This document shows, one piece after another, positions 1-54,652 of a stretch of DNA of 54,652 bases. The stretch is from an uncultured Pelagibacteraceae bacterium. GTDB taxonomy: Bacteria; Pseudomonadota; Alphaproteobacteria; Pelagibacterales; Pelagibacteraceae. The position numbers were made by a program, and so were the translations under genes. Numbering within the stretch: position 1 is the stretch's first letter; each line of letters starts with the position of its first letter. The DNA lies in assembly GCA_902560855.1 (NCBI GenBank), contig CACENJ010000006.1:1-54652 (forward strand). The letters are read 5' to 3'. A model generated the notes under the pieces. It saw nothing but the letters and a program-made list of their open reading frames with translations. It had not been told where the DNA came from and made no database searches.

Positions 1-501
1 GGAAAAGTTCCAAATCCTAACAGCGAAAAGGATCCAGATAAAAAAAATTCAATTGAAAGATCTTTAAAATATATGGGTTTGAAGCCGGACACATATATAA
101 AAGATATAAAAATTGACAAAGTATTCATTGGCAGTTGTACCAATGGTAGAATTGAAGATCTTAGGGATGCTGCAAGAGTATTAAAAGATAAAAAAATATC
201 AAATCATGTCGAAGCATTTGTTGTTCCAGGATCAGGATTAGTTAAAGAACAGGCTGAACAAGAGGGTTTAGACAAAATATTTAAAAAATCAGGTTTTGAA
301 TGGAGAGAACCTGGCTGTTCAATGTGTCTTGCAATGAATGCAGATAAGCTAAAACCAAAGGAAAGATGCGCGTCAACATCAAACAGAAATTTCGAAGGTC
401 GTCAAGGACGAGGAGGAAGAACTCACTTGGTAAGTCCAGCGATGGCTGCGGCTGCTGCGATTTCTGGAAATTTAGATGATGTTAGAAAGTATCAAGATTA
501 A
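1..501 (+). CDS. leuC: 3-isopropylmalate dehydratase large subunit, C-terminal part (5' end outside window)
   Basis: This is the C-terminal 166 codons of the aconitase-family large subunit, which with LeuD isomerises 2-isopropylmalate to 3-isopropylmalate in leucine synthesis. The frame is open from base 1, so the gene starts outside the window. The [4Fe-4S] ligands are visible: a Cys in [12 protein letters not shown] and a Cys-x2-Cys pair in [11 protein letters not shown]. The usual NRNFEGRQG segment and a late [10 protein letters not shown] segment follow. The stop codon directly abuts the leuD ATG, giving a leuCDB order that fits one transcript. The identification is firm; only the N-terminal part cannot be judged. 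Confidence 0.96.
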
Positions 502-1107
502 ATGAATAAGTTTAGCACATTAAAAAGTATACCTGCATATTTGCCTATAGTTAATATAGATACGGATATGATTATTCCTAAACAGTTTTTAAAAACAATA
601 AAAAGAACAGGATTAGGAAAAAATCTTTTTTATGAAATGAGATATGATAATAGTGGAAAAGAAATAAAAGATTTTATTCTTAATCAGAGTCCATTTAACA
701 AATCTAAAATTTTAATTGCAGGAAAAAATTTTGGCTGTGGTTCATCAAGAGAACATGCTCCTTGGGCTTTATTAGATTTTGGTATTACATGCGTTATAAG
801 TTCTAGTTATGCAGATATTTTTTACAATAATTGTTTTAAAAATGGAATATTGCCCATAGAAATTACAGAAGAAGAAATTAAAGAAATATCGGATTATTCA
901 AAGAGAAAAGAAGAAATATCTATAAACTTGCTAGATCAAAAAATTATTTTTGGAAATAAAGAAATTAAATTTAAAATTGATCCATTTAAAAAAATATGTT
1001 TATTAGAAGGTTTAGATGATATTGCTTTGTCTTTAGAAAAATCAGAAAAAATTTCTTTATACGAAAATAATTTGAAAAAAAATAAACCATGGATTTTTAA
1101 TGATTAA
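502..1107 (+). CDS. leuD: 3-isopropylmalate dehydratase small subunit
   Basis: This 201-residue protein is the swivelling small subunit of isopropylmalate isomerase. The family signature [15 protein letters not shown] lies near residues 75-90, and the N-terminal [14 protein letters not shown] segment is also typical. Length matches the usual 200 or so residues. The ATG begins on the base after the leuC stop, and the 3' end overlaps leuB by 8 bp. Translational coupling with both neighbours is therefore likely. No Shine-Dalgarno sequence is evident. Confidence 0.97.
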
Positions 1108-2209
1108 AGTAAAAAAAAGAAAAATTTTATTATTACCAGGTGATGGAATTGGACCAGAAGTAATTTCAGAGGTAAAAAAAATAATTAAATGGTTTAATAA
1201 AAATAAATCTTTAGATTTTGATATAGATGAAGGCATGGTTGGAGGTGCGGCCTATGATAAACACGGTACCCCAATTACCGATGAAGTGTTTTACAAAGCT
1301 CTAGAAAGTGAAGCAGTTATATTAGGAGCAGTAGGTGGACCTAAATGGGATAACTTGGAATTTTCAAAAAAACCTGAAAGAGCTCTTTTAAAATTAAGAA
1401 AAGAATTAAAATTATTTGCTAATCTAAGACCTGCAATTTGTTTTAAACAGTTAGTAGAAGCTTCAAGTCTTAAACCAGAAATAGTTTCAGGACTTGATAT
1501 AATGATAGTTAGAGAGTTGACAGGTGGTATTTATTTTGGCGAACCAAGAGGAATTAAACCAATTGACAATGGCGAACGTAAAGGAATTAATACTCACACT
1601 TATACTTCAAGTGAAATCGAAAGAGTTGCTAGGGTAGCTTTTGATTTAGCTAAAAAAAGAAAAAATAAAGTTACATCCTGTGAAAAATCAAATGTGATGG
1701 AGGCTGGACAATTATGGAAAGAAGAAGTTCAAGCTCTTCACGAAAAGGAATATAAAGAAATAGAATTAAATCATATGCTAGCAGATAATTGTGCAATGCA
1801 ATTGTTAAGAAATCCTAAACAGTTTGACGTTATAGTAACTGATAATCTTTTTGGAGATATGCTTTCAGATGAAGCTGCTATGTTAACAGGCTCACTTGGT
1901 TTACTACCATCTGCTTCACTTGGTGCAAAAGACAAGAATGGCAATATGAGATCTATGTATGAACCCGTTCATGGCTCAGCACCTGATATTGCAGGCAAAG
2001 GAATAGCTAATCCAATTGCAACAGTCCTAAGTTTTTCTATGGCCTTAAGATATTCACTAAATTTAGAAAAAGAAGCAGACGAATTAGATAGTGCTGTACA
2101 AAAAGTTTTAGACGATGGCTTGAGAACAAAAGATATTTTTTCTAAAGGTAATAAAGAAGTTTCCACAGAAGCCATGGGAAATGCTATAATTGCGTGTTTG
2201 CAAAAATAA
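1100..2209 (+). CDS. leuB: 3-isopropylmalate dehydrogenase
   Basis: This enzyme oxidatively decarboxylates 3-isopropylmalate with NAD+, the third step specific to leucine synthesis. The 369 residues carry the N-terminal [10 protein letters not shown] motif, the substrate and metal region [17 protein letters not shown], and the NAD-binding segment [14 protein letters not shown]. All are diagnostic of the isocitrate/isopropylmalate dehydrogenase family. LeuB is favoured over isocitrate dehydrogenase by the leuC-leuD context and the [19 protein letters not shown] segment. The ATG overlaps the end of leuD by 8 bp. A 30-bp AT-rich gap separates it from dmdC. Confidence 0.97.
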
Positions 2210-2239
2210 ATAATTTAACTTATTTTAATCTCTATAATT

Positions 2240-4003
2240 ATGACTACTTATACTGCTCCTGTAAAAGATATGATGTTTCTTTATGAAAAAATGAGAAACA
2301 ATAAAGATTATAATGAAATTGAAAAATATAATGATGTTACCCCAGACCTTGTAAAAAATATTTTGGAAGAGGCAGCAAAAATTAATCAAAATATAATATT
2401 GCCTCTAGCTAAAATTGGGGATGAAAATCCCACAATTCTAGAAAATGGAATTGTTAGAACTCCACCTGGCTATAAAGAAGCCTACAATAAATTTATAGCT
2501 GATGGTTGGCAATCTTTATCATGTGATCCAAAATACGGTGGACAAGGTATGCCAAAAACTGTAAGTGCTTTTTTTGATGAAATGCTTTCATCTGCAAGTC
2601 TTTCATTCAAACTATATAGTGAATTAAGTATAGGAGCATATAATTGTATTCATCATCATGCTACAGAAGAAATAAAAAATAAATATTTATCTAAAATGGT
2701 TGAAGGTAAGTGGAGTGGAACTATGTGTCTAACAGAACCAGTTTGTGGAACAGATTTGGGTTTGTTAAAAACAAAAGCCGTAGAACAATCTGACGGAACT
2801 TTTAAATTAAATGGTCAAAAAATATTTATTACTTCAGGCGATCATGATTTAACAGAAAACATTATCCATTTAGTTATAGCAAGAGCAAGCGACTCACCCA
2901 AAGGAACTAAAGGGATAAGTTTATTTTTGGTTCCTAAGTTTAAAGTTAACGAAGATGGATCAATAGGATCTAGAAATGGAATTTCCACAGGATCAATCGA
3001 AAGTAAAATGGGAATAAAGGGTTCTGCTACATGTGTATTAAACTTTGATGATGCAGTTGGTTATATGATTGGACCAAAAAATAAAGGACTTAATGCCATG
3101 TTTACAATGATGAATTTAGAAAGAATTGTTGTTGGAATACAAGGCCTCGGTATATCTGAAATTGCTTATCAAAATTCAGTAAGTTACGCCAAAGAAAGAA
3201 AACAAGGAAAAACAAATAATAATAAATCTACTAATGGTGCTGACTATATAATTGATCATGCGGATATCAAAAAATCTTTACTAAATATGAAATCTATAAT
3301 TGAAGGAGAAAGAGCATTATGTTTTTGGTTATCTCAGCAGACTGAGGTTAGCCTTAATCATAATGATGAAAAAGTTAGACAAGAGGCATCAGACATTGTT
3401 TCATTAATGACTCCAGTGGTCAAAACAATGTTTACAGATTTAGGAATGGAAATCACAAGCGATGCAATGCAAGTTTATGGAGGCTATGGTTATACAAAAG
3501 ACCAAGGTATTGAACAATTGTATAGAGATAACAGAATTACCCCTATATATGAAGGAACAAATTCTATTCAAGCTGCCGATCTAGTGTTTAGAAAGTTAGT
3601 CAATAAAAATGGTGATATAATTAATAAATACATAAATATGATTAAAAACGACTGCAATATTGAAGAGGAAAAAATTAAACCTTTTCTTGAAGATCTAAAT
3701 TTTCATATAGAAATATTAGATAAATTTACATCATGGATTAAAGAAAAAATACAAAACTCAAAAGATGATGCTAGTGCTGCCTGCAATGATTATTTGAAGG
3801 CATTAGGATTTGTTTCAATAGCTTATGCGTGGATAAAAGTTTTAGAAGTTAGCTATAAAGATTATGATAACAATAAAGGTTTTTATGAAGATAAAATTCA
3901 AACTGCAAAATTTTATTTCAAAAGAGTATTGCCAAGGATGGAAAATCATTTTAAAACTGCCGCTACAGGAAGTGAATATATAATGAACTTTAACTTTAAA
4001 TAA
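2240..4003 (+). CDS. dmdC: 3-methylmercaptopropionyl-CoA dehydrogenase (acyl-CoA dehydrogenase family)
   Basis: This 587-residue FAD enzyme belongs to the large acyl-CoA dehydrogenase subfamily that includes DmdC. It would oxidise methylmercaptopropionyl-CoA to methylthioacryloyl-CoA in the DMSP demethylation pathway. Visible elements include the flavin/substrate region MCLTEPVCGTDLG, the QVYGGYGYTKDQGIEQLYRD segment, and IYEGTNSIQAADL with the likely catalytic Glu. The family alone would allow other acyl-CoA substrates. The specific call rests on length, the FadE-like N-terminal extension (MTTYTAPVKDMMFLY) and the immediately following dmdB and dmdA. Only 1 bp separates it from the next gene. 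Confidence 0.88.
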   Translation: MTTYTAPVKDMMFLYEKMRNNKDYNEIEKYNDVTPDLVKNILEEAAKINQNIILPLAKIGDENPTILENGIVRTPPGYKEAYNKFIADGWQSLSCDPKYGGQGMPKTVSAFFDEMLSSASLSFKLYSELSIGAYNCIHHHATEEIKNKYLSKMVEGKWSGTMCLTEPVCGTDLGLLKTKAVEQSDGTFKLNGQKIFITSGDHDLTENIIHLVIARASDSPKGTKGISLFLVPKFKVNEDGSIGSRNGISTGSIESKMGIKGSATCVLNFDDAVGYMIGPKNKGLNAMFTMMNLERIVVGIQGLGISEIAYQNSVSYAKERKQGKTNNNKSTNGADYIIDHADIKKSLLNMKSIIEGERALCFWLSQQTEVSLNHNDEKVRQEASDIVSLMTPVVKTMFTDLGMEITSDAMQVYGGYGYTKDQGIEQLYRDNRITPIYEGTNSIQAADLVFRKLVNKNGDIINKYINMIKNDCNIEEEKIKPFLEDLNFHIEILDKFTSWIKEKIQNSKDDASAACNDYLKALGFVSIAYAWIKVLEVSYKDYDNNKGFYEDKIQTAKFYFKRVLPRMENHFKTAATGSEYIMNFNFK

Positions 4004-4004
4004 T

Positions 4005-5627
4005 ATGAATCATTACGAAAAAAATCTTGATAAAAATGATGCGAACTTTGTTCCATTAACGCCACTAAGTTTTTTAGAAAGAGCAAAAGATATTTATCCA
4101 AACTATGAAGCTTTATTATATGAAAATAGAAGTTATACTTGGGCTGAAGTATATAAAAGATGTACAAAATTTGCTAGTGCTTTAGAAAAAATTGGTATCG
4201 GAGAAGGTGATACAGTATCTGTAATGGCGTTCAATACTCCCGAAATTTTTGAAGCTCATTATTCAGTTCCGATGACAGGAGCAGTTTTAAATACAATTAA
4301 TAGCAGAGTAGATGCAAAAACTGTTGCATATATTTTAGAGCACAGTGAAGCAAAAGTTTTAATTGTAGATAGGCAACTTCATTTAGTTATTGAGAAAGCG
4401 TTAAGTCAAATTAAATCAAAACCTATAATTATAGATATCCAAGATGATTTTGCAGACCAATCTTTGTTAAAAAAAATTGGTAATAAGGAGTATGAAGAAT
4501 TTTTAAATTCTGGAAATGATAACTATATTTGGAAAAGACCAAAAGATGAATGGCAAGCAATCTCTCTAAGCTATACGTCTGGAACTACTGGCAATCCTAA
4601 AGGAGTTGTTTATCATCATAGAGGTTCATACTTAATGTCAACTGGTAGTGCAGTTGCATGGAATATGCCAAACAGATTAAATTTTTTAACAGTTGTGCCA
4701 ATGTTTCATTGTAATGGATGGTGCTATCCATGGACAATTCCAATGTTAAATGGAAAAACAATATGTTTAAGAGCTATAGATATAAAAAAAATATTTGAAT
4801 TAATAGAAAAACACGAAATTACTCATTTTGGTGGAGCGCCAATTGTTTTAAATATGATAACGGGAGCAGCTGAGTCTGATAGAAAAAAATTAAATCATAA
4901 AGTTTATGTTTTGACGGCAGGCGCACCTCCTCCGAGCATAATATTCAAAAAAATGGAAGCTTTAGGATTTGAAGTAATGCATGTTTATGGACTTACAGAA
5001 ACTTATGGACATATTTTACAATGTGCATGGAATGATGAATGGAATTCTTATGATGAGGATAAAAAAAATGAAATAAAAGCGAGACAAGGAGTAAGGTATC
5101 CAAATACTGAAGATGCTATGGTTATGGATCCTGAAACAATGAAACCTGTTCCAATGGATGGAAAAACTATTGGAGAAATAATGATAAGAGGTAACGTTGT
5201 AATGAAAGGCTATTTTAAAGACAAAGAAGCAACAGAAAAAGCAATGTCGAATGGTTGGTTTCATTCTGGTGATTTGGCAGTTACAAATCCAGATGGTTAC
5301 ATAAAAATAAAAGATAGATCTAAAGATATAATAATATCTGGTGGTGAAAATATTTCTTCAATTGAAATTGAAAATACTTTAGCTAAGCATCCAGGAGTCT
5401 CCATTGCTGCAGTTGTTGCAAAACCAGATGAAAAATGGGGAGAAGTACCATGTGCATTTATTGAAAAAGTCAAAGATAAAAATGTTACTGAAGAAGAACT
5501 AATAAGCTTTTGCAAGGAAACTTTAGCAGGTTTCAAAGTCCCTAAAAAAATTGAGTTTTGCGAACTCCCAAAAACTTCAACAGGTAAAATCCAGAAATTT
5601 GAGCTAAGAAAAAAGGCTAAAGAATAA
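4005..5627 (+). CDS. dmdB: 3-methylmercaptopropionate-CoA ligase (acyl-CoA synthetase family)
   Basis: This 540-residue member of the ANL adenylating superfamily would activate methylmercaptopropionate with ATP and CoA. The P-loop-like motif YTSGTTGNPKGVVYHHRG is near residue 190. The adenylation motif VYGLTETYG lies near residue 328, and the C-terminal catalytic lysine is in KTSTGKIQKFELRKK. Medium-chain fatty acyl-CoA ligases share these motifs. Placement between a DmdC-like dehydrogenase and DmdA makes DmdB the best assignment. The gene starts 1 bp after dmdC and ends 15 bp before dmdA, so the three are probably cotranscribed. Confidence 0.88.
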   Translation: MNHYEKNLDKNDANFVPLTPLSFLERAKDIYPNYEALLYENRSYTWAEVYKRCTKFASALEKIGIGEGDTVSVMAFNTPEIFEAHYSVPMTGAVLNTINSRVDAKTVAYILEHSEAKVLIVDRQLHLVIEKALSQIKSKPIIIDIQDDFADQSLLKKIGNKEYEEFLNSGNDNYIWKRPKDEWQAISLSYTSGTTGNPKGVVYHHRGSYLMSTGSAVAWNMPNRLNFLTVVPMFHCNGWCYPWTIPMLNGKTICLRAIDIKKIFELIEKHEITHFGGAPIVLNMITGAAESDRKKLNHKVYVLTAGAPPPSIIFKKMEALGFEVMHVYGLTETYGHILQCAWNDEWNSYDEDKKNEIKARQGVRYPNTEDAMVMDPETMKPVPMDGKTIGEIMIRGNVVMKGYFKDKEATEKAMSNGWFHSGDLAVTNPDGYIKIKDRSKDIIISGGENISSIEIENTLAKHPGVSIAAVVAKPDEKWGEVPCAFIEKVKDKNVTEEELISFCKETLAGFKVPKKIEFCELPKTSTGKIQKFELRKKAKE

Positions 5628-5642
5628 TAAATTTTAAAAAAT

Positions 5643-6752
5643 ATGAAAAATTATTCTATAGCAAGATCTAGAAGACTTAGAAGCACGCCTTATACTTCAA
5701 GAATTGAAAAGCAAGGTGTGACTGCTTATACATCTTATAATCATATGCTTTTGCCAGCAGCATTCGGATCTTTAGAAGACTCATACCATCATCTAAAAGA
5801 AAGTGTACAAGTCTGGGATGTTGCTGGAGAAAGACAAGTTGAAATTTCCGGGAAAGATTCCGGAAAATTAGTACAACTGATGACCTGCAGAGATCTATCA
5901 AAATCTAAAATAGGGAGATGTTATTATTGTCCAATTATAGATGACAAAGCTGGCTTGATAAATGATCCAGTGATTCTAAAACTTGCTGAAGAAAGATGGT
6001 GGATTTCAATTGCAGACTCTGATGTAATTTTATTTGCAAAAGGATTGGCAATTGGAAACAAATTTGATGTTAAAATTTTCGAACCAAATGTTGATATATT
6101 AGCAGTACAAGGACCAAAATCTTTTAAACTTATGGAAAAAATATTTGGAAAAAAAATTACTGAAATGAAATTTTTTGGTTTTGATTATTTTGAATTTTTT
6201 GGAGCAAAACATTTGATTGCTAGATCTGGATGGTCAAAACAAGGTGGTTATGAAATTTATGTTGAAAACACAAAATCTGGCCTGGCTCTATATGATAAAT
6301 TATTTGAAGTTGGAAAAGAATTTAATGTTAAACCTGGTTGCCCAAATTTAATTGAAAGAATTGAAAGTGGTTTATTATCTTATGGTAATGATATTGATAA
6401 TGACGATAATCCTCTTGAGTGTGGTTTAGATAAGTACGTGAATTTAGATACAAACATTAATTTCCTTGGAAAAGAAAAATTAAAAGAGGTCAGAGAAAAA
6501 GGAATTATAAGAAGATTAAAAGGGGTTAAAATAGAGACTAAAGAAATCATAGTTACGCAATCAATAAAAATTTTTGATCAAAAAAACGTCGAAATTGGAG
6601 AATTAAGATCTGGAGTTTATTCCCCTCATTTTGAAAAGGTTATTGGAATAGCAATGATTCGAAAACCTTATTGGGATAACTCACAATCCTTTAAAATTCA
6701 GCTAAATGGCAAAAGTTTTGATGGAAAAGTTTGTGACTTACCATTTATCTAG
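5643..6752 (+). CDS. dmdA: Dimethylsulfoniopropionate (DMSP) demethylase
   Basis: DmdA transfers a methyl group from DMSP to tetrahydrofolate, giving methylmercaptopropionate and 5-methyl-THF. The protein is 369 residues, the length I recall for the Pelagibacter enzyme. It has the GcvT/aminomethyltransferase fold. Segments I recognise as DmdA-like are [17 protein letters not shown] at the N-terminus, [19 protein letters not shown] near residue 80, [16 protein letters not shown] near 200, [19 protein letters not shown] near 240, and a VCDLPFI C-terminus. The organism-wide role is one-carbon supply and entry of DMSP sulfur. No dmdD-like hydratase gene is adjacent. Confidence is high because of both sequence and neighbours. 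Confidence 0.95.
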
Positions 6753-6771
6753 TATAAAATAACAAAATATC

Positions 6772-7767
6772 ATGAATATTACAATTGTAGGAGCAACTGG
6801 TAATGTTGGAAGGAAAATCATAGAAGTTCTAGAAAAAAAAAATTTTCCTGTTGATAACTTGTATTTTGTTGCTTCTTCTAAAAGCGCAGGGTCAAAACTA
6901 AAATTTAAAGGAAAAGAAATTGAAGTTGAAAATTTAGAAACTTTTGATTTTTCAAAAGCCAAAATTACTTTTTTTTCAGCTGGAGGTAAAATTTCGGAAA
7001 AATATATTCCATTAGCTGCTAAATACTCGACAGTTATTGATAATTCAAGTCATTTTAGAATGGATCCTGGTGTTCCATTGATTGTTCCTCAGGTTAATTC
7101 AAAAGATCTAAAAAATATAAAAAAAAATATAATAGCAAACCCAAATTGTTCAACTGCTCAACTTGTTATTGTTTTAAAACCTTTACATGATTTATTTAAA
7201 ATAAAAAGAGTTGTTATTTCAACTTATCAATCTACATCAGGTGCTGGTAAAGCACCTATGGATGAGTTAGTTGAACAAACTAAATTATCTTTAGAAAATA
7301 AAAAAATTAATTCAAAAAATTTTACTAAACAGATTGCGTTTAATGCAATTCCTCATATTGATGTATTTGTAGATGAAGGATATACGAAAGAAGAAGTTAA
7401 AATGATTGCAGAAACAAAAAAAATTTTAGACAATAAAATAGAAATAACAGCAACTTGCGTTAGGATCCCAGTAATGGTTTCTCATTCTGAATCGCTAAAC
7501 ATTGAATTTGAAAAACCATTTACTTTAGAAAAAATTCGCGATGCTTTAGAAAATGCAGAAGGATGCAAAGTTATAGATGAGAGAAAAGATGGCGGATATA
7601 TAACTCCGATTGAAGCAGAAGGTAAAAATGAAACTTTCATTTCAAGAATTAGAATAGATAGTAGTAACAAAAATGCCATTAATCTTTGGTGTGTATCTGA
7701 TAATTTATTGAGAGGCGCGGCTTTAAATGCTGTAGAAATAGCGGAGGCTTTTTGTAATAATAGTTAA
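6772..7767 (+). CDS. asd: Aspartate-semialdehyde dehydrogenase
   Basis: Asd reduces aspartyl phosphate to aspartate semialdehyde with NADPH, feeding lysine/diaminopimelate, threonine and methionine synthesis. The protein has 331 residues. It shows the Rossmann motif IVGATGNVGRKI at the N-terminus, the catalytic Cys126 in NPNCSTAQ, the QSTSGAGK segment, and the late RIPVMVSHSES segment with the active-site His. The last base of asd is followed directly by the sdhC ATG, so it may share a transcript with the TCA genes. The assignment is secure. Confidence 0.97.
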   Translation: MNITIVGATGNVGRKIIEVLEKKNFPVDNLYFVASSKSAGSKLKFKGKEIEVENLETFDFSKAKITFFSAGGKISEKYIPLAAKYSTVIDNSSHFRMDPGVPLIVPQVNSKDLKNIKKNIIANPNCSTAQLVIVLKPLHDLFKIKRVVISTYQSTSGAGKAPMDELVEQTKLSLENKKINSKNFTKQIAFNAIPHIDVFVDEGYTKEEVKMIAETKKILDNKIEITATCVRIPVMVSHSESLNIEFEKPFTLEKIRDALENAEGCKVIDERKDGGYITPIEAEGKNETFISRIRIDSSNKNAINLWCVSDNLLRGAALNAVEIAEAFCNNS

Positions 7768-8151
7768 ATGGATAATAATAAACCTCTTTCTCCGCATATC
7801 CAAATTTATAGCTGGAATATTTCCTCATTAATTTCAATTTCTCATAGAATTACGGGTGTAATAAATATTTTTGTATTAACAATAATATGTTTTTGGATAG
7901 CTTCATTTTTACTTGGAAGTTCAAATTATGAATTTATTCAAAATATATTAAATTCCTTTTTTGGAAAATTTTTAATTATAGGAATAACTTGGACGTTTAG
8001 TTTTCAGATATTGAGCGAAGTAAGGCATTTATTTTGGGACCTTGGTTACGGATTTGAAATTAAGACATCAAATATCAGTGGTTTCATAGTAATTTTGGGT
8101 TCATTTATAATTACAATAATAATTTATATATTAGGAAGACAATTAATTTAA
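7768..8151 (+). CDS. sdhC: Succinate dehydrogenase cytochrome b556-type membrane anchor SdhC, lacking the heme-ligand histidine
   Basis: This 127-residue integral membrane subunit has three predicted transmembrane segments and anchors the SdhAB catalytic head for ubiquinone reduction. The N-terminal LSPHIQIYSW and the quinone-site motif SISHRITG (Ser23, Arg27) are conserved. The third conserved block normally reads His-x3-Gly-Ile-Arg-His-Leu-x-Trp-Asp. Here it is FQILSEVRHLFWDLGYGFE, so the heme b ligand His position is Gln80 and the Gly is Glu84. The nucleotides (cag ata ttg agc gaa) make the substitution unambiguous. The stop abuts the sdhD ATG. Confidence 0.95.
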   Translation: MDNNKPLSPHIQIYSWNISSLISISHRITGVINIFVLTIICFWIASFLLGSSNYEFIQNILNSFFGKFLIIGITWTFSFQILSEVRHLFWDLGYGFEIKTSNISGFIVILGSFIITIIIYILGRQLI

Positions 8152-8481
8152 ATGGTAACTGCAACAAAAAAATGGATTTTTCTCAAAATAAGCTCAGTTA
8201 TTTTAATTCCATTGATGCTATGGTTTATAGTAAATTTTGTTTCAATCTATGACAAAAACTTTGAGGAAATTTTAGTTTTTTTGACTAAAGAATCTTCTAA
8301 ATTGTTATTGTCTACTTTAATGATTGTAGCATTTTTTTTTTCAGCATTAAGTATAAGTGAAATATTTGAAGATTATGTGCATGATGAAAAAATAAAAAAT
8401 ATTTCTATAAAGCTGCTTTATTTATCTGCAATAATAATTCCTTTTTTAACTATCATTGTAATTTACAATTTAAATATATGA
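8152..8481 (+). CDS. sdhD: Succinate dehydrogenase membrane anchor SdhD, lacking the heme-ligand histidine
   Basis: This second membrane anchor has 109 residues and three hydrophobic segments. The quinone-site Asp-Tyr pair is kept in FEDYVHDEK (Asp74, Tyr75). In characterised two-anchor enzymes a heme b ligand His lies 11 residues before this Asp, in His-x3-Gly-x6-Asp-Tyr. Here that position is Phe63 within [16 protein letters not shown], and the Gly is Ser67. The only His in the protein is His77, after the Asp-Tyr. Placement between sdhC and sdhA makes the call secure despite the divergence. It overlaps sdhA by 4 bp. Confidence 0.93.
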
Positions 8482-10253
8482 GAAAATACAAAGTTATAGA
8501 ACATGAATATGATGTAGTTGTATTAGGAGCTGGCGGAGCGGGTTTAAGAGCCGCAGTTGGTCTTAGTGAAGCCGGATTAAAAACAGCTTGCTTATCAAAG
8601 GTTTTTCCTACTAGAAGTCATACTTCTGCAGCTCAAGGAGGTATTTCCGCTGCTCTCGGAAATATGGGAGAAGATGATTGGCGCTGGCACATGTATGATA
8701 CTGTAAAAGGATCAGATTGGCTAGGTGACCAAGATTGTATTGAATATTTATGCAAAGAAGCTCCAAGAGCTGTTTTAGAACTAGAAAGATATGGAGTTCC
8801 ATTTAGCAGAACAGAAGATGGTAAAATTTATCAAAGACCTTTTGGAGGAATGACTAAAAATTATGGCAATGAAACTGTTCAAAGAACTTGTGCGGCCGCA
8901 GATAGAACTGGTCATGCAATATTACATACTATGTATGGTCAGGCATTAAAGCATAATACGGAATTTTTTATTGAATACTTTGCTTTAGATTTATTAATGA
9001 AAGATGGAGAGTGCAAAGGTTTAATTGCTTGGAATTTAAATGATGGAACTATTCATAGATTTAGATCTCATATAACAATTATTGCAACTGGTGGATATGG
9101 AAAAACATATTACTCATCTACATCTGCTCATACTTGTACTGGTGATGGGAATGCTATGGTTTTAAGAGCTGGTTTACCTTTGCAAGATATGGAATTTGTT
9201 CAATTTCATCCAACAGGAATTTATGGTCATGGTACATTAATATCTGAAGGTGTTAGAGGTGAAGGAGGCTATTTATTAAATTCCAAAGGAGAAAGATTTA
9301 TGGAGCGATATGCTCCTAAGGCTAAGGATCTTGCATCTAGAGATGTGGTAAGTAGATCAATAGCAATTGAAATAAATGAAGGAAGAGGAGTTGGAAAAGA
9401 AAAAGATCATGTCCATCTTCATTTAGATCATTTAGATCCAGAAGTAATTGAGAAAAGACTTCCTGGAATTTCAGAATCTTCAAGATTATTTGCAGATGTT
9501 GATGTAACTAAGGAACCGATACCAGTGGTTCCTACTGTACATTATAATATGGGTGGCATTCCAACAAATTACAAAGCCGAAGTTTTAACAGTCAATGGAT
9601 CTGAGAAAGTTGTACCAGGACTGATGGCAATAGGTGAAGCAGCATGCGTTTCTGTTCATGGAGCAAACAGGTTGGGATCAAATTCATTAATTGATCTTGT
9701 AGTTTTTGGAAGAGCTGCAGCAAAAAGAGCTGCAGAACTGGTAAAATCAGGAACTCCACATGAGGAAATTTCAGATTCAGAAACTGACAAATGCCTAGAT
9801 AGATTTGAAAAGTTAAGAAATGGAAATGGAACTAATAGAACTGCCGATCTAAGATTAGCCATGCAAAGAACTATGCAGTCAAAATGTGCAGTATTTAGAA
9901 ATGAAAAAACTTTAAAAGAAGGAGTAGACGAAATAAGAAAATCTTATGAAGGAATGGATTCAATATCAGTAAAAGATAAATCTTTAATTTTTAATACTGA
10001 TTTAGTTGAAACTTTAGAATTTGATAACTTGATAAGACAAGCAATAGTTACAATAGACTCTGCATATGAAAGAAAAGAAAGTAGAGGAGCTCACGCAAGA
10101 GAAGATCATCCTAAAAGAGATGATAATAACTTTATGAAACATACATTATCTTGGTGTAATGGTAGTAAAACAAAAATTTCTTATAGAGATGTACATAGAT
10201 CAACATTAACAAATGATGTACAATATTTTCCACCTCAAGAAAGGGTTTATTAA
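8478..10253 (+). CDS. sdhA: Succinate dehydrogenase flavoprotein subunit
   Basis: SdhA oxidises succinate to fumarate on a covalently bound FAD. The 591 residues include the dinucleotide fold [17 protein letters not shown]. The FAD-attachment site is [12 protein letters not shown], with His48 as the predicted flavin-linked residue. The active-site segments [10 protein letters not shown] and [18 protein letters not shown] follow, and the C-terminus is the usual [18 protein letters not shown]. Length is normal. It overlaps sdhD by 4 bp and shares one base with sdhB, consistent with a translationally coupled sdhCDAB unit. Confidence 0.98.
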
Positions 10254-11026
10254 TGGTACAAATAAATTTACCCAAAAACTCAAAAGTACAAAAAGGAGAA
10301 TATTACAAGGACACAACTGGATCAAAGAATATTAGAAAGGTTAATATTTATAGATGGGATCCTTCAAGCGGTAAAAATCCAAGAATAGATACCTATGAAG
10401 TTGATATGGACAATTGTCCTTCAAAAGTACTAGATCTGCTCAATAAAATTAAAAATGAAATAGATTCATCACTTGCTTATAGAAGATCTTGTTCTCACGG
10501 AGTTTGTGGTTCTTGCGCAATGAACATGGATGGCAAAAATGGATTAGCCTGTACAAAACCTCATTCAGAAATAAAAGGAGACATTAATATTTATCCTTTG
10601 CCTCATTTAAAAGTTGAAAAAGATTTAATTGGAGATTTAAGCACACTCTACAAACAATACCATTCCATTGAACCATGGTTAAAAAATTCTAAAAAAGATG
10701 ATGGAAAAGAAAATTTACAATCTACTGAGGATAGAGCAAAATTAGATGGCCTTTATGAGTGTATAATGTGTGCTTGTTGTTCTACAGCATGCCCAAGCTA
10801 TTGGTGGAATGGTGATAAATATCTTGGACCGGCTGTTTTATTGCAAGCTTATAGATGGATTATAGATAGTAGAGATGAAGAAAGAAAAAAAAGATTAAAG
10901 AAAGTTGCTGATGAGTTAAAACTTTATAGATGTCATACTATTATGAATTGTACAAATGCTTGTCCAAAAGGCTTGAATCCTGCAAAAGCTATTGCATCTA
11001 TAAAGAAAATGCTTGCAACAAGTTAA
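10253..11026 (+). CDS. sdhB: Succinate dehydrogenase iron-sulfur subunit
   Basis: SdhB carries electrons from the flavin to quinone through three Fe-S clusters. In 257 residues all ligand groups are present: the [2Fe-2S] set [20 protein letters not shown], then [12 protein letters not shown] and [17 protein letters not shown] for the [4Fe-4S] and [3Fe-4S] clusters. The Trp after the second group ([12 protein letters not shown]) and the His in CHTIMNC correspond to quinone-site residues in the E. coli enzyme, so quinone reduction is probably intact. The ATG overlaps the sdhA stop by one base. Confidence 0.98.
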
Positions 11027-11050
11027 TTACTTAATTAAATAATTTTAGGT

Positions 11051-12544
11051 ATGAATTTAATTCAACACTTTGTAAATGGAAAAACAAATCCAGGAAAATC
11101 GGATAGAAAAGGAAAAATATTTAATCCTGCAACCGGAGAACAACAATCTGAAGTTAAATTAGGTTCAAAATCAGATTTAGATGATGCTGTAAATATTGCA
11201 AAAAAAGCTTTTGATGCATGGTCTTTAAAACCACCAATTCAGAGAGCAAGAATTATGTTTAAATTTAAAGAGTTAATAGAAAAAAACTCTGATGAATTAA
11301 CTAAAATGATAGTTTCCGAACATGGAAAAGTTTATGAAGATGCCAAAGGTTCACTTATAAGAGGTCTCGAGGTAGTAGAATTTGCATGTGGTATTCCGCA
11401 AGTTTTAAAAGGAGAATTTACTGAAAATGTTGGAACTGATATTGATAGTTGGTCAGTAAGACAACCACTAGGAGTTTGTGCAGGCATAACACCATTTAAT
11501 TTTCCAGCAATGGTTCCTATGTGGATGTTTCCTATGGCTATTGCCTGTGGAAATACTTTTGTATTAAAACCTTCTGAAAAAGATCCATCTTGTTCAATTA
11601 GATTAGCTGAATTATTAAAAGAGGCTGGATTACCTGATGGTGTATTCAATGTAGTTAATGGTGATAAAGAAGTTGTAGATGCAATTTTAATTAATAAAGA
11701 TATTAAAGCTGTAAGCTTTGTTGGATCAACTCCAGTTGCAAAATATATTTATGAGAATGCAGCAAAAAATGAAAAAAGAGTACAGGCCCTAGGTGGAGCA
11801 AAAAATCATTGTGTTGTAATGCCAGATTGCGATCTTGATCAAGCTGTTAATGGTTTAATGGGAGCGGCGTATGGATCTGCCGGGGAAAGATGCATGGCGC
11901 AGTCGGTTGCTGTTGCAGTTGGTAATATTGGAGATCATTTAGTAAACAAACTAAGTAAAAAAGTTGAAGCATTAAAAGTTGGTCCTGGTATGGATAAATC
12001 ATCTGAAATGGGACCATTAGTTACAAAAGAACATTTAGAAAAAGTAAAAGGCTATGTCGATCTTGGAGTAAAAGAAGGGGCAAAATTAGTAGTTGATGGA
12101 AGAAATTTAAAATTACAAGGATATGAAAATGGTTTTTATATTGGAGGATGTTTATTTGATCATGTTAAAAAAGATATGCGAATTTATAAAGAGGAAATTT
12201 TTGGGCCAGTACTTTCAGTGGTAAGAGCAAAAAATTTTGAAGAAGCTACACAATTAATTAATGATCATGAATTTGGCAATGGAACAAGTATCTATACTAG
12301 AGATGGAGATGTTGGCAGAACATTTGCTAGCAAAATTAAAGTTGGAATGGTTGGTATAAACATACCTATACCAGTACCCGTAGCCTTTCATAGTTTTGGT
12401 GGATGGAAAAGATCATTATTTGGAGATCAACACATGCATGGGATAGAAGGTGTAAGATTTTATACAAAACTTAAAACAATAACTTCAAGGTGGCCATCTG
12501 GCATAAGATCAAATCCTGAATTTATTATGCCAACAATGAAATAA
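11051..12544 (+). CDS. mmsA: CoA-acylating methylmalonate-semialdehyde dehydrogenase
   Basis: This 497-residue aldehyde dehydrogenase superfamily enzyme would convert methylmalonate or malonate semialdehyde to propionyl-CoA or acetyl-CoA plus CO2. The catalytic Cys281 is in GSAGERCMAQSVAV. The position that is Glu in hydrolytic aldehyde dehydrogenases is Asn252 in LGGAKNH, the hallmark of the CoA-dependent MMSDH group. The NAD-binding VSFVGSTPVAKYIY segment is also present. The gene sits inside the TCA-enzyme run, 24 bp after sdhB and 6 bp before mdh. This suggests a role in funnelling semialdehydes (valine, beta-alanine, acrylate or 3-hydroxypropionate routes) toward the cycle. The exact substrate cannot be read from sequence. 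Confidence 0.92.
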   Translation: MNLIQHFVNGKTNPGKSDRKGKIFNPATGEQQSEVKLGSKSDLDDAVNIAKKAFDAWSLKPPIQRARIMFKFKELIEKNSDELTKMIVSEHGKVYEDAKGSLIRGLEVVEFACGIPQVLKGEFTENVGTDIDSWSVRQPLGVCAGITPFNFPAMVPMWMFPMAIACGNTFVLKPSEKDPSCSIRLAELLKEAGLPDGVFNVVNGDKEVVDAILINKDIKAVSFVGSTPVAKYIYENAAKNEKRVQALGGAKNHCVVMPDCDLDQAVNGLMGAAYGSAGERCMAQSVAVAVGNIGDHLVNKLSKKVEALKVGPGMDKSSEMGPLVTKEHLEKVKGYVDLGVKEGAKLVVDGRNLKLQGYENGFYIGGCLFDHVKKDMRIYKEEIFGPVLSVVRAKNFEEATQLINDHEFGNGTSIYTRDGDVGRTFASKIKVGMVGINIPIPVPVAFHSFGGWKRSLFGDQHMHGIEGVRFYTKLKTITSRWPSGIRSNPEFIMPTMK

Positions 12545-12550
12545 GTAAGT

Positions 12551-13516
12551 ATGTCAAAAAAAATATCTTTAATCGGTGCCGGCCAGATCGGTGGAACCTT
12601 GGCACATTTAATTAGTTTAAAAGAATTAGTAGATGAAATTGTTTTATTTGATGTTGCAAGTGGCATTGCTAAAGGAAAAGCTTTAGATATAGCTCAATCG
12701 TCATCAGTTGACGGCTTTAATGTTAAATTATCAGGAACAGATGATTATGAAGACATTAAAAATTCTGATGTAATTATTGTAACAGCAGGTGTTCCAAGAA
12801 AACCAGGAATGAGTAGAGATGATTTATTAGGAATAAATTTAAAAATTATTAAACAGGTAGCAGAAGGTATAAAAAAAAATTCACCAAATGCATTCGCAAT
12901 ATGTATTACCAATCCATTAGATGTAATGGTGATGGCATTTCAAAAATACTCAGGACTTCCAACAAATAAAGTTGTTGGAATGGCAGGAATATTAGATAGT
13001 TCGAGATTTAAGTTATTTTTATCACTTGAACTTAAAGTTCCAGTAAAAGAAATAGAAGCAATGGTTATGGGTGGTCACGGAGATACGATGGTTCCATTAC
13101 CAAGATTTACAAAAGTTTCAGGCAAGCCATTATTAGATTTAGTTAAAGAAGAAAAACTATCATTAAAAAGATTAGAAGAAATCAATCAAAGAACTAGAGA
13201 TGGGGGAGCTGAAATTGTTAAATATTTAGAAAAAGGTTCAGCATTTTATGCACCGGCAGCATCAGGAGTTCAAATGGCTGAAGCATATTTAAAAGATGAA
13301 AAAAAGCTACTTCCTTGTGCTGCACATCTTAATGGAGAATACGGAGTTAAAAATATTTTTGCAGGAGTTCCGGTAATAATTGGAAAGAATGGTGTAGAAA
13401 AGATAGAAGAAATAAGCCTAGATGAAAAAGAAAAAAGTCAATTTATGCATTCAATAGATGCAGTTAAAAAATTATGGGATGTAGCTTTGGTAATTGATAA
13501 AGATCTTTCTAAATAA
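12551..13516 (+). CDS. mdh: Malate dehydrogenase
   Basis: This NAD-dependent enzyme interconverts malate and oxaloacetate. The 321 residues belong to the LDH-like MDH group common in Alphaproteobacteria. The Rossmann start is [15 protein letters not shown]. The substrate loop [17 protein letters not shown] carries the Arg that favours malate over lactate. The catalytic His is in [26 protein letters not shown] is also typical. Spacing is 6 bp from mmsA and 2 bp to sucC, so it belongs to the same unit. Confidence 0.97.
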
Positions 13517-13518
13517 AA

Positions 13519-14679
13519 ATGAATATTCACGAGCATCAAGCTAAACAAATTTTAAAGGAATTTGGTATAGAAGTACCAAATGGCGTTTTTGCTTTTTCAG
13601 TTGAGGATCTTATAAAAAAAGCTAAACAATTAAATACTGAAAAATACGTACTTAAAGCACAAATCCATGCTGGTGGAAGAGGTAAAGCTGGAGGTGTAAA
13701 AATACTCAACAATATTGATGAATTAACCAAAGCTTCCAAAGAATTATTGGGCAAGAAATTGATAACTCCTCAAACAGGCTCAGAAGGTAAAGAAGTAAAA
13801 AGATTATATGTGGAAGAATCTTCAAGTATTGAAAAAGAATTTTATCTTTCTTGTTTAGTAGATAGAGAAAGTTCAAAGATTGCTTTTATTTCAAGTGATC
13901 AAGGTGGAATGGATATAGAAGAAGTGGCAAAAAATAATCCAGAAAAAATAATTACCACTAAGCTAGATATTGGAGAAGGTATTTCAGAAAGTGATTGCGA
14001 AAAAATAATTAAAATTTTTAATCTTAAAGATAATACTAAGATAGCAGCTATTTCTTTGATTAAATCAATTTATAAAATGTTTCTAAGTACCGATGCTAGT
14101 CTTGTAGAAATAAATCCACTTATTTTAACCAAGGACAAAAAAATTGTTTGTCTAGATGCAAAAATTAATTTTGATGATAATTCACTATATAGACATCCAG
14201 AAATTTTAAAATTAAGAGATTTAAATGAAGAAAATCCTACTGAAATTGAAGCTAGCAAACATAATTTGTCTTATATAAAACTCAACGGAAACATTGGTTG
14301 TATGGTTAATGGAGCAGGACTTGCTATGGCTACAATGGATATAATAAAACTTTATGGCAATGAGCCTGCAAATTTTTTAGATGTTGGTGGGGGCGCTTCA
14401 AAAGAAAAAGTATCTGCTGCCTTAAAAATAATTCTTTCAGATAAAAATGTAAAAGGTATTTTAATAAATATTTTTGGAGGGATAATGAAGTGCGATGTAC
14501 TTGCCCATGGTGTTGTTGATGCTGCTAAAGAAATAAAAATAAAAGTACCTTTAGTTGCAAGACTTGCAGGTACAAATTTTAAAGAAGGAAAAAATATTTT
14601 GGATAATTCTGGTTTAAAAATTATTTCAGCAGTAAATTTGGACGATGCTGCAAAAAAAATTGTAGAAGCTATAAAATAA
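13519..14679 (+). CDS. sucC: Succinyl-CoA synthetase (ADP-forming) beta subunit
   Basis: With SucD this subunit makes ATP or GTP while converting succinyl-CoA to succinate. The 386 residues start with NIHEHQAKQILKEFGI. The ATP-grasp nucleotide region KAQIHAGGRGKAGGVK follows, and the C-terminal CoA-ligase domain carries NFLDVGGGASKEKV and GILINIFGGIMKCD. Length is typical. It starts 2 bp after mdh and ends 6 bp before sucD. The mdh-sucC-sucD-sucA-sucB order is common in Alphaproteobacteria. Confidence 0.97.
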   Translation: MNIHEHQAKQILKEFGIEVPNGVFAFSVEDLIKKAKQLNTEKYVLKAQIHAGGRGKAGGVKILNNIDELTKASKELLGKKLITPQTGSEGKEVKRLYVEESSSIEKEFYLSCLVDRESSKIAFISSDQGGMDIEEVAKNNPEKIITTKLDIGEGISESDCEKIIKIFNLKDNTKIAAISLIKSIYKMFLSTDASLVEINPLILTKDKKIVCLDAKINFDDNSLYRHPEILKLRDLNEENPTEIEASKHNLSYIKLNGNIGCMVNGAGLAMATMDIIKLYGNEPANFLDVGGGASKEKVSAALKIILSDKNVKGILINIFGGIMKCDVLAHGVVDAAKEIKIKVPLVARLAGTNFKEGKNILDNSGLKIISAVNLDDAAKKIVEAIK

Positions 14680-14685
14680 ATATTT

Positions 14686-15561
14686 ATGTCAATTTTAATT
14701 AATAAAAATACAAAAGTTATTTGTCAGGGTTTTACAGGATCTCATGGAACATTTCATTCTGAACAAGCAATTAAATATGGAACAAATTTAGTGGGGGGAG
14801 TTACACCAAAAAAAGGTGGCCAAAAGCATTTAGACAAACCCGTTTTCAATACTGTAAAAGAAGCAGTAGAAGAAACTAGAGCTACTGCAACAATGATATA
14901 TGTACCTGCAAAATTTGCTTCCAATGCTATTATTGAAGCAATAGAAGCATCAATGGAACTTATAGTCTGTATTACTGAGGGCATCCCTGTATTAGATATG
15001 CTTAAGGTAAAGAAAAAGTTGAGTGAATCAAAAAGTAGATTAATTGGTCCAAATTGCCCAGGAATAATAACACCGGATGAATGTAAAATAGGAATAATGC
15101 CTGGAAATATTCATAAAAAAGGATCTGTTGGGATCGTTTCAAGATCTGGAACTTTAACTTACGAAGCTGTAGCACAAACTACAGAAAATGGACTTGGCCA
15201 ATCAACATGCATAGGCATTGGAGGAGACCCGATTAATGGAACAAATTTCATTGATTGTTTAGATTTATTTTTAAATGACGATGAGACAAAATCAATATTA
15301 ATGATAGGAGAAATAGGAGGTAGTGCAGAGGAAGAAGCTTCAGAATTTTTAAAAAATCATAAAATTAAAAAACCTATTGTTGGATTTATTGCGGGAATTA
15401 CTGCTCCAAAAGGAAGAAGAATGGGACATGCGGGAGCAATCATTTCTGGAGGTAAAGGGGGGGCTAAAGACAAGATAAAAAAGATGGAAGAATGTGGCAT
15501 AACTATAGCTCGTTCCCCTGCTGAAATAGGAAAAACTTTATTAAATAAATTGTCTAATTGA
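14686..15561 (+). CDS. sucD: Succinyl-CoA synthetase alpha subunit
   Basis: The alpha subunit holds the CoA site and the phosphorylated histidine. In 291 residues I see the CoA-binding start [19 protein letters not shown], the [10 protein letters not shown] segment, and the phosphohistidine motif [17 protein letters not shown]. Length is normal. The last codons contain a plausible -35 element for an internal promoter in front of sucA (see 15558-15585). The assignment is secure. Confidence 0.97.
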
Positions 15562-15585
15562 AAAATACTTTTCAAATACTATACT
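15558..15585 (+). promoter_or_regulatory. Candidate sigma70-type promoter before sucA
   Basis: TTGAAA at 15558-15563 is separated by 16 bp from TATACT at 15580-15585, which is close to consensus. The -35 overlaps the sucD stop codon. A start site about 7 bp past the -10 would leave only a few bases before the sucA ATG at 15596, so the transcript would be nearly leaderless. AT-rich DNA yields such matches by chance, so the call is tentative. Confidence 0.35.
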
Positions 15586-15595
15586 AATATTATTA

Positions 15596-18496
15596 ATGTC
15601 TTCTTCAAAAAATTTAGATACTAAGCAAACATCGTTTCTTAATAAATCTAACAGTGAATTTATTGAGCAAATGTATCTTAAATTTATTAAGAAAGATCCA
15701 GAACTGCCCCAAAGTTGGCAGGATTACTTTAAAGATTTAGATGATGAGTCAAACTTGGTTATCAAAGAAATTAATGGTCCTTCTTGGCAACGCAAGAAAA
15801 AAATTGATGAAAATGAAATTAAAAATAATTATGAAAAAACTAAAGAAGAATCTTTAATCAGTGAAAAAAGTTATGAATTAAAAAAAGATATTGTAAAATC
15901 TAATAGAGATTCTGTAAGAGCTGTTACATTAATAAGAGCTTATAGAACACAAGGAAATTTATTGGCAAAACTTGATCCATTAGACATCAAAAAATCTGAA
16001 TATATTGATGAACTTCATCCAGATTACCATGGATTTAAAAAAGAAGATTATGATCATAAAATTTTTTTAGATGGAATTATAAACAAAGATTATGCATCTG
16101 TAAGGGAAATACTAAGTTTTTTAAGAAAAACTTATTGTGGGCCAATCGGCTATGAGTTTATGCATATTTCAAATCCAAAAGAAAGAAAATGGTTTAGAGA
16201 TAGAATAGAACAAGATGAAAAATCTTTGCAATTTACAAAAAAAGGAAAACTCTTTATATTAAATAGACTAATTCATGCGGAAGGTTTTGAAAAATATTTA
16301 CAGACTAAATATATAGGGACAAAAAGATTTGGTTTGGATGGTGGAGAAAGTTTAATTCCAGCATTAGAACAGATTATAAAAATAGGTGGACAAAGCAAAA
16401 TTAAAGAAGTCAAAATTGGAATGTCTCATAGAGGCAGATTAAATGTTTTAGCTAATTTACTAAAAAAATCATACAAGAGAATTTTTAATGAATTTGGTGG
16501 TGAAGTTCATACCACCGCTGAAGATAGCGCAGGAGATGTTAAATATCATTTAGGAGCTTCTTCAAATAGAGAATTTGATGGAAACTCTGTTCATATTAGT
16601 TTAACTGATAACCCATCACATTTAGAAGCAGTTAATCCAGTTGTTCTAGGCCAAACAAGAGCAAAACAATATTTTCATAAAGATTATGAAAGAAATAAAG
16701 TTATACCAATTTTAATTCATGGTGATGCCGCTTTTGCTGCGCAGGGTATAGTTGCAGAATGTTTAGCAATGTCTGGACTTCCAGGACATAATACAGGAGG
16801 AACAATTCATATTATTATAAATAATCAAATTGGATTTACTACCAGTCCGAGATTTGCCAGATCATCTCCCTACCCGTCGGACGTTGCTAAAATGGTTGAA
16901 GCACCAATACTACATGTAAATGGCGATGATCCGGAAGCTACAGTTTATGCAGCAAGAATCGCAACAGAATTTAGATTAAAATTTAATAGAGATGTAGTAA
17001 TAGATATGTTTTGTTATAGAAGATTTGGCCACAATGAAGGTGATGAACCATCTTTTACCCAACCATTAATGTATAAAAAAATTAGATCACACCCCACTAC
17101 TTTAAAAATATATGGAGAAAAACTTATTAACGAAAGAGTAATAACTGAAGAAGATTTTATTAATCAAAAAAAAGATTTTAAAGAATTGTTGGATGAACAG
17201 TACAAAGATTCAAAAGATTATAAGCCAAAATTAGAATGGTTCGAGGGTGCATGGAGTCGATACAAACCAGAAAAAGGAAAAGATAAAAGAGGTAAAAGTG
17301 GAATAAAAGAAGAGAAGTTACTTCAAATTTCTGAAAAAATTAATTTAATTCCAGAAAACAAAAATATACATAAAACGATAAAAAAGATTTTTGATAATAG
17401 ATATAAATCAATTAAAAACAAACAACAGATAGATTGGTCTACTGCCGAAGCCTTAGCATTTGGCTCACTTTTAGAAGAAGGCTTTCCAGTTAGATTAGTA
17501 GGGCAAGATTCAGGAAGAGGTACTTTTAGCCAGAGACATTCAGTTTTAAGAAACCAGATCGATAATTCTCGTTATATACCTTTAAACAATATTTCAGAAA
17601 AACAAAAACGATTTGAAATAGTGGATAGTTTGCTTTCCGAAGCTGCTGTTTTAGGTTTTGAATATGGTTATAGCCTAGTGGAACCAAATACATTAACAAT
17701 TTGGGAAGCCCAGTTTGGAGACTTTGCAAATGGTGCACAAATTATAATAGATCAATTTATTGCTTCGGGTGAGAGAAAGTGGTCGAGAGCTTCAGGTTTA
17801 GTAATGTTATTACCCCATGGTTATGAGGGTCAAGGACCCGAACATTCATCTGGAAGGTTAGAAAGATTTTTACAATTGTGCGCTAGAGAAAATTTACAAG
17901 TTATGAATTGCACTACCCCAGCAAACTATTTTCATGCCTTAAGGCGCCAAATACATAGAGATTTTAGAAAACCTTTAATTATTATGACTCCTAAATCCTT
18001 GTTAAGAAATAAGATTTGCGTATCAAATTTAGAAGACTTTGGTAAAAAAAATTCTTTTCATAGAGTTTTATGGGATCATGCCACTGAACATAAAAATGGT
18101 TTTATTAAACTTCAAAAAGATAAAAAAATTAAGAAAGTAATTTTATGTTCTGGGAAAGTGTATTTCGACTTATTAGGTGCACGCGAAAAACTTAAGAAAA
18201 ATGATGTTCTTTTACTTAGAATTGAACAGCTTTATCCATTTCCAGTAAAATCTTTAGTAAAAGAGATTAAAGCATATAAAAATAATGCAAAATTTTATTG
18301 GTGTCAGGAAGAACCCAAGAATATGGGTGCATGGTTCTTTGTTCGGGATTATATCCAATGGACTTTAGATTATATTGGAGCTAATAATAATAAGATTTCT
18401 TATATAGGAAGAAATGAAGCAGCCACACCTGCTACAGGCTATGCTAAAAGGCATCTTTCTCAACAAAAAGAAATTATTGAAAGAGTTTTTAAATAA
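15596..18496 (+). CDS. sucA: 2-oxoglutarate dehydrogenase E1 component
   Basis: E1 is the thiamine-diphosphate enzyme that decarboxylates 2-oxoglutarate and passes the succinyl group to the lipoyl arm of SucB. The 966 residues match the family length. Diagnostic segments are the N-terminal [83 protein letters not shown], and [20 protein letters not shown]. The [12 protein letters not shown]-type segment separates OGDH from pyruvate dehydrogenase E1. The 3' end shares one base with the sucB start. Confidence 0.98.
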
Positions 18497-19791
18497 TGAG
18501 CGAAAAAATTTTAGTTCCAACTTTAGGCGAGAGTATTACCGAGGCTACAGTTGTAAAATGGTTAAAAAATAAGGGTGACTCAGTAGAGACCGATGAACCT
18601 ATTGTTGAATTGGAAACAGATAAGGTAAATTTAGAAGTTCCATCCCCGATAGATGGAATATTGTCAGAAATTAAAGCAAATGATGGACAAGTGGTTGAAG
18701 TGGGCACAGTGCTAGGATTAGTTACTAATGGAAAAGCTGAAACAACAAAAAAAGAAGTTCAGCCAAAGCAAACAATAAATAAATCAGTAGAAAATGTTAA
18801 AAGTGATCCCGAACTCTTTGATAATAATGTTGTTAAGATAGAAAAAAGCTTGGTTTCTAAACAAGACGAAGAAATGCCTTTAGTTTTAAATAAAGAAGTG
18901 CCAACAAAATCTGAAATAACTTTAGAAGAATCAAAAAAAACATTATCACCAGCTGTTAGAAAAATTGTAAAAGAAAAAAGTATTGATACAACAAATATTT
19001 CTGGTTCGGGTAAAGAAGGAAGAATACTCAAAGGTGATTTAATTAATTTAATGGGATCAACACCAAAGCCTTCAGATAGAAAAGCAAAATATGGTCAAGA
19101 AGAAAGAATTAAAATGAGCCGATTGAGGATAACAATAGCTAAAAGATTAAAACAAGCTCAACAGTCAGCTGCAATTTTAACTACTTTTAACGAAGTAGAT
19201 ATGAGTAGCATCATTGAAATGCGACAAAGCCATCAGGAAGATTTTAAAAATAGATTTGGAATAAAATTAGGTTTTATGTCATTTTTTGTTAAGTCTTGTA
19301 TAGTTGGTTTAAAAAATTTTCCGGCAATTAATGCAGAAATAGATAATGACGAAATTATATACAAAAATTATTATAATATTAGTTTTGCAGTTGGTACTGA
19401 AAAGGGCTTAGTAGTTCCGGTTTTAAAAAATGCTGATGAAATGTCTTTTGCTGATATAGAAAAAAACATTAAATCCATATCTGAAAAAGCTAGAGTTGGA
19501 AAATTAACTGTAGAAGATCTTCAAGGTGGAACTTTTACAATTAGCAATGGTGGAGTTTATGGCTCCATGCTTTCAACACCAATTTTAAATATTCCACAAT
19601 CAGGTATACTTGGAATGCACAATGTAGTTGAAAGACCAGTGGTAATTAATGGAGAAATTAAAGTAAGACCTATGATGTATTTAGCATTGTCTTACGACCA
19701 TAGAATAATTGATGGAAAAGATTCAGTATCTTTTTTAAAATCTATTAAGGAAAATTTAGAAGATCCACGAAGGCTTTTTTTAGATCTTTAA
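18496..19791 (+). CDS. sucB: Dihydrolipoyl succinyltransferase (E2 of 2-oxoglutarate dehydrogenase)
   Basis: E2 forms the core of the complex and transfers succinyl to CoA. The 431-residue protein has a single N-terminal lipoyl domain with the lipoyl Lys in [15 protein letters not shown] Glu/Lys-rich linker follows, then a peripheral-subunit-binding domain around [12 protein letters not shown] (residues 150-185). The catalytic acetyltransferase domain ends with the HxxxDG motif in [15 protein letters not shown]. Order and overlap with sucA assign it to 2-oxoglutarate rather than pyruvate dehydrogenase. Confidence 0.97.
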
Positions 19792-19797
19792 TAAAAT

Positions 19798-21198
19798 ATG
19801 TCAGAAAAATTTCAAGTAGTTGTTATAGGTGGCGGTCCAGGTGGTTATGTATGTTCAATTAGATTATCTCAACTAGGATATAAAACTGCCTGCATAGATT
19901 CAAGAGATAATCCTGGTGGAACTTGTTTAAATATAGGTTGCATACCATCAAAAAGTTTATTGAATCTTTCTGAAAAATTTCACAATGCAAAAAAATTGTC
20001 AGAAAAAGGAATTGAAGTTGGGCCTGTTAAATTAAACTTAGAAAAAATGATGAAAAATAAAGAAAAAGCAGTTTCAACACTAACTAAAGGTGTGGATTTT
20101 TTATTAAAGAAAAATAAAGTTGTTCATATAAAAGGACATGCAAGTTTTAAATCAAATAATGAAATATTAGTTAGAGACAGCAAAAATAAAGAAAAAATTA
20201 TTCAGGCTGAAAAAATTGTTATATGCACAGGATCAGAGGCTATATCTTTACCAAAAGTTAATTTTGATGAACAAAAAATTCTTACATCTACTGGGGCACT
20301 ATCTTTAAAGTCAGTCCCAAAAAAAATGGTAGTAATTGGAGGTGGATATATAGGTTTAGAAATGGGATCTGTTTGGTCTAGACTCGGTAGCGAAGTACAC
20401 GTGATTGAATTTTTAGATCATATAACTCCTGGTATGGATGCTGAAATTTCTAAAGAATTCTTAAAAATATTACAAAAGCAAGGAATAAAATTTTACTTAG
20501 AAAGCAAAGTAGAAAGTATAAAAAAAGTATCTAATGCAGTTGTTATTAAGGCTTTAAATAAAGCAGGTAAAAAAATAGATATTGAATGTGATGTTGTATT
20601 AGTTGCTGTAGGTAGAAAACCAAATACAGAAAAATTAAATTTAGAAAAAATTGGAATTGAGACAGATGCCAAAAAAAGAATAAAAGTAGATAAAAAATAT
20701 CAAACAAATATAAAAAATATTTTTGCAATTGGAGATGTTATAGAAGGTCCTATGCTTGCACACAAAGCCGAAGACGAAGGTATTGCGGTGGCAGAGATAA
20801 TAGACGGACAGGCAGGACATGTAAATTATGACGTAATTCCAGGCGTGGTTTACACTTCACCTGAAGTTGCAACGGTAGGCAAAACTGAAGAACAATTAAA
20901 AAAAGATCAAATAAATTACAAAGTTGGAAAGTTTTCTTTAATGGCTAATTCGAGAGCTAAAACAATTAATGAGACAGATGGTTTTGTTAAGATATTAGCT
21001 GATAGCAAAACTGATAAAATATTAGGTGTACATATGATTACTTCTAATGCAGGAGAACTTATAGCTGAAATGGTACTAGCTATGGAATTTGGAGCAAGTT
21101 CAGAAGATATTGCTAGAACTTGTCATGCACATCCTACTTTTTCAGAAGCTTTAAAAGAGTCAGCGCTTGCAGTAGATAAAAGAGCAATACACTCTTAA
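19798..21198 (+). CDS. lpdA: Dihydrolipoamide dehydrogenase (E3)
   Basis: E3 reoxidises dihydrolipoamide with NAD+. The 466 residues show the FAD fold VVVIGGGPGGYVCSIR and the redox-active disulfide in GGTCLNIGCIPSKSLL. The NAD-binding fold is VVIGGGYIGLEMGSVW, with AIGDVIEGPMLAHKAEDEG following. The C-terminal His-Glu catalytic pair is in HAHPTFSEALKESA. The gene lies 6 bp after sucB, so it is most likely the E3 for the 2-oxoglutarate complex, though it could also serve pyruvate dehydrogenase or the glycine cleavage system. Confidence 0.97.
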   Translation: MSEKFQVVVIGGGPGGYVCSIRLSQLGYKTACIDSRDNPGGTCLNIGCIPSKSLLNLSEKFHNAKKLSEKGIEVGPVKLNLEKMMKNKEKAVSTLTKGVDFLLKKNKVVHIKGHASFKSNNEILVRDSKNKEKIIQAEKIVICTGSEAISLPKVNFDEQKILTSTGALSLKSVPKKMVVIGGGYIGLEMGSVWSRLGSEVHVIEFLDHITPGMDAEISKEFLKILQKQGIKFYLESKVESIKKVSNAVVIKALNKAGKKIDIECDVVLVAVGRKPNTEKLNLEKIGIETDAKKRIKVDKKYQTNIKNIFAIGDVIEGPMLAHKAEDEGIAVAEIIDGQAGHVNYDVIPGVVYTSPEVATVGKTEEQLKKDQINYKVGKFSLMANSRAKTINETDGFVKILADSKTDKILGVHMITSNAGELIAEMVLAMEFGASSEDIARTCHAHPTFSEALKESALAVDKRAIHS

Positions 21199-21220
21199 TA
21201 AGTTCTCATATTATATAAAA

Positions 21221-23179
21221 ATGAAAGTTCCAATTCTATTACCAAATATTTTTGATTATCCTTTTACTTATGAAAGTGGCAATATTAATTTAAAACCAGG
21301 AGACTACGTTTTAATTCCATTTGGAAAATCAAAAATAACAGGAGTTGTATGGAATGAGTTTCAGGAAAAAAATAAAAAAAAATTCTTGTTAAAGAAAGTT
21401 ATTTCAAAATTAAATATTCCTTCATTAAATAGAAGCACAATAAATTTTCTCAATTGGTTTTCGCAATATAATTTAATTCCAAAAGGAATGGCATTAAAAC
21501 TTTTGTTGCTTAGTAGCGAAGCAATTCAAGATATAGATTTAGAAGGACTTAAGAAATTTGAACTTAAAACTGAGAAAAAATTTTTTTCTTTAACCAGCGA
21601 ACAAAAAAATGCTTTAAATAATTTAAATTCTGAAATTGATAATTTCAGGGTACATGTATTACAAGGAACAACTGGCTCAGGAAAAACAATAGTTTATTTT
21701 GAATCTATAAAAAAAATAATTAATAAAGGTTTCCAAATTTTAATTTTGTTGCCAGAAATTGGATTAACTCGACAATTTGAAAAAAAATTTGAAGAATTTT
21801 TTGGTTTTAAAGCTGCAATATGGCACTCAGGCATTACAAAAAAAAATAAAAAAGTAATTTGGAATGGAATTTCAAATGGAAGAATAAAAGTTGTTATAGG
21901 TGCGAGGTCTTCTTTATTTTTACCTTTTAAAAATTTAGGTTTAATAATTGTTGATGAGGAACATGATCAGTCTTACAAACAAGATGAAGGAGTTGTCTAT
22001 AATGCAAGAGATATGGCAATATCTAGAGCTTATTTTCAAAATATTCCTATAAACTTGATAACAGCAGTTCCGTCATTAGAAACTTTTCAAAATATAAAAT
22101 CGAAAAAATATAAAATTTCAAAAATACTGAATAGGTTTAAAGATGCTTCATTACCTAAATATGAAATTATAGATTTAAATAAATCAAAATTACAATCTAA
22201 ATCTTGGATTTCTAAAGATGTAATTGAAAAAGTAAAAAAACATTTAGACAAGAAAGATCAAGTGCTTTTTTTTTTAAATAGAAGAGGGTTTGCTCCCTTT
22301 GTATTTTGTAAAAAATGCTTAAAGAATTATCTTTGTCCAAATTGTTCGATTAATTTAGTTTACCATAAACATAATAAAAATTTATTATGTCATTATTGTG
22401 GATATAAAGGAAATTTAAAAAGAAAATGTAATGAAAAAGAAATTTGTGATTTTATATTCAGCGGTCCAGGTGTCGAGAGAATATCAGAAGAATTAAAAAA
22501 AATTTTTCCACAAGAAAAACATATTATTTTTTCAAGCGATACAATGAATAAAAAAGATTCATCAATAATTTTAGATAAAATTGTAAATAACAAAATTTCA
22601 ATATTAGTAGGAACCCAACTAATATCTAAGGGTTTTCACTTTCCCAATCTAAACTGTATCGTAGTAGTTGACATTGATTTATCATCACAAGGACATGATT
22701 TAAGGGGGGCAGAAAAAAATCTTCAGTTATACCATCAGCTTTCTGGAAGAGCGGGAAGGACCGGAAAACCAGCAGTTGTTTATTTTCAAACTTACAATTT
22801 AAATAAAAATATGATTGTTGATATTACGAATAAAAACCCTGATATCTTTCTTGAAAAAGAATTAAAAATTAGAAAAAATAATAATTTGCCACCATTTCAG
22901 AGATTTATCTCTTTAATTTTGTCATCTAATGATGAACAAAAATTACAAAAAGATTCTATTAAATTTAAAAATTATTTAAATAATAAATTAAATTCTATTG
23001 TATTGGGGCCAGTAAATGCACCAATTTATAAAATTAGGAAAAAGTTTAGAGTTAGATTGTTAATTAGAGGAAAAAAATCCTTAAATGTTCAGGACTCTTT
23101 ATCTCAATCAATAAAAAATTTTCAGTTTGAAAAAGGAATAAAACTGTCAGTTGATGTTGACCCAATAAGCTTCAATTAG
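21221..23179 (+). CDS. priA: Primosomal replication restart helicase PriA
   Basis: PriA reloads the replisome at collapsed forks. The 652-residue protein is shorter than the E. coli one (about 730). The helicase core has Walker A GTTGSGKT (near 150), a DEEH box (VDEEHDQSYKQDEGVVYNARD), and late motifs VGTQLISKGFHFPN and HQLSGRAGRTGKP. The zinc region has Cys363/366, 372/375, 390/393 and 403. The eighth canonical ligand position (406) is Lys, and a Cys occurs at 409 instead. The gene stands between lpdA and the ATP synthase operon. This priA-atpH adjacency is seen in other Alphaproteobacteria as far as I recall. Confidence 0.95.
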   Translation: MKVPILLPNIFDYPFTYESGNINLKPGDYVLIPFGKSKITGVVWNEFQEKNKKKFLLKKVISKLNIPSLNRSTINFLNWFSQYNLIPKGMALKLLLLSSEAIQDIDLEGLKKFELKTEKKFFSLTSEQKNALNNLNSEIDNFRVHVLQGTTGSGKTIVYFESIKKIINKGFQILILLPEIGLTRQFEKKFEEFFGFKAAIWHSGITKKNKKVIWNGISNGRIKVVIGARSSLFLPFKNLGLIIVDEEHDQSYKQDEGVVYNARDMAISRAYFQNIPINLITAVPSLETFQNIKSKKYKISKILNRFKDASLPKYEIIDLNKSKLQSKSWISKDVIEKVKKHLDKKDQVLFFLNRRGFAPFVFCKKCLKNYLCPNCSINLVYHKHNKNLLCHYCGYKGNLKRKCNEKEICDFIFSGPGVERISEELKKIFPQEKHIIFSSDTMNKKDSSIILDKIVNNKISILVGTQLISKGFHFPNLNCIVVVDIDLSSQGHDLRGAEKNLQLYHQLSGRAGRTGKPAVVYFQTYNLNKNMIVDITNKNPDIFLEKELKIRKNNNLPPFQRFISLILSSNDEQKLQKDSIKFKNYLNNKLNSIVLGPVNAPIYKIRKKFRVRLLIRGKKSLNVQDSLSQSIKNFQFEKGIKLSVDVDPISFN

Positions 23180-23205
23180 TGGGAAAAAAATTGACATTTT
23201 TGCTA

Positions 23206-23226
23206 TATGTCTCACTTGAAGACATA
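23206..23226. repeat. 7-bp perfect inverted repeat upstream of atpH
   Basis: TATGTCT at 23206-23212 and AGACATA at 23220-23226 form a perfect 7-bp inverted repeat around a 7-base loop, in the 110-bp gap between priA and atpH. No T-run follows, so it does not look like an intrinsic terminator. It could be a protein-binding site or a leader hairpin. Confidence 0.4.
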
Positions 23227-23244
23227 AGATTCATATGCTAATTA
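23216..23244 (+). promoter_or_regulatory. Candidate promoter of the atpHAGDC operon
   Basis: TTGAAG (23216-23221) and TAATTA (23239-23244) are 17 bp apart in the 110-bp gap before atpH. This gap is large for this genome, so a promoter is expected in it. A better -35 (TTGACA, 23191-23196) has no good -10 at the right distance, and a TATAAT at 23257-23262 has no good -35. The exact elements are therefore uncertain. Confidence 0.3.
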
Positions 23245-23289
23245 AATTCAACTTTATATAATTCATCTAATATAACTAGGGGATCAAAA

Positions 23290-23847
23290 TTGAGTAAAAA
23301 CAAAAATTTTTCTGATACTGCAGCTAACAGGTATTCTTTAGCACTTTATGAACTTGCAGAAGAAAACAAATATATTCAAGAAATAGAAAATCAATCTTCT
23401 GCATTAATTAAACTTTTTGATAAGAGTGAAGATTTTAAATCACTAGTAAAAAATCCTACTAATAAAAAAGAAGAACAAATTAATGTAATAAATAAAATAT
23501 CTGAAAGTTATAATTTTAATAAGTTGTTAAAAAATTTTTTATGTTTTTTAGCGGAAAAGAGGAGATTGTTTTTCCTACGAAATATTTTAATTAATTTTGT
23601 AGATATTTGTTCTCAAAAAAGAGGTGAAGTAAAAGCAAGACTAGTTGCAGCTAAACAATTGAGCGTAGAAGAAGTAAATAAAATTAAAGACGAACTATCA
23701 AAAGATTTTACTAGCAAAGTAAAACTGGATTACCAATATGATCCTAGTTTAATAGGCGGGTTAATAATTCAAGTTGGAAGTGTGATGATTGATACATCAA
23801 TAAAAAGCAAGTTAAAACAATTAGAAAATAAAATGATAGGAGTGTAA
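23290..23847 (+). CDS. atpH: ATP synthase F1 delta subunit (TTG start)
   Basis: The delta subunit connects the F1 catalytic head to the peripheral stalk. The 185-residue protein has the family's N-terminal AANRYSLALYELAEE and the C-terminal FTSKVKLDYQYDPSLIGGLIIQVGS segment. The chosen start is TTG, supported by an AGGGG Shine-Dalgarno-like sequence ending about 8 bases upstream and by the family's normal length. It is the first gene of atpHAGDC and abuts atpA. The Fo genes are not in this window. Confidence 0.95.
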   Translation: MSKNKNFSDTAANRYSLALYELAEENKYIQEIENQSSALIKLFDKSEDFKSLVKNPTNKKEEQINVINKISESYNFNKLLKNFLCFLAEKRRLFFLRNILINFVDICSQKRGEVKARLVAAKQLSVEEVNKIKDELSKDFTSKVKLDYQYDPSLIGGLIIQVGSVMIDTSIKSKLKQLENKMIGV

Positions 23848-25383
23848 ATGGAAATTAACCCATCAGAAGTTACAAAAATATTAAAAGAACAGATTAAAAA
23901 ATATGGAGATAAAGCAGAAGTTACAGAAGTTGGACAAGTTTTGTCTGTAGGAGATGGTATTGCCAGAATTTATGGACTCGACAATGTTCAGGCAGGAGAA
24001 ATGGTTGAGTTTTCAGATAACTCTAAAGGAATGGCTCTTAACTTAGAAAATGACAATGTTGGGGTTGTAATTTTTGGAGACGATAAAAATATTAAAGAAG
24101 GTGACACCGTCAAAAGAACAGGCTCAATTGTTGATGTGCCAACTGGAAAAGAATTATTAGGAAGAGTTGTTGATGCACTAGGAAATCCGATTGATGGAAA
24201 AGGAGCATTAGATAAAAATTTAAAAAGAAACAGAGTAGAAGTTAAAGCACCTGGAATTATACCAAGACAATCAGTTTCTGAACCAATGCAAACTGGATTA
24301 AAAGCAATTGATAGTCTAATTCCAGTTGGCAGAGGCCAGCGTGAATTAATTATAGGTGATAGACAAACTGGAAAAACAGCAGTTGCAATTGATACAATTA
24401 TAAATCAAAAAGAAATAAATCAATCAGGAGATGAGAAACAAAAGTTATATTGTATATATGTAGCTGTGGGTCAAAAAAGATCTACTGTAGCTCAAATAGT
24501 TAAAACTTTGGAAGATGCTGGAGCAATGGAATATACAACAATAGTTTCTGCTACTGCATCAGACCCTGCTCCTTTGCAATTTCTAGCTCCATACACTGGT
24601 TGTACAATGGGAGAATATTTTAGAGATAATGGTATGCATGCTTTAATTATTTATGATGATTTATCAAAACAAGCAGTAGCATACCGACAAATGTCTCTTT
24701 TATTAAGAAGACCTCCAGGAAGAGAAGCGTATCCCGGAGATGTTTTTTATTTGCATAGCAGGCTGTTAGAAAGAGCAGCAAAATTAAATGATGAAAATGG
24801 AGGTGGATCTTTAACAGCGCTTCCAATTATAGAAACTCAAGCTGGAGATGTATCAGCTTATATTCCAACCAATGTAATTTCCATTACTGACGGTCAAATA
24901 TTTTTAGAAACAGAGTTATTTAATCAAGGTATAAGACCCGCTGTAAACGTTGGGTTATCTGTTTCAAGAGTTGGTTCTGCAGCACAAACAAAAGCAATGA
25001 AAAAAGTTGCTGGATCTATAAAATTAGAGCTCGCTCAATATAGAGAAATGGCAGCTTTTGCTCAATTTGGATCTGATTTAGATGCATCTACTCAAAGATT
25101 ATTAAATAGAGGTTCGAAATTAACCGAATTATTAAAACAAAAACAATATTCTCCAATGTCGGTAGCTGAACAGGTAATTACGGTATTTTGTGGAGTTAGA
25201 GGTTATTTAGATGACATTGAATTAAAAGATATTAGTGAATTTGAAAATAAAATTTTATCTAAATGTAAATCTGAAAATCCAGAAATATTAGAAGCTATAA
25301 AAAGCACAGGAAAGCTTGAACAAGAAATAGAAAAATCTTTAATAAAATTAATTGAAGAATTAAAAAAAAACTTAAAAACTTAA
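23848..25383 (+). CDS. atpA: ATP synthase F1 alpha subunit
   Basis: This is the regulatory, nucleotide-binding alpha subunit of the F1 hexamer. It has 511 residues with Walker [16 protein letters not shown] near 170, the [17 protein letters not shown] segment, and the alpha/beta signature near [17 protein letters not shown]. Length is standard. The ATG is immediately after the atpH stop, and 3 bp separate it from atpG. Confidence 0.98.
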
Positions 25384-25386
25384 ATT

Positions 25387-27685
<2,299 letters not shown>

Positions 27686-27686
<1 letters not shown>

Positions 27687-28087
27687 TGAGTGAAGGTTTT
27701 AAGCTTGAAATAGTAAATCCAGAAAAATCCTTTTTATCAAAAGAAATGGTGTCAGAGGTAGTAGTTCCTGCTTTTGAAGGAGATATGGGAATATTAAAAG
27801 ATCATATATCAATAATATCTTTTTTAAAACCGGGATTACTAAGAGTTATTGAATCTGGATCTAACGAAGAAACTTATTATGTAGAGGACGGAATAATAGA
27901 ATTTAAGGATAATTGTTTATCAATATTAACGAGTAATATTTTTGACATTAAAAAAGTAGACAAGAATATTGTGAGCGAAGCTTTGTCTAAAGCAGAAAAA
28001 GATATACAAAATTCGAATATTTCTGATCAAAATAAGTACCTACTTGATCAGAAAATTGAAGTATTAAAGTCTTTAAATCTAAATTAA
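27686..28087 (+). CDS. atpC: ATP synthase F1 epsilon subunit
   Basis: The epsilon subunit joins gamma to the c-ring and modulates ATP hydrolysis. The 133 residues include the beta-sandwich start FKLEIVNPEKSFLSKE and EGDMGILKDHISIISFLKPG. A short helical C-terminal tail follows. It closes the operon. Its stop codon overlaps that of the convergent rppH within the palindrome TTAA at 28084-28087, leaving no room for an intergenic terminator. Confidence 0.96.
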
Positions 28088-28560
28088 TTTAATATTTTTT
28101 TTAATTCTTCTTTAAGATTTTTATAAACATCGAGTTTAAAATTTACTGCTATTTTTGGTAGATCATCTAAATCAATCCATTTCCACTCTAGAAACTCAGG
28201 GTGTTTAGTATTGATATTAATTTCTGATTCCTCCCCAATAAATCTCATAACAAACCATTTTTGTGTTTGACCTTTAAATTTACCTTTCCAAATAATACCA
28301 ATTAAATGATCAGGAAGTATATATGTAAATTTTTTGTCAATTTCTTGAATAAGTTTTACGCTTATTATGCTTGTTTCTTCTTTTAATTCTCTTAAAGCAG
28401 CTTGATAATAATTCTCGTCTGAATCAACACCCCCTTGAGGCATTTGCCAAAAATTTTTTGGATTATCAATTCTTTTTGCAACAAATACTTTATTTTTATT
28501 GTTCAACAAAACAATTCCAACACCATTTCTCAATGGTAACTTATTATATTTTTTCTCCAT
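28084..28560 (-). CDS. rppH: RNA pyrophosphohydrolase (Nudix)
   Basis: RppH removes pyrophosphate from 5'-triphosphorylated RNA and so starts RNase E-dependent decay. The 158 residues begin with NKLPLRNGVGIVLLNN-type sequence. The Nudix box is GGVDSDENYYQAALRELKEE near residues 41-60, preceded by the RppH-typical NFWQMPQGGVD. The Gly near the end of the box consensus is Ser (EETSI). It is the last gene of the minus-strand unit, 2 bp after ctpA. RppH is preferred over other Nudix enzymes because of the WQMPQGG segment and length. Confidence 0.9.
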   Translation of the reverse strand: MEKKYNKLPLRNGVGIVLLNNKNKVFVAKRIDNPKNFWQMPQGGVDSDENYYQAALRELKEETSIISVKLIQEIDKKFTYILPDHLIGIIWKGKFKGQTQKWFVMRFIGEESEININTKHPEFLEWKWIDLDDLPKIAVNFKLDVYKNLKEELKKILN

Positions 28561-28562
28561 GA

Positions 28563-29696
28563 TTACCCGTTGAAAAGTTTTACCGCAAAGTTTAGCTGAT
28601 TATCAGTTTCACTGTTAATTACGAAAGCATCAGAACTTTCTTCAATTTCAATATCAGGAGTAATACCTACTTCAGAAATAGATTTGCCCGATGGTAAATA
28701 GTATTTTGAGATTGTTAATCTAATTGCTCCATCATTTTTCAATGGAATTATTGATTGTACTGATCCCTTTCCATAGCTATTTTCTCCTACAAGAATAGCT
28801 CTTTTATGATCTTTTAATGCACCAGCTACAATTTCTGAAGCTGAAGCAGAACCATAATTAATTAAAACTATTAAAGTTTTTCCATTTGTTAAATCACCTT
28901 TTTTTGCAAACCACTTTCTATTTTCTGTTTTTTTTCTTCCTTTAGTTGAAACTATTTCTCCATTTTCAAGAAAAAAATCGGTAATTTTTATAGCTTGAGA
29001 TAGCAAACCTCCAGGATTATTTCTCAGGTCTAAAATATATCCTTTTAAATTATTTTTTTTATTGAACTCTTTAATTTTTTTTCTAATTTGATCACCGCTG
29101 TTTTCGTTAAAAGATGTTAATCTTAAATATCCAATGTTATCATCTATGTATTTAGATTTTACTGACTCTATTTTTATTATTTCTCTTGTAATATTAAATA
29201 TAATTGCTTTTTTAACACCTCTTCTTCTAACTGTAATTTCGATTTCTGAACCTACCGGGCCTCTCATTAATTCTACAGCTTCTGTTAAAGACTTGCCTTG
29301 AACTTGTATATCATTTATCTTCACAATATAGTCTCCTGCTTTTACACCGACTCTTGATGCGGGGGAATTATCAATTGGAGAAATAACTTTTACAACGCCA
29401 TGTTCCATTCCAACTTCAATTCCAAGGCCACCAAATTGACCACTAGTTTCTGTTTTCATGTCAGTAAACATTTCTGGAGACATATAAGCTGAATATGGAT
29501 CTAGTGATTGCAATACTCCATTAATGGCCGCATCCATCGCATCACTTTGGTTAACACTTTCTACATATTCTTTATCAATTTTACTTAAAACTTCACTGAA
29601 CAAATCAATTTTTTCATAAATGTTTTTGTCTGTTTCAGAAAAGCTCTTACCTATTAAAAAGAACAAAAAAAATAATAATGTTGTTATAAATTTCAT
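28563..29696 (-). CDS. ctpA: C-terminal processing serine peptidase (S41 family)
   Basis: This 377-residue protease is probably secreted to the periplasm: the N-terminus is a signal peptide (hydrophobic TLLFFLFFLIG, residues 6-16). A PDZ domain spans roughly 80-165 (GQFGGLGIEVG, MRGPVGSEIEITVRR). The S41 domain follows with DLRNNPGGLL. The predicted catalytic Ser285 is in YGSASASE and the Lys310 in SYGKGSVQ. The 25-residue Ser-Lys spacing matches characterised CtpA and Prc. It would trim the C-termini of envelope proteins. It overlaps rsfS by 4 bp. Confidence 0.95.
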   Translation of the reverse strand: MKFITTLLFFLFFLIGKSFSETDKNIYEKIDLFSEVLSKIDKEYVESVNQSDAMDAAINGVLQSLDPYSAYMSPEMFTDMKTETSGQFGGLGIEVGMEHGVVKVISPIDNSPASRVGVKAGDYIVKINDIQVQGKSLTEAVELMRGPVGSEIEITVRRRGVKKAIIFNITREIIKIESVKSKYIDDNIGYLRLTSFNENSGDQIRKKIKEFNKKNNLKGYILDLRNNPGGLLSQAIKITDFFLENGEIVSTKGRKKTENRKWFAKKGDLTNGKTLIVLINYGSASASEIVAGALKDHKRAILVGENSYGKGSVQSIIPLKNDGAIRLTISKYYLPSGKSISEVGITPDIEIEESSDAFVINSETDNQLNFAVKLFNG

Positions 29697-30043
29697 ATTA
29701 AAATTTTTTCTTTTGGTATTAGTTCAGACCACATATTTTCCAAATCATAAAATTTTCTCTTTTCCGGATTAAATATATGTACCACAACATCAATTCCATC
29801 TATTAATTTCCAATCATTGCTTTCATTGCCTTCGATTTTACAGTTTACTATTCCATTACTTTTGAATTTTTCTAAAACAATTTCGGACAATGATTGCATA
29901 TGTCTAGATGAAGTTCCACTAGCAATTATTAAATGATCTGCCATAGAACTTTTATTTTCTAAATTTATTGAAACTATATCTAAAGCTTTATTTGAATCTA
30001 GTACACTTATTATTTTCTTTTTTAGATCCAATACTTTATCCAT
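29693..30043 (-). CDS. rsfS: Ribosomal silencing factor RsfS
   Basis: RsfS binds L14 and blocks subunit joining when nutrients are short, a plausible brake in an oligotroph. The 116 residues show the family features LDIVSINLENKSSMADHLIIASG, SSRHMQSLSEIV, and the EGNESNDWKLIDGIDVVVHIF segment. The gene is 17 bp downstream of nadD, the usual nadD-rsfS neighbourhood, and overlaps ctpA by 4 bp. Confidence 0.94.
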   Translation of the reverse strand: MDKVLDLKKKIISVLDSNKALDIVSINLENKSSMADHLIIASGTSSRHMQSLSEIVLEKFKSNGIVNCKIEGNESNDWKLIDGIDVVVHIFNPEKRKFYDLENMWSELIPKEKILI

Positions 30044-30060
30044 TAATTATAAAAATCTTA

Positions 30061-30630
30061 TCAAATTTCTCTCAATTTAGAAGATGAAATATTGACTTTA
30101 TTAAACTTAATAAAACTCAAACTTCTTTTATTTAACTGTTTATACGTAACTGATTTCAAGGATTTAGCTTTATACCCTTTTCTGTCAAATACTAAAATAT
30201 TGCATTTTTTTGAAATAGATTTCCATTTATGCCATTTATGAAAATTTATAAGATTATCTGCTCCTATAATAAAATAAATATCTAACATTTTATTATTTTT
30301 TTTAAAATAATTTATAAGATCAATAGTTTTATTTGAATTTATTTTTTTCTCATAAAAATTAACCTTAATAAATTTTTCATTTTTAGTAATTTTTTTTGCA
30401 AAACTAATCCTTGAATTTAAATTTAAAATACTTTTTTTTTTAAAAGGATTTTTTTTAGTTATAGCCCAGATTATATAATCTAATTTAAATCTTTTTTTAG
30501 ACTCTTTAGATATTTTTATATGACCTTTATGAGCAGGATCAAAAGTTCCACCTAAAATTCCAATTTTTAAATTTTTTTTCAAATTTACAACCAATTTACT
30601 TTCTAATTTGACCTTGCCCCAAAACTTCAT
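30061..30630 (-). CDS. nadD: Nicotinate-nucleotide adenylyltransferase
   Basis: NadD adenylylates nicotinate mononucleotide in NAD synthesis. The nucleotidyltransferase signature GGTFDPAHKGH and the late ISSSKLREI motif are clear. From the upstream ATG at 30630 the protein is 189 residues and overlaps proA by 35 bp. Two TTG codons, at 30594 and 30582, lie just after the proA stop. Either would put the start much closer to KIGILGGTFDP, where most family members begin. The true start is therefore uncertain and could be a TTG. Function is not in doubt. Confidence 0.93.
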   Translation of the reverse strand: MKFWGKVKLESKLVVNLKKNLKIGILGGTFDPAHKGHIKISKESKKRFKLDYIIWAITKKNPFKKKSILNLNSRISFAKKITKNEKFIKVNFYEKKINSNKTIDLINYFKKNNKMLDIYFIIGADNLINFHKWHKWKSISKKCNILVFDRKGYKAKSLKSVTYKQLNKRSLSFIKFNKVNISSSKLREI

Positions 30631-31846
30631 ATTTGTATGAAACTAGCTGTTCCAATCCTACAGGGCCCCTCGGAGGAATTTTATTTGTCGATATACCAAC
30701 TTCTCCGCCAAAACCAAATTCTCCACCATCTGCAAATTGTGTTGAAGAGTTGTGAATTGCAATTGAACTTTTGACACTTTTTAAAAATTTATTTGCTGAA
30801 TTTTTATTTTTTGTAATAATACTATCTGTATGCATTGTGCCATATTTATTTATATGCCCAATAGCGCTTTCTAGGTTATTTACACATCTTACCGAAACAA
30901 TTGCGCTTAAATACTCCGTAGACCAGTCTTTTTCTGTAGCTAAAAAAATTTTTCCTGTATAGTATTTTTTTAAATATTTATCTCCAATTATTTTACAATT
31001 ATTTATTGCAAGTTTATTAAGTATTGGATTACAGAATTTTTTTAAAATTTTTTTGTGTATAAGTATTGTTTCTGTGGCACCGCAAATACTGGTATTTCTA
31101 AGTTTTGCATTATGTACAACTTTAATTGCCATTTTTAAATCTGCATCTTTATCTATATAAGTATGACAAATACCTTCCAAGTGCCCAATCGTAGGAACTT
31201 TGGATAATTTTTGAACTTTTTTTACTAGACCTTTTCCTCCTCTAGGAATTATTACATCTATATATTTGAACATGCCCGAGAGCATAAAATTTACATAATT
31301 TCTTTCTCTTTTTTCAATTAATTGAACATAGTTAGGGTCAATTTTATTTTGTTTTAAGGCTTTTCTAAATAAAAAAACTAATATTTTGTTTGAATTTAAA
31401 GCTTCGCTTCCACCCCTTAGAATTACAGCATTTCCTGATTTAAAGCATAAACAAGAAACATCCGAAGTAACATTGGGTCTACTTTCAAATATTACTCCCA
31501 CAACACCTAGGGGTATTGAAATTTTTTTTATTAATAATTTATTTGGTCTTTTCCACTTTTTTAAAGTTACATCAGTCGGATCTTGTAATTTAATAACATT
31601 TTTTATAGCATTACATATATTATTTATTTTTTTTTGATTGATAGTTAATCTATCTATCAGATTACTTTTAAGCTTTCTTTTAATTGCCAATTTAACGTCT
31701 TCATTATTTTTTTTAATTATTAAATTTTTATTTTTTTTGATTAATTTAATGTATTGATTTAAAACTTTATTTTTTGATTTAGAATTAATTTTGTTATTTG
31801 ATGCAATTATTGCTTTTTTTCCAATTGAATACATAAAATTTTTCAT
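30596..31846 (-). CDS. proA: Gamma-glutamyl phosphate reductase
   Basis: ProA reduces glutamyl-5-phosphate to the semialdehyde in proline synthesis. The 416 residues show IPLGVVGVIFESRPNVTSD, KSGNAVILRGGSEA, and IPRGGKGLV. The catalytic Cys region is NTSICGATETILI, and the C-terminal IHNSSTQFADGGEFGFGGE and IGISTNKI-like segment is present. The gene is preceded 1 bp upstream by proB. It is lysine- and isoleucine-rich like its neighbours, with no sign of transfer. Confidence 0.97.
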   Translation of the reverse strand: MKNFMYSIGKKAIIASNNKINSKSKNKVLNQYIKLIKKNKNLIIKKNNEDVKLAIKRKLKSNLIDRLTINQKKINNICNAIKNVIKLQDPTDVTLKKWKRPNKLLIKKISIPLGVVGVIFESRPNVTSDVSCLCFKSGNAVILRGGSEALNSNKILVFLFRKALKQNKIDPNYVQLIEKRERNYVNFMLSGMFKYIDVIIPRGGKGLVKKVQKLSKVPTIGHLEGICHTYIDKDADLKMAIKVVHNAKLRNTSICGATETILIHKKILKKFCNPILNKLAINNCKIIGDKYLKKYYTGKIFLATEKDWSTEYLSAIVSVRCVNNLESAIGHINKYGTMHTDSIITKNKNSANKFLKSVKSSIAIHNSSTQFADGGEFGFGGEVGISTNKIPPRGPVGLEQLVSYKYEVLGQGQIRK

Positions 31847-31847
31847 T

Positions 31848-32954
31848 TTATATCTCTACCATATCATCTTTATGAATAACTTCAGATTTTGCAATATAAC
31901 CAAGTAATTCTCTAATATTGCTCGAATGATGTCCCTTGATTTTATTTATTTCGTCAGAAGAAAATGAACTTAACCCTCTAGCACATTCTTTATTATTTTT
32001 ATCAACTATTTTAACATGATCGCCTTTGTTAAACTTACCTAAAACATTTTTAATACCTGCTGCTAATAAACTTTTCCCTTTTTTTAATGCTTTTTTAGCG
32101 CCCTCATCAATTATTAACTCTCCTTTTGGCGAAACTGATCCAACTATCCATTTTTTTCTAGCATCTAGCTTAGAAATTTTTGGTAAAAACCAAGTACAAT
32201 TATTTTTTTTCATAATTTGCTGAATGGGCCTTTCCAACAAACCGTTGGCAATAGCCATAAAACATCCGGATAATTGACATATTTTTGCGGCATCAATTTT
32301 AGTTTTCATTCCACCAGTACCATGTTCACTAACGCTATTAGTTGAAATTTTTTCGATTGTTTTATCAATACTTTTTATTTCTTTTATTAATTTTACATTT
32401 TTAGTTAGTTTTGGATTTTTAGTATATAGACCGTCAACATCTGATAATAAAATTAAACAATCAGCACCGGATATTTGAGCGACTCTAGAAGCTAATCGAT
32501 CATTATCTCCGTATTTTATTTCTGTAGTTGCTGTACTATCATTCTCATTTACAATTGGAACGAATCCTATTTCAAATAAATTTTCAAAAGTTCTTTTTGC
32601 ATTCATAGATCTTCTTCTTTGCTCTGTATCATCTAAAGTTAGCAATATTTGAGATATATTAATTTTATTTTTAGAAAAAGTTTTACTGAAAAGATTCATT
32701 AATTCTATTTGACCTATAGAAGCGATAGCTTGGCTTTTGTCTAATTTTAAATTTTTTTTACTTATATTAAGTTTTTTACATCCAATTGCTATAGCACCCG
32801 AACTAACAATAATTATTTTTTTATTTTGATCTAAAAGTTGCCTTATATCTTTTGAAAATTCAGCTAACCAATTTAACCTAATTTTTTTTGATTTATCAAC
32901 AAGCAAAGATGAACCAATTTTAATAACAATTTTTTTAGAATTTTTAAGATACAT
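31848..32954 (-). CDS. proB: Glutamate 5-kinase
   Basis: ProB phosphorylates glutamate in the first step of proline synthesis. The 368 residues contain the amino-acid kinase start [46 protein letters not shown] and [15 protein letters not shown]-terminal PUA domain (about residues 275-355) is present, as in the proteins subject to proline feedback control. It overlaps obgE by 11 bp and is 1 bp from proA. Confidence 0.97.
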
Positions 32955-33927
32955 AATTTAATAGTTTCGCCTTAATTTTTGCTACAGAACCTTTATTAAA
33001 AGTAGACAAAGAAATTACATCACATTTTTTATTTTTTGAAAAATTTTTAGTGATTTTTTCCACGCTTTTTTTATCTAATAAATCAATTTTATTTAACACT
33101 ATTACTTCTTTTTTTTTTAAAAGTTCTTTACTATAATTTTCTAATTCTTTTTTAATTTGTTTATATGATTTTTCCAAATTTTCTTCAGTTATATCAATCA
33201 TGTGAAGTAATGTTTTACATCTTTCAATATGTTTAAGAAATTTAATTCCTAGCCCAATACCTTCATGAGCACCTTCAATTAGTCCTGGTATATCTGCTAA
33301 AGTAATCTCTTTATTGTCATAGCTTGCAACTCCTAAGTTAGGATTAAGTGTTGTAAATTTATAATTTGCAATTTTTGGATTTGCATTTGTAATAGCGGCA
33401 AGTAAGCTCGATTTACCTGCATTTGGCAAACCTATGATGCCAATGTCTGCGATAGTTTTTAACTGTAACCATAACCAAAATTCTTCTCCTAAAGATCCCT
33501 TAGTAAATTTTCTAGGTGCGCGGTTTGTAGAGCTTTTAAAATTAGTATTTCCTAATCCACCTTTTCCACCATTAGCAGCAACAAATTCTTCTTTTTCATT
33601 TTTAAAATCAAAAAGTAAAGTTTTATTATCTTCTTCAAAAATTTGAGTTCCTATTGGAACTTTTAAGTATGAATCTTTTCCATTTCTTCCAGTTTTGTTT
33701 TTACCCGTACCATTTTGACCTCTTTCAGCTTTAAAGTGTTGTGTATATCTATAATCAATTAAAGTATTTAAATTTCTTTCAGCTTTAAAAATTATTGATG
33801 CTCCCTTGCCCCCATTTCCACCGTCTGGACCTCCAAATTCAACAAACTTTTCTCTTCTCATGCTAGCTGATCCTGATCCACCATTACCTGCTTTTACGAA
33901 AATTTTTACTTGATCTAAGAACTTCAT
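32944..33927 (-). CDS. obgE: Ribosome-associated GTPase Obg/CgtA
   Basis: Obg is an essential GTPase for 50S subunit maturation. The Gly-rich Obg domain fills residues 1-155 ([22 protein letters not shown] segment, [10 protein letters not shown]). The G domain then shows G1 [12 protein letters not shown]3 [12 protein letters not shown] and G4 NKID. At 327 residues it lacks the extra C-terminal domain of longer homologues. It is downstream of rplU-rpmA, the usual context, and upstream of proB. A perfect inverted repeat fills the leader next to its start codon. Confidence 0.97.
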
Positions 33928-33958
33928 AATACAACTCTGTTTAATTTTTTGTTGTATT
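33928..33958 (-). repeat. 8-bp inverted repeat (hairpin) abutting the obgE start codon
   Basis: AATACAAC (33928-33935) and GTTGTATT (33951-33958) are perfect inverted repeats with a 15-base loop. They occupy nearly the whole 33-bp rpmA-obgE gap, and the stem ends against the obgE ATG. In the minus-strand RNA it could cover the ribosome-entry region. There is no T-run after the stem, so termination is unlikely. Confidence 0.45.
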
Positions 33959-33960
33959 GA

Positions 33961-34215
33961 TTAATTGGGTTTTACCGAAACAAATGTTCTGTCAGATTTA
34001 CTTTTTTTAAATTCAACTTTTCCTTTAACTAATGAAAAAATTGAATGATCTTTGCCCATTGCAACATGTTGACCGGGAAAAATTCTAGTTCCTCTTTGTC
34101 TGACAATTATATTTCCTGGATTTACAAATTGACCGCCATATTTTTTTACTCCGAGTCTTCGGCCGGCACTGTCACGTCCGTTTCTTGATGATCCACCTGC
34201 TTTTTTTGTTGCCAT
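33961..34215 (-). CDS. rpmA: 50S ribosomal protein L27
   Basis: L27 lies at the peptidyl-transferase centre of the large subunit. The 84 residues start [20 protein letters not shown], followed by [20 protein letters not shown] and the [20 protein letters not shown] segment, a textbook L27. No N-terminal extension of the Firmicutes type is present. It is 14 bp after rplU. Confidence 0.99.
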
Positions 34216-34229
34216 AATAATCTACCTAG

Positions 34230-34634
34230 CTATTTTTTAGCCTTGATTTCCTTTTTTTCAACTTTTTTGGTTTCAGATTTTTCAACTTTTTTAGCTTCTG
34301 AAAATATACTACCATCTTTAGAGAAAATTTTTTTTATTTTTACAAGTGAAAAAAGTTGTCTGTGCCCATTTTTTCTTCTTGAGTTTTTTCTTCTTCTTTT
34401 TTTAAATACTAAAATTGTTCTATTTTTTCCATTTTTTAATAGTTCAGCTTCTACTTTAGCACCTTTAACAAGAGGAGAACCAACTTCAATGTTTTTATCA
34501 TCGCCATAGGCCAAAATTTCTTTAAATTCTATTTTACTTTCAGGCTTCAAATTTTCTAACTGTTCAATTTTTAAAATTTCACTAGCTTTAACTTTGTATT
34601 GTTTTCCACCTGTTTGAATTATTGCAAAAGACAT
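34230..34634 (-). CDS. rplU: 50S ribosomal protein L21
   Basis: L21 is a 23S-binding protein of the large subunit. The start MSFAIIQTGGKQYKVKASE and the segment KRRRKNSRRKNGHRQLFSLVKI identify it. The protein is 134 residues, about 30 more than the E. coli form. The excess is a Lys/Glu-rich C-terminal tail (KKVEKSETKKVEKKEIKAKK), an extension also seen in other Alphaproteobacteria. It is the first gene of the long minus-strand unit and sits behind a good promoter. Confidence 0.98.
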   Translation of the reverse strand: MSFAIIQTGGKQYKVKASEILKIEQLENLKPESKIEFKEILAYGDDKNIEVGSPLVKGAKVEAELLKNGKNRTILVFKKRRRKNSRRKNGHRQLFSLVKIKKIFSKDGSIFSEAKKVEKSETKKVEKKEIKAKK

Positions 34635-34659
34635 TTTATAACCTATTTTTATATGGTGG

Positions 34660-34687
34660 AATATAGACTTAGGTTAATTATAGTCAA
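34660..34687 (-). promoter_or_regulatory. Promoter of the rplU-rpmA-obgE-proBA-nadD-rsfS-ctpA-rppH unit
   Basis: On the minus strand TTGACT (34687-34682) and TATATT (34665-34660) are separated by 16 bp, close to sigma70 consensus. They lie in the 63-bp gap between gloB and rplU. The predicted start would leave an rplU leader of roughly 20 bases. This is one of the best promoter matches in the window. Confidence 0.6.
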
Positions 34688-34697
34688 GCTCAATAAG

Positions 34698-35459
34698 TTA
34701 GAAATTATCCTTTAAATCTCTTAATTTTGAAAAAGCTACAAGAGAAGAGCTGCCACCAATATTTAAATTGATTTTAATACTTTCGTTGTCACTCCTTAGA
34801 AAAATATTACTTTTTATCTCATCTTCTATAGTAGAAGGTATAGTTGGTTTATTATTTTTTAATTTTTTATTTATATCTTCAATTTTTTTTAATAAATCTT
34901 TATTTTCTTTATCATATTTAATACAAAACTTAGAGTTTTGTAATGTATATTCATGTCCACAATAAACTTTTGTTTGTGGAGGAAGTTTTTTTATTTTCTC
35001 TAGTGAAGAAAACATTTGTTCATAAGTTCCTTCAAAAATTTTTCCACAACCTAATGAAAATAAAGTGTCACCAGTAAATAAATTATCATCATTGTAAAAA
35101 TGAAAGCAAATATGACCAAGAGTATGACCAGGTATGTGTATTATCTTTGCTTCAAAATTGTCTTCCTTCCAAATTTCTCCATCGGTTAAATGTATATCAA
35201 TTTCAGGAATTCTTTTAAAATCTTTCTTAAATCCAACTACCTTTGCGCCATACTTCTTTTTTAATTCAATATTTCCTCCAACATGATCATAATGATGATG
35301 AGTATTTAAAATATAATTTAATTTTAAATTATTTTTTTCTAAAAAATTTATTATTGGGCCCGATTCACTTGGATCAACGATACAAGTTTTGTTATTTTTT
35401 GTATCAATAACAGCATAAGAATAATTATCTTTTAAACATGGAATTATTTCAACTTTCAT
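34698..35459 (-). CDS. gloB: Hydroxyacylglutathione hydrolase (glyoxalase II)
   Basis: GloB hydrolyses S-lactoylglutathione, completing methylglyoxal detoxification. The 253-residue metallo-beta-lactamase-fold protein has the metal motif THHHYDH at residues 53-59, then HIPGHTLGHICFH and LFTGDTLFSLGCGKIFEG. The HEYT segment (YCGHEYTLQNSKF) and the short helical C-terminal domain for glutathione are typical of GloB rather than other hydrolases of the fold. It is 1 bp after metW, the last gene of metX-metW-gloB. Confidence 0.95.
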   Translation of the reverse strand: MKVEIIPCLKDNYSYAVIDTKNNKTCIVDPSESGPIINFLEKNNLKLNYILNTHHHYDHVGGNIELKKKYGAKVVGFKKDFKRIPEIDIHLTDGEIWKEDNFEAKIIHIPGHTLGHICFHFYNDDNLFTGDTLFSLGCGKIFEGTYEQMFSSLEKIKKLPPQTKVYCGHEYTLQNSKFCIKYDKENKDLLKKIEDINKKLKNNKPTIPSTIEDEIKSNIFLRSDNESIKINLNIGGSSSLVAFSKLRDLKDNF

Positions 35460-35460
35460 T

Positions 35461-36057
35461 TTATTTTTTAATTAAAAATATCCCTAATTCAGAACTAAGA
35501 TTTTTAATGTTTATATTTGCTTCATTTATTTTAGAAGTTTTTTCGCCGTTCAAAGCAATTGATTCTATTAAATCAATTTTTTTTTTAGAACAAAAATTAG
35601 AAAAATCTTTTATTGAACACATATGTAAATTTGGCGTGTTATACCATTCGTTTGGCAGGTTATCTGTTATAGGCATCGTTCCTTTTAAAAGTAAATGTAT
35701 TCTAACTTTCCAGTATCCAAAATTAGGAATAGTTACTATGGCTTTTTTTGCCACTCTTAAAAGATCATCTATTACATTTTCCGGATTATAGAAAGCTTGT
35801 AAAGTTTGACTTAAAACAACATAATCAAAAGATAAATTTGGAAATTGGTGTAAATCTTTTTCAGCATTTCCTTCAATTATTGATAGACCTTTACTTATAC
35901 AATTTTGAACGTTTTCTTTTGATATTTCTAATCCTCTTGTGTCAACATTTTTTTTATCCTTTAAAAATTTCATTAAAGTTCCGTCTCCACAACCAACATC
36001 TAATACTTTAGTGTTATTATTAATTAATTCAGAAATTATTTGAAATTCTTTTTTCAT
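35461..36057 (-). CDS. metW: Methionine biosynthesis protein MetW
   Basis: MetW is a methyltransferase-fold protein nearly always encoded next to metX in Proteobacteria and thought to support homoserine acylation. The 198 residues have the SAM-fold motif VLDVGCGDGTLMKFL near 20, then TRGLEISKENVQNCISKGLS, FDYVVLSQTLQA, and the family-specific IPNFGYWKVRIHLLLKGTMP and LPNEWYNTPNLHMCSIKDF. Position 7 bp downstream of metX supports the call. Confidence 0.95.
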   Translation of the reverse strand: MKKEFQIISELINNNTKVLDVGCGDGTLMKFLKDKKNVDTRGLEISKENVQNCISKGLSIIEGNAEKDLHQFPNLSFDYVVLSQTLQAFYNPENVIDDLLRVAKKAIVTIPNFGYWKVRIHLLLKGTMPITDNLPNEWYNTPNLHMCSIKDFSNFCSKKKIDLIESIALNGEKTSKINEANINIKNLSSELGIFLIKK

Positions 36058-36064
36058 TTTTATT

Positions 36065-37174
36065 TTAATAGTTTGCTTCTAAAAAATTTTTAACTGTTTT
36101 TAAAAATTCTGGAACTTCTAGTAAAAAAGAATCATGGCCTTTATCACTAGATATTTCTATAAATCCAACATCGGCTCCTGAAGAATTTAAAGCAATTACG
36201 ATTTCTTTATTTTCTGAGGTTGGATAAAGCCAATCAGAAGTAAAAGAAATAATAAAAAATTTAGTTTTTGTTTTTTCAAAAGCTTTAGATAAATTTCCAT
36301 TAAATTGTTTAATAAGATCAAAGTAATCCATTGCTCTTGTAATATATAAATAACTATTAGCGTCAAACCTATCTACAAATATTGAACCTTGATATCTAAG
36401 ATAGCTTTCGATTTGAAAATCAGCATCAAAGCTAAAATTTAAATCATCTCTTTCTTGTAGCTTTCTTCCAAATTTCTCTTGAAGGCCTTTTTTTGAAAGA
36501 TATGTAATATGTGCTGCCATTCTAGCAACTGCTAATCCTTTATCAGGAGATAAATTTAATTTTAAATAATTTCCTTCTTTCCAGTTTGCGTCAGCCATTA
36601 TTGATTGCCTTCCGAGCTCATTAAAAGCAATATTTTGTGCCGAGTGACTTGCTGTACAAGCGATTGGAATTGCAGTTTTAGTTTTGTCAGGAAAATTTGC
36701 CACAAATTGTAATACTTGCATTCCTCCCATTGATCCTCCAAGAACACTATATAATTTTTCTATTTTAAAAAATTCTAACAAATTGTATTGAGCATTAACC
36801 ATGTCGTTTATTGTGATGACAGGAAAATTTGTACCGAATGTTTTGTTAGTTTCAGGATTAATACTTGAAGGTCCAAAAGAGCCCATACATCCACCAATTA
36901 CATTTGCACAAATTACAAAAAATTTATTTGTGTCTATTGCTTTAGAAGGTCCAACCAAATATGACCACCATCCAGCTTTATTAGTTACTGGATTAGTACC
37001 TGCAACGAACTGGTCGCCAGTTAGAGCATGAAAAGCTAAAATAGCGTTATCTTTTTTTCCATTTAGCTCTCCATAAGTTTCATATGCTAAAGGATAATCA
37101 GATATTGTCTTTCCACAATCTAACTTGAGTGGTTTTTTAACAATTATTTTTTTTATATTTTCTTTCGCATTCAT
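36065..37174 (-). CDS. metX: Homoserine O-acyltransferase
   Basis: MetX acylates homoserine, the committed step of methionine synthesis. The 369-residue alpha/beta hydrolase has HALTGDQFVAGTNPVT, the nucleophile Ser148 in GGSMGGMQVLQF, an Asp in SFTSDWLYPT, and the catalytic His in GHDSFLLEVP. The acyl donor (acetyl- or succinyl-CoA) cannot be told from these motifs, and MetX paired with MetW may use succinyl-CoA. A SAM-II riboswitch lies in the leader about 38 bases before the ATG, so expression should fall when SAM is plentiful. No clear Shine-Dalgarno precedes the ATG. Confidence 0.96.
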   Translation of the reverse strand: MNAKENIKKIIVKKPLKLDCGKTISDYPLAYETYGELNGKKDNAILAFHALTGDQFVAGTNPVTNKAGWWSYLVGPSKAIDTNKFFVICANVIGGCMGSFGPSSINPETNKTFGTNFPVITINDMVNAQYNLLEFFKIEKLYSVLGGSMGGMQVLQFVANFPDKTKTAIPIACTASHSAQNIAFNELGRQSIMADANWKEGNYLKLNLSPDKGLAVARMAAHITYLSKKGLQEKFGRKLQERDDLNFSFDADFQIESYLRYQGSIFVDRFDANSYLYITRAMDYFDLIKQFNGNLSKAFEKTKTKFFIISFTSDWLYPTSENKEIVIALNSSGADVGFIEISSDKGHDSFLLEVPEFLKTVKNFLEANY

Positions 37175-37208
37175 AAATTTGCGCCAAAGATGAATTGTGA
37201 GAAAAAAA

Positions 37209-37260
37209 CTTGTTTAGCGGTTTTTTTTAAGCGCTCGCAATTCAGATAAATCAGCGCGCT
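37209..37260 (-). promoter_or_regulatory. SAM-II riboswitch aptamer in the metX leader
   Basis: Read on the minus strand, this leader carries the conserved SAM-II blocks in order: GCGCTGATTTA, TTGCGAGCGC and, after an A-run, CGCTAAA. They closely resemble the Sargasso Sea metX SAM-II aptamer of known structure as I remember it. GCGCU and AGCGC can form the P1 stem, and the 3' CGCUAAA segment can make the pseudoknot. Location upstream of metX is the classic place for this class. A T7 run (37202-37208) follows directly, but no GC-rich terminator stem is evident. Translational or mixed control is possible. Confidence 0.88.
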
Positions 37261-37262
37261 TT

Positions 37263-37291
37263 TTTGTACAAGATCAGATTCAATATGTCAA
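37263..37291 (-). promoter_or_regulatory. Promoter of metX-metW-gloB
   Basis: On the minus strand a perfect TTGACA (37291-37286) is followed after 17 bp by TACAAA (37268-37263). The predicted start falls at about 37257-37255, the first bases of the SAM-II P1 stem, so the transcript would begin almost directly with the aptamer. Confidence 0.6.
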
Positions 37292-37368
37292 TTTTTTTAT
37301 GTTAATTAATAATTTTCAATAAATCTTGATTAATTTATTTATAAGGATAGGTATATAAAATAATAAAA

Positions 37369-38451
37369 ATGACTTTACCTAAATTTAAAAAAATTGGCTT
37401 TGTGTCTTACATACCTGGAAAATCCAAGTTGTCCATAATTAAAAATATTATTAAACTTTCTGCAAATGAGTCCGCATTAGGAACAAGCCCAAAGGCAAAA
37501 ATAGAAATTAATAAAAGAATTAATCTTTCTAAATATCCTGATAGCAAATCAAGCAACCTAAGACTTAATATTTCTAAAAAGTTTAACTGTGATTTTAAAA
37601 AAATTATTTGTGGAGCTGGATCGGACGAAATTATCCAAATTATTTGTCAACTATTTTTGAAATCAAAAGATGAAGTAATATTGCCCCAGTTTAGTTTTTT
37701 AATGTATAGAATTTATTCCAAAAACGCTGGAGCTAATGTTATATATGCAAAGGAAAAAAATTATAAGGTATCTGTTTCAGAGATAATTAAAAAAGTATCA
37801 AAAAAAACTAAAATAGTTTTTGTTGCCAATCCAAATAATCCAACAGGAACTTATTTAACAAAAAATGAATTATTAAATCTAAGAAAAAAACTTAGAGAAA
37901 ATATTTTGTTGGTAGTTGATGATGCATATGTTGAATATATGAATAACAAAAACTATGCGTCAGGTTTAAAGCTTTTTAAAAATAGCAACAACGTTATAGT
38001 GTTAAGAACTTTTTCTAAAATATATGGATTAGCATCTTTGAGAATAGGCTGGGGATATGGCCCTAAAAAAATTATTGAAGCTATGAGTAGAATTAAACCA
38101 CCATTTAATACAAATTCAGCAGCGCAGTTAGCAGCAGTGGCAGCTTTACATGATAAAAGTTTTATTAATAAATCGGTAAAACATAATTTTTTTTGGGCTA
38201 ATAAACTCAAAAAAATATTAAATAATTTTAATATAACTACAAATGAGGTTACTGCTAATTTTTTATTATTAAATTTTAATAAATGCAAATATTCAGCAAA
38301 CTATGTTAAAAAAAAATTAGAGAATAAAGGTATTATTTTAAGAGGAATGCAATCTTATAAAATTAAAAATGCTTTAAGGTTAACAATTGGTAACAATTTA
38401 GAAAATAAGTTATTTTTAAAAAGTATAAATAGGATATTTAAAAATGTTTAA
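37369..38451 (+). CDS. hisC: Histidinol-phosphate aminotransferase (or related aromatic aminotransferase)
   Basis: This 360-residue class I/II PLP aminotransferase has the HisC features KLSANESALGTSPKA, KYPDSKSSNLRLNISKK, VFVANPNNPTGTYL, and the PLP lysine in RTFSKIYGLASLRIGWGYG. It could act in histidine synthesis, or on phenylalanine and tyrosine precursors, as HisC-like enzymes beside tyrA often do. It overlaps tyrA by 8 bp. The 194-bp upstream gap is shared with the divergent metX promoter and riboswitch. No convincing -35/-10 pair was found for hisC itself. Confidence 0.9.
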   Translation: MTLPKFKKIGFVSYIPGKSKLSIIKNIIKLSANESALGTSPKAKIEINKRINLSKYPDSKSSNLRLNISKKFNCDFKKIICGAGSDEIIQIICQLFLKSKDEVILPQFSFLMYRIYSKNAGANVIYAKEKNYKVSVSEIIKKVSKKTKIVFVANPNNPTGTYLTKNELLNLRKKLRENILLVVDDAYVEYMNNKNYASGLKLFKNSNNVIVLRTFSKIYGLASLRIGWGYGPKKIIEAMSRIKPPFNTNSAAQLAAVAALHDKSFINKSVKHNFFWANKLKKILNNFNITTNEVTANFLLLNFNKCKYSANYVKKKLENKGIILRGMQSYKIKNALRLTIGNNLENKLFLKSINRIFKNV

Positions 38452-39343
38452 AAATATTTTGATCATTGGATGTGGTATGATCGGATCCTCAATTCTTAGA
38501 GGAGCCATTAGCCAAAAGTTGTGTAAAAAAGCTTATGTATATGAAAAAAATATTAAATACCAAAACCAAATAAAAAAAATAAATAAGAAAATTATTTTAA
38601 TCAAAAAACTTGATAAAAAAATAAAGGATATGGATTTAGTTGTTATTTCAACTCCAATGAGCGAATACCAAAAAATAATTATTAAACTAAATAAAAATTT
38701 GAATAATAAAACTTTAATTACTGATGTTGGGTCAACTAGAGAAAATGTTTCAAAATTAATTAAAAAAAAATTATCAAAAAAATTAAATTGGGTAATGAGC
38801 CATCCCATATCTGGTTCTGAAGCTAGCGGACCAAAATATGGCAGTAAAAATTTATTTAAAAATAAATGGTGCATTTTGATAAAAAGTAAGAAAAACAAAT
38901 TACTAGAAAACAAATTGTCTAGGTTTTGGAAAAAATTAGGTTCTAGAATTTTGTTTATGCAAGAACAGGAGCATGACAAAGTTTTTGCAGTTACAAGTCA
39001 TCTACCACACTTAGTTGCATACAATTTAATTAAAACTGCTCAAGATTTTCAAAAAACTCATAAAAAAAATATAATTAAATACAGCGCAGGGGGTTTAAGA
39101 GATTTTTCTAGGATAGCGGCATCCAATGAAATTATGTGGAGAGATGTATTTTTTAACAATAGTAAAAATATTTCTAAAATAATCGATTTATTCATTAGAA
39201 ACTTAAAGAAATTTAAGATGGATATTAATAAAAAAAGAAATTCTTTATTACTTGATAAGCTTAAAAAATCAAAAAAAGCTAGACAACAAATCTTGTTATT
39301 AAAACAAGATATTAGTAAACCAGATTTCGGTAGAGAAAATTAA
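38444..39343 (+). CDS. tyrA: Prephenate/arogenate dehydrogenase
   Basis: TyrA makes 4-hydroxyphenylpyruvate (or tyrosine from arogenate). The 299 residues start with the NAD fold ILIIGCGMIGSSILRGAI. Family segments MDLVVISTPMSEY, LITDVGSTRENV, SHPISGSEASGPKYGS, and the helical-domain TSHLPHLVAYNL and KYSAGGLRDFSRIAASNE follow. There is no chorismate mutase domain. The start overlaps hisC by 8 bp. Its stop codon shares a TTAA palindrome with the convergent gene at 39340. It is exceptionally lysine-rich. Confidence 0.95.
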   Translation: MFKNILIIGCGMIGSSILRGAISQKLCKKAYVYEKNIKYQNQIKKINKKIILIKKLDKKIKDMDLVVISTPMSEYQKIIIKLNKNLNNKTLITDVGSTRENVSKLIKKKLSKKLNWVMSHPISGSEASGPKYGSKNLFKNKWCILIKSKKNKLLENKLSRFWKKLGSRILFMQEQEHDKVFAVTSHLPHLVAYNLIKTAQDFQKTHKKNIIKYSAGGLRDFSRIAASNEIMWRDVFFNNSKNISKIIDLFIRNLKKFKMDINKKRNSLLLDKLKKSKKARQQILLLKQDISKPDFGREN

Positions 39344-40065
39344 ATTCTAAATACTTTTTTTACCTTTAGTTTGGCAGTTCTTACTATCCTTTTTATTGTT
39401 TTGTGAATTGGCATTATAATAACTTTTTTCTCTGGACCATAAGCATGTATTAGTTTTTTTGAATCAATACATGCTGCAACATGCCCCTTCCAAAAAATTA
39501 TGTCACCTTTTTTAAATTTTTTTTTTATTATTCTTCCTTTTTTATATTTTATTTGATCAACAGTATCTCTTGGAAAAAATTTATTATTAAATTTATAAAA
39601 AATTTGAACTAAAGCCGAACAGTCGATACCTTGGTAAGTTTTACCTCCCCACTTATATTTGCAATTTGTAAATAATTTAAAAATTTTGATAAAATTTTTT
39701 TCTTTTTTATTTATTAAAGTAATATCTTTAAGTTTTATCCATCTATTTTTTTTAAACATTACATAACTTTTTCTCTTCTTTAAAATTTCAATTTCACTTG
39801 AAAATGGTAAAAATTTATTTGATTTGTAAATTTTAGTCTTTAAAACTTTGACTTTGTGGGTGGGTTTAAATTTTTTAATAAAATTTTTGTTTTTTATATA
39901 ACCAGGATATTTATCATAAAATGTTCTTATTTTTATAAAATTTTTTTTTTTTTTTAAAATTTTAAATTTTTCACCATAAATAATTTGTGAGCTAATTTTA
40001 GAATTAATCGAAGGTCTTTCGTAAATATTGATATACGGATTATTACAATAAAAATTAGCTTGCAC
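39340..40065 (-). CDS. NlpC/P60 cysteine peptidase with N-terminal SH3 domains (YkfC-like)
   Basis: The 241-residue protein has two bacterial SH3-like regions (about 8-60 and 70-118) and a C-terminal NlpC/P60 domain. The predicted catalytic Cys149 is in GIDCSALVQ, His195 in WKGHVAAC and His207 in LIHAYG. I see no signal peptide or lipobox: the N-terminus is MQANFYCNNPYINIYERPSI. Such enzymes with this layout include cytoplasmic gamma-D-Glu-diamino-acid endopeptidases of murein recycling. The gene overlaps by 11 bp a gene for an AmpG-like muropeptide permease, which supports that role. Substrate is inferred, not proven. Confidence 0.85.
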   Translation of the reverse strand: MQANFYCNNPYINIYERPSINSKISSQIIYGEKFKILKKKKNFIKIRTFYDKYPGYIKNKNFIKKFKPTHKVKVLKTKIYKSNKFLPFSSEIEILKKRKSYVMFKKNRWIKLKDITLINKKEKNFIKIFKLFTNCKYKWGGKTYQGIDCSALVQIFYKFNNKFFPRDTVDQIKYKKGRIIKKKFKKGDIIFWKGHVAACIDSKKLIHAYGPEKKVIIMPIHKTIKRIVRTAKLKVKKVFRI

Positions 40066-41425
40066 CTATTTTTACTTTATGTCTTATAAGCCATAGACAT
40101 ATTAAAGATGGAATAACCATTATTGTAGTTAAGACAAAGAATGTTCCCCAATCTCCATTTAACCAATCAACAAGGGCTCCCGAAGATGAAGCAAGAGTTG
40201 TTCTACCAGCAGTTCCTATAGAAGCAAGCAGTGCATATTGTGTTGCTGTGTAAGTTCTATCAACTAATAATGAAATAAATGCAACAAATGCAACTGTTGC
40301 AAACGCGGCTGTAATATCATCAGCTATTACAGCAATTGCAAATAATAATTCAGATTTGCCTGTCCAAGCTAAAACTGCAAATAGAAGGTTTGTTAAAGCC
40401 ATTAATCCTCCTGCAAAGAACATTGTTTTGATAGTTCCTGCTCTCATTGCCATTACACCTCCTAACAACGTAAAAACTACAGTAGTAATCCATCCTAGCC
40501 CTTTTGAATAAATTGCAATCTGTCCTTTAGAAAATCCAATTTCTTTATAAAAAACAATAGACATTCTTCCAAGGAACGCTTCTCCAATTTTAAATAAGAA
40601 AACGAATCCTAATATTCCTGCAGCAATAGCAAATCCATTTTTTCTAAAGAAGCTGATTATAGGTCCACCAATAGTTCCTGTAATATAAGCAATAAAATTA
40701 GTTATAATATTGTTTGATCCAAGTTTTCCTTTGATCATTTCATCAGTTTCTATTTGTTTTGCTTGTCTATTAGTTTCAATTGGTTCATGTACAAACATTA
40801 AGCCAACATTCATTAAAATTATTACAACTCCCAAAACTAAGAAAGTAGCTTGCCAGTAGTCTGCAATACCCATATTTTGAAAATATTCTGCCGTAAATAG
40901 AGCTATAACTCCTCCTAACTTATAACCTGTCCACCAACCAACAACTGCCATTGCAGCTCCAGCAGCCATAGATTTTCCTTCGTTGGCATCTATTTGTTCA
41001 ATTCTTAAAGCATCAACAGTTATGTCTTGAGTTGCAGATGCTATTGCAATAATTAATCCCACAGTAATTAATAGAGCTAAGTTTTGTGTTGGATTTATAA
41101 AGCTCCATACCAATAAGCTAAATAAAATTGCGATTTGCATTAAAACTATCCATCCTCTTCTATGGCCTAGTTTTTTTGTTAAAAATGGTATTTGAATTCT
41201 ATCGATTATTGGTGCCCATAAATAGTTGAAAGCATAAACTCCAAAAATTAATCCTGCCCAACCTATTGTTGATCTACTCAGACCTTCTTCTTTTAACCAA
41301 AGACTTAAACTACTTGCAATCAGTACCCATGGAAATCCACTTATTGCTCCTAAGAGCAATATTCTAACCATTCTTATATCTTTATAAACTCTAAGTGAAT
41401 CTATCCAGCTAATTTTTTTTTCCAT
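40055..41425 (-). CDS. ampG: AmpG-like MFS permease (probable muropeptide importer)
   Basis: This 456-residue polytopic protein with about 12-14 hydrophobic segments belongs to the major facilitator superfamily. AmpG-like features include RMVRILLLGAISGFPWVL, SLWLKEEGLSRSTIGW, YLWAPIIDRIQIPFLTKKLG, HRRGWIVLMQIAI, and SATQDITVDALRIEQ. AmpG brings anhydro-muropeptides into the cytoplasm for peptidoglycan recycling. The overlap with an NlpC/P60 peptidase gene fits. Eukaryotic-type acetyl-CoA transporters share this family, so the substrate is not certain. trkH is 6 bp upstream, so all three may be cotranscribed. Confidence 0.85.
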   Translation of the reverse strand: MEKKISWIDSLRVYKDIRMVRILLLGAISGFPWVLIASSLSLWLKEEGLSRSTIGWAGLIFGVYAFNYLWAPIIDRIQIPFLTKKLGHRRGWIVLMQIAILFSLLVWSFINPTQNLALLITVGLIIAIASATQDITVDALRIEQIDANEGKSMAAGAAMAVVGWWTGYKLGGVIALFTAEYFQNMGIADYWQATFLVLGVVIILMNVGLMFVHEPIETNRQAKQIETDEMIKGKLGSNNIITNFIAYITGTIGGPIISFFRKNGFAIAAGILGFVFLFKIGEAFLGRMSIVFYKEIGFSKGQIAIYSKGLGWITTVVFTLLGGVMAMRAGTIKTMFFAGGLMALTNLLFAVLAWTGKSELLFAIAVIADDITAAFATVAFVAFISLLVDRTYTATQYALLASIGTAGRTTLASSSGALVDWLNGDWGTFFVLTTIMVIPSLICLWLIRHKVKIGAS

Positions 41426-41431
41426 AATAAT

Positions 41432-42877
41432 TTATTTTTGCCAAAACGATGGCAAGAATAGAACTAGTATAGCAAATAATTCCAGTCTACCCAAGATCAT
41501 TCCCAAGCTTAATACCCATTTAGAAAAGCCAGGTATTTGCGAAAAGTTACCATTTGGCCCTATTAATTCGCCTAGTCCAGGACCCACATTGGAAATTGAG
41601 GTTGCTGCTCCAGAAATTGATGTAGTAAAATCTAAACCACTCAAAGATAGCAAGGCAGCAATTACAAAAAAAATAACTATATAAAGGTATATAAATGAAA
41701 TTATAGAAGCCATAAACTTTTCGTTAACATTACTATTATCATATTTAATTATAAATACGCCTCTTGGATAAATAATTTTTTTTAATTGATTTTTTAAAAA
41801 AAGGTATAAAATTTGAACTCTAAAAATTTTGATCCCACAAGTTGTTGAGCCAGCACAACCACCTATAAACATTAAAATTAAAAAATAAATTAGTGGAAAA
41901 TTTCCCCAACTATCAAAGTTTGTTGTTACGTATCCAGTACCTGTTAAAATTGAGATAACATTAAATGAGATAGCTCTAAAACTTATAGTAGAAAAACTTT
42001 TATTTAATAATACTAAATATAAAAATAAAATTAATATTGAAAAAAAAATAATTTTAAAAAAAGATTTAATTTGTGCATCAGTATAAAAAATATTTTTCCT
42101 TCCACTTAAATATTTAATATATGCAATAAAAGGTATACTTCCTAAAATAATAAATATCATTGATGTAATTTCAATCTTTAAATTATTAAAATGACCGATT
42201 GAGTCGTTATAATTTGAAAAACCACCAGTTGCGATTGTCGTCATTGAATGAGTTAAGCTATCAAAAAAATTCATTCCAAAAATTTTATAAAAAGATGCAC
42301 AAAGAAAAGTTAAAACTAAATATATTATTATTATTCTCACTGTAATTTCTTTTGTCTTTGGTAATATTTTTTCCGAACCATCGCTGCTAGATACTTTTAG
42401 CAATTGCATACCTCCAACATTCATAATTGGCATCAAAGTAATTGCCATTACTATCACTCCAATACCTCCAAGCCATTGAAGAATTGATCTCCAAACAAGT
42501 ATTGATTTAGGAGCAGTATTTAGGTCAGTTATAATTGTTGAGCCAGTAGTTGTAATACCTGACATACTTTCAAAAAAAGAGTCAGTAATACTTAAATTTA
42601 AGTCTGAAAAAATAAATGGTAGAGAACCAAATATAGCAACACTAACCCAAGATAAGGCGGTTAATAAAAATGCATGATGTAAATTTAGCTTTCTATCATT
42701 TTCAAAATTAGATAATACAAATAGAATACCAAATATTATTGCAATAATTGATGCACTTACAAAAGATGAATCAAACTCTTCAAATATAAATTGTGTAATA
42801 ATTGGGAAGATCATAGATACACCAAGTATGATTTGCAGAATACCCAGTATAAAAAAGACTGTTTTATAATTAGACAT
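41432..42877 (-). CDS. trkH: Trk-type potassium uptake membrane protein
   Basis: This 481-residue protein has the four repeated membrane-loop-membrane units of the TrkH/KtrB superfamily. Selectivity-filter regions are visible at SMSGITTTGSTIITDL, MTTIATGGFSNYND, ILTGTGYVTTN and ATSISNVGPGLGELI. The GGCAGSTTCGIKIFRVQ segment after the third loop is also typical. It would take up K+ with a cytoplasmic TrkA-like partner, which is not encoded in this window. The gene is divergent from lysS across a 76-bp gap. Confidence 0.93.
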   Translation of the reverse strand: MSNYKTVFFILGILQIILGVSMIFPIITQFIFEEFDSSFVSASIIAIIFGILFVLSNFENDRKLNLHHAFLLTALSWVSVAIFGSLPFIFSDLNLSITDSFFESMSGITTTGSTIITDLNTAPKSILVWRSILQWLGGIGVIVMAITLMPIMNVGGMQLLKVSSSDGSEKILPKTKEITVRIIIIYLVLTFLCASFYKIFGMNFFDSLTHSMTTIATGGFSNYNDSIGHFNNLKIEITSMIFIILGSIPFIAYIKYLSGRKNIFYTDAQIKSFFKIIFFSILILFLYLVLLNKSFSTISFRAISFNVISILTGTGYVTTNFDSWGNFPLIYFLILMFIGGCAGSTTCGIKIFRVQILYLFLKNQLKKIIYPRGVFIIKYDNSNVNEKFMASIISFIYLYIVIFFVIAALLSLSGLDFTTSISGAATSISNVGPGLGELIGPNGNFSQIPGFSKWVLSLGMILGRLELFAILVLFLPSFWQK

Positions 42878-42953
42878 TTTGAATGAACATTATTTTATGG
42901 TAAATAAATTTCAACTCTATAAGAATTGATAAAAACGAGAATTATTTGACTTT

Positions 42954-44531
42954 TTGCTATTAAAACAAGTGATTGAAAAAACAAATTTAGAAAAAACTAA
43001 TGCATGGCCTTTTGTAGAGGCTAAAAAAATTTTAAAAGAAAGAAAAAAATTTATAGAAAAAAAAGGGAAGATAATTTTGCAAACAGGCTATGGACCTAGT
43101 GGATTACCTCACATAGGTACTTTTGGAGAAGTAGCAAGAACAACAATGGTTGTTAATGCATTAAATAATCTAACAGATCTTCCCAAAGAAATAGTTACTT
43201 TTTCTGACGATTTAGACGGTTTAAGAAAAGTACCTGATAATGTTCCTAATAAAGAAATATTAATTAATTGTCTTCATAAACCTTTAACGTCAATTCCAGA
43301 TCCTTTTGGAAAATATAAAAGTTTTGGAGAACATAATAATGAAATGTTAAAAAACTTTTTAAACAAATTTAATTTCAAATATAACTTTAAAAGTTCTAGC
43401 GAACTTTATAAATCTGGTTTTTTTAATTCAACTATTAAATTAATCTTAGAAAAATATCAGTATATTATGGAGATAATATTACCAACTCTTGGAAAAGAAA
43501 GACAGAAAACCTACAGTCCTTTTTTGCCAATATGTCCTGAAACTGGATCCGTTTTAGAAATTCCTATTTTAGAAATTGATAATAAAAAATCAAAAATTAT
43601 TTTTGATAATAATGGAAAAAAACTTGAGACGAGCATCTTAGATGGAAATTGTAAATTACAATGGAAAGTAGACTGGGCAATGAGGTGGTATGCGCTTGAT
43701 ATAGATTTTGAAATGTATGGAAAAGATTTAATAGAAAGCGCAATTTTATCATCTAGGATAGTTAGAATATTAGGAAAAACTAACCCATCAGGATTTGCTT
43801 ATGAATTATTTTTGGATGAGAAGGGTGAAAAAATTTCAAAATCTAAAGGGAATGGAATTACAATAGACCAGTGGCTTAAATATGCTTCACCTGAAAGTTT
43901 ATCACTTTTTATGTATCAAAATCCCAAAAGAGCAAAAAAGTTATATAGAGAAATTGTTCCAAAAGCAGTTGATGAATATTTAGATTTTATAGAAAAAGGA
44001 AAAACCCAAGAAGAACTACAACTACTGATGAATCCTGTTTGGCATATTCATAATGGTAAAATGCCAAAAGAAAAAATTATAATGACTTTTTCAATGCTAC
44101 TGAATTTAGTTGAAGCAAGTAATGCAGATTCAAAAGAACTTCTATGGAAGTTTGTAAAAAGACACAAACAGAGTATATCGGAAAAAGAACACCCAATTTT
44201 TGATAAACTTATTGGTTATGCTATTAAATATTTTAATGATGTAATTAAAAAAAATAAAAAATATAAAAAACCAAATATAGAAGAAAAAAAAGCACTTACA
44301 GCATTAATAAATCTCTTAGAGAAATGTAATGACGATATGCTACCAGAAGATATTCAAACCCAAATATATAGTGTTGGAAAAGAAAATGGTTATAAAGAAA
44401 ATTTAAGAGATTGGTTTAAGCTGATTTATCAAGTAGTTTTTGGAGATGAAAATGGTCCGAGAATGGGTTTCTTTATTAGTTTTTTTGGAGTTAACGAGAC
44501 AAAACAATTAATAAAAGATAAAATTAACTGA
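42954..44531 (+). CDS. lysS: Lysyl-tRNA synthetase, class I (LysK type)
   Basis: This 525-residue synthetase charges tRNA-Lys. It is the class I form, shown by the HIGH-like motif in SGLPHIGTFGEVARTT and the KMSKS-like KISKSKGNG, and it is unrelated to the common class II LysRS. Alphaproteobacteria typically use class I. The start used here is TTG; a GTG five codons downstream (42969) is an alternative, and neither has a clear Shine-Dalgarno. The TGA stop shares a base with the pyrD ATG. Confidence 0.93.
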   Translation: MLLKQVIEKTNLEKTNAWPFVEAKKILKERKKFIEKKGKIILQTGYGPSGLPHIGTFGEVARTTMVVNALNNLTDLPKEIVTFSDDLDGLRKVPDNVPNKEILINCLHKPLTSIPDPFGKYKSFGEHNNEMLKNFLNKFNFKYNFKSSSELYKSGFFNSTIKLILEKYQYIMEIILPTLGKERQKTYSPFLPICPETGSVLEIPILEIDNKKSKIIFDNNGKKLETSILDGNCKLQWKVDWAMRWYALDIDFEMYGKDLIESAILSSRIVRILGKTNPSGFAYELFLDEKGEKISKSKGNGITIDQWLKYASPESLSLFMYQNPKRAKKLYREIVPKAVDEYLDFIEKGKTQEELQLLMNPVWHIHNGKMPKEKIIMTFSMLLNLVEASNADSKELLWKFVKRHKQSISEKEHPIFDKLIGYAIKYFNDVIKKNKKYKKPNIEEKKALTALINLLEKCNDDMLPEDIQTQIYSVGKENGYKENLRDWFKLIYQVVFGDENGPRMGFFISFFGVNETKQLIKDKIN

Positions 44532-45571
44532 TGTTCTCTAAAATAAAGTCTTTATTATTTAAATTAGATCCTGAATTAGCTCACACTTTGGCAATTAAAG
44601 CTTTAAAATTTAATTATAATCCAATTAGCAATATTAAAAAAGATAGTTCAATTGAAACTTATATATTAGGAAAAAAAATTATTAATCCTATAGGGATAGC
44701 GGCGGGATTTGATAAAGATGCTGAAGTTTATAACCCATTGTTTAAATTAGGTTTTGGCTTTGTAGAAGTTGGAACTATCACTCCTTTAAAACAATATGGC
44801 AATCCAAAACCAAGAATATTTCGTTTAGAAGAAGACAATGCATTAATTAATAGACTAGGTTTTAATAACTCTGGTTCAGATATAGTAAGTTCTAGAATTA
44901 GATCAAGTTTACCGAATGGTTTATTTGGTATTAATATCGGTCCAAACAAAGATACAAAAAATAGATTAGATGATTATTTAATATGTCTTAGAAAATTTTA
45001 TGAACTATGCGACTATTTAACTATAAATATTTCGTCACCAAATACTGAAAATCTAAGAAGTTTACATAATCAAAATGAATTAAATGAATTATTAAGCGCA
45101 ATAAAAGAAGAAAAAAAAAAATTAAAATCTAATATACCGATAGCAGTAAAAATTTCACCAGATATCGAGGAGTCTGATATTGAAAAAATTTCAGAACTTA
45201 TAATTAAATTTGATATTTTTGCATTAATTATTTCAAATACTACAGATAGAAATAGAGAAAATTTAAAAAATATAAAAAAATTAGAAAAAGGAGGTTTATC
45301 CGGAAAACCTTTAGAAAAAAATTCTAATATACTTATAAATAGATTTTATAAAATTTTAAAAAATAAAATAAAAATTATTGGAGTAGGAGGTGTTGATTCA
45401 GGAAAAAGTGCTTATGAAAAAATTATCAATGGGGCTAGTTTAATTCAATTGTATACAGGCATGATTTATAAAGGTCCAAATATAGCCTCTATAATTAGTA
45501 AAGAATTAATAGAAATTTTAAAAAAAGAAGGAATAAAAAATATATCTGAAGCAATAGGAAGCAAAAATTAA
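44531..45571 (+). CDS. pyrD: Dihydroorotate dehydrogenase, class 2 (quinone)
   Basis: PyrD oxidises dihydroorotate to orotate and passes electrons to quinone at the membrane. The 346-residue length and N-terminal helical extension (LFKLDPELAHTLAIKAL) indicate class 2. FMN-barrel segments include PIGIAAGFDKDAEVY, FGFVEVGTITPLKQYGNPKP, NRLGFNNSG, NISSPNTENLR, and IIGVGGVDSGKSAYEKI. It overlaps lysS by one base, and rpmB begins 43 bp later behind its own promoter. Confidence 0.96.
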   Translation: MFSKIKSLLFKLDPELAHTLAIKALKFNYNPISNIKKDSSIETYILGKKIINPIGIAAGFDKDAEVYNPLFKLGFGFVEVGTITPLKQYGNPKPRIFRLEEDNALINRLGFNNSGSDIVSSRIRSSLPNGLFGINIGPNKDTKNRLDDYLICLRKFYELCDYLTINISSPNTENLRSLHNQNELNELLSAIKEEKKKLKSNIPIAVKISPDIEESDIEKISELIIKFDIFALIISNTTDRNRENLKNIKKLEKGGLSGKPLEKNSNILINRFYKILKNKIKIIGVGGVDSGKSAYEKIINGASLIQLYTGMIYKGPNIASIISKELIEILKKEGIKNISEAIGSKN

Positions 45572-45573
45572 TC

Positions 45574-45602
45574 TTGACTGGGAAGTTTGGAGTGCCTATA
45601 TA
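45574..45602 (+). promoter_or_regulatory. Promoter of rpmB
   Basis: TTGACT (45574-45579) and TATATA (45597-45602) are 17 bp apart, an excellent sigma70 match. They sit in the 43-bp gap between pyrD and rpmB, with the ATG at 45615, leaving a leader of only about 5 bases. Together with the similar rplU promoter it suggests ribosomal protein genes keep strong, near-consensus promoters here. Confidence 0.6.
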
Positions 45603-45614
45603 GTCATTAATTTT

Positions 45615-45896
45615 ATGTCTAAAAAATGTGAACTCACTGGAAAAATACCTCTTAAAGGCCATAAAGTTAGCCATGCTAATAATAAGATTAAAAGAAAATT
45701 TTTACCAAATCTTAAAAAAGTGAAATTTAAAAGTGAAATTTTAAATAAGAGCCTTAGATTAAGAGTATCAAATGCAGGAGTAAGATCTGTTGATAAGAAA
45801 GGTAGTTTTGACCAATATATTAAATCTGCTAAGGCAAGATATTTATCGTTAAGACTTAGAAAACTAAAAAGATCTCTACTCAGTAAATCAGCATAA
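45615..45896 (+). CDS. rpmB: 50S ribosomal protein L28
   Basis: The 93-residue protein has the L28 start KKCELTGKIPLKGHKVSHA and the segment NNKIKRKFLPNLKKVKF. RLRVSNAGVRSVDKKG follows. Length fits the alphaproteobacterial form. Its stop shares one base with the ATG of the transporter gene that follows, so the two are probably cotranscribed. Confidence 0.97.
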   Translation: MSKKCELTGKIPLKGHKVSHANNKIKRKFLPNLKKVKFKSEILNKSLRLRVSNAGVRSVDKKGSFDQYIKSAKARYLSLRLRKLKRSLLSKSA

Positions 45897-46444
45897 TGAA
45901 CCGTTTATTTTTTGTCCTCTCATTTTTAATGGGAGTAATTGTCTTAGGTTCAAATTATTTGGTACAATTTCCGGTTAAACAATATGGTTTAGAAAAGATA
46001 TTAACCTATGGAGCATTTAGTTATCCAATTGCATTTTTAATAACAGATTTAGCTAATAGATTTTATGGCAAATTTGTAGCTAGGAAAATTGTTTATATAG
46101 GTTTTTTTATAGGGGTTTCTTTTACACTTTTTTTTTCAACAAATTTTTCAGACGTAATTTCAATAAGAATTGCAATTGGATCAGGCACAGCTTTTATTAT
46201 TGCTCAACTATTAGATGTTCAAATTTTTGATAAACTAAGAAGAAAAAAATGGTTTGTTGCTCCTTTAACATCTTCATTTATAGGATCTACAGTTGATACT
46301 TTTTTATTTTTTTCAATCTCATTTTACGGAACTGGAATATCTTGGATAGTGTTATCTTTTGGCGATTTAGCAGTAAAAATATTTGTAGCATTAATAATGT
46401 TAATTCCTTTTAGATTACTACTGGTTACTTTTAGGACTGTTTAA
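45896..46444 (+). CDS. Queuosine precursor (preQ0/preQ1) transporter, YhhQ/QPTR family
   Basis: This 182-residue membrane protein has about six hydrophobic segments and the family marks of the YhhQ group: GSNYLVQFP, YGAFSYPIAFLITDLANRFYG, IIAQLLDVQIFDKLR, and WFVAPLTSSFIGSTVDTFLF. Such proteins import deazapurine precursors for queuosine in tRNA. An organism using it may salvage queuosine precursors; no que or tgt genes are in the window to test this. The ATG overlaps rpmB by one base. Confidence 0.88.
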   Translation: MNRLFFVLSFLMGVIVLGSNYLVQFPVKQYGLEKILTYGAFSYPIAFLITDLANRFYGKFVARKIVYIGFFIGVSFTLFFSTNFSDVISIRIAIGSGTAFIIAQLLDVQIFDKLRRKKWFVAPLTSSFIGSTVDTFLFFSISFYGTGISWIVLSFGDLAVKIFVALIMLIPFRLLLVTFRTV

Positions 46445-46447
46445 TAA

Positions 46448-47326
46448 TTATTGATATAAAAATTTGTATGACAAAATTTTATAGGCCAATTTAGCAACTA
46501 AAAAATTATAAGAATTGAAGCCTTTAATTGGGGCCAACTCATTTATGTCAGCACCTACAATGTTTGAGTTTTTTGCAGCAATCTTTATAATATTTAAAGT
46601 TTCTTCCCAAAATAATCCACCAGGTTCAGGAGTTCCAGTGGCAGGCATAATGCTAGAGTCCAAACCATCTACATCAAATGTCAAATAAACGGCTTTATTT
46701 TTAATCATTTGTTTAAATTTATTTAAATTCCAGTTCTTTTTATCTTTTGCCCAGAATATTTTAATTCTAGAAGAATTCTTTTTTAAATAAGGAATTTCGC
46801 TTTGTGAAATATTTCTTATGCCAAAGGATATTAAAGATACATTTTTATAATCAAGACACCTTCTAATCGCGGAGGCATGGGAAAATTTTTCACCATTATA
46901 ACTTTGTCTCAAATCTGCATGTGCATCGAAATGTAATAAAAATAATTTTTTATATTTTTTTGTAAATGGAACAATGCATCCTGGTGTAATTGAGTGTTCC
47001 CCCCCTAAAGTCATTGAAAAGAGCTTTTTATTTAATATTTTTCTGTTTATATCAGACATTTTTTTTAAAGCTTTTTTAATATTTTTATCTATTTTGAAAG
47101 GTTTAAGAGTTTTAATTCCTATTTTTTTATATGGTTCACAATTTAACTCTTCATCGTATAACTCAACTTGATGTGAAGCTTTTATTATTTCCCTTGGGCC
47201 ATTTTTTGTTCCTCCCCCATAACTGACCGTTTTTTCTAAACCAAAGGGAACAATAACTGCTTTTTCTTTAAAGTTAAATTTATTATCAACACCAAGAAAT
47301 CCTTTTTTGTTTGATAGATAGTTCAA
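46448..47326 (-). CDS. speB: Ureohydrolase (agmatinase/arginase family)
   Basis: This 292-residue manganese ureohydrolase keeps all metal-binding motifs: GGEHSITPG (His111), DAHADLR (Asp134, His136, Asp138) and FDVDGLDSSIMPATGTPEPG (Asp218, Asp220). The family splits guanidino compounds to urea plus an amine. Agmatinase, arginase and guanidinobutyrase cannot be separated reliably from these motifs. It is the third gene of a compact polyamine cluster, 3 bp after the DHS-like gene. With an ornithine decarboxylase beside it, either arginine to ornithine or agmatine to putrescine would make sense. Confidence 0.88.
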   Translation of the reverse strand: MNYLSNKKGFLGVDNKFNFKEKAVIVPFGLEKTVSYGGGTKNGPREIIKASHQVELYDEELNCEPYKKIGIKTLKPFKIDKNIKKALKKMSDINRKILNKKLFSMTLGGEHSITPGCIVPFTKKYKKLFLLHFDAHADLRQSYNGEKFSHASAIRRCLDYKNVSLISFGIRNISQSEIPYLKKNSSRIKIFWAKDKKNWNLNKFKQMIKNKAVYLTFDVDGLDSSIMPATGTPEPGGLFWEETLNIIKIAAKNSNIVGADINELAPIKGFNSYNFLVAKLAYKILSYKFLYQ

Positions 47327-47329
47327 TTT

Positions 47330-48373
47330 TTATCCAAAAATTTTAGAAAATTTTTTTTTATTTCTTTTTTTCCAGCTACCATTATGATAAGCATCACTTG
47401 CAATTAAAGGTAAAACACTAGTTGCTTCAGCAAAAACCATTTGTTCTTTAGTTATGTCAACTTTACCCCATGAGCTTGCCTCTTTTAAGGTAGAACTACT
47501 GCAAGCCCCGTCCCTTGAATCTGCTACAGTTATTTGAACAGCGTATTTATGCATGTCTACATCTTTGCCTAAAAGTTCGGCACAAATAACAGTGTCTTGT
47601 ATAAAATTTTTTGGAACACCTCCTCCAATCATAAATAGTCCTGAGCCTTTAGATCTAATTTTAATTTCTGTAAGTTCACGAAATTCTTTAATTGAATCTA
47701 TTGTTAAATGTTTTTTTGGATTTTTTTCTTGATGCATAACTAAACCAAATCCTGCGCTAGAATCTGTAAAAGCGGGGCAAAATATTGGAACTTCATTTTC
47801 ATAAGCAGTCTCAATTAAAGAATTTTTTTTTTTTGCATTAGTTTTGAGATATTTACCTATTTCATTAATAAATTCTCTTGAAGTATAGCTTCTTGGTTCT
47901 AGGTTATCTGCGATTTCACAAATTTTTTTGTCACACATTTGTAGTTCATTTTCATCTATATAAGTATCATATATTCTATCGATATAATTTTTTCTTAACT
48001 CCTTATCATTTTGAAATTGTGAACCTTGATAATGTTTAAACCCAAGGGCCTCAAAAAAGTCCATATCAATAATTGAAGCACCAGTAGCAACAATTGCATC
48101 AACCATATTGTATTTAACCATATCTCTATAAATATGCATACATCCAGCGGCCGAAGTAGATCCTGCTAAAGTTAAAAAAATTGTGCAATCTTTGTCTTCA
48201 ATCATTTGATTAAATATGTTGGTAGCATTTGCAATTTCTCTAGAAACAAAAGACATTTTTGACATTGAAGAAATTATTTTTCTTGCGTCAAAAGATGTAA
48301 TATCAATATGTTCAACTTCTTTTTTAAGAAAATCTTTTTTGCTGTTATGACCTAGGTTTTTTTTATCTGACAT
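47330..48373 (-). CDS. Deoxyhypusine synthase-like protein (probable homospermidine synthase or related aminobutyl transferase)
   Basis: The 347-residue protein belongs to the deoxyhypusine synthase family. Family elements include LTLAGSTSAAGCMH, IVATGASIIDMDFFEALG, GLFMIGGGVPKNFI, and the catalytic lysine Lys304 in ASSWGKV, which matches the SWGK motif of the human enzyme. Bacteria have no eIF5A, so the likely reaction is NAD-dependent transfer of an aminobutyl group between polyamines, giving homospermidine or spermidine-like products. The gene abuts an ornithine decarboxylase-like gene and precedes a ureohydrolase gene, which supports a polyamine role. The exact product is unknown. Confidence 0.88.
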   Translation of the reverse strand: MSDKKNLGHNSKKDFLKKEVEHIDITSFDARKIISSMSKMSFVSREIANATNIFNQMIEDKDCTIFLTLAGSTSAAGCMHIYRDMVKYNMVDAIVATGASIIDMDFFEALGFKHYQGSQFQNDKELRKNYIDRIYDTYIDENELQMCDKKICEIADNLEPRSYTSREFINEIGKYLKTNAKKKNSLIETAYENEVPIFCPAFTDSSAGFGLVMHQEKNPKKHLTIDSIKEFRELTEIKIRSKGSGLFMIGGGVPKNFIQDTVICAELLGKDVDMHKYAVQITVADSRDGACSSSTLKEASSWGKVDITKEQMVFAEATSVLPLIASDAYHNGSWKKRNKKKFSKIFG

Positions 48374-49552
48374 TTAAGCAACAAGAAACTCTTTGCTGTC
48401 ATCTTTGTTATACATGGTCATTATTGGTTCATCTTCAACTTCAAAAATTTCATTTGAATAAAAACCATTAAACTCTGTTCTAAAAGTTAAACCATAGGCA
48501 CCAAGCTGACCTAATTCTATATAATCATTTTCTTTAATATTATTTGGAAGTATAAATGGACCTTTCATGTAGTCCATGCTGTCACATGTCGGTCCATAAA
48601 AATCAAAAGACGTGAGTTTTTTTGAAATTACTCTTCCATTTGTAATAAGACGAGAAGGGTAAACTATATTTGGCACGCCAGCATCAAAAAGAGTTCCATA
48701 TGTACCATCGTTAATATAAAGTTTTTGTTTTTTTCTTAAATTTACTCTAACAATTGTTGAACCGCTTTCAGCAACTATTGCTCTACCTGGTTCGCAAAGA
48801 ATTTCTGGCATTTTGTCTAGTTTTAAATTTTTTAGACTTTTATTAATTTCTTCGAAATAATTATTTAAATGTTGAGGAATAAGATCAGGATATATTGTAG
48901 GAAAACCTCCGCCAATATTTATATAGTTAGGAACAATTTTAGTTTTTTTAATTATATTTTCTATTTCTGCAATTCCTTTTGCGTAAGAAATTGGATGCAT
49001 ACATTGAGACCCAACATGAAAACTTAAACCAATTTTTTTTGCATACTGCTTAGCTAGCCTTAATAAACCACTAGCTTCTGAACTTAATAAACCAAATTTC
49101 TTTGACAAATCTATTTCCGCATGTTCATTAGAAACTGAAACTCTAATGAATAATTCCAAATCTTTAGCATGATTTGTAGATTCGATAATTTTTATTAACT
49201 CGTCTTTTGAATCTAATGAAAAAGACTTAACTTGAAATTTAAAATAAGCCTCTCTTATACTTTCTCGACTTTTTACAGTATGCATAAAAGAACATATTGC
49301 TTTTGGATCTATTTTTCTTATATCTTCAATTTCTTTTATTGAAGCTACATCAAAATTTTTTATTCCACTTTGTAAAATTGTTTTTAATACTTCAGGATGA
49401 GGATTTGTTTTTATTGCGTATAATATTTTGCCTGGGAACTTTTTTTGAAAAGTCTTCGAGGCTATTTGTATCGATCTTTTTCTGATACAATATACTGGCT
49501 TTACTGGTTTTAGTTTACTAACTAATTCATCAACCGTTTTAAATTTTTGCAT
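48374..49552 (-). CDS. Ornithine/lysine decarboxylase, alanine racemase-fold (group IV)
   Basis: This 392-residue PLP enzyme would decarboxylate ornithine (or lysine) to putrescine (or cadaverine). The PLP lysine is Lys48 in ILYAIKTNPHPEVL. Other sites are NIGGGFPTIY, CEPGRAIVAESG, and FYGPTCDSMDYM with Cys323, the cysteine that in ODC comes from the partner subunit. Diaminopimelate decarboxylase is less likely because the CDSMD motif is ODC-like. A good AGGGGG Shine-Dalgarno lies 8 bases before the ATG. It is the first gene of the cluster and its stop abuts the next ATG. Confidence 0.9.
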   Translation of the reverse strand: MQKFKTVDELVSKLKPVKPVYCIRKRSIQIASKTFQKKFPGKILYAIKTNPHPEVLKTILQSGIKNFDVASIKEIEDIRKIDPKAICSFMHTVKSRESIREAYFKFQVKSFSLDSKDELIKIIESTNHAKDLELFIRVSVSNEHAEIDLSKKFGLLSSEASGLLRLAKQYAKKIGLSFHVGSQCMHPISYAKGIAEIENIIKKTKIVPNYINIGGGFPTIYPDLIPQHLNNYFEEINKSLKNLKLDKMPEILCEPGRAIVAESGSTIVRVNLRKKQKLYINDGTYGTLFDAGVPNIVYPSRLITNGRVISKKLTSFDFYGPTCDSMDYMKGPFILPNNIKENDYIELGQLGAYGLTFRTEFNGFYSNEIFEVEDEPIMTMYNKDDSKEFLVA

Positions 49553-49672
49553 CTCATGTGCCCCCTAAAAAAATTTAACAAAAAAAATTTCTCAATATAA
49601 TTGAAAAACTTTATATAATTCAGTAGTTAAGACAATAAATTATTACTGTAAAGTAAATAATTCACTTGAAAT

Positions 49673-50266
49673 GTGGACAACAACTCCCATATGATTAGTA
49701 TTATGGCAGAGGCACAAAACTTAAAAAACATCAACGATTTTAAGGATAAATCGCTACTTATAGTAGATGATGATAATCCTTTCAGAGAAAGATTAGCCAG
49801 AGCAATGGAAAAAAAAGGTTTTATCGTAACTCAAGCTGAGAGTGTAACAAAAGGCATAGATTCTTTAAGAGTAACACAACCGTCGTTTGCAGTAATAGAC
49901 TTGAGACTTAACGATGGAAATGGACTTGAGGTTGTAAAAAAAATTCAAACTTTAAACAATAATAGTAGAATAGTGATGTTAACAGGGTATGGAAATATTC
50001 CTACAGCAGTTGCAGCTATAAAAAACGGTGCGATTGATTATTTAGCAAAACCAGCAGACGCAGATGATGTAGAAAAAGCGCTTTTGGCAGATCCAAAATC
50101 TAAAGCTCAACCACCAGAAAATCCAATGACTGCTGACAGAGTAAAATGGGAACATATTCATAGAGTATTTGAATTATGTAATAGAAATGTGTCTGAGACA
50201 GCAAGAAGGCTTAAAATGCATAGAAGGACACTTCAAAGAATACTTTCAAAAAGGTCTCCTAGATAA
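49673..50266 (+). CDS. regA: RegA/ActR-type response regulator
   Basis: This two-component regulator of the RegA (PrrA, ActR) family typically adjusts redox-dependent gene expression in Alphaproteobacteria. The receiver domain has the acidic pocket IVDDDNPFRERLARAME, the phosphoacceptor Asp76 in FAVIDLRLNDGNG, and Lys126 in YLAKPADADD. The C-terminal Fis-like helix-turn-helix is almost invariant for the family: WEHIHRVFELCNRNVSETAR, then LKMHRRTLQRILSK. The frame opens with GTG at 49673. ATG codons at 49691 and 49703 would give 191 or 187 residues and may be the true start. The RegB sensor kinase is not in the window. Confidence 0.94.
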   Translation: MDNNSHMISIMAEAQNLKNINDFKDKSLLIVDDDNPFRERLARAMEKKGFIVTQAESVTKGIDSLRVTQPSFAVIDLRLNDGNGLEVVKKIQTLNNNSRIVMLTGYGNIPTAVAAIKNGAIDYLAKPADADDVEKALLADPKSKAQPPENPMTADRVKWEHIHRVFELCNRNVSETARRLKMHRRTLQRILSKRSPR

Positions 50267-50285
50267 TCTTTTAATATAATATTAT

Positions 50286-51215
50286 TTATTTTTTTGTTAG
50301 TTCTAAAAAGACGTCTTCTAAATCGCCGTCTTCCGTGGAAATATCTAAAATTTTTGTATTGTTTTTCTGAATTAATTTAACAATTTCTTCTATATTAATT
50401 CTGTTTTTTTCATAAGTCATACTAATTTCATTTTCTTTGCAATATAGTAATTTTATAGAATCTAATTCACCATCTTTAATTTTAATTAATTTATCTACTT
50501 TAAAAGTAACTTTTTTTTTCTGAAACTTGTTTATAAGATTTTTTGTACTATCAAATGCAACTAAGTTTCCTTTACTTAATATTCCAATTCTATTACACAT
50601 TTTTTCTGCTTCTTCTAAATAGTGGGTAGTTAAAATTATGGTAACACCTTGTTGGTGTAAAAGTTTTAAATTTTCCCAAAGATTTTTTCTAAGATTGACA
50701 TCCACGCCAGCAGTAGGTTCATCTAGAATTATTATAGGTGGTTGATGAACTAATGATTTTGCTATTAGGAGTCTTCTTTTCATACCTCCAGATAAACTTC
50801 TTGCGTAACTGTTTGCTTGATCTTCAAGTGATACTAGTTTTAAAATTGTATCTGTAATTCTATCTTTTTTTTTAACACCATAAAGTCCTGCCTGTAATTC
50901 TAACTGTTTTTTTGGACTAAAAAATGGATCAAGATTAACTTCTTGTGGAACAATCCCAATTGATGCTCTTACCTGTCTTGGATTTTTATCAAGGTCAAAA
51001 CCCCAAACGTTAACCTTTCCCGAAGTTTTTATTACTGTTCCAGCTAAAATATTTATGAAAGTTGTTTTTCCAGCACCATTTGGTCCAAGCAAACCAAAAA
51101 TTTCTCCTTCCTGCACGTCTAAGTTTAAATTATTTATAGCATGAACAGGTTTATTGCTTTTTTTTGAATAAATTTTATTTAAATTTTCAACAGATATTAC
51201 ATTTTTTTTATTCAT
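50286..51215 (-). CDS. ABC transporter ATP-binding protein (ABC-2 export type, YadG/CcmA-like)
   Basis: The 309-residue ATPase has Walker A GLLGPNGAGKTTFINILAG, the Q-loop in IGIVPQEVNLDPFFSP, the signature LSGGMKRRLLIAKSL, Walker B PIIILDEPTAGVDVNLR, and the His switch in LTTHYLEEAEKM. A C-terminal accessory domain of about 85 residues follows, as in ABC-2 exporters of the YadG type. Normally a membrane partner is encoded next door. Here both neighbours (regA, convergent; polA, divergent) are unrelated, so the permease must be elsewhere. The substrate is unknown. Confidence 0.92.
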   Translation of the reverse strand: MNKKNVISVENLNKIYSKKSNKPVHAINNLNLDVQEGEIFGLLGPNGAGKTTFINILAGTVIKTSGKVNVWGFDLDKNPRQVRASIGIVPQEVNLDPFFSPKKQLELQAGLYGVKKKDRITDTILKLVSLEDQANSYARSLSGGMKRRLLIAKSLVHQPPIIILDEPTAGVDVNLRKNLWENLKLLHQQGVTIILTTHYLEEAEKMCNRIGILSKGNLVAFDSTKNLINKFQKKKVTFKVDKLIKIKDGELDSIKLLYCKENEISMTYEKNRINIEEIVKLIQKNNTKILDISTEDGDLEDVFLELTKK

Positions 51216-51266
51216 AAGAGATTATACATTTATAAAATTCAGTAAAATTAAGATAACATAATTTAA

Positions 51267-54050
51267 ATGACAAAAATAAAAAAAACAGACCATTTTTATT
51301 TAATTGATGGCTCAGGTTATATTTTTAGGGCATATTATGCTCTTCCTCCTTTGAGTCGAAAAAGTGATGGTTTGCCTACAGGTGCAGTATCAGGGTTTTG
51401 CAATATGCTTTTTAAATTGTTAGAAGACTCCAAATCAAATGATAACGTTCAAAAACCAACTCATTTTGCGGTAATTTTTGATTCAGCGAGAAAAAATTTT
51501 AGAAATGAAATTTATTCTGAGTATAAAGCTAATAGATCCGAAGCACCTGAAGATTTAATTCCACAGTTTGAATATATAAGAAAATCTGTTGAAGCATTTA
51601 ATTTGCCATCAATAGAATTGTTAAATTATGAGGCTGACGATTTAATAGCAACTTATGTTGATCAAATTTTAAAAAAAGATGCAAAAGTTACAATTATTTC
51701 TTCAGATAAAGACTTAATGCAATTGTACAGAAAAAATGTTCGAATTTATGATCCTATGAAAAATAAATTTATTTTACCAGAAGATATAAATAACAAGTTT
51801 GGTGTGGAGCCAAACAAAATAATTGATGTACAAGCTCTAGCAGGAGATAGTAGCGATAACGTTCCAGGGGTTCCAGGAATAGGTGTAAAAACAGCAGCCG
51901 AATTAATTAATAAGTATGGTTCACTTGAAAAATTACTAGAAAAAGCAAAAGAAATTAAACAAAATAAAAGAAGAGAAACTATTATTGAAAATAAAAATAA
52001 AGCAATATTAAGCAAAAAACTAGTTACGTTAAAAAACGATGTACCAGTAAAAAAAAAAATCGAAGAATTTGTTTTAAAAAAAATAGATAAAAATAGATTA
52101 TACAATTATTTAAGAGAGATGGAATTTAATAGATTGTTAAGTTCTGTCATTTCAACCTATGGTGAAATGGATTTTTCTAATGATAATAAAGATAGTAATT
52201 CAAATGGACAGACTAAAGAAAAAAAAAATATTAATGATAAAAATTATTTTCTAATAAAGAAAGAAGAAGAAATTAACCAGTGGATTGCAGAGGCCGAAGA
52301 ATATGGAGAAGTGGCCATAGATACTGAAACAAGTTCTCTTGATCCTCATCAAGCTGAATTAATAGGTATTTCACTAAGTACAAAAATAGGCAAAGCTTGC
52401 TACATACCTATTGGCCACAATAGTGAGAATTGTTTAAGAAAAATAAATGTAATAAAAAAATTAAAACCAATTCTTGAAGATAAAAGCATAAAAAAAATAG
52501 GTCAAAATATAAAATTTGATTTTATAGTGCTATACAAAAATGGAATTCAAATGAATTCTATGGAGGATACAATGTTAATGTCTTACGTTTTAGATGCTGG
52601 TAAAAATAGACATAATATGGATATATTATCCGAGATACATTTAAATCATAAAACAATATCATTTAAAGATTTGGTTGGTACAGGAAAAAAACAGATAAAT
52701 TTTAGCGAAGTTGAAATTAATAAAGCAATGCAATATGCAGCTGAAGATGCTGACATTACTTTGAGGTTATACAAAATATTTTTAGAAAATCTTAAGAGAG
52801 AAAAACTTATAAATATTTATGAAATTTTTGAAAAGCCATTGATTAAAATATTGGCTTTTATGGAGATAAGTGGAATAAAAATAGATAGCAAATTTTTAAA
52901 AAATTTATCTGAAAAATTTGAAAAAAAAATTAACGAAATAGAAAAGAAGATTTTTAAAATTTCAAAAAAGGAATTTAATATTGCTTCAACAAAACAACTT
53001 GGTGAAATTATGTACAATGAGCTTAAAATTGCATCTTTAAAAAAAACTAAAAAAGGAAGTTTTGCCACAAGTGCAAATGTATTAGAAGATTTAGCTTATA
53101 AAGGCCACAAACTTCCCCAATTAGTTTTAGATTGGAGACAGGTATCAAAATTAAAAAATACTTATTCAGATTCTTTGCCAGAATTTGTAAATCCTCTGAC
53201 GAAAAGAGTTCATACCTCTTTTTTGTTGGCAGCTACAACTACTGGAAGGTTAGCTTCTAGTGACCCAAATTTACAAAATATTCCAATTAAATCAGAAGAT
53301 GGAAAAGATATAAGAAAGGCATTTATTGCGGAAAAAGAAAATGTTCTTGTTTCTGCAGATTATAATCAAATAGAAATGAGAATTCTTGCGGATTTAGCAG
53401 ATGTTAAGGAACTGAAAAAAGCTTTTAAAAATAATGAAGACATACATACCTTAACTGCAAGTCAAGTTTTTAATGTTGATATCAAAAGAGTTGACCAAGA
53501 CACAAGAAGAAAAGCAAAGGCTATTAATTTTGGAATTATTTATGGAATTTCGCAATATGGTTTAGCAAAACAAATAATGGTTTCTAATAATGAGGCTGAG
53601 CAATTTTTAAATTCATATTTTTTGAAATTTCCAGAAATTAAAGAATATATGAACTCCACAATTAAATTTTGTAGAAAAAGTGGATTTGTAAATAATATTT
53701 TTGGAAGAAGAACTCATATTAGAGGAATAAACGATAAAAATTATAATGTGAGAAATTTTCAAGAAAGAGCAGCGATTAATGCACCAATCCAAGGATCTGC
53801 ATCAGAGCTAATGAGAATTGCCATGATAAGATTAAGCCAAAGATTTGCAAATAAAAAAGATATAAAGACTAAAATTTTATTGCAAATTCATGATGAATTG
53901 ATTTTTGAAGTTCCAAAGAATGAACTTAATGAAATTAATAATATAATAAAAGAAGAGATGACAAGTGTTGCAAAAAGTGATTTACATTCTTTTTCTATAC
54001 CTTTAACAGTTGATTTAAACTTTGGCGAAAATTGGGGAATACTTCATTAA
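51267..54050 (+). CDS. polA: DNA polymerase I
   Basis: Pol I fills gaps and removes RNA primers. The 927-residue protein keeps all three domains. The 5'-3' exonuclease spans about 1-290 (LIDGSGYIFRAYYALP, YEADDLIATYV, AGDSSDNVPGVPGIGVKTAA). The 3'-5' exonuclease spans about 335-530 with its catalytic acids in VAIDTETSSLD, KIGQNIKFDF and YAAEDADIT, so proofreading looks intact. The polymerase has motif A SADYNQIEMRILADLA, motif B RRKAKAINFGIIYGISQYG and motif C LLQIHDELIFEVP. It is a single gene, divergent from the ABC ATPase across 51 bp. Confidence 0.98.
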   Translation: MTKIKKTDHFYLIDGSGYIFRAYYALPPLSRKSDGLPTGAVSGFCNMLFKLLEDSKSNDNVQKPTHFAVIFDSARKNFRNEIYSEYKANRSEAPEDLIPQFEYIRKSVEAFNLPSIELLNYEADDLIATYVDQILKKDAKVTIISSDKDLMQLYRKNVRIYDPMKNKFILPEDINNKFGVEPNKIIDVQALAGDSSDNVPGVPGIGVKTAAELINKYGSLEKLLEKAKEIKQNKRRETIIENKNKAILSKKLVTLKNDVPVKKKIEEFVLKKIDKNRLYNYLREMEFNRLLSSVISTYGEMDFSNDNKDSNSNGQTKEKKNINDKNYFLIKKEEEINQWIAEAEEYGEVAIDTETSSLDPHQAELIGISLSTKIGKACYIPIGHNSENCLRKINVIKKLKPILEDKSIKKIGQNIKFDFIVLYKNGIQMNSMEDTMLMSYVLDAGKNRHNMDILSEIHLNHKTISFKDLVGTGKKQINFSEVEINKAMQYAAEDADITLRLYKIFLENLKREKLINIYEIFEKPLIKILAFMEISGIKIDSKFLKNLSEKFEKKINEIEKKIFKISKKEFNIASTKQLGEIMYNELKIASLKKTKKGSFATSANVLEDLAYKGHKLPQLVLDWRQVSKLKNTYSDSLPEFVNPLTKRVHTSFLLAATTTGRLASSDPNLQNIPIKSEDGKDIRKAFIAEKENVLVSADYNQIEMRILADLADVKELKKAFKNNEDIHTLTASQVFNVDIKRVDQDTRRKAKAINFGIIYGISQYGLAKQIMVSNNEAEQFLNSYFLKFPEIKEYMNSTIKFCRKSGFVNNIFGRRTHIRGINDKNYNVRNFQERAAINAPIQGSASELMRIAMIRLSQRFANKKDIKTKILLQIHDELIFEVPKNELNEINNIIKEEMTSVAKSDLHSFSIPLTVDLNFGENWGILH

Positions 54051-54060
54051 TAGGTAACGC

Positions 54061-54089
54061 TTGCCCAATTAAGAACAATTTAGTATTTT
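54061..54089 (+). promoter_or_regulatory. Candidate promoter of chvI
   Basis: TTGCCC (54061-54066) and TATTTT (54084-54089) are 17 bp apart in the 53-bp gap between polA and chvI. The predicted start would give a leader of about 8 bases before the ATG at 54104. This is a weak to moderate match in AT-rich DNA. Confidence 0.3.
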
Positions 54090-54103
54090 TATATTTGTTT
54101 AAA

Positions 54104-54652
54104 ATGAAACAAACTATTGCACTAATCGATGACGATAGAAATATACTTACTAGTATAAGTATGGCACTAGAAAAAGAAGGATTTAGCGTTCAAACATATC
54201 TTGATGGAGAAAGTGCATTAATTGGCTTATCTAGAACACCGCCTGATTTAGCTATAGTAGATATTAAGATGCCAAAAATGGATGGAGAAGAGCTATTAAA
54301 AAAATTAAGAAAAAAAACATCTTTACCAGTAATTTTTTTAACTTCAAAAGATGAAGAAGTAGATGAGTTACTTGGTTTAAAACTAGGTGCAGATGATTTT
54401 ATAAAAAAATCAGGAGGTTTTTCCATAAAAGTATTGATTGAAAGAATTAGAGTTCAGTTGAGAAAAAAAAATATAAATTTAGATGATGCAAAAAACATTA
54501 TTCAACATGGAAAATTGAAACTAGACCCTTCCCAATTAGAATGCGAATGGGATGGAAAGCAATTGCCCGATAAACTAACAACAACAGAATTTCTAATAGT
54601 TAAAGAATTGGCAAAAAGACCAGGAATTATTAAAGAAAGATCTCAACTAATG
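54104..54652 (+). CDS. chvI: ChvI-type response regulator, OmpR family (3' end outside window)
   Basis: The frame from this ATG stays open to the window edge (183 codons). The start MKQTIALIDDDRNILTSISM matches ChvI, the regulator of the ChvG-ChvI envelope and acid-response system in Alphaproteobacteria. The receiver has Asp9-Asp10-Asp11, the phosphoacceptor Asp53 in AIVDIKMPKMDG and Thr80 in FLTSKDEE. The usual Lys-Pro after beta-5 is changed: Lys102 is followed by Ser-Gly-Gly (FIKKSGGFSIKVLIERI). A winged-helix output domain begins around residue 130 and is cut by the edge. The ChvG kinase would be expected downstream but is not visible. Confidence 0.92.
   Translation, partial: MKQTIALIDDDRNILTSISMALEKEGFSVQTYLDGESALIGLSRTPPDLAIVDIKMPKMDGEELLKKLRKKTSLPVIFLTSKDEEVDELLGLKLGADDFIKKSGGFSIKVLIERIRVQLRKKNINLDDAKNIIQHGKLKLDPSQLECEWDGKQLPDKLTTTEFLIVKELAKRPGIIKERSQLM

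Follow-up and report, generated by a model that had tools for sequence, protein, structure and literature searches.

Membrane anchors of a Pelagibacter succinate dehydrogenase lack both heme b ligand histidines and probably work without the heme

The function of heme b in complex II has long been a puzzle: although the cofactor lies outside the electron route, most mitochondrial-type enzymes retain it. An engineered heme-free variant of Escherichia coli SdhCDAB was reportedly described by Tran and colleagues in 2007. According to PMC3290573, the E. coli heme is off the electron path and stabilises the isolated enzyme, and an engineered heme-free variant showed significant activity, lower rates and growth on succinate; E. 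coli Sdh deprived of its heme did not become a high-ROS producer (PMC5210497). Heme-free complex II is already known from yeast, Tetrahymena, Perkinsus and the E. coli fumarate reductase. PMC13066397 reports a 2026 cryo-EM structure of complex II from yeast (Saccharomyces cerevisiae) with no heme, in which the stand-ins for the heme include His156(Sdh3)-Tyr108(Sdh4) and Arg97(Sdh3)-Glu112(Sdh4); the SdhD-type ligand position holds a Tyr, and Glu112 is found four residues after the lost ligand position. The same source states that the Perkinsus complex II is also heme-free, and the complex II of Tetrahymena is most likely of type D according to its authors (PMC10227065).

The DNA analysed here (the window, 54,652 nucleotides from an uncultured Pelagibacteraceae bacterium) carries genes for all four subunits of a succinate dehydrogenase (SDH; Table 1). 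The sdhC product matches TIGR02970 with 120.2 bits (cut-off 52.3) and the sdhD product matches TIGR02968 with 46.2 bits (cut-off 41.8), and both anchors also score above the PF01127 cut-off, identifying them as anchors of the Sdh_cyt kind. Identity as a fumarate reductase was unsupported: at E-values up to 0.001 the anchors match SDH anchor models and Sdh_cyt only, and SdhA scores 957.4 bits against TIGR01816 versus 529.1 bits against the fumarate reductase model TIGR01176. One sdhCD pair was found in the window's genome (75% complete, 40 contigs) using the Pfam anchor model, which gave two matches each in two genomes of the same genus with 99% completeness (G003 and G005). A semialdehyde dehydrogenase gene (6772-7767) abuts the sdhC start without a gap, and the sdhC end adjoins the sdhD start directly in the same frame, so that 6772-8481 is a gapless string of genes ahead of sdhA.

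The ligand register was set by alignment. A profile of 29 SdhD sequences puts the ligand column on the E. coli His located 11 residues before the Asp-Tyr pair (1nek_D), and alignment to avian SdhC sets Gln80 on the avian His. Codons and register agree with the original prediction, made from this stretch alone, that Gln80 of SdhC and Phe63 of SdhD occupy the heme b ligand positions, and the neighbouring changes it named, Glu84 in SdhC (GAA) and Ser67 in SdhD (AGT), are confirmed at the residues four after each ligand (+4; in E. coli SdhC, presumably Gly88). The quinone-site residues that it described as kept are all present, the site comprising SdhC Ser23 and Arg27, SdhD Asp74 and Tyr75, and SdhB Trp184/185 and His228, assigned from the usual list of ubiquinone-site residues.

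Table 1 Features of the sdh locus in the window (positions of the window, strand and remarks)
Feature	Position	Strand	Remarks
sdhC, cytochrome b556-type anchor	7768..8151	+	127 aa; intact ORF; heme ligand lost
sdhD, membrane anchor	8152..8481	+	109 aa; intact ORF; heme ligand lost
sdhA, flavoprotein subunit	8478..10253	+	591 aa; 4-base overlap with sdhD end; TIGR01816 957.4 bits (cut-off 727.35)
sdhB, iron-sulfur subunit	10253..11026	+	257 aa; quinone-site Trp184/185 and His228 present
SdhC Gln80, codon CAG	8005..8007	+	heme ligand position, equivalent to E. coli SdhC His84; Gln in 109/109 Pelagibacter genomes
SdhC Glu84, codon GAA	8017..8019	+	ligand +4; Gly in ligand-bearing relatives; Glu in 134/134 genomes of g1, g5 and g6
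SdhD Lys12, codon AAA	8185..8187	+	equivalent to E. coli SdhD Arg20; putative pairing with SdhC Glu84
SdhD Phe63, codon TTT	8338..8340	+	heme ligand position, equivalent to E. coli SdhD His71
SdhD Ser67, codon AGT	8350..8352	+	ligand +4; Gly in ligand-bearing relatives; Ser, Thr or Asn in 134/134 genomes of g1, g5 and g6

The ligand and +4 positions were scored at 350 loci, with at least one anchor obtained from 349. For SAR11, 348 of the 397 genomes of the order were matched and 162 of these were scored, with priority given to those most similar to the window and the rest taken by genus and from the lower scores. SdhC has Gln80 and Glu84 in all 109 genomes of Pelagibacter (genus g1, including that of the window). 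At SdhD 63, the same genomes have Phe (77), Tyr (26), His (5) or Asn (1), His being absent in 104/109, and at SdhD 67 they have Ser (95), Thr (13) or Asn (1). Genus g5 has His/Phe as its ligand residues (SdhC/SdhD) with Glu/Thr at +4 in 19/19 genomes, and the six genomes of g6 divide into two with His/Phe and four with Gln/Phe, all with Glu/Thr at +4. The 13 genomes of g2, g3 and g4, which belong to the same family, have His/His ligands with Gly/Gly at +4, and in the single g7 genome Gly/Ser occurs alongside His/His. Of the five g11 genomes, from the other SAR11 family (f2), four have His/His with Gly/Gly, the SdhD of the fifth (L062) being unreadable; the eight genomes of g10 and g12 have Tyr/His, with Cys or Ser at the SdhC +4 position and Gly at that of SdhD, and the single g13 genome has Asn/His with Asp/Gly, such that the SdhC ligand alone is lost in 9/14 genomes of this family. 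Gly/Gly accompanies His/His at 17/17 such loci of g2, g3, g4 and g11. A set of 80 organism-titled loci, which overlaps the scored genomes, gave Gln80 in 73 and Glu84 in all 80; the remaining seven have His80, always together with an SdhD Phe, and SdhD was unreadable in two of the 80 (L255 and L296).

Three further positions were observed to vary with these groups. SdhD Met22 (8215-8217) is Met in 98% of Pelagibacter and 100% of g5 genomes and is variable in ligand-bearing relatives, SdhC Trp120 has become Tyr in most of the group with ligand loss, and SdhD position 11 is occupied by His in 8/9 of the f2 genomes from g10, g12 and g13 (L096-L104), compared with mostly Gln in His/His relatives.

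Outside SAR11, 289 alphaproteobacterial genomes were searched and 249 matched, four of which were SAR11; 108 of the other 245 were scored, comprising 30 best-scoring, 30 lower-scoring, eight of 1.4-1.8 Mb and 40 mid-list genomes, which is not a random draw. His/His was found at 101 of the 108 loci, with Gly/Gly at +4 in 99 of the 101, and the remainder consisted of three Tyr/His, one His/Tyr, one Tyr/Val (L229, unreliable with an SdhD match of 10 bits), one locus without the SdhC ligand stretch (L227) and one without a pair found by the profiles (L232). The alignment across SAR11 and other alphaproteobacteria that the original prediction proposed as its check thus returned a clade-wide ligand loss in Pelagibacter and His/His in 101/108 others. 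Loci of three families, f72, f96 and f118 (L224, L225, L231, L383 and L384), combine an SdhC Tyr with SdhD His-x3-Glu and keep SdhC Arg27. This pattern was seen in f72, the one genome of its order in the set, in 3/3 f96 genomes from two genera (SdhC +4 residues Glu, Glu and Gly), and in 1/25 matching f118 genomes, the other 24 having His/His and Gly/Gly. A switch within one genus was seen in g133, with His/His and Gly/Gly in one genome and His/Tyr and Gly/Ser in the other (L107 and L203).

Judged by their sequences, the f72, f96 and f118 loci possibly encode further heme-free SDHs with the Glu on the side where yeast has it, and the occurrence of this version in three other families makes heme loss look recurrent. 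It is about an even call that heme b was lost several times from alphaproteobacterial SDHs and often by one design, in which the +4 Gly becomes a Glu that would reach the basic residue of the other anchor at the old propionate site; Pelagibacter, g5 and g6 would then represent the SdhC-side version and f72, f96 and f118 the SdhD-side version as in yeast, and one of the ocean's commonest respiratory complexes would be heme-free. Alphaproteobacteria are the class that gave rise to mitochondria.

The original prediction had argued against random drift on the grounds that both ligands changed together. This argument fails, as all 19 g5 genomes and 2/6 g6 genomes keep the SdhC His with an SdhD Phe, from which it follows that loss was stepwise with the SdhD ligand and SdhC Gly84 changing first; the loss itself is firmer than it was from one genome, due to the clade-wide data. 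A quick tree was built from part of SdhA (390 columns, with 98 rows selected out of 223), which is independent of the anchors. It grouped g1, g5, g6 and g7 apart from g2, g3 and g4 (SH-aLRT 99), placed the His/His g7 genome inside the group with ligand loss at an unresolved fork, and split g5. Forcing g1, g5 and g6 together gave a likelihood 10.64 units above that of the unconstrained search, and neither this tree (p-AU 0.726) nor a single clade of all rows with SdhC Gln (p-AU 0.288) was rejected. A minimum of five changes at the SdhC ligand and 11 at that of SdhD is needed on the SdhA tree. In the simplest history, SdhD lost His63 as SdhC Gly84 became Glu and SdhD Gly67 became Thr or Ser, and SdhC His80 then became Gln; the tests leave the branching loose, such that this last step may have occurred once or more. 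Family f2 represents a separate loss of the SdhC ligand alone.

The two anchors span 236 positions, of which 46 show conservation (<1 bit) among His/His relatives; a switch in Pelagibacter is seen at 12 of the 46 (SdhC 11, 36, 80, 83, 84, 90 and 120; SdhD 11, 12, 15, 63 and 67). The 11 anchor residues named at the heme or its propionates in E. coli in the available part of PMC3290573, together with the two ligands, gave a heme-site set of 13, nine of which are among the 46. Six of these nine switch (SdhC 80 and 83; SdhD 11, 12, 15 and 63; P 0.005), as do 4/7 when the two ligands are removed (P 0.037). When SdhD 12 and 15 are discounted as switches, the same residues being present in the His/His genus g11 (5/5), P is 0.087, and adding the two +4 glycines, a post hoc choice, gives P 0.0002, a value given no weight here. 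SdhC His26, Arg27 and His87, which are near the propionates in E. coli, are unswitched in Pelagibacter. Clustering of switches at the heme site modestly supports the reading that heme was lost; the signs that come close to perfect are the ligands and both +4 residues.

The replaced residues are encoded by both synonymous codons across the 109 Pelagibacter genomes (Gln80, 89 CAA and 20 CAG; Glu84, 68 GAA and 41 GAG). Median dN/dS in Pelagibacter was 0.25 for sdhC and 0.33 for sdhD (NG86, pairs with 0.1<dS<1), compared to 0.11 (eight pairs only) and 0.31 (32 pairs) in the His/His genera g2, g3 and g4; NG86 is rough on AT-rich genes, and the values for other alphaproteobacteria, 0.50 and 0.60, are not trusted. 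Neither gene is decaying and both are under purifying selection, with some relaxation possible in sdhC given its higher value in Pelagibacter than in the His/His SAR11 genera.

We infer that the locus most probably encodes a working two-anchor succinate:ubiquinone oxidoreductase whose anchors no longer bind heme b and make direct contacts in its place. A quinone-reducing complex II without heme b, as the original prediction proposed from the residues, is the best reading of the sequences. Electrons would pass from succinate to FAD, through the three Fe-S clusters of SdhB, and to ubiquinone at the site formed by SdhB, SdhC and SdhD; the heme of E. coli is off this route, so its loss can be tolerated. 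The cross-linking of SdhC and SdhD by the heme would pass to direct protein contacts, in which the most likely partner of SdhC Glu84 is the basic residue 12 of SdhD, where a propionate used to be, and the porphyrin space would be filled by Gln80, Phe or Tyr at SdhD 63 and the bulkier residues that replaced the two glycines. Among the 134 genomes of g1, g5 and g6, all of which have Glu84, SdhD residue 12 is Lys in 126, Arg in seven and a gap in one (basic in 133/134). It is also basic in 99/101 His/His alphaproteobacterial loci, and its presence in Pelagibacter is therefore not proof by itself. The pseudo-twofold axis of the heme makes E. coli SdhD Arg20 the equivalent of SdhC Arg31 (PMC3290573); with the Glu on SdhC in Pelagibacter, this equivalence makes SdhD residue 12 the symmetric partner, a mirror image of yeast, and the Glu84-Lys12 contact is a prediction by this analogy. 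When the two anchors were joined and modelled with AlphaFold2 (pTM 0.71, mean pLDDT 77.6), the model matched complex II anchors in Foldseek, with probability 1.00 in the first 11 rows and weak E-values (best 0.023). The construct is strained because the SdhC end that we take to be periplasmic is joined to what is presumably the cytoplasmic end of SdhD.

Why the heme was lost is a separate matter from its absence. Neutral loss, in which electron flow did not depend on heme, the ligands drifted and the pocket was then repacked, stands at roughly even odds as the cause: change was stepwise, SdhD 63 wanders among Phe, Tyr, His and Asn, and in E. coli the enzyme without heme supports growth on succinate (PMC3290573) and is not high-ROS (PMC5210497). 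Against drift alone, none of the 109 genomes departs from Gln80 or Glu84 although both synonymous codons occur at each, and the replacement therefore now looks selected. This alternative concerns the cause and leaves heme absence as it is. SAR11 bacteria, Pelagibacter among them, are marine and highly abundant. Iron saving in an iron-poor surface ocean, which the original prediction suggested, is possible as an adaptive cause but unlikely. The organism-titled loci are from Pelagibacter and Pelagibacteraceae, and PMC4771312 found uptake of neither heme nor siderophores in its surveyed SAR11 genomes, but the saving would be about one of 10 Fe per complex (nine being in the three Fe-S clusters as listed in PMC3290573), and similar changes occur in families f72, f96 and f118. 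Furthermore, ferrochelatase and cytochrome b are kept in 6/6 SAR11 genomes searched, including that of the window, so heme is probably made and used elsewhere in these cells.

It is unlikely that the complex binds heme b after all, perhaps weakly, via SdhC His26 or His87, SdhD Met22 or water. E. coli axial-ligand mutants can reportedly retain heme, going by the title of a 2001 paper by Maklashina and colleagues, so ligand loss alone is no proof of heme loss, in g5 above all, and SdhD His63 in 5/109 Pelagibacter genomes is counter-evidence to a heme-free complex. SdhC His26 and His87 are conserved across g1, g5 and g6 (133/134 and 134/134), and SdhD Met22 is newly fixed. However, both SdhC histidines are equally common in His/His relatives, Met22 is 10 residues past Lys12 on the same helix and by this register would be deeper than an axial ligand, and neither +4 glycine is left, that of SdhC having given way to Glu in 134/134 genomes. 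The pair SdhC His87 and SdhD His77, which the original prediction had given as an example of ligands that would overturn it, can be rejected. His77 is the one His in the window's SdhD and is not conserved in the genus, Lys, Glu and Gln being commonest there in Pelagibacter, and His87 is likewise His in 94/101 His/His alphaproteobacterial loci; its E. coli equivalent, His91, belongs to the propionate network (PMC3290573). A sequencing, assembly or pseudogene artefact, which the incompleteness of the window's genome (75%, 40 contigs) might suggest, can be dismissed, as the SdhC residues recur in 109/109 genomes of the genus and in the titled loci (Gln80 73/80, Glu84 80/80), the ORFs are intact, and the comparative data across the genus refute a single-genome error.

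No earlier report of heme-ligand loss in SAR11 or Pelagibacter SDH was found among the open-access titles and abstract starts listed, with subscription papers and preprints outside this search, and succinate was unmentioned in term-searched papers on metals in SAR11. The living intermediates His/His, His/Phe and Gln/Phe provide a natural series for measuring the role of the heme in stability, kinetics and radical formation, and a Glu at ligand +4 is suggested as a simple sequence sign for spotting heme-free SDHs.

Compared with the classes of complex II, Pelagibacter has the SDH anchors and ubiquinone site of type C (two anchors, one bis-ligated heme b) and lacks the ligand that type C has in each anchor; the type D feature, no heme ligands in two anchors, is present and tells the mode of working rather than descent. 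Pelagibacter is a candidate for a yeast-like, heme-free subdivision of type C in which a Glu-basic contact between the anchors takes over from a propionate, with Glu84 in 134/134 and a basic SdhD residue 12 in 133/134 genomes of g1, g5 and g6. E. coli FrdABCD (type D) has two anchors and no heme, but is a fumarate reductase, whereas Pelagibacter scores as an SDH (PMC10238741). E. coli SdhCDAB shares the gene order sdhCDAB and the subunit families with Pelagibacter (PMC3290573), and its heme-free variant is engineered and less active, whereas the Pelagibacter form is natural and fixed with further changes at the site. The Tetrahymena thermophila complex II is a naturally occurring SDH that has two core anchors and lacks heme b, as proposed here for Pelagibacter, but is very divergent, with many extra subunits and cardiolipin in the place of the heme (PMC10227065). 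Yeast and Pelagibacter have in common two anchors, a quinone site, a lost ligand position, a Glu at +4 and extra phenylalanines in the core (PMC13066397), and yeast Sdh3 Arg97 fits SdhC Arg27 as judged by alignment ends only (query 4-116 to chain 74-197). They differ in that yeast retains the His of SdhC type and carries its Glu on the SdhD side, whereas Pelagibacter lacks both ligand histidines and carries the Glu on SdhC, and Pelagibacter Phe63 cannot form the Tyr-His bond of yeast. The yeast Glu bonds a basic residue of the other anchor at the old propionate site, for which the Pelagibacter counterpart is a predicted one, and the absence of heme that is seen in the yeast map is deduced in Pelagibacter from sequence.
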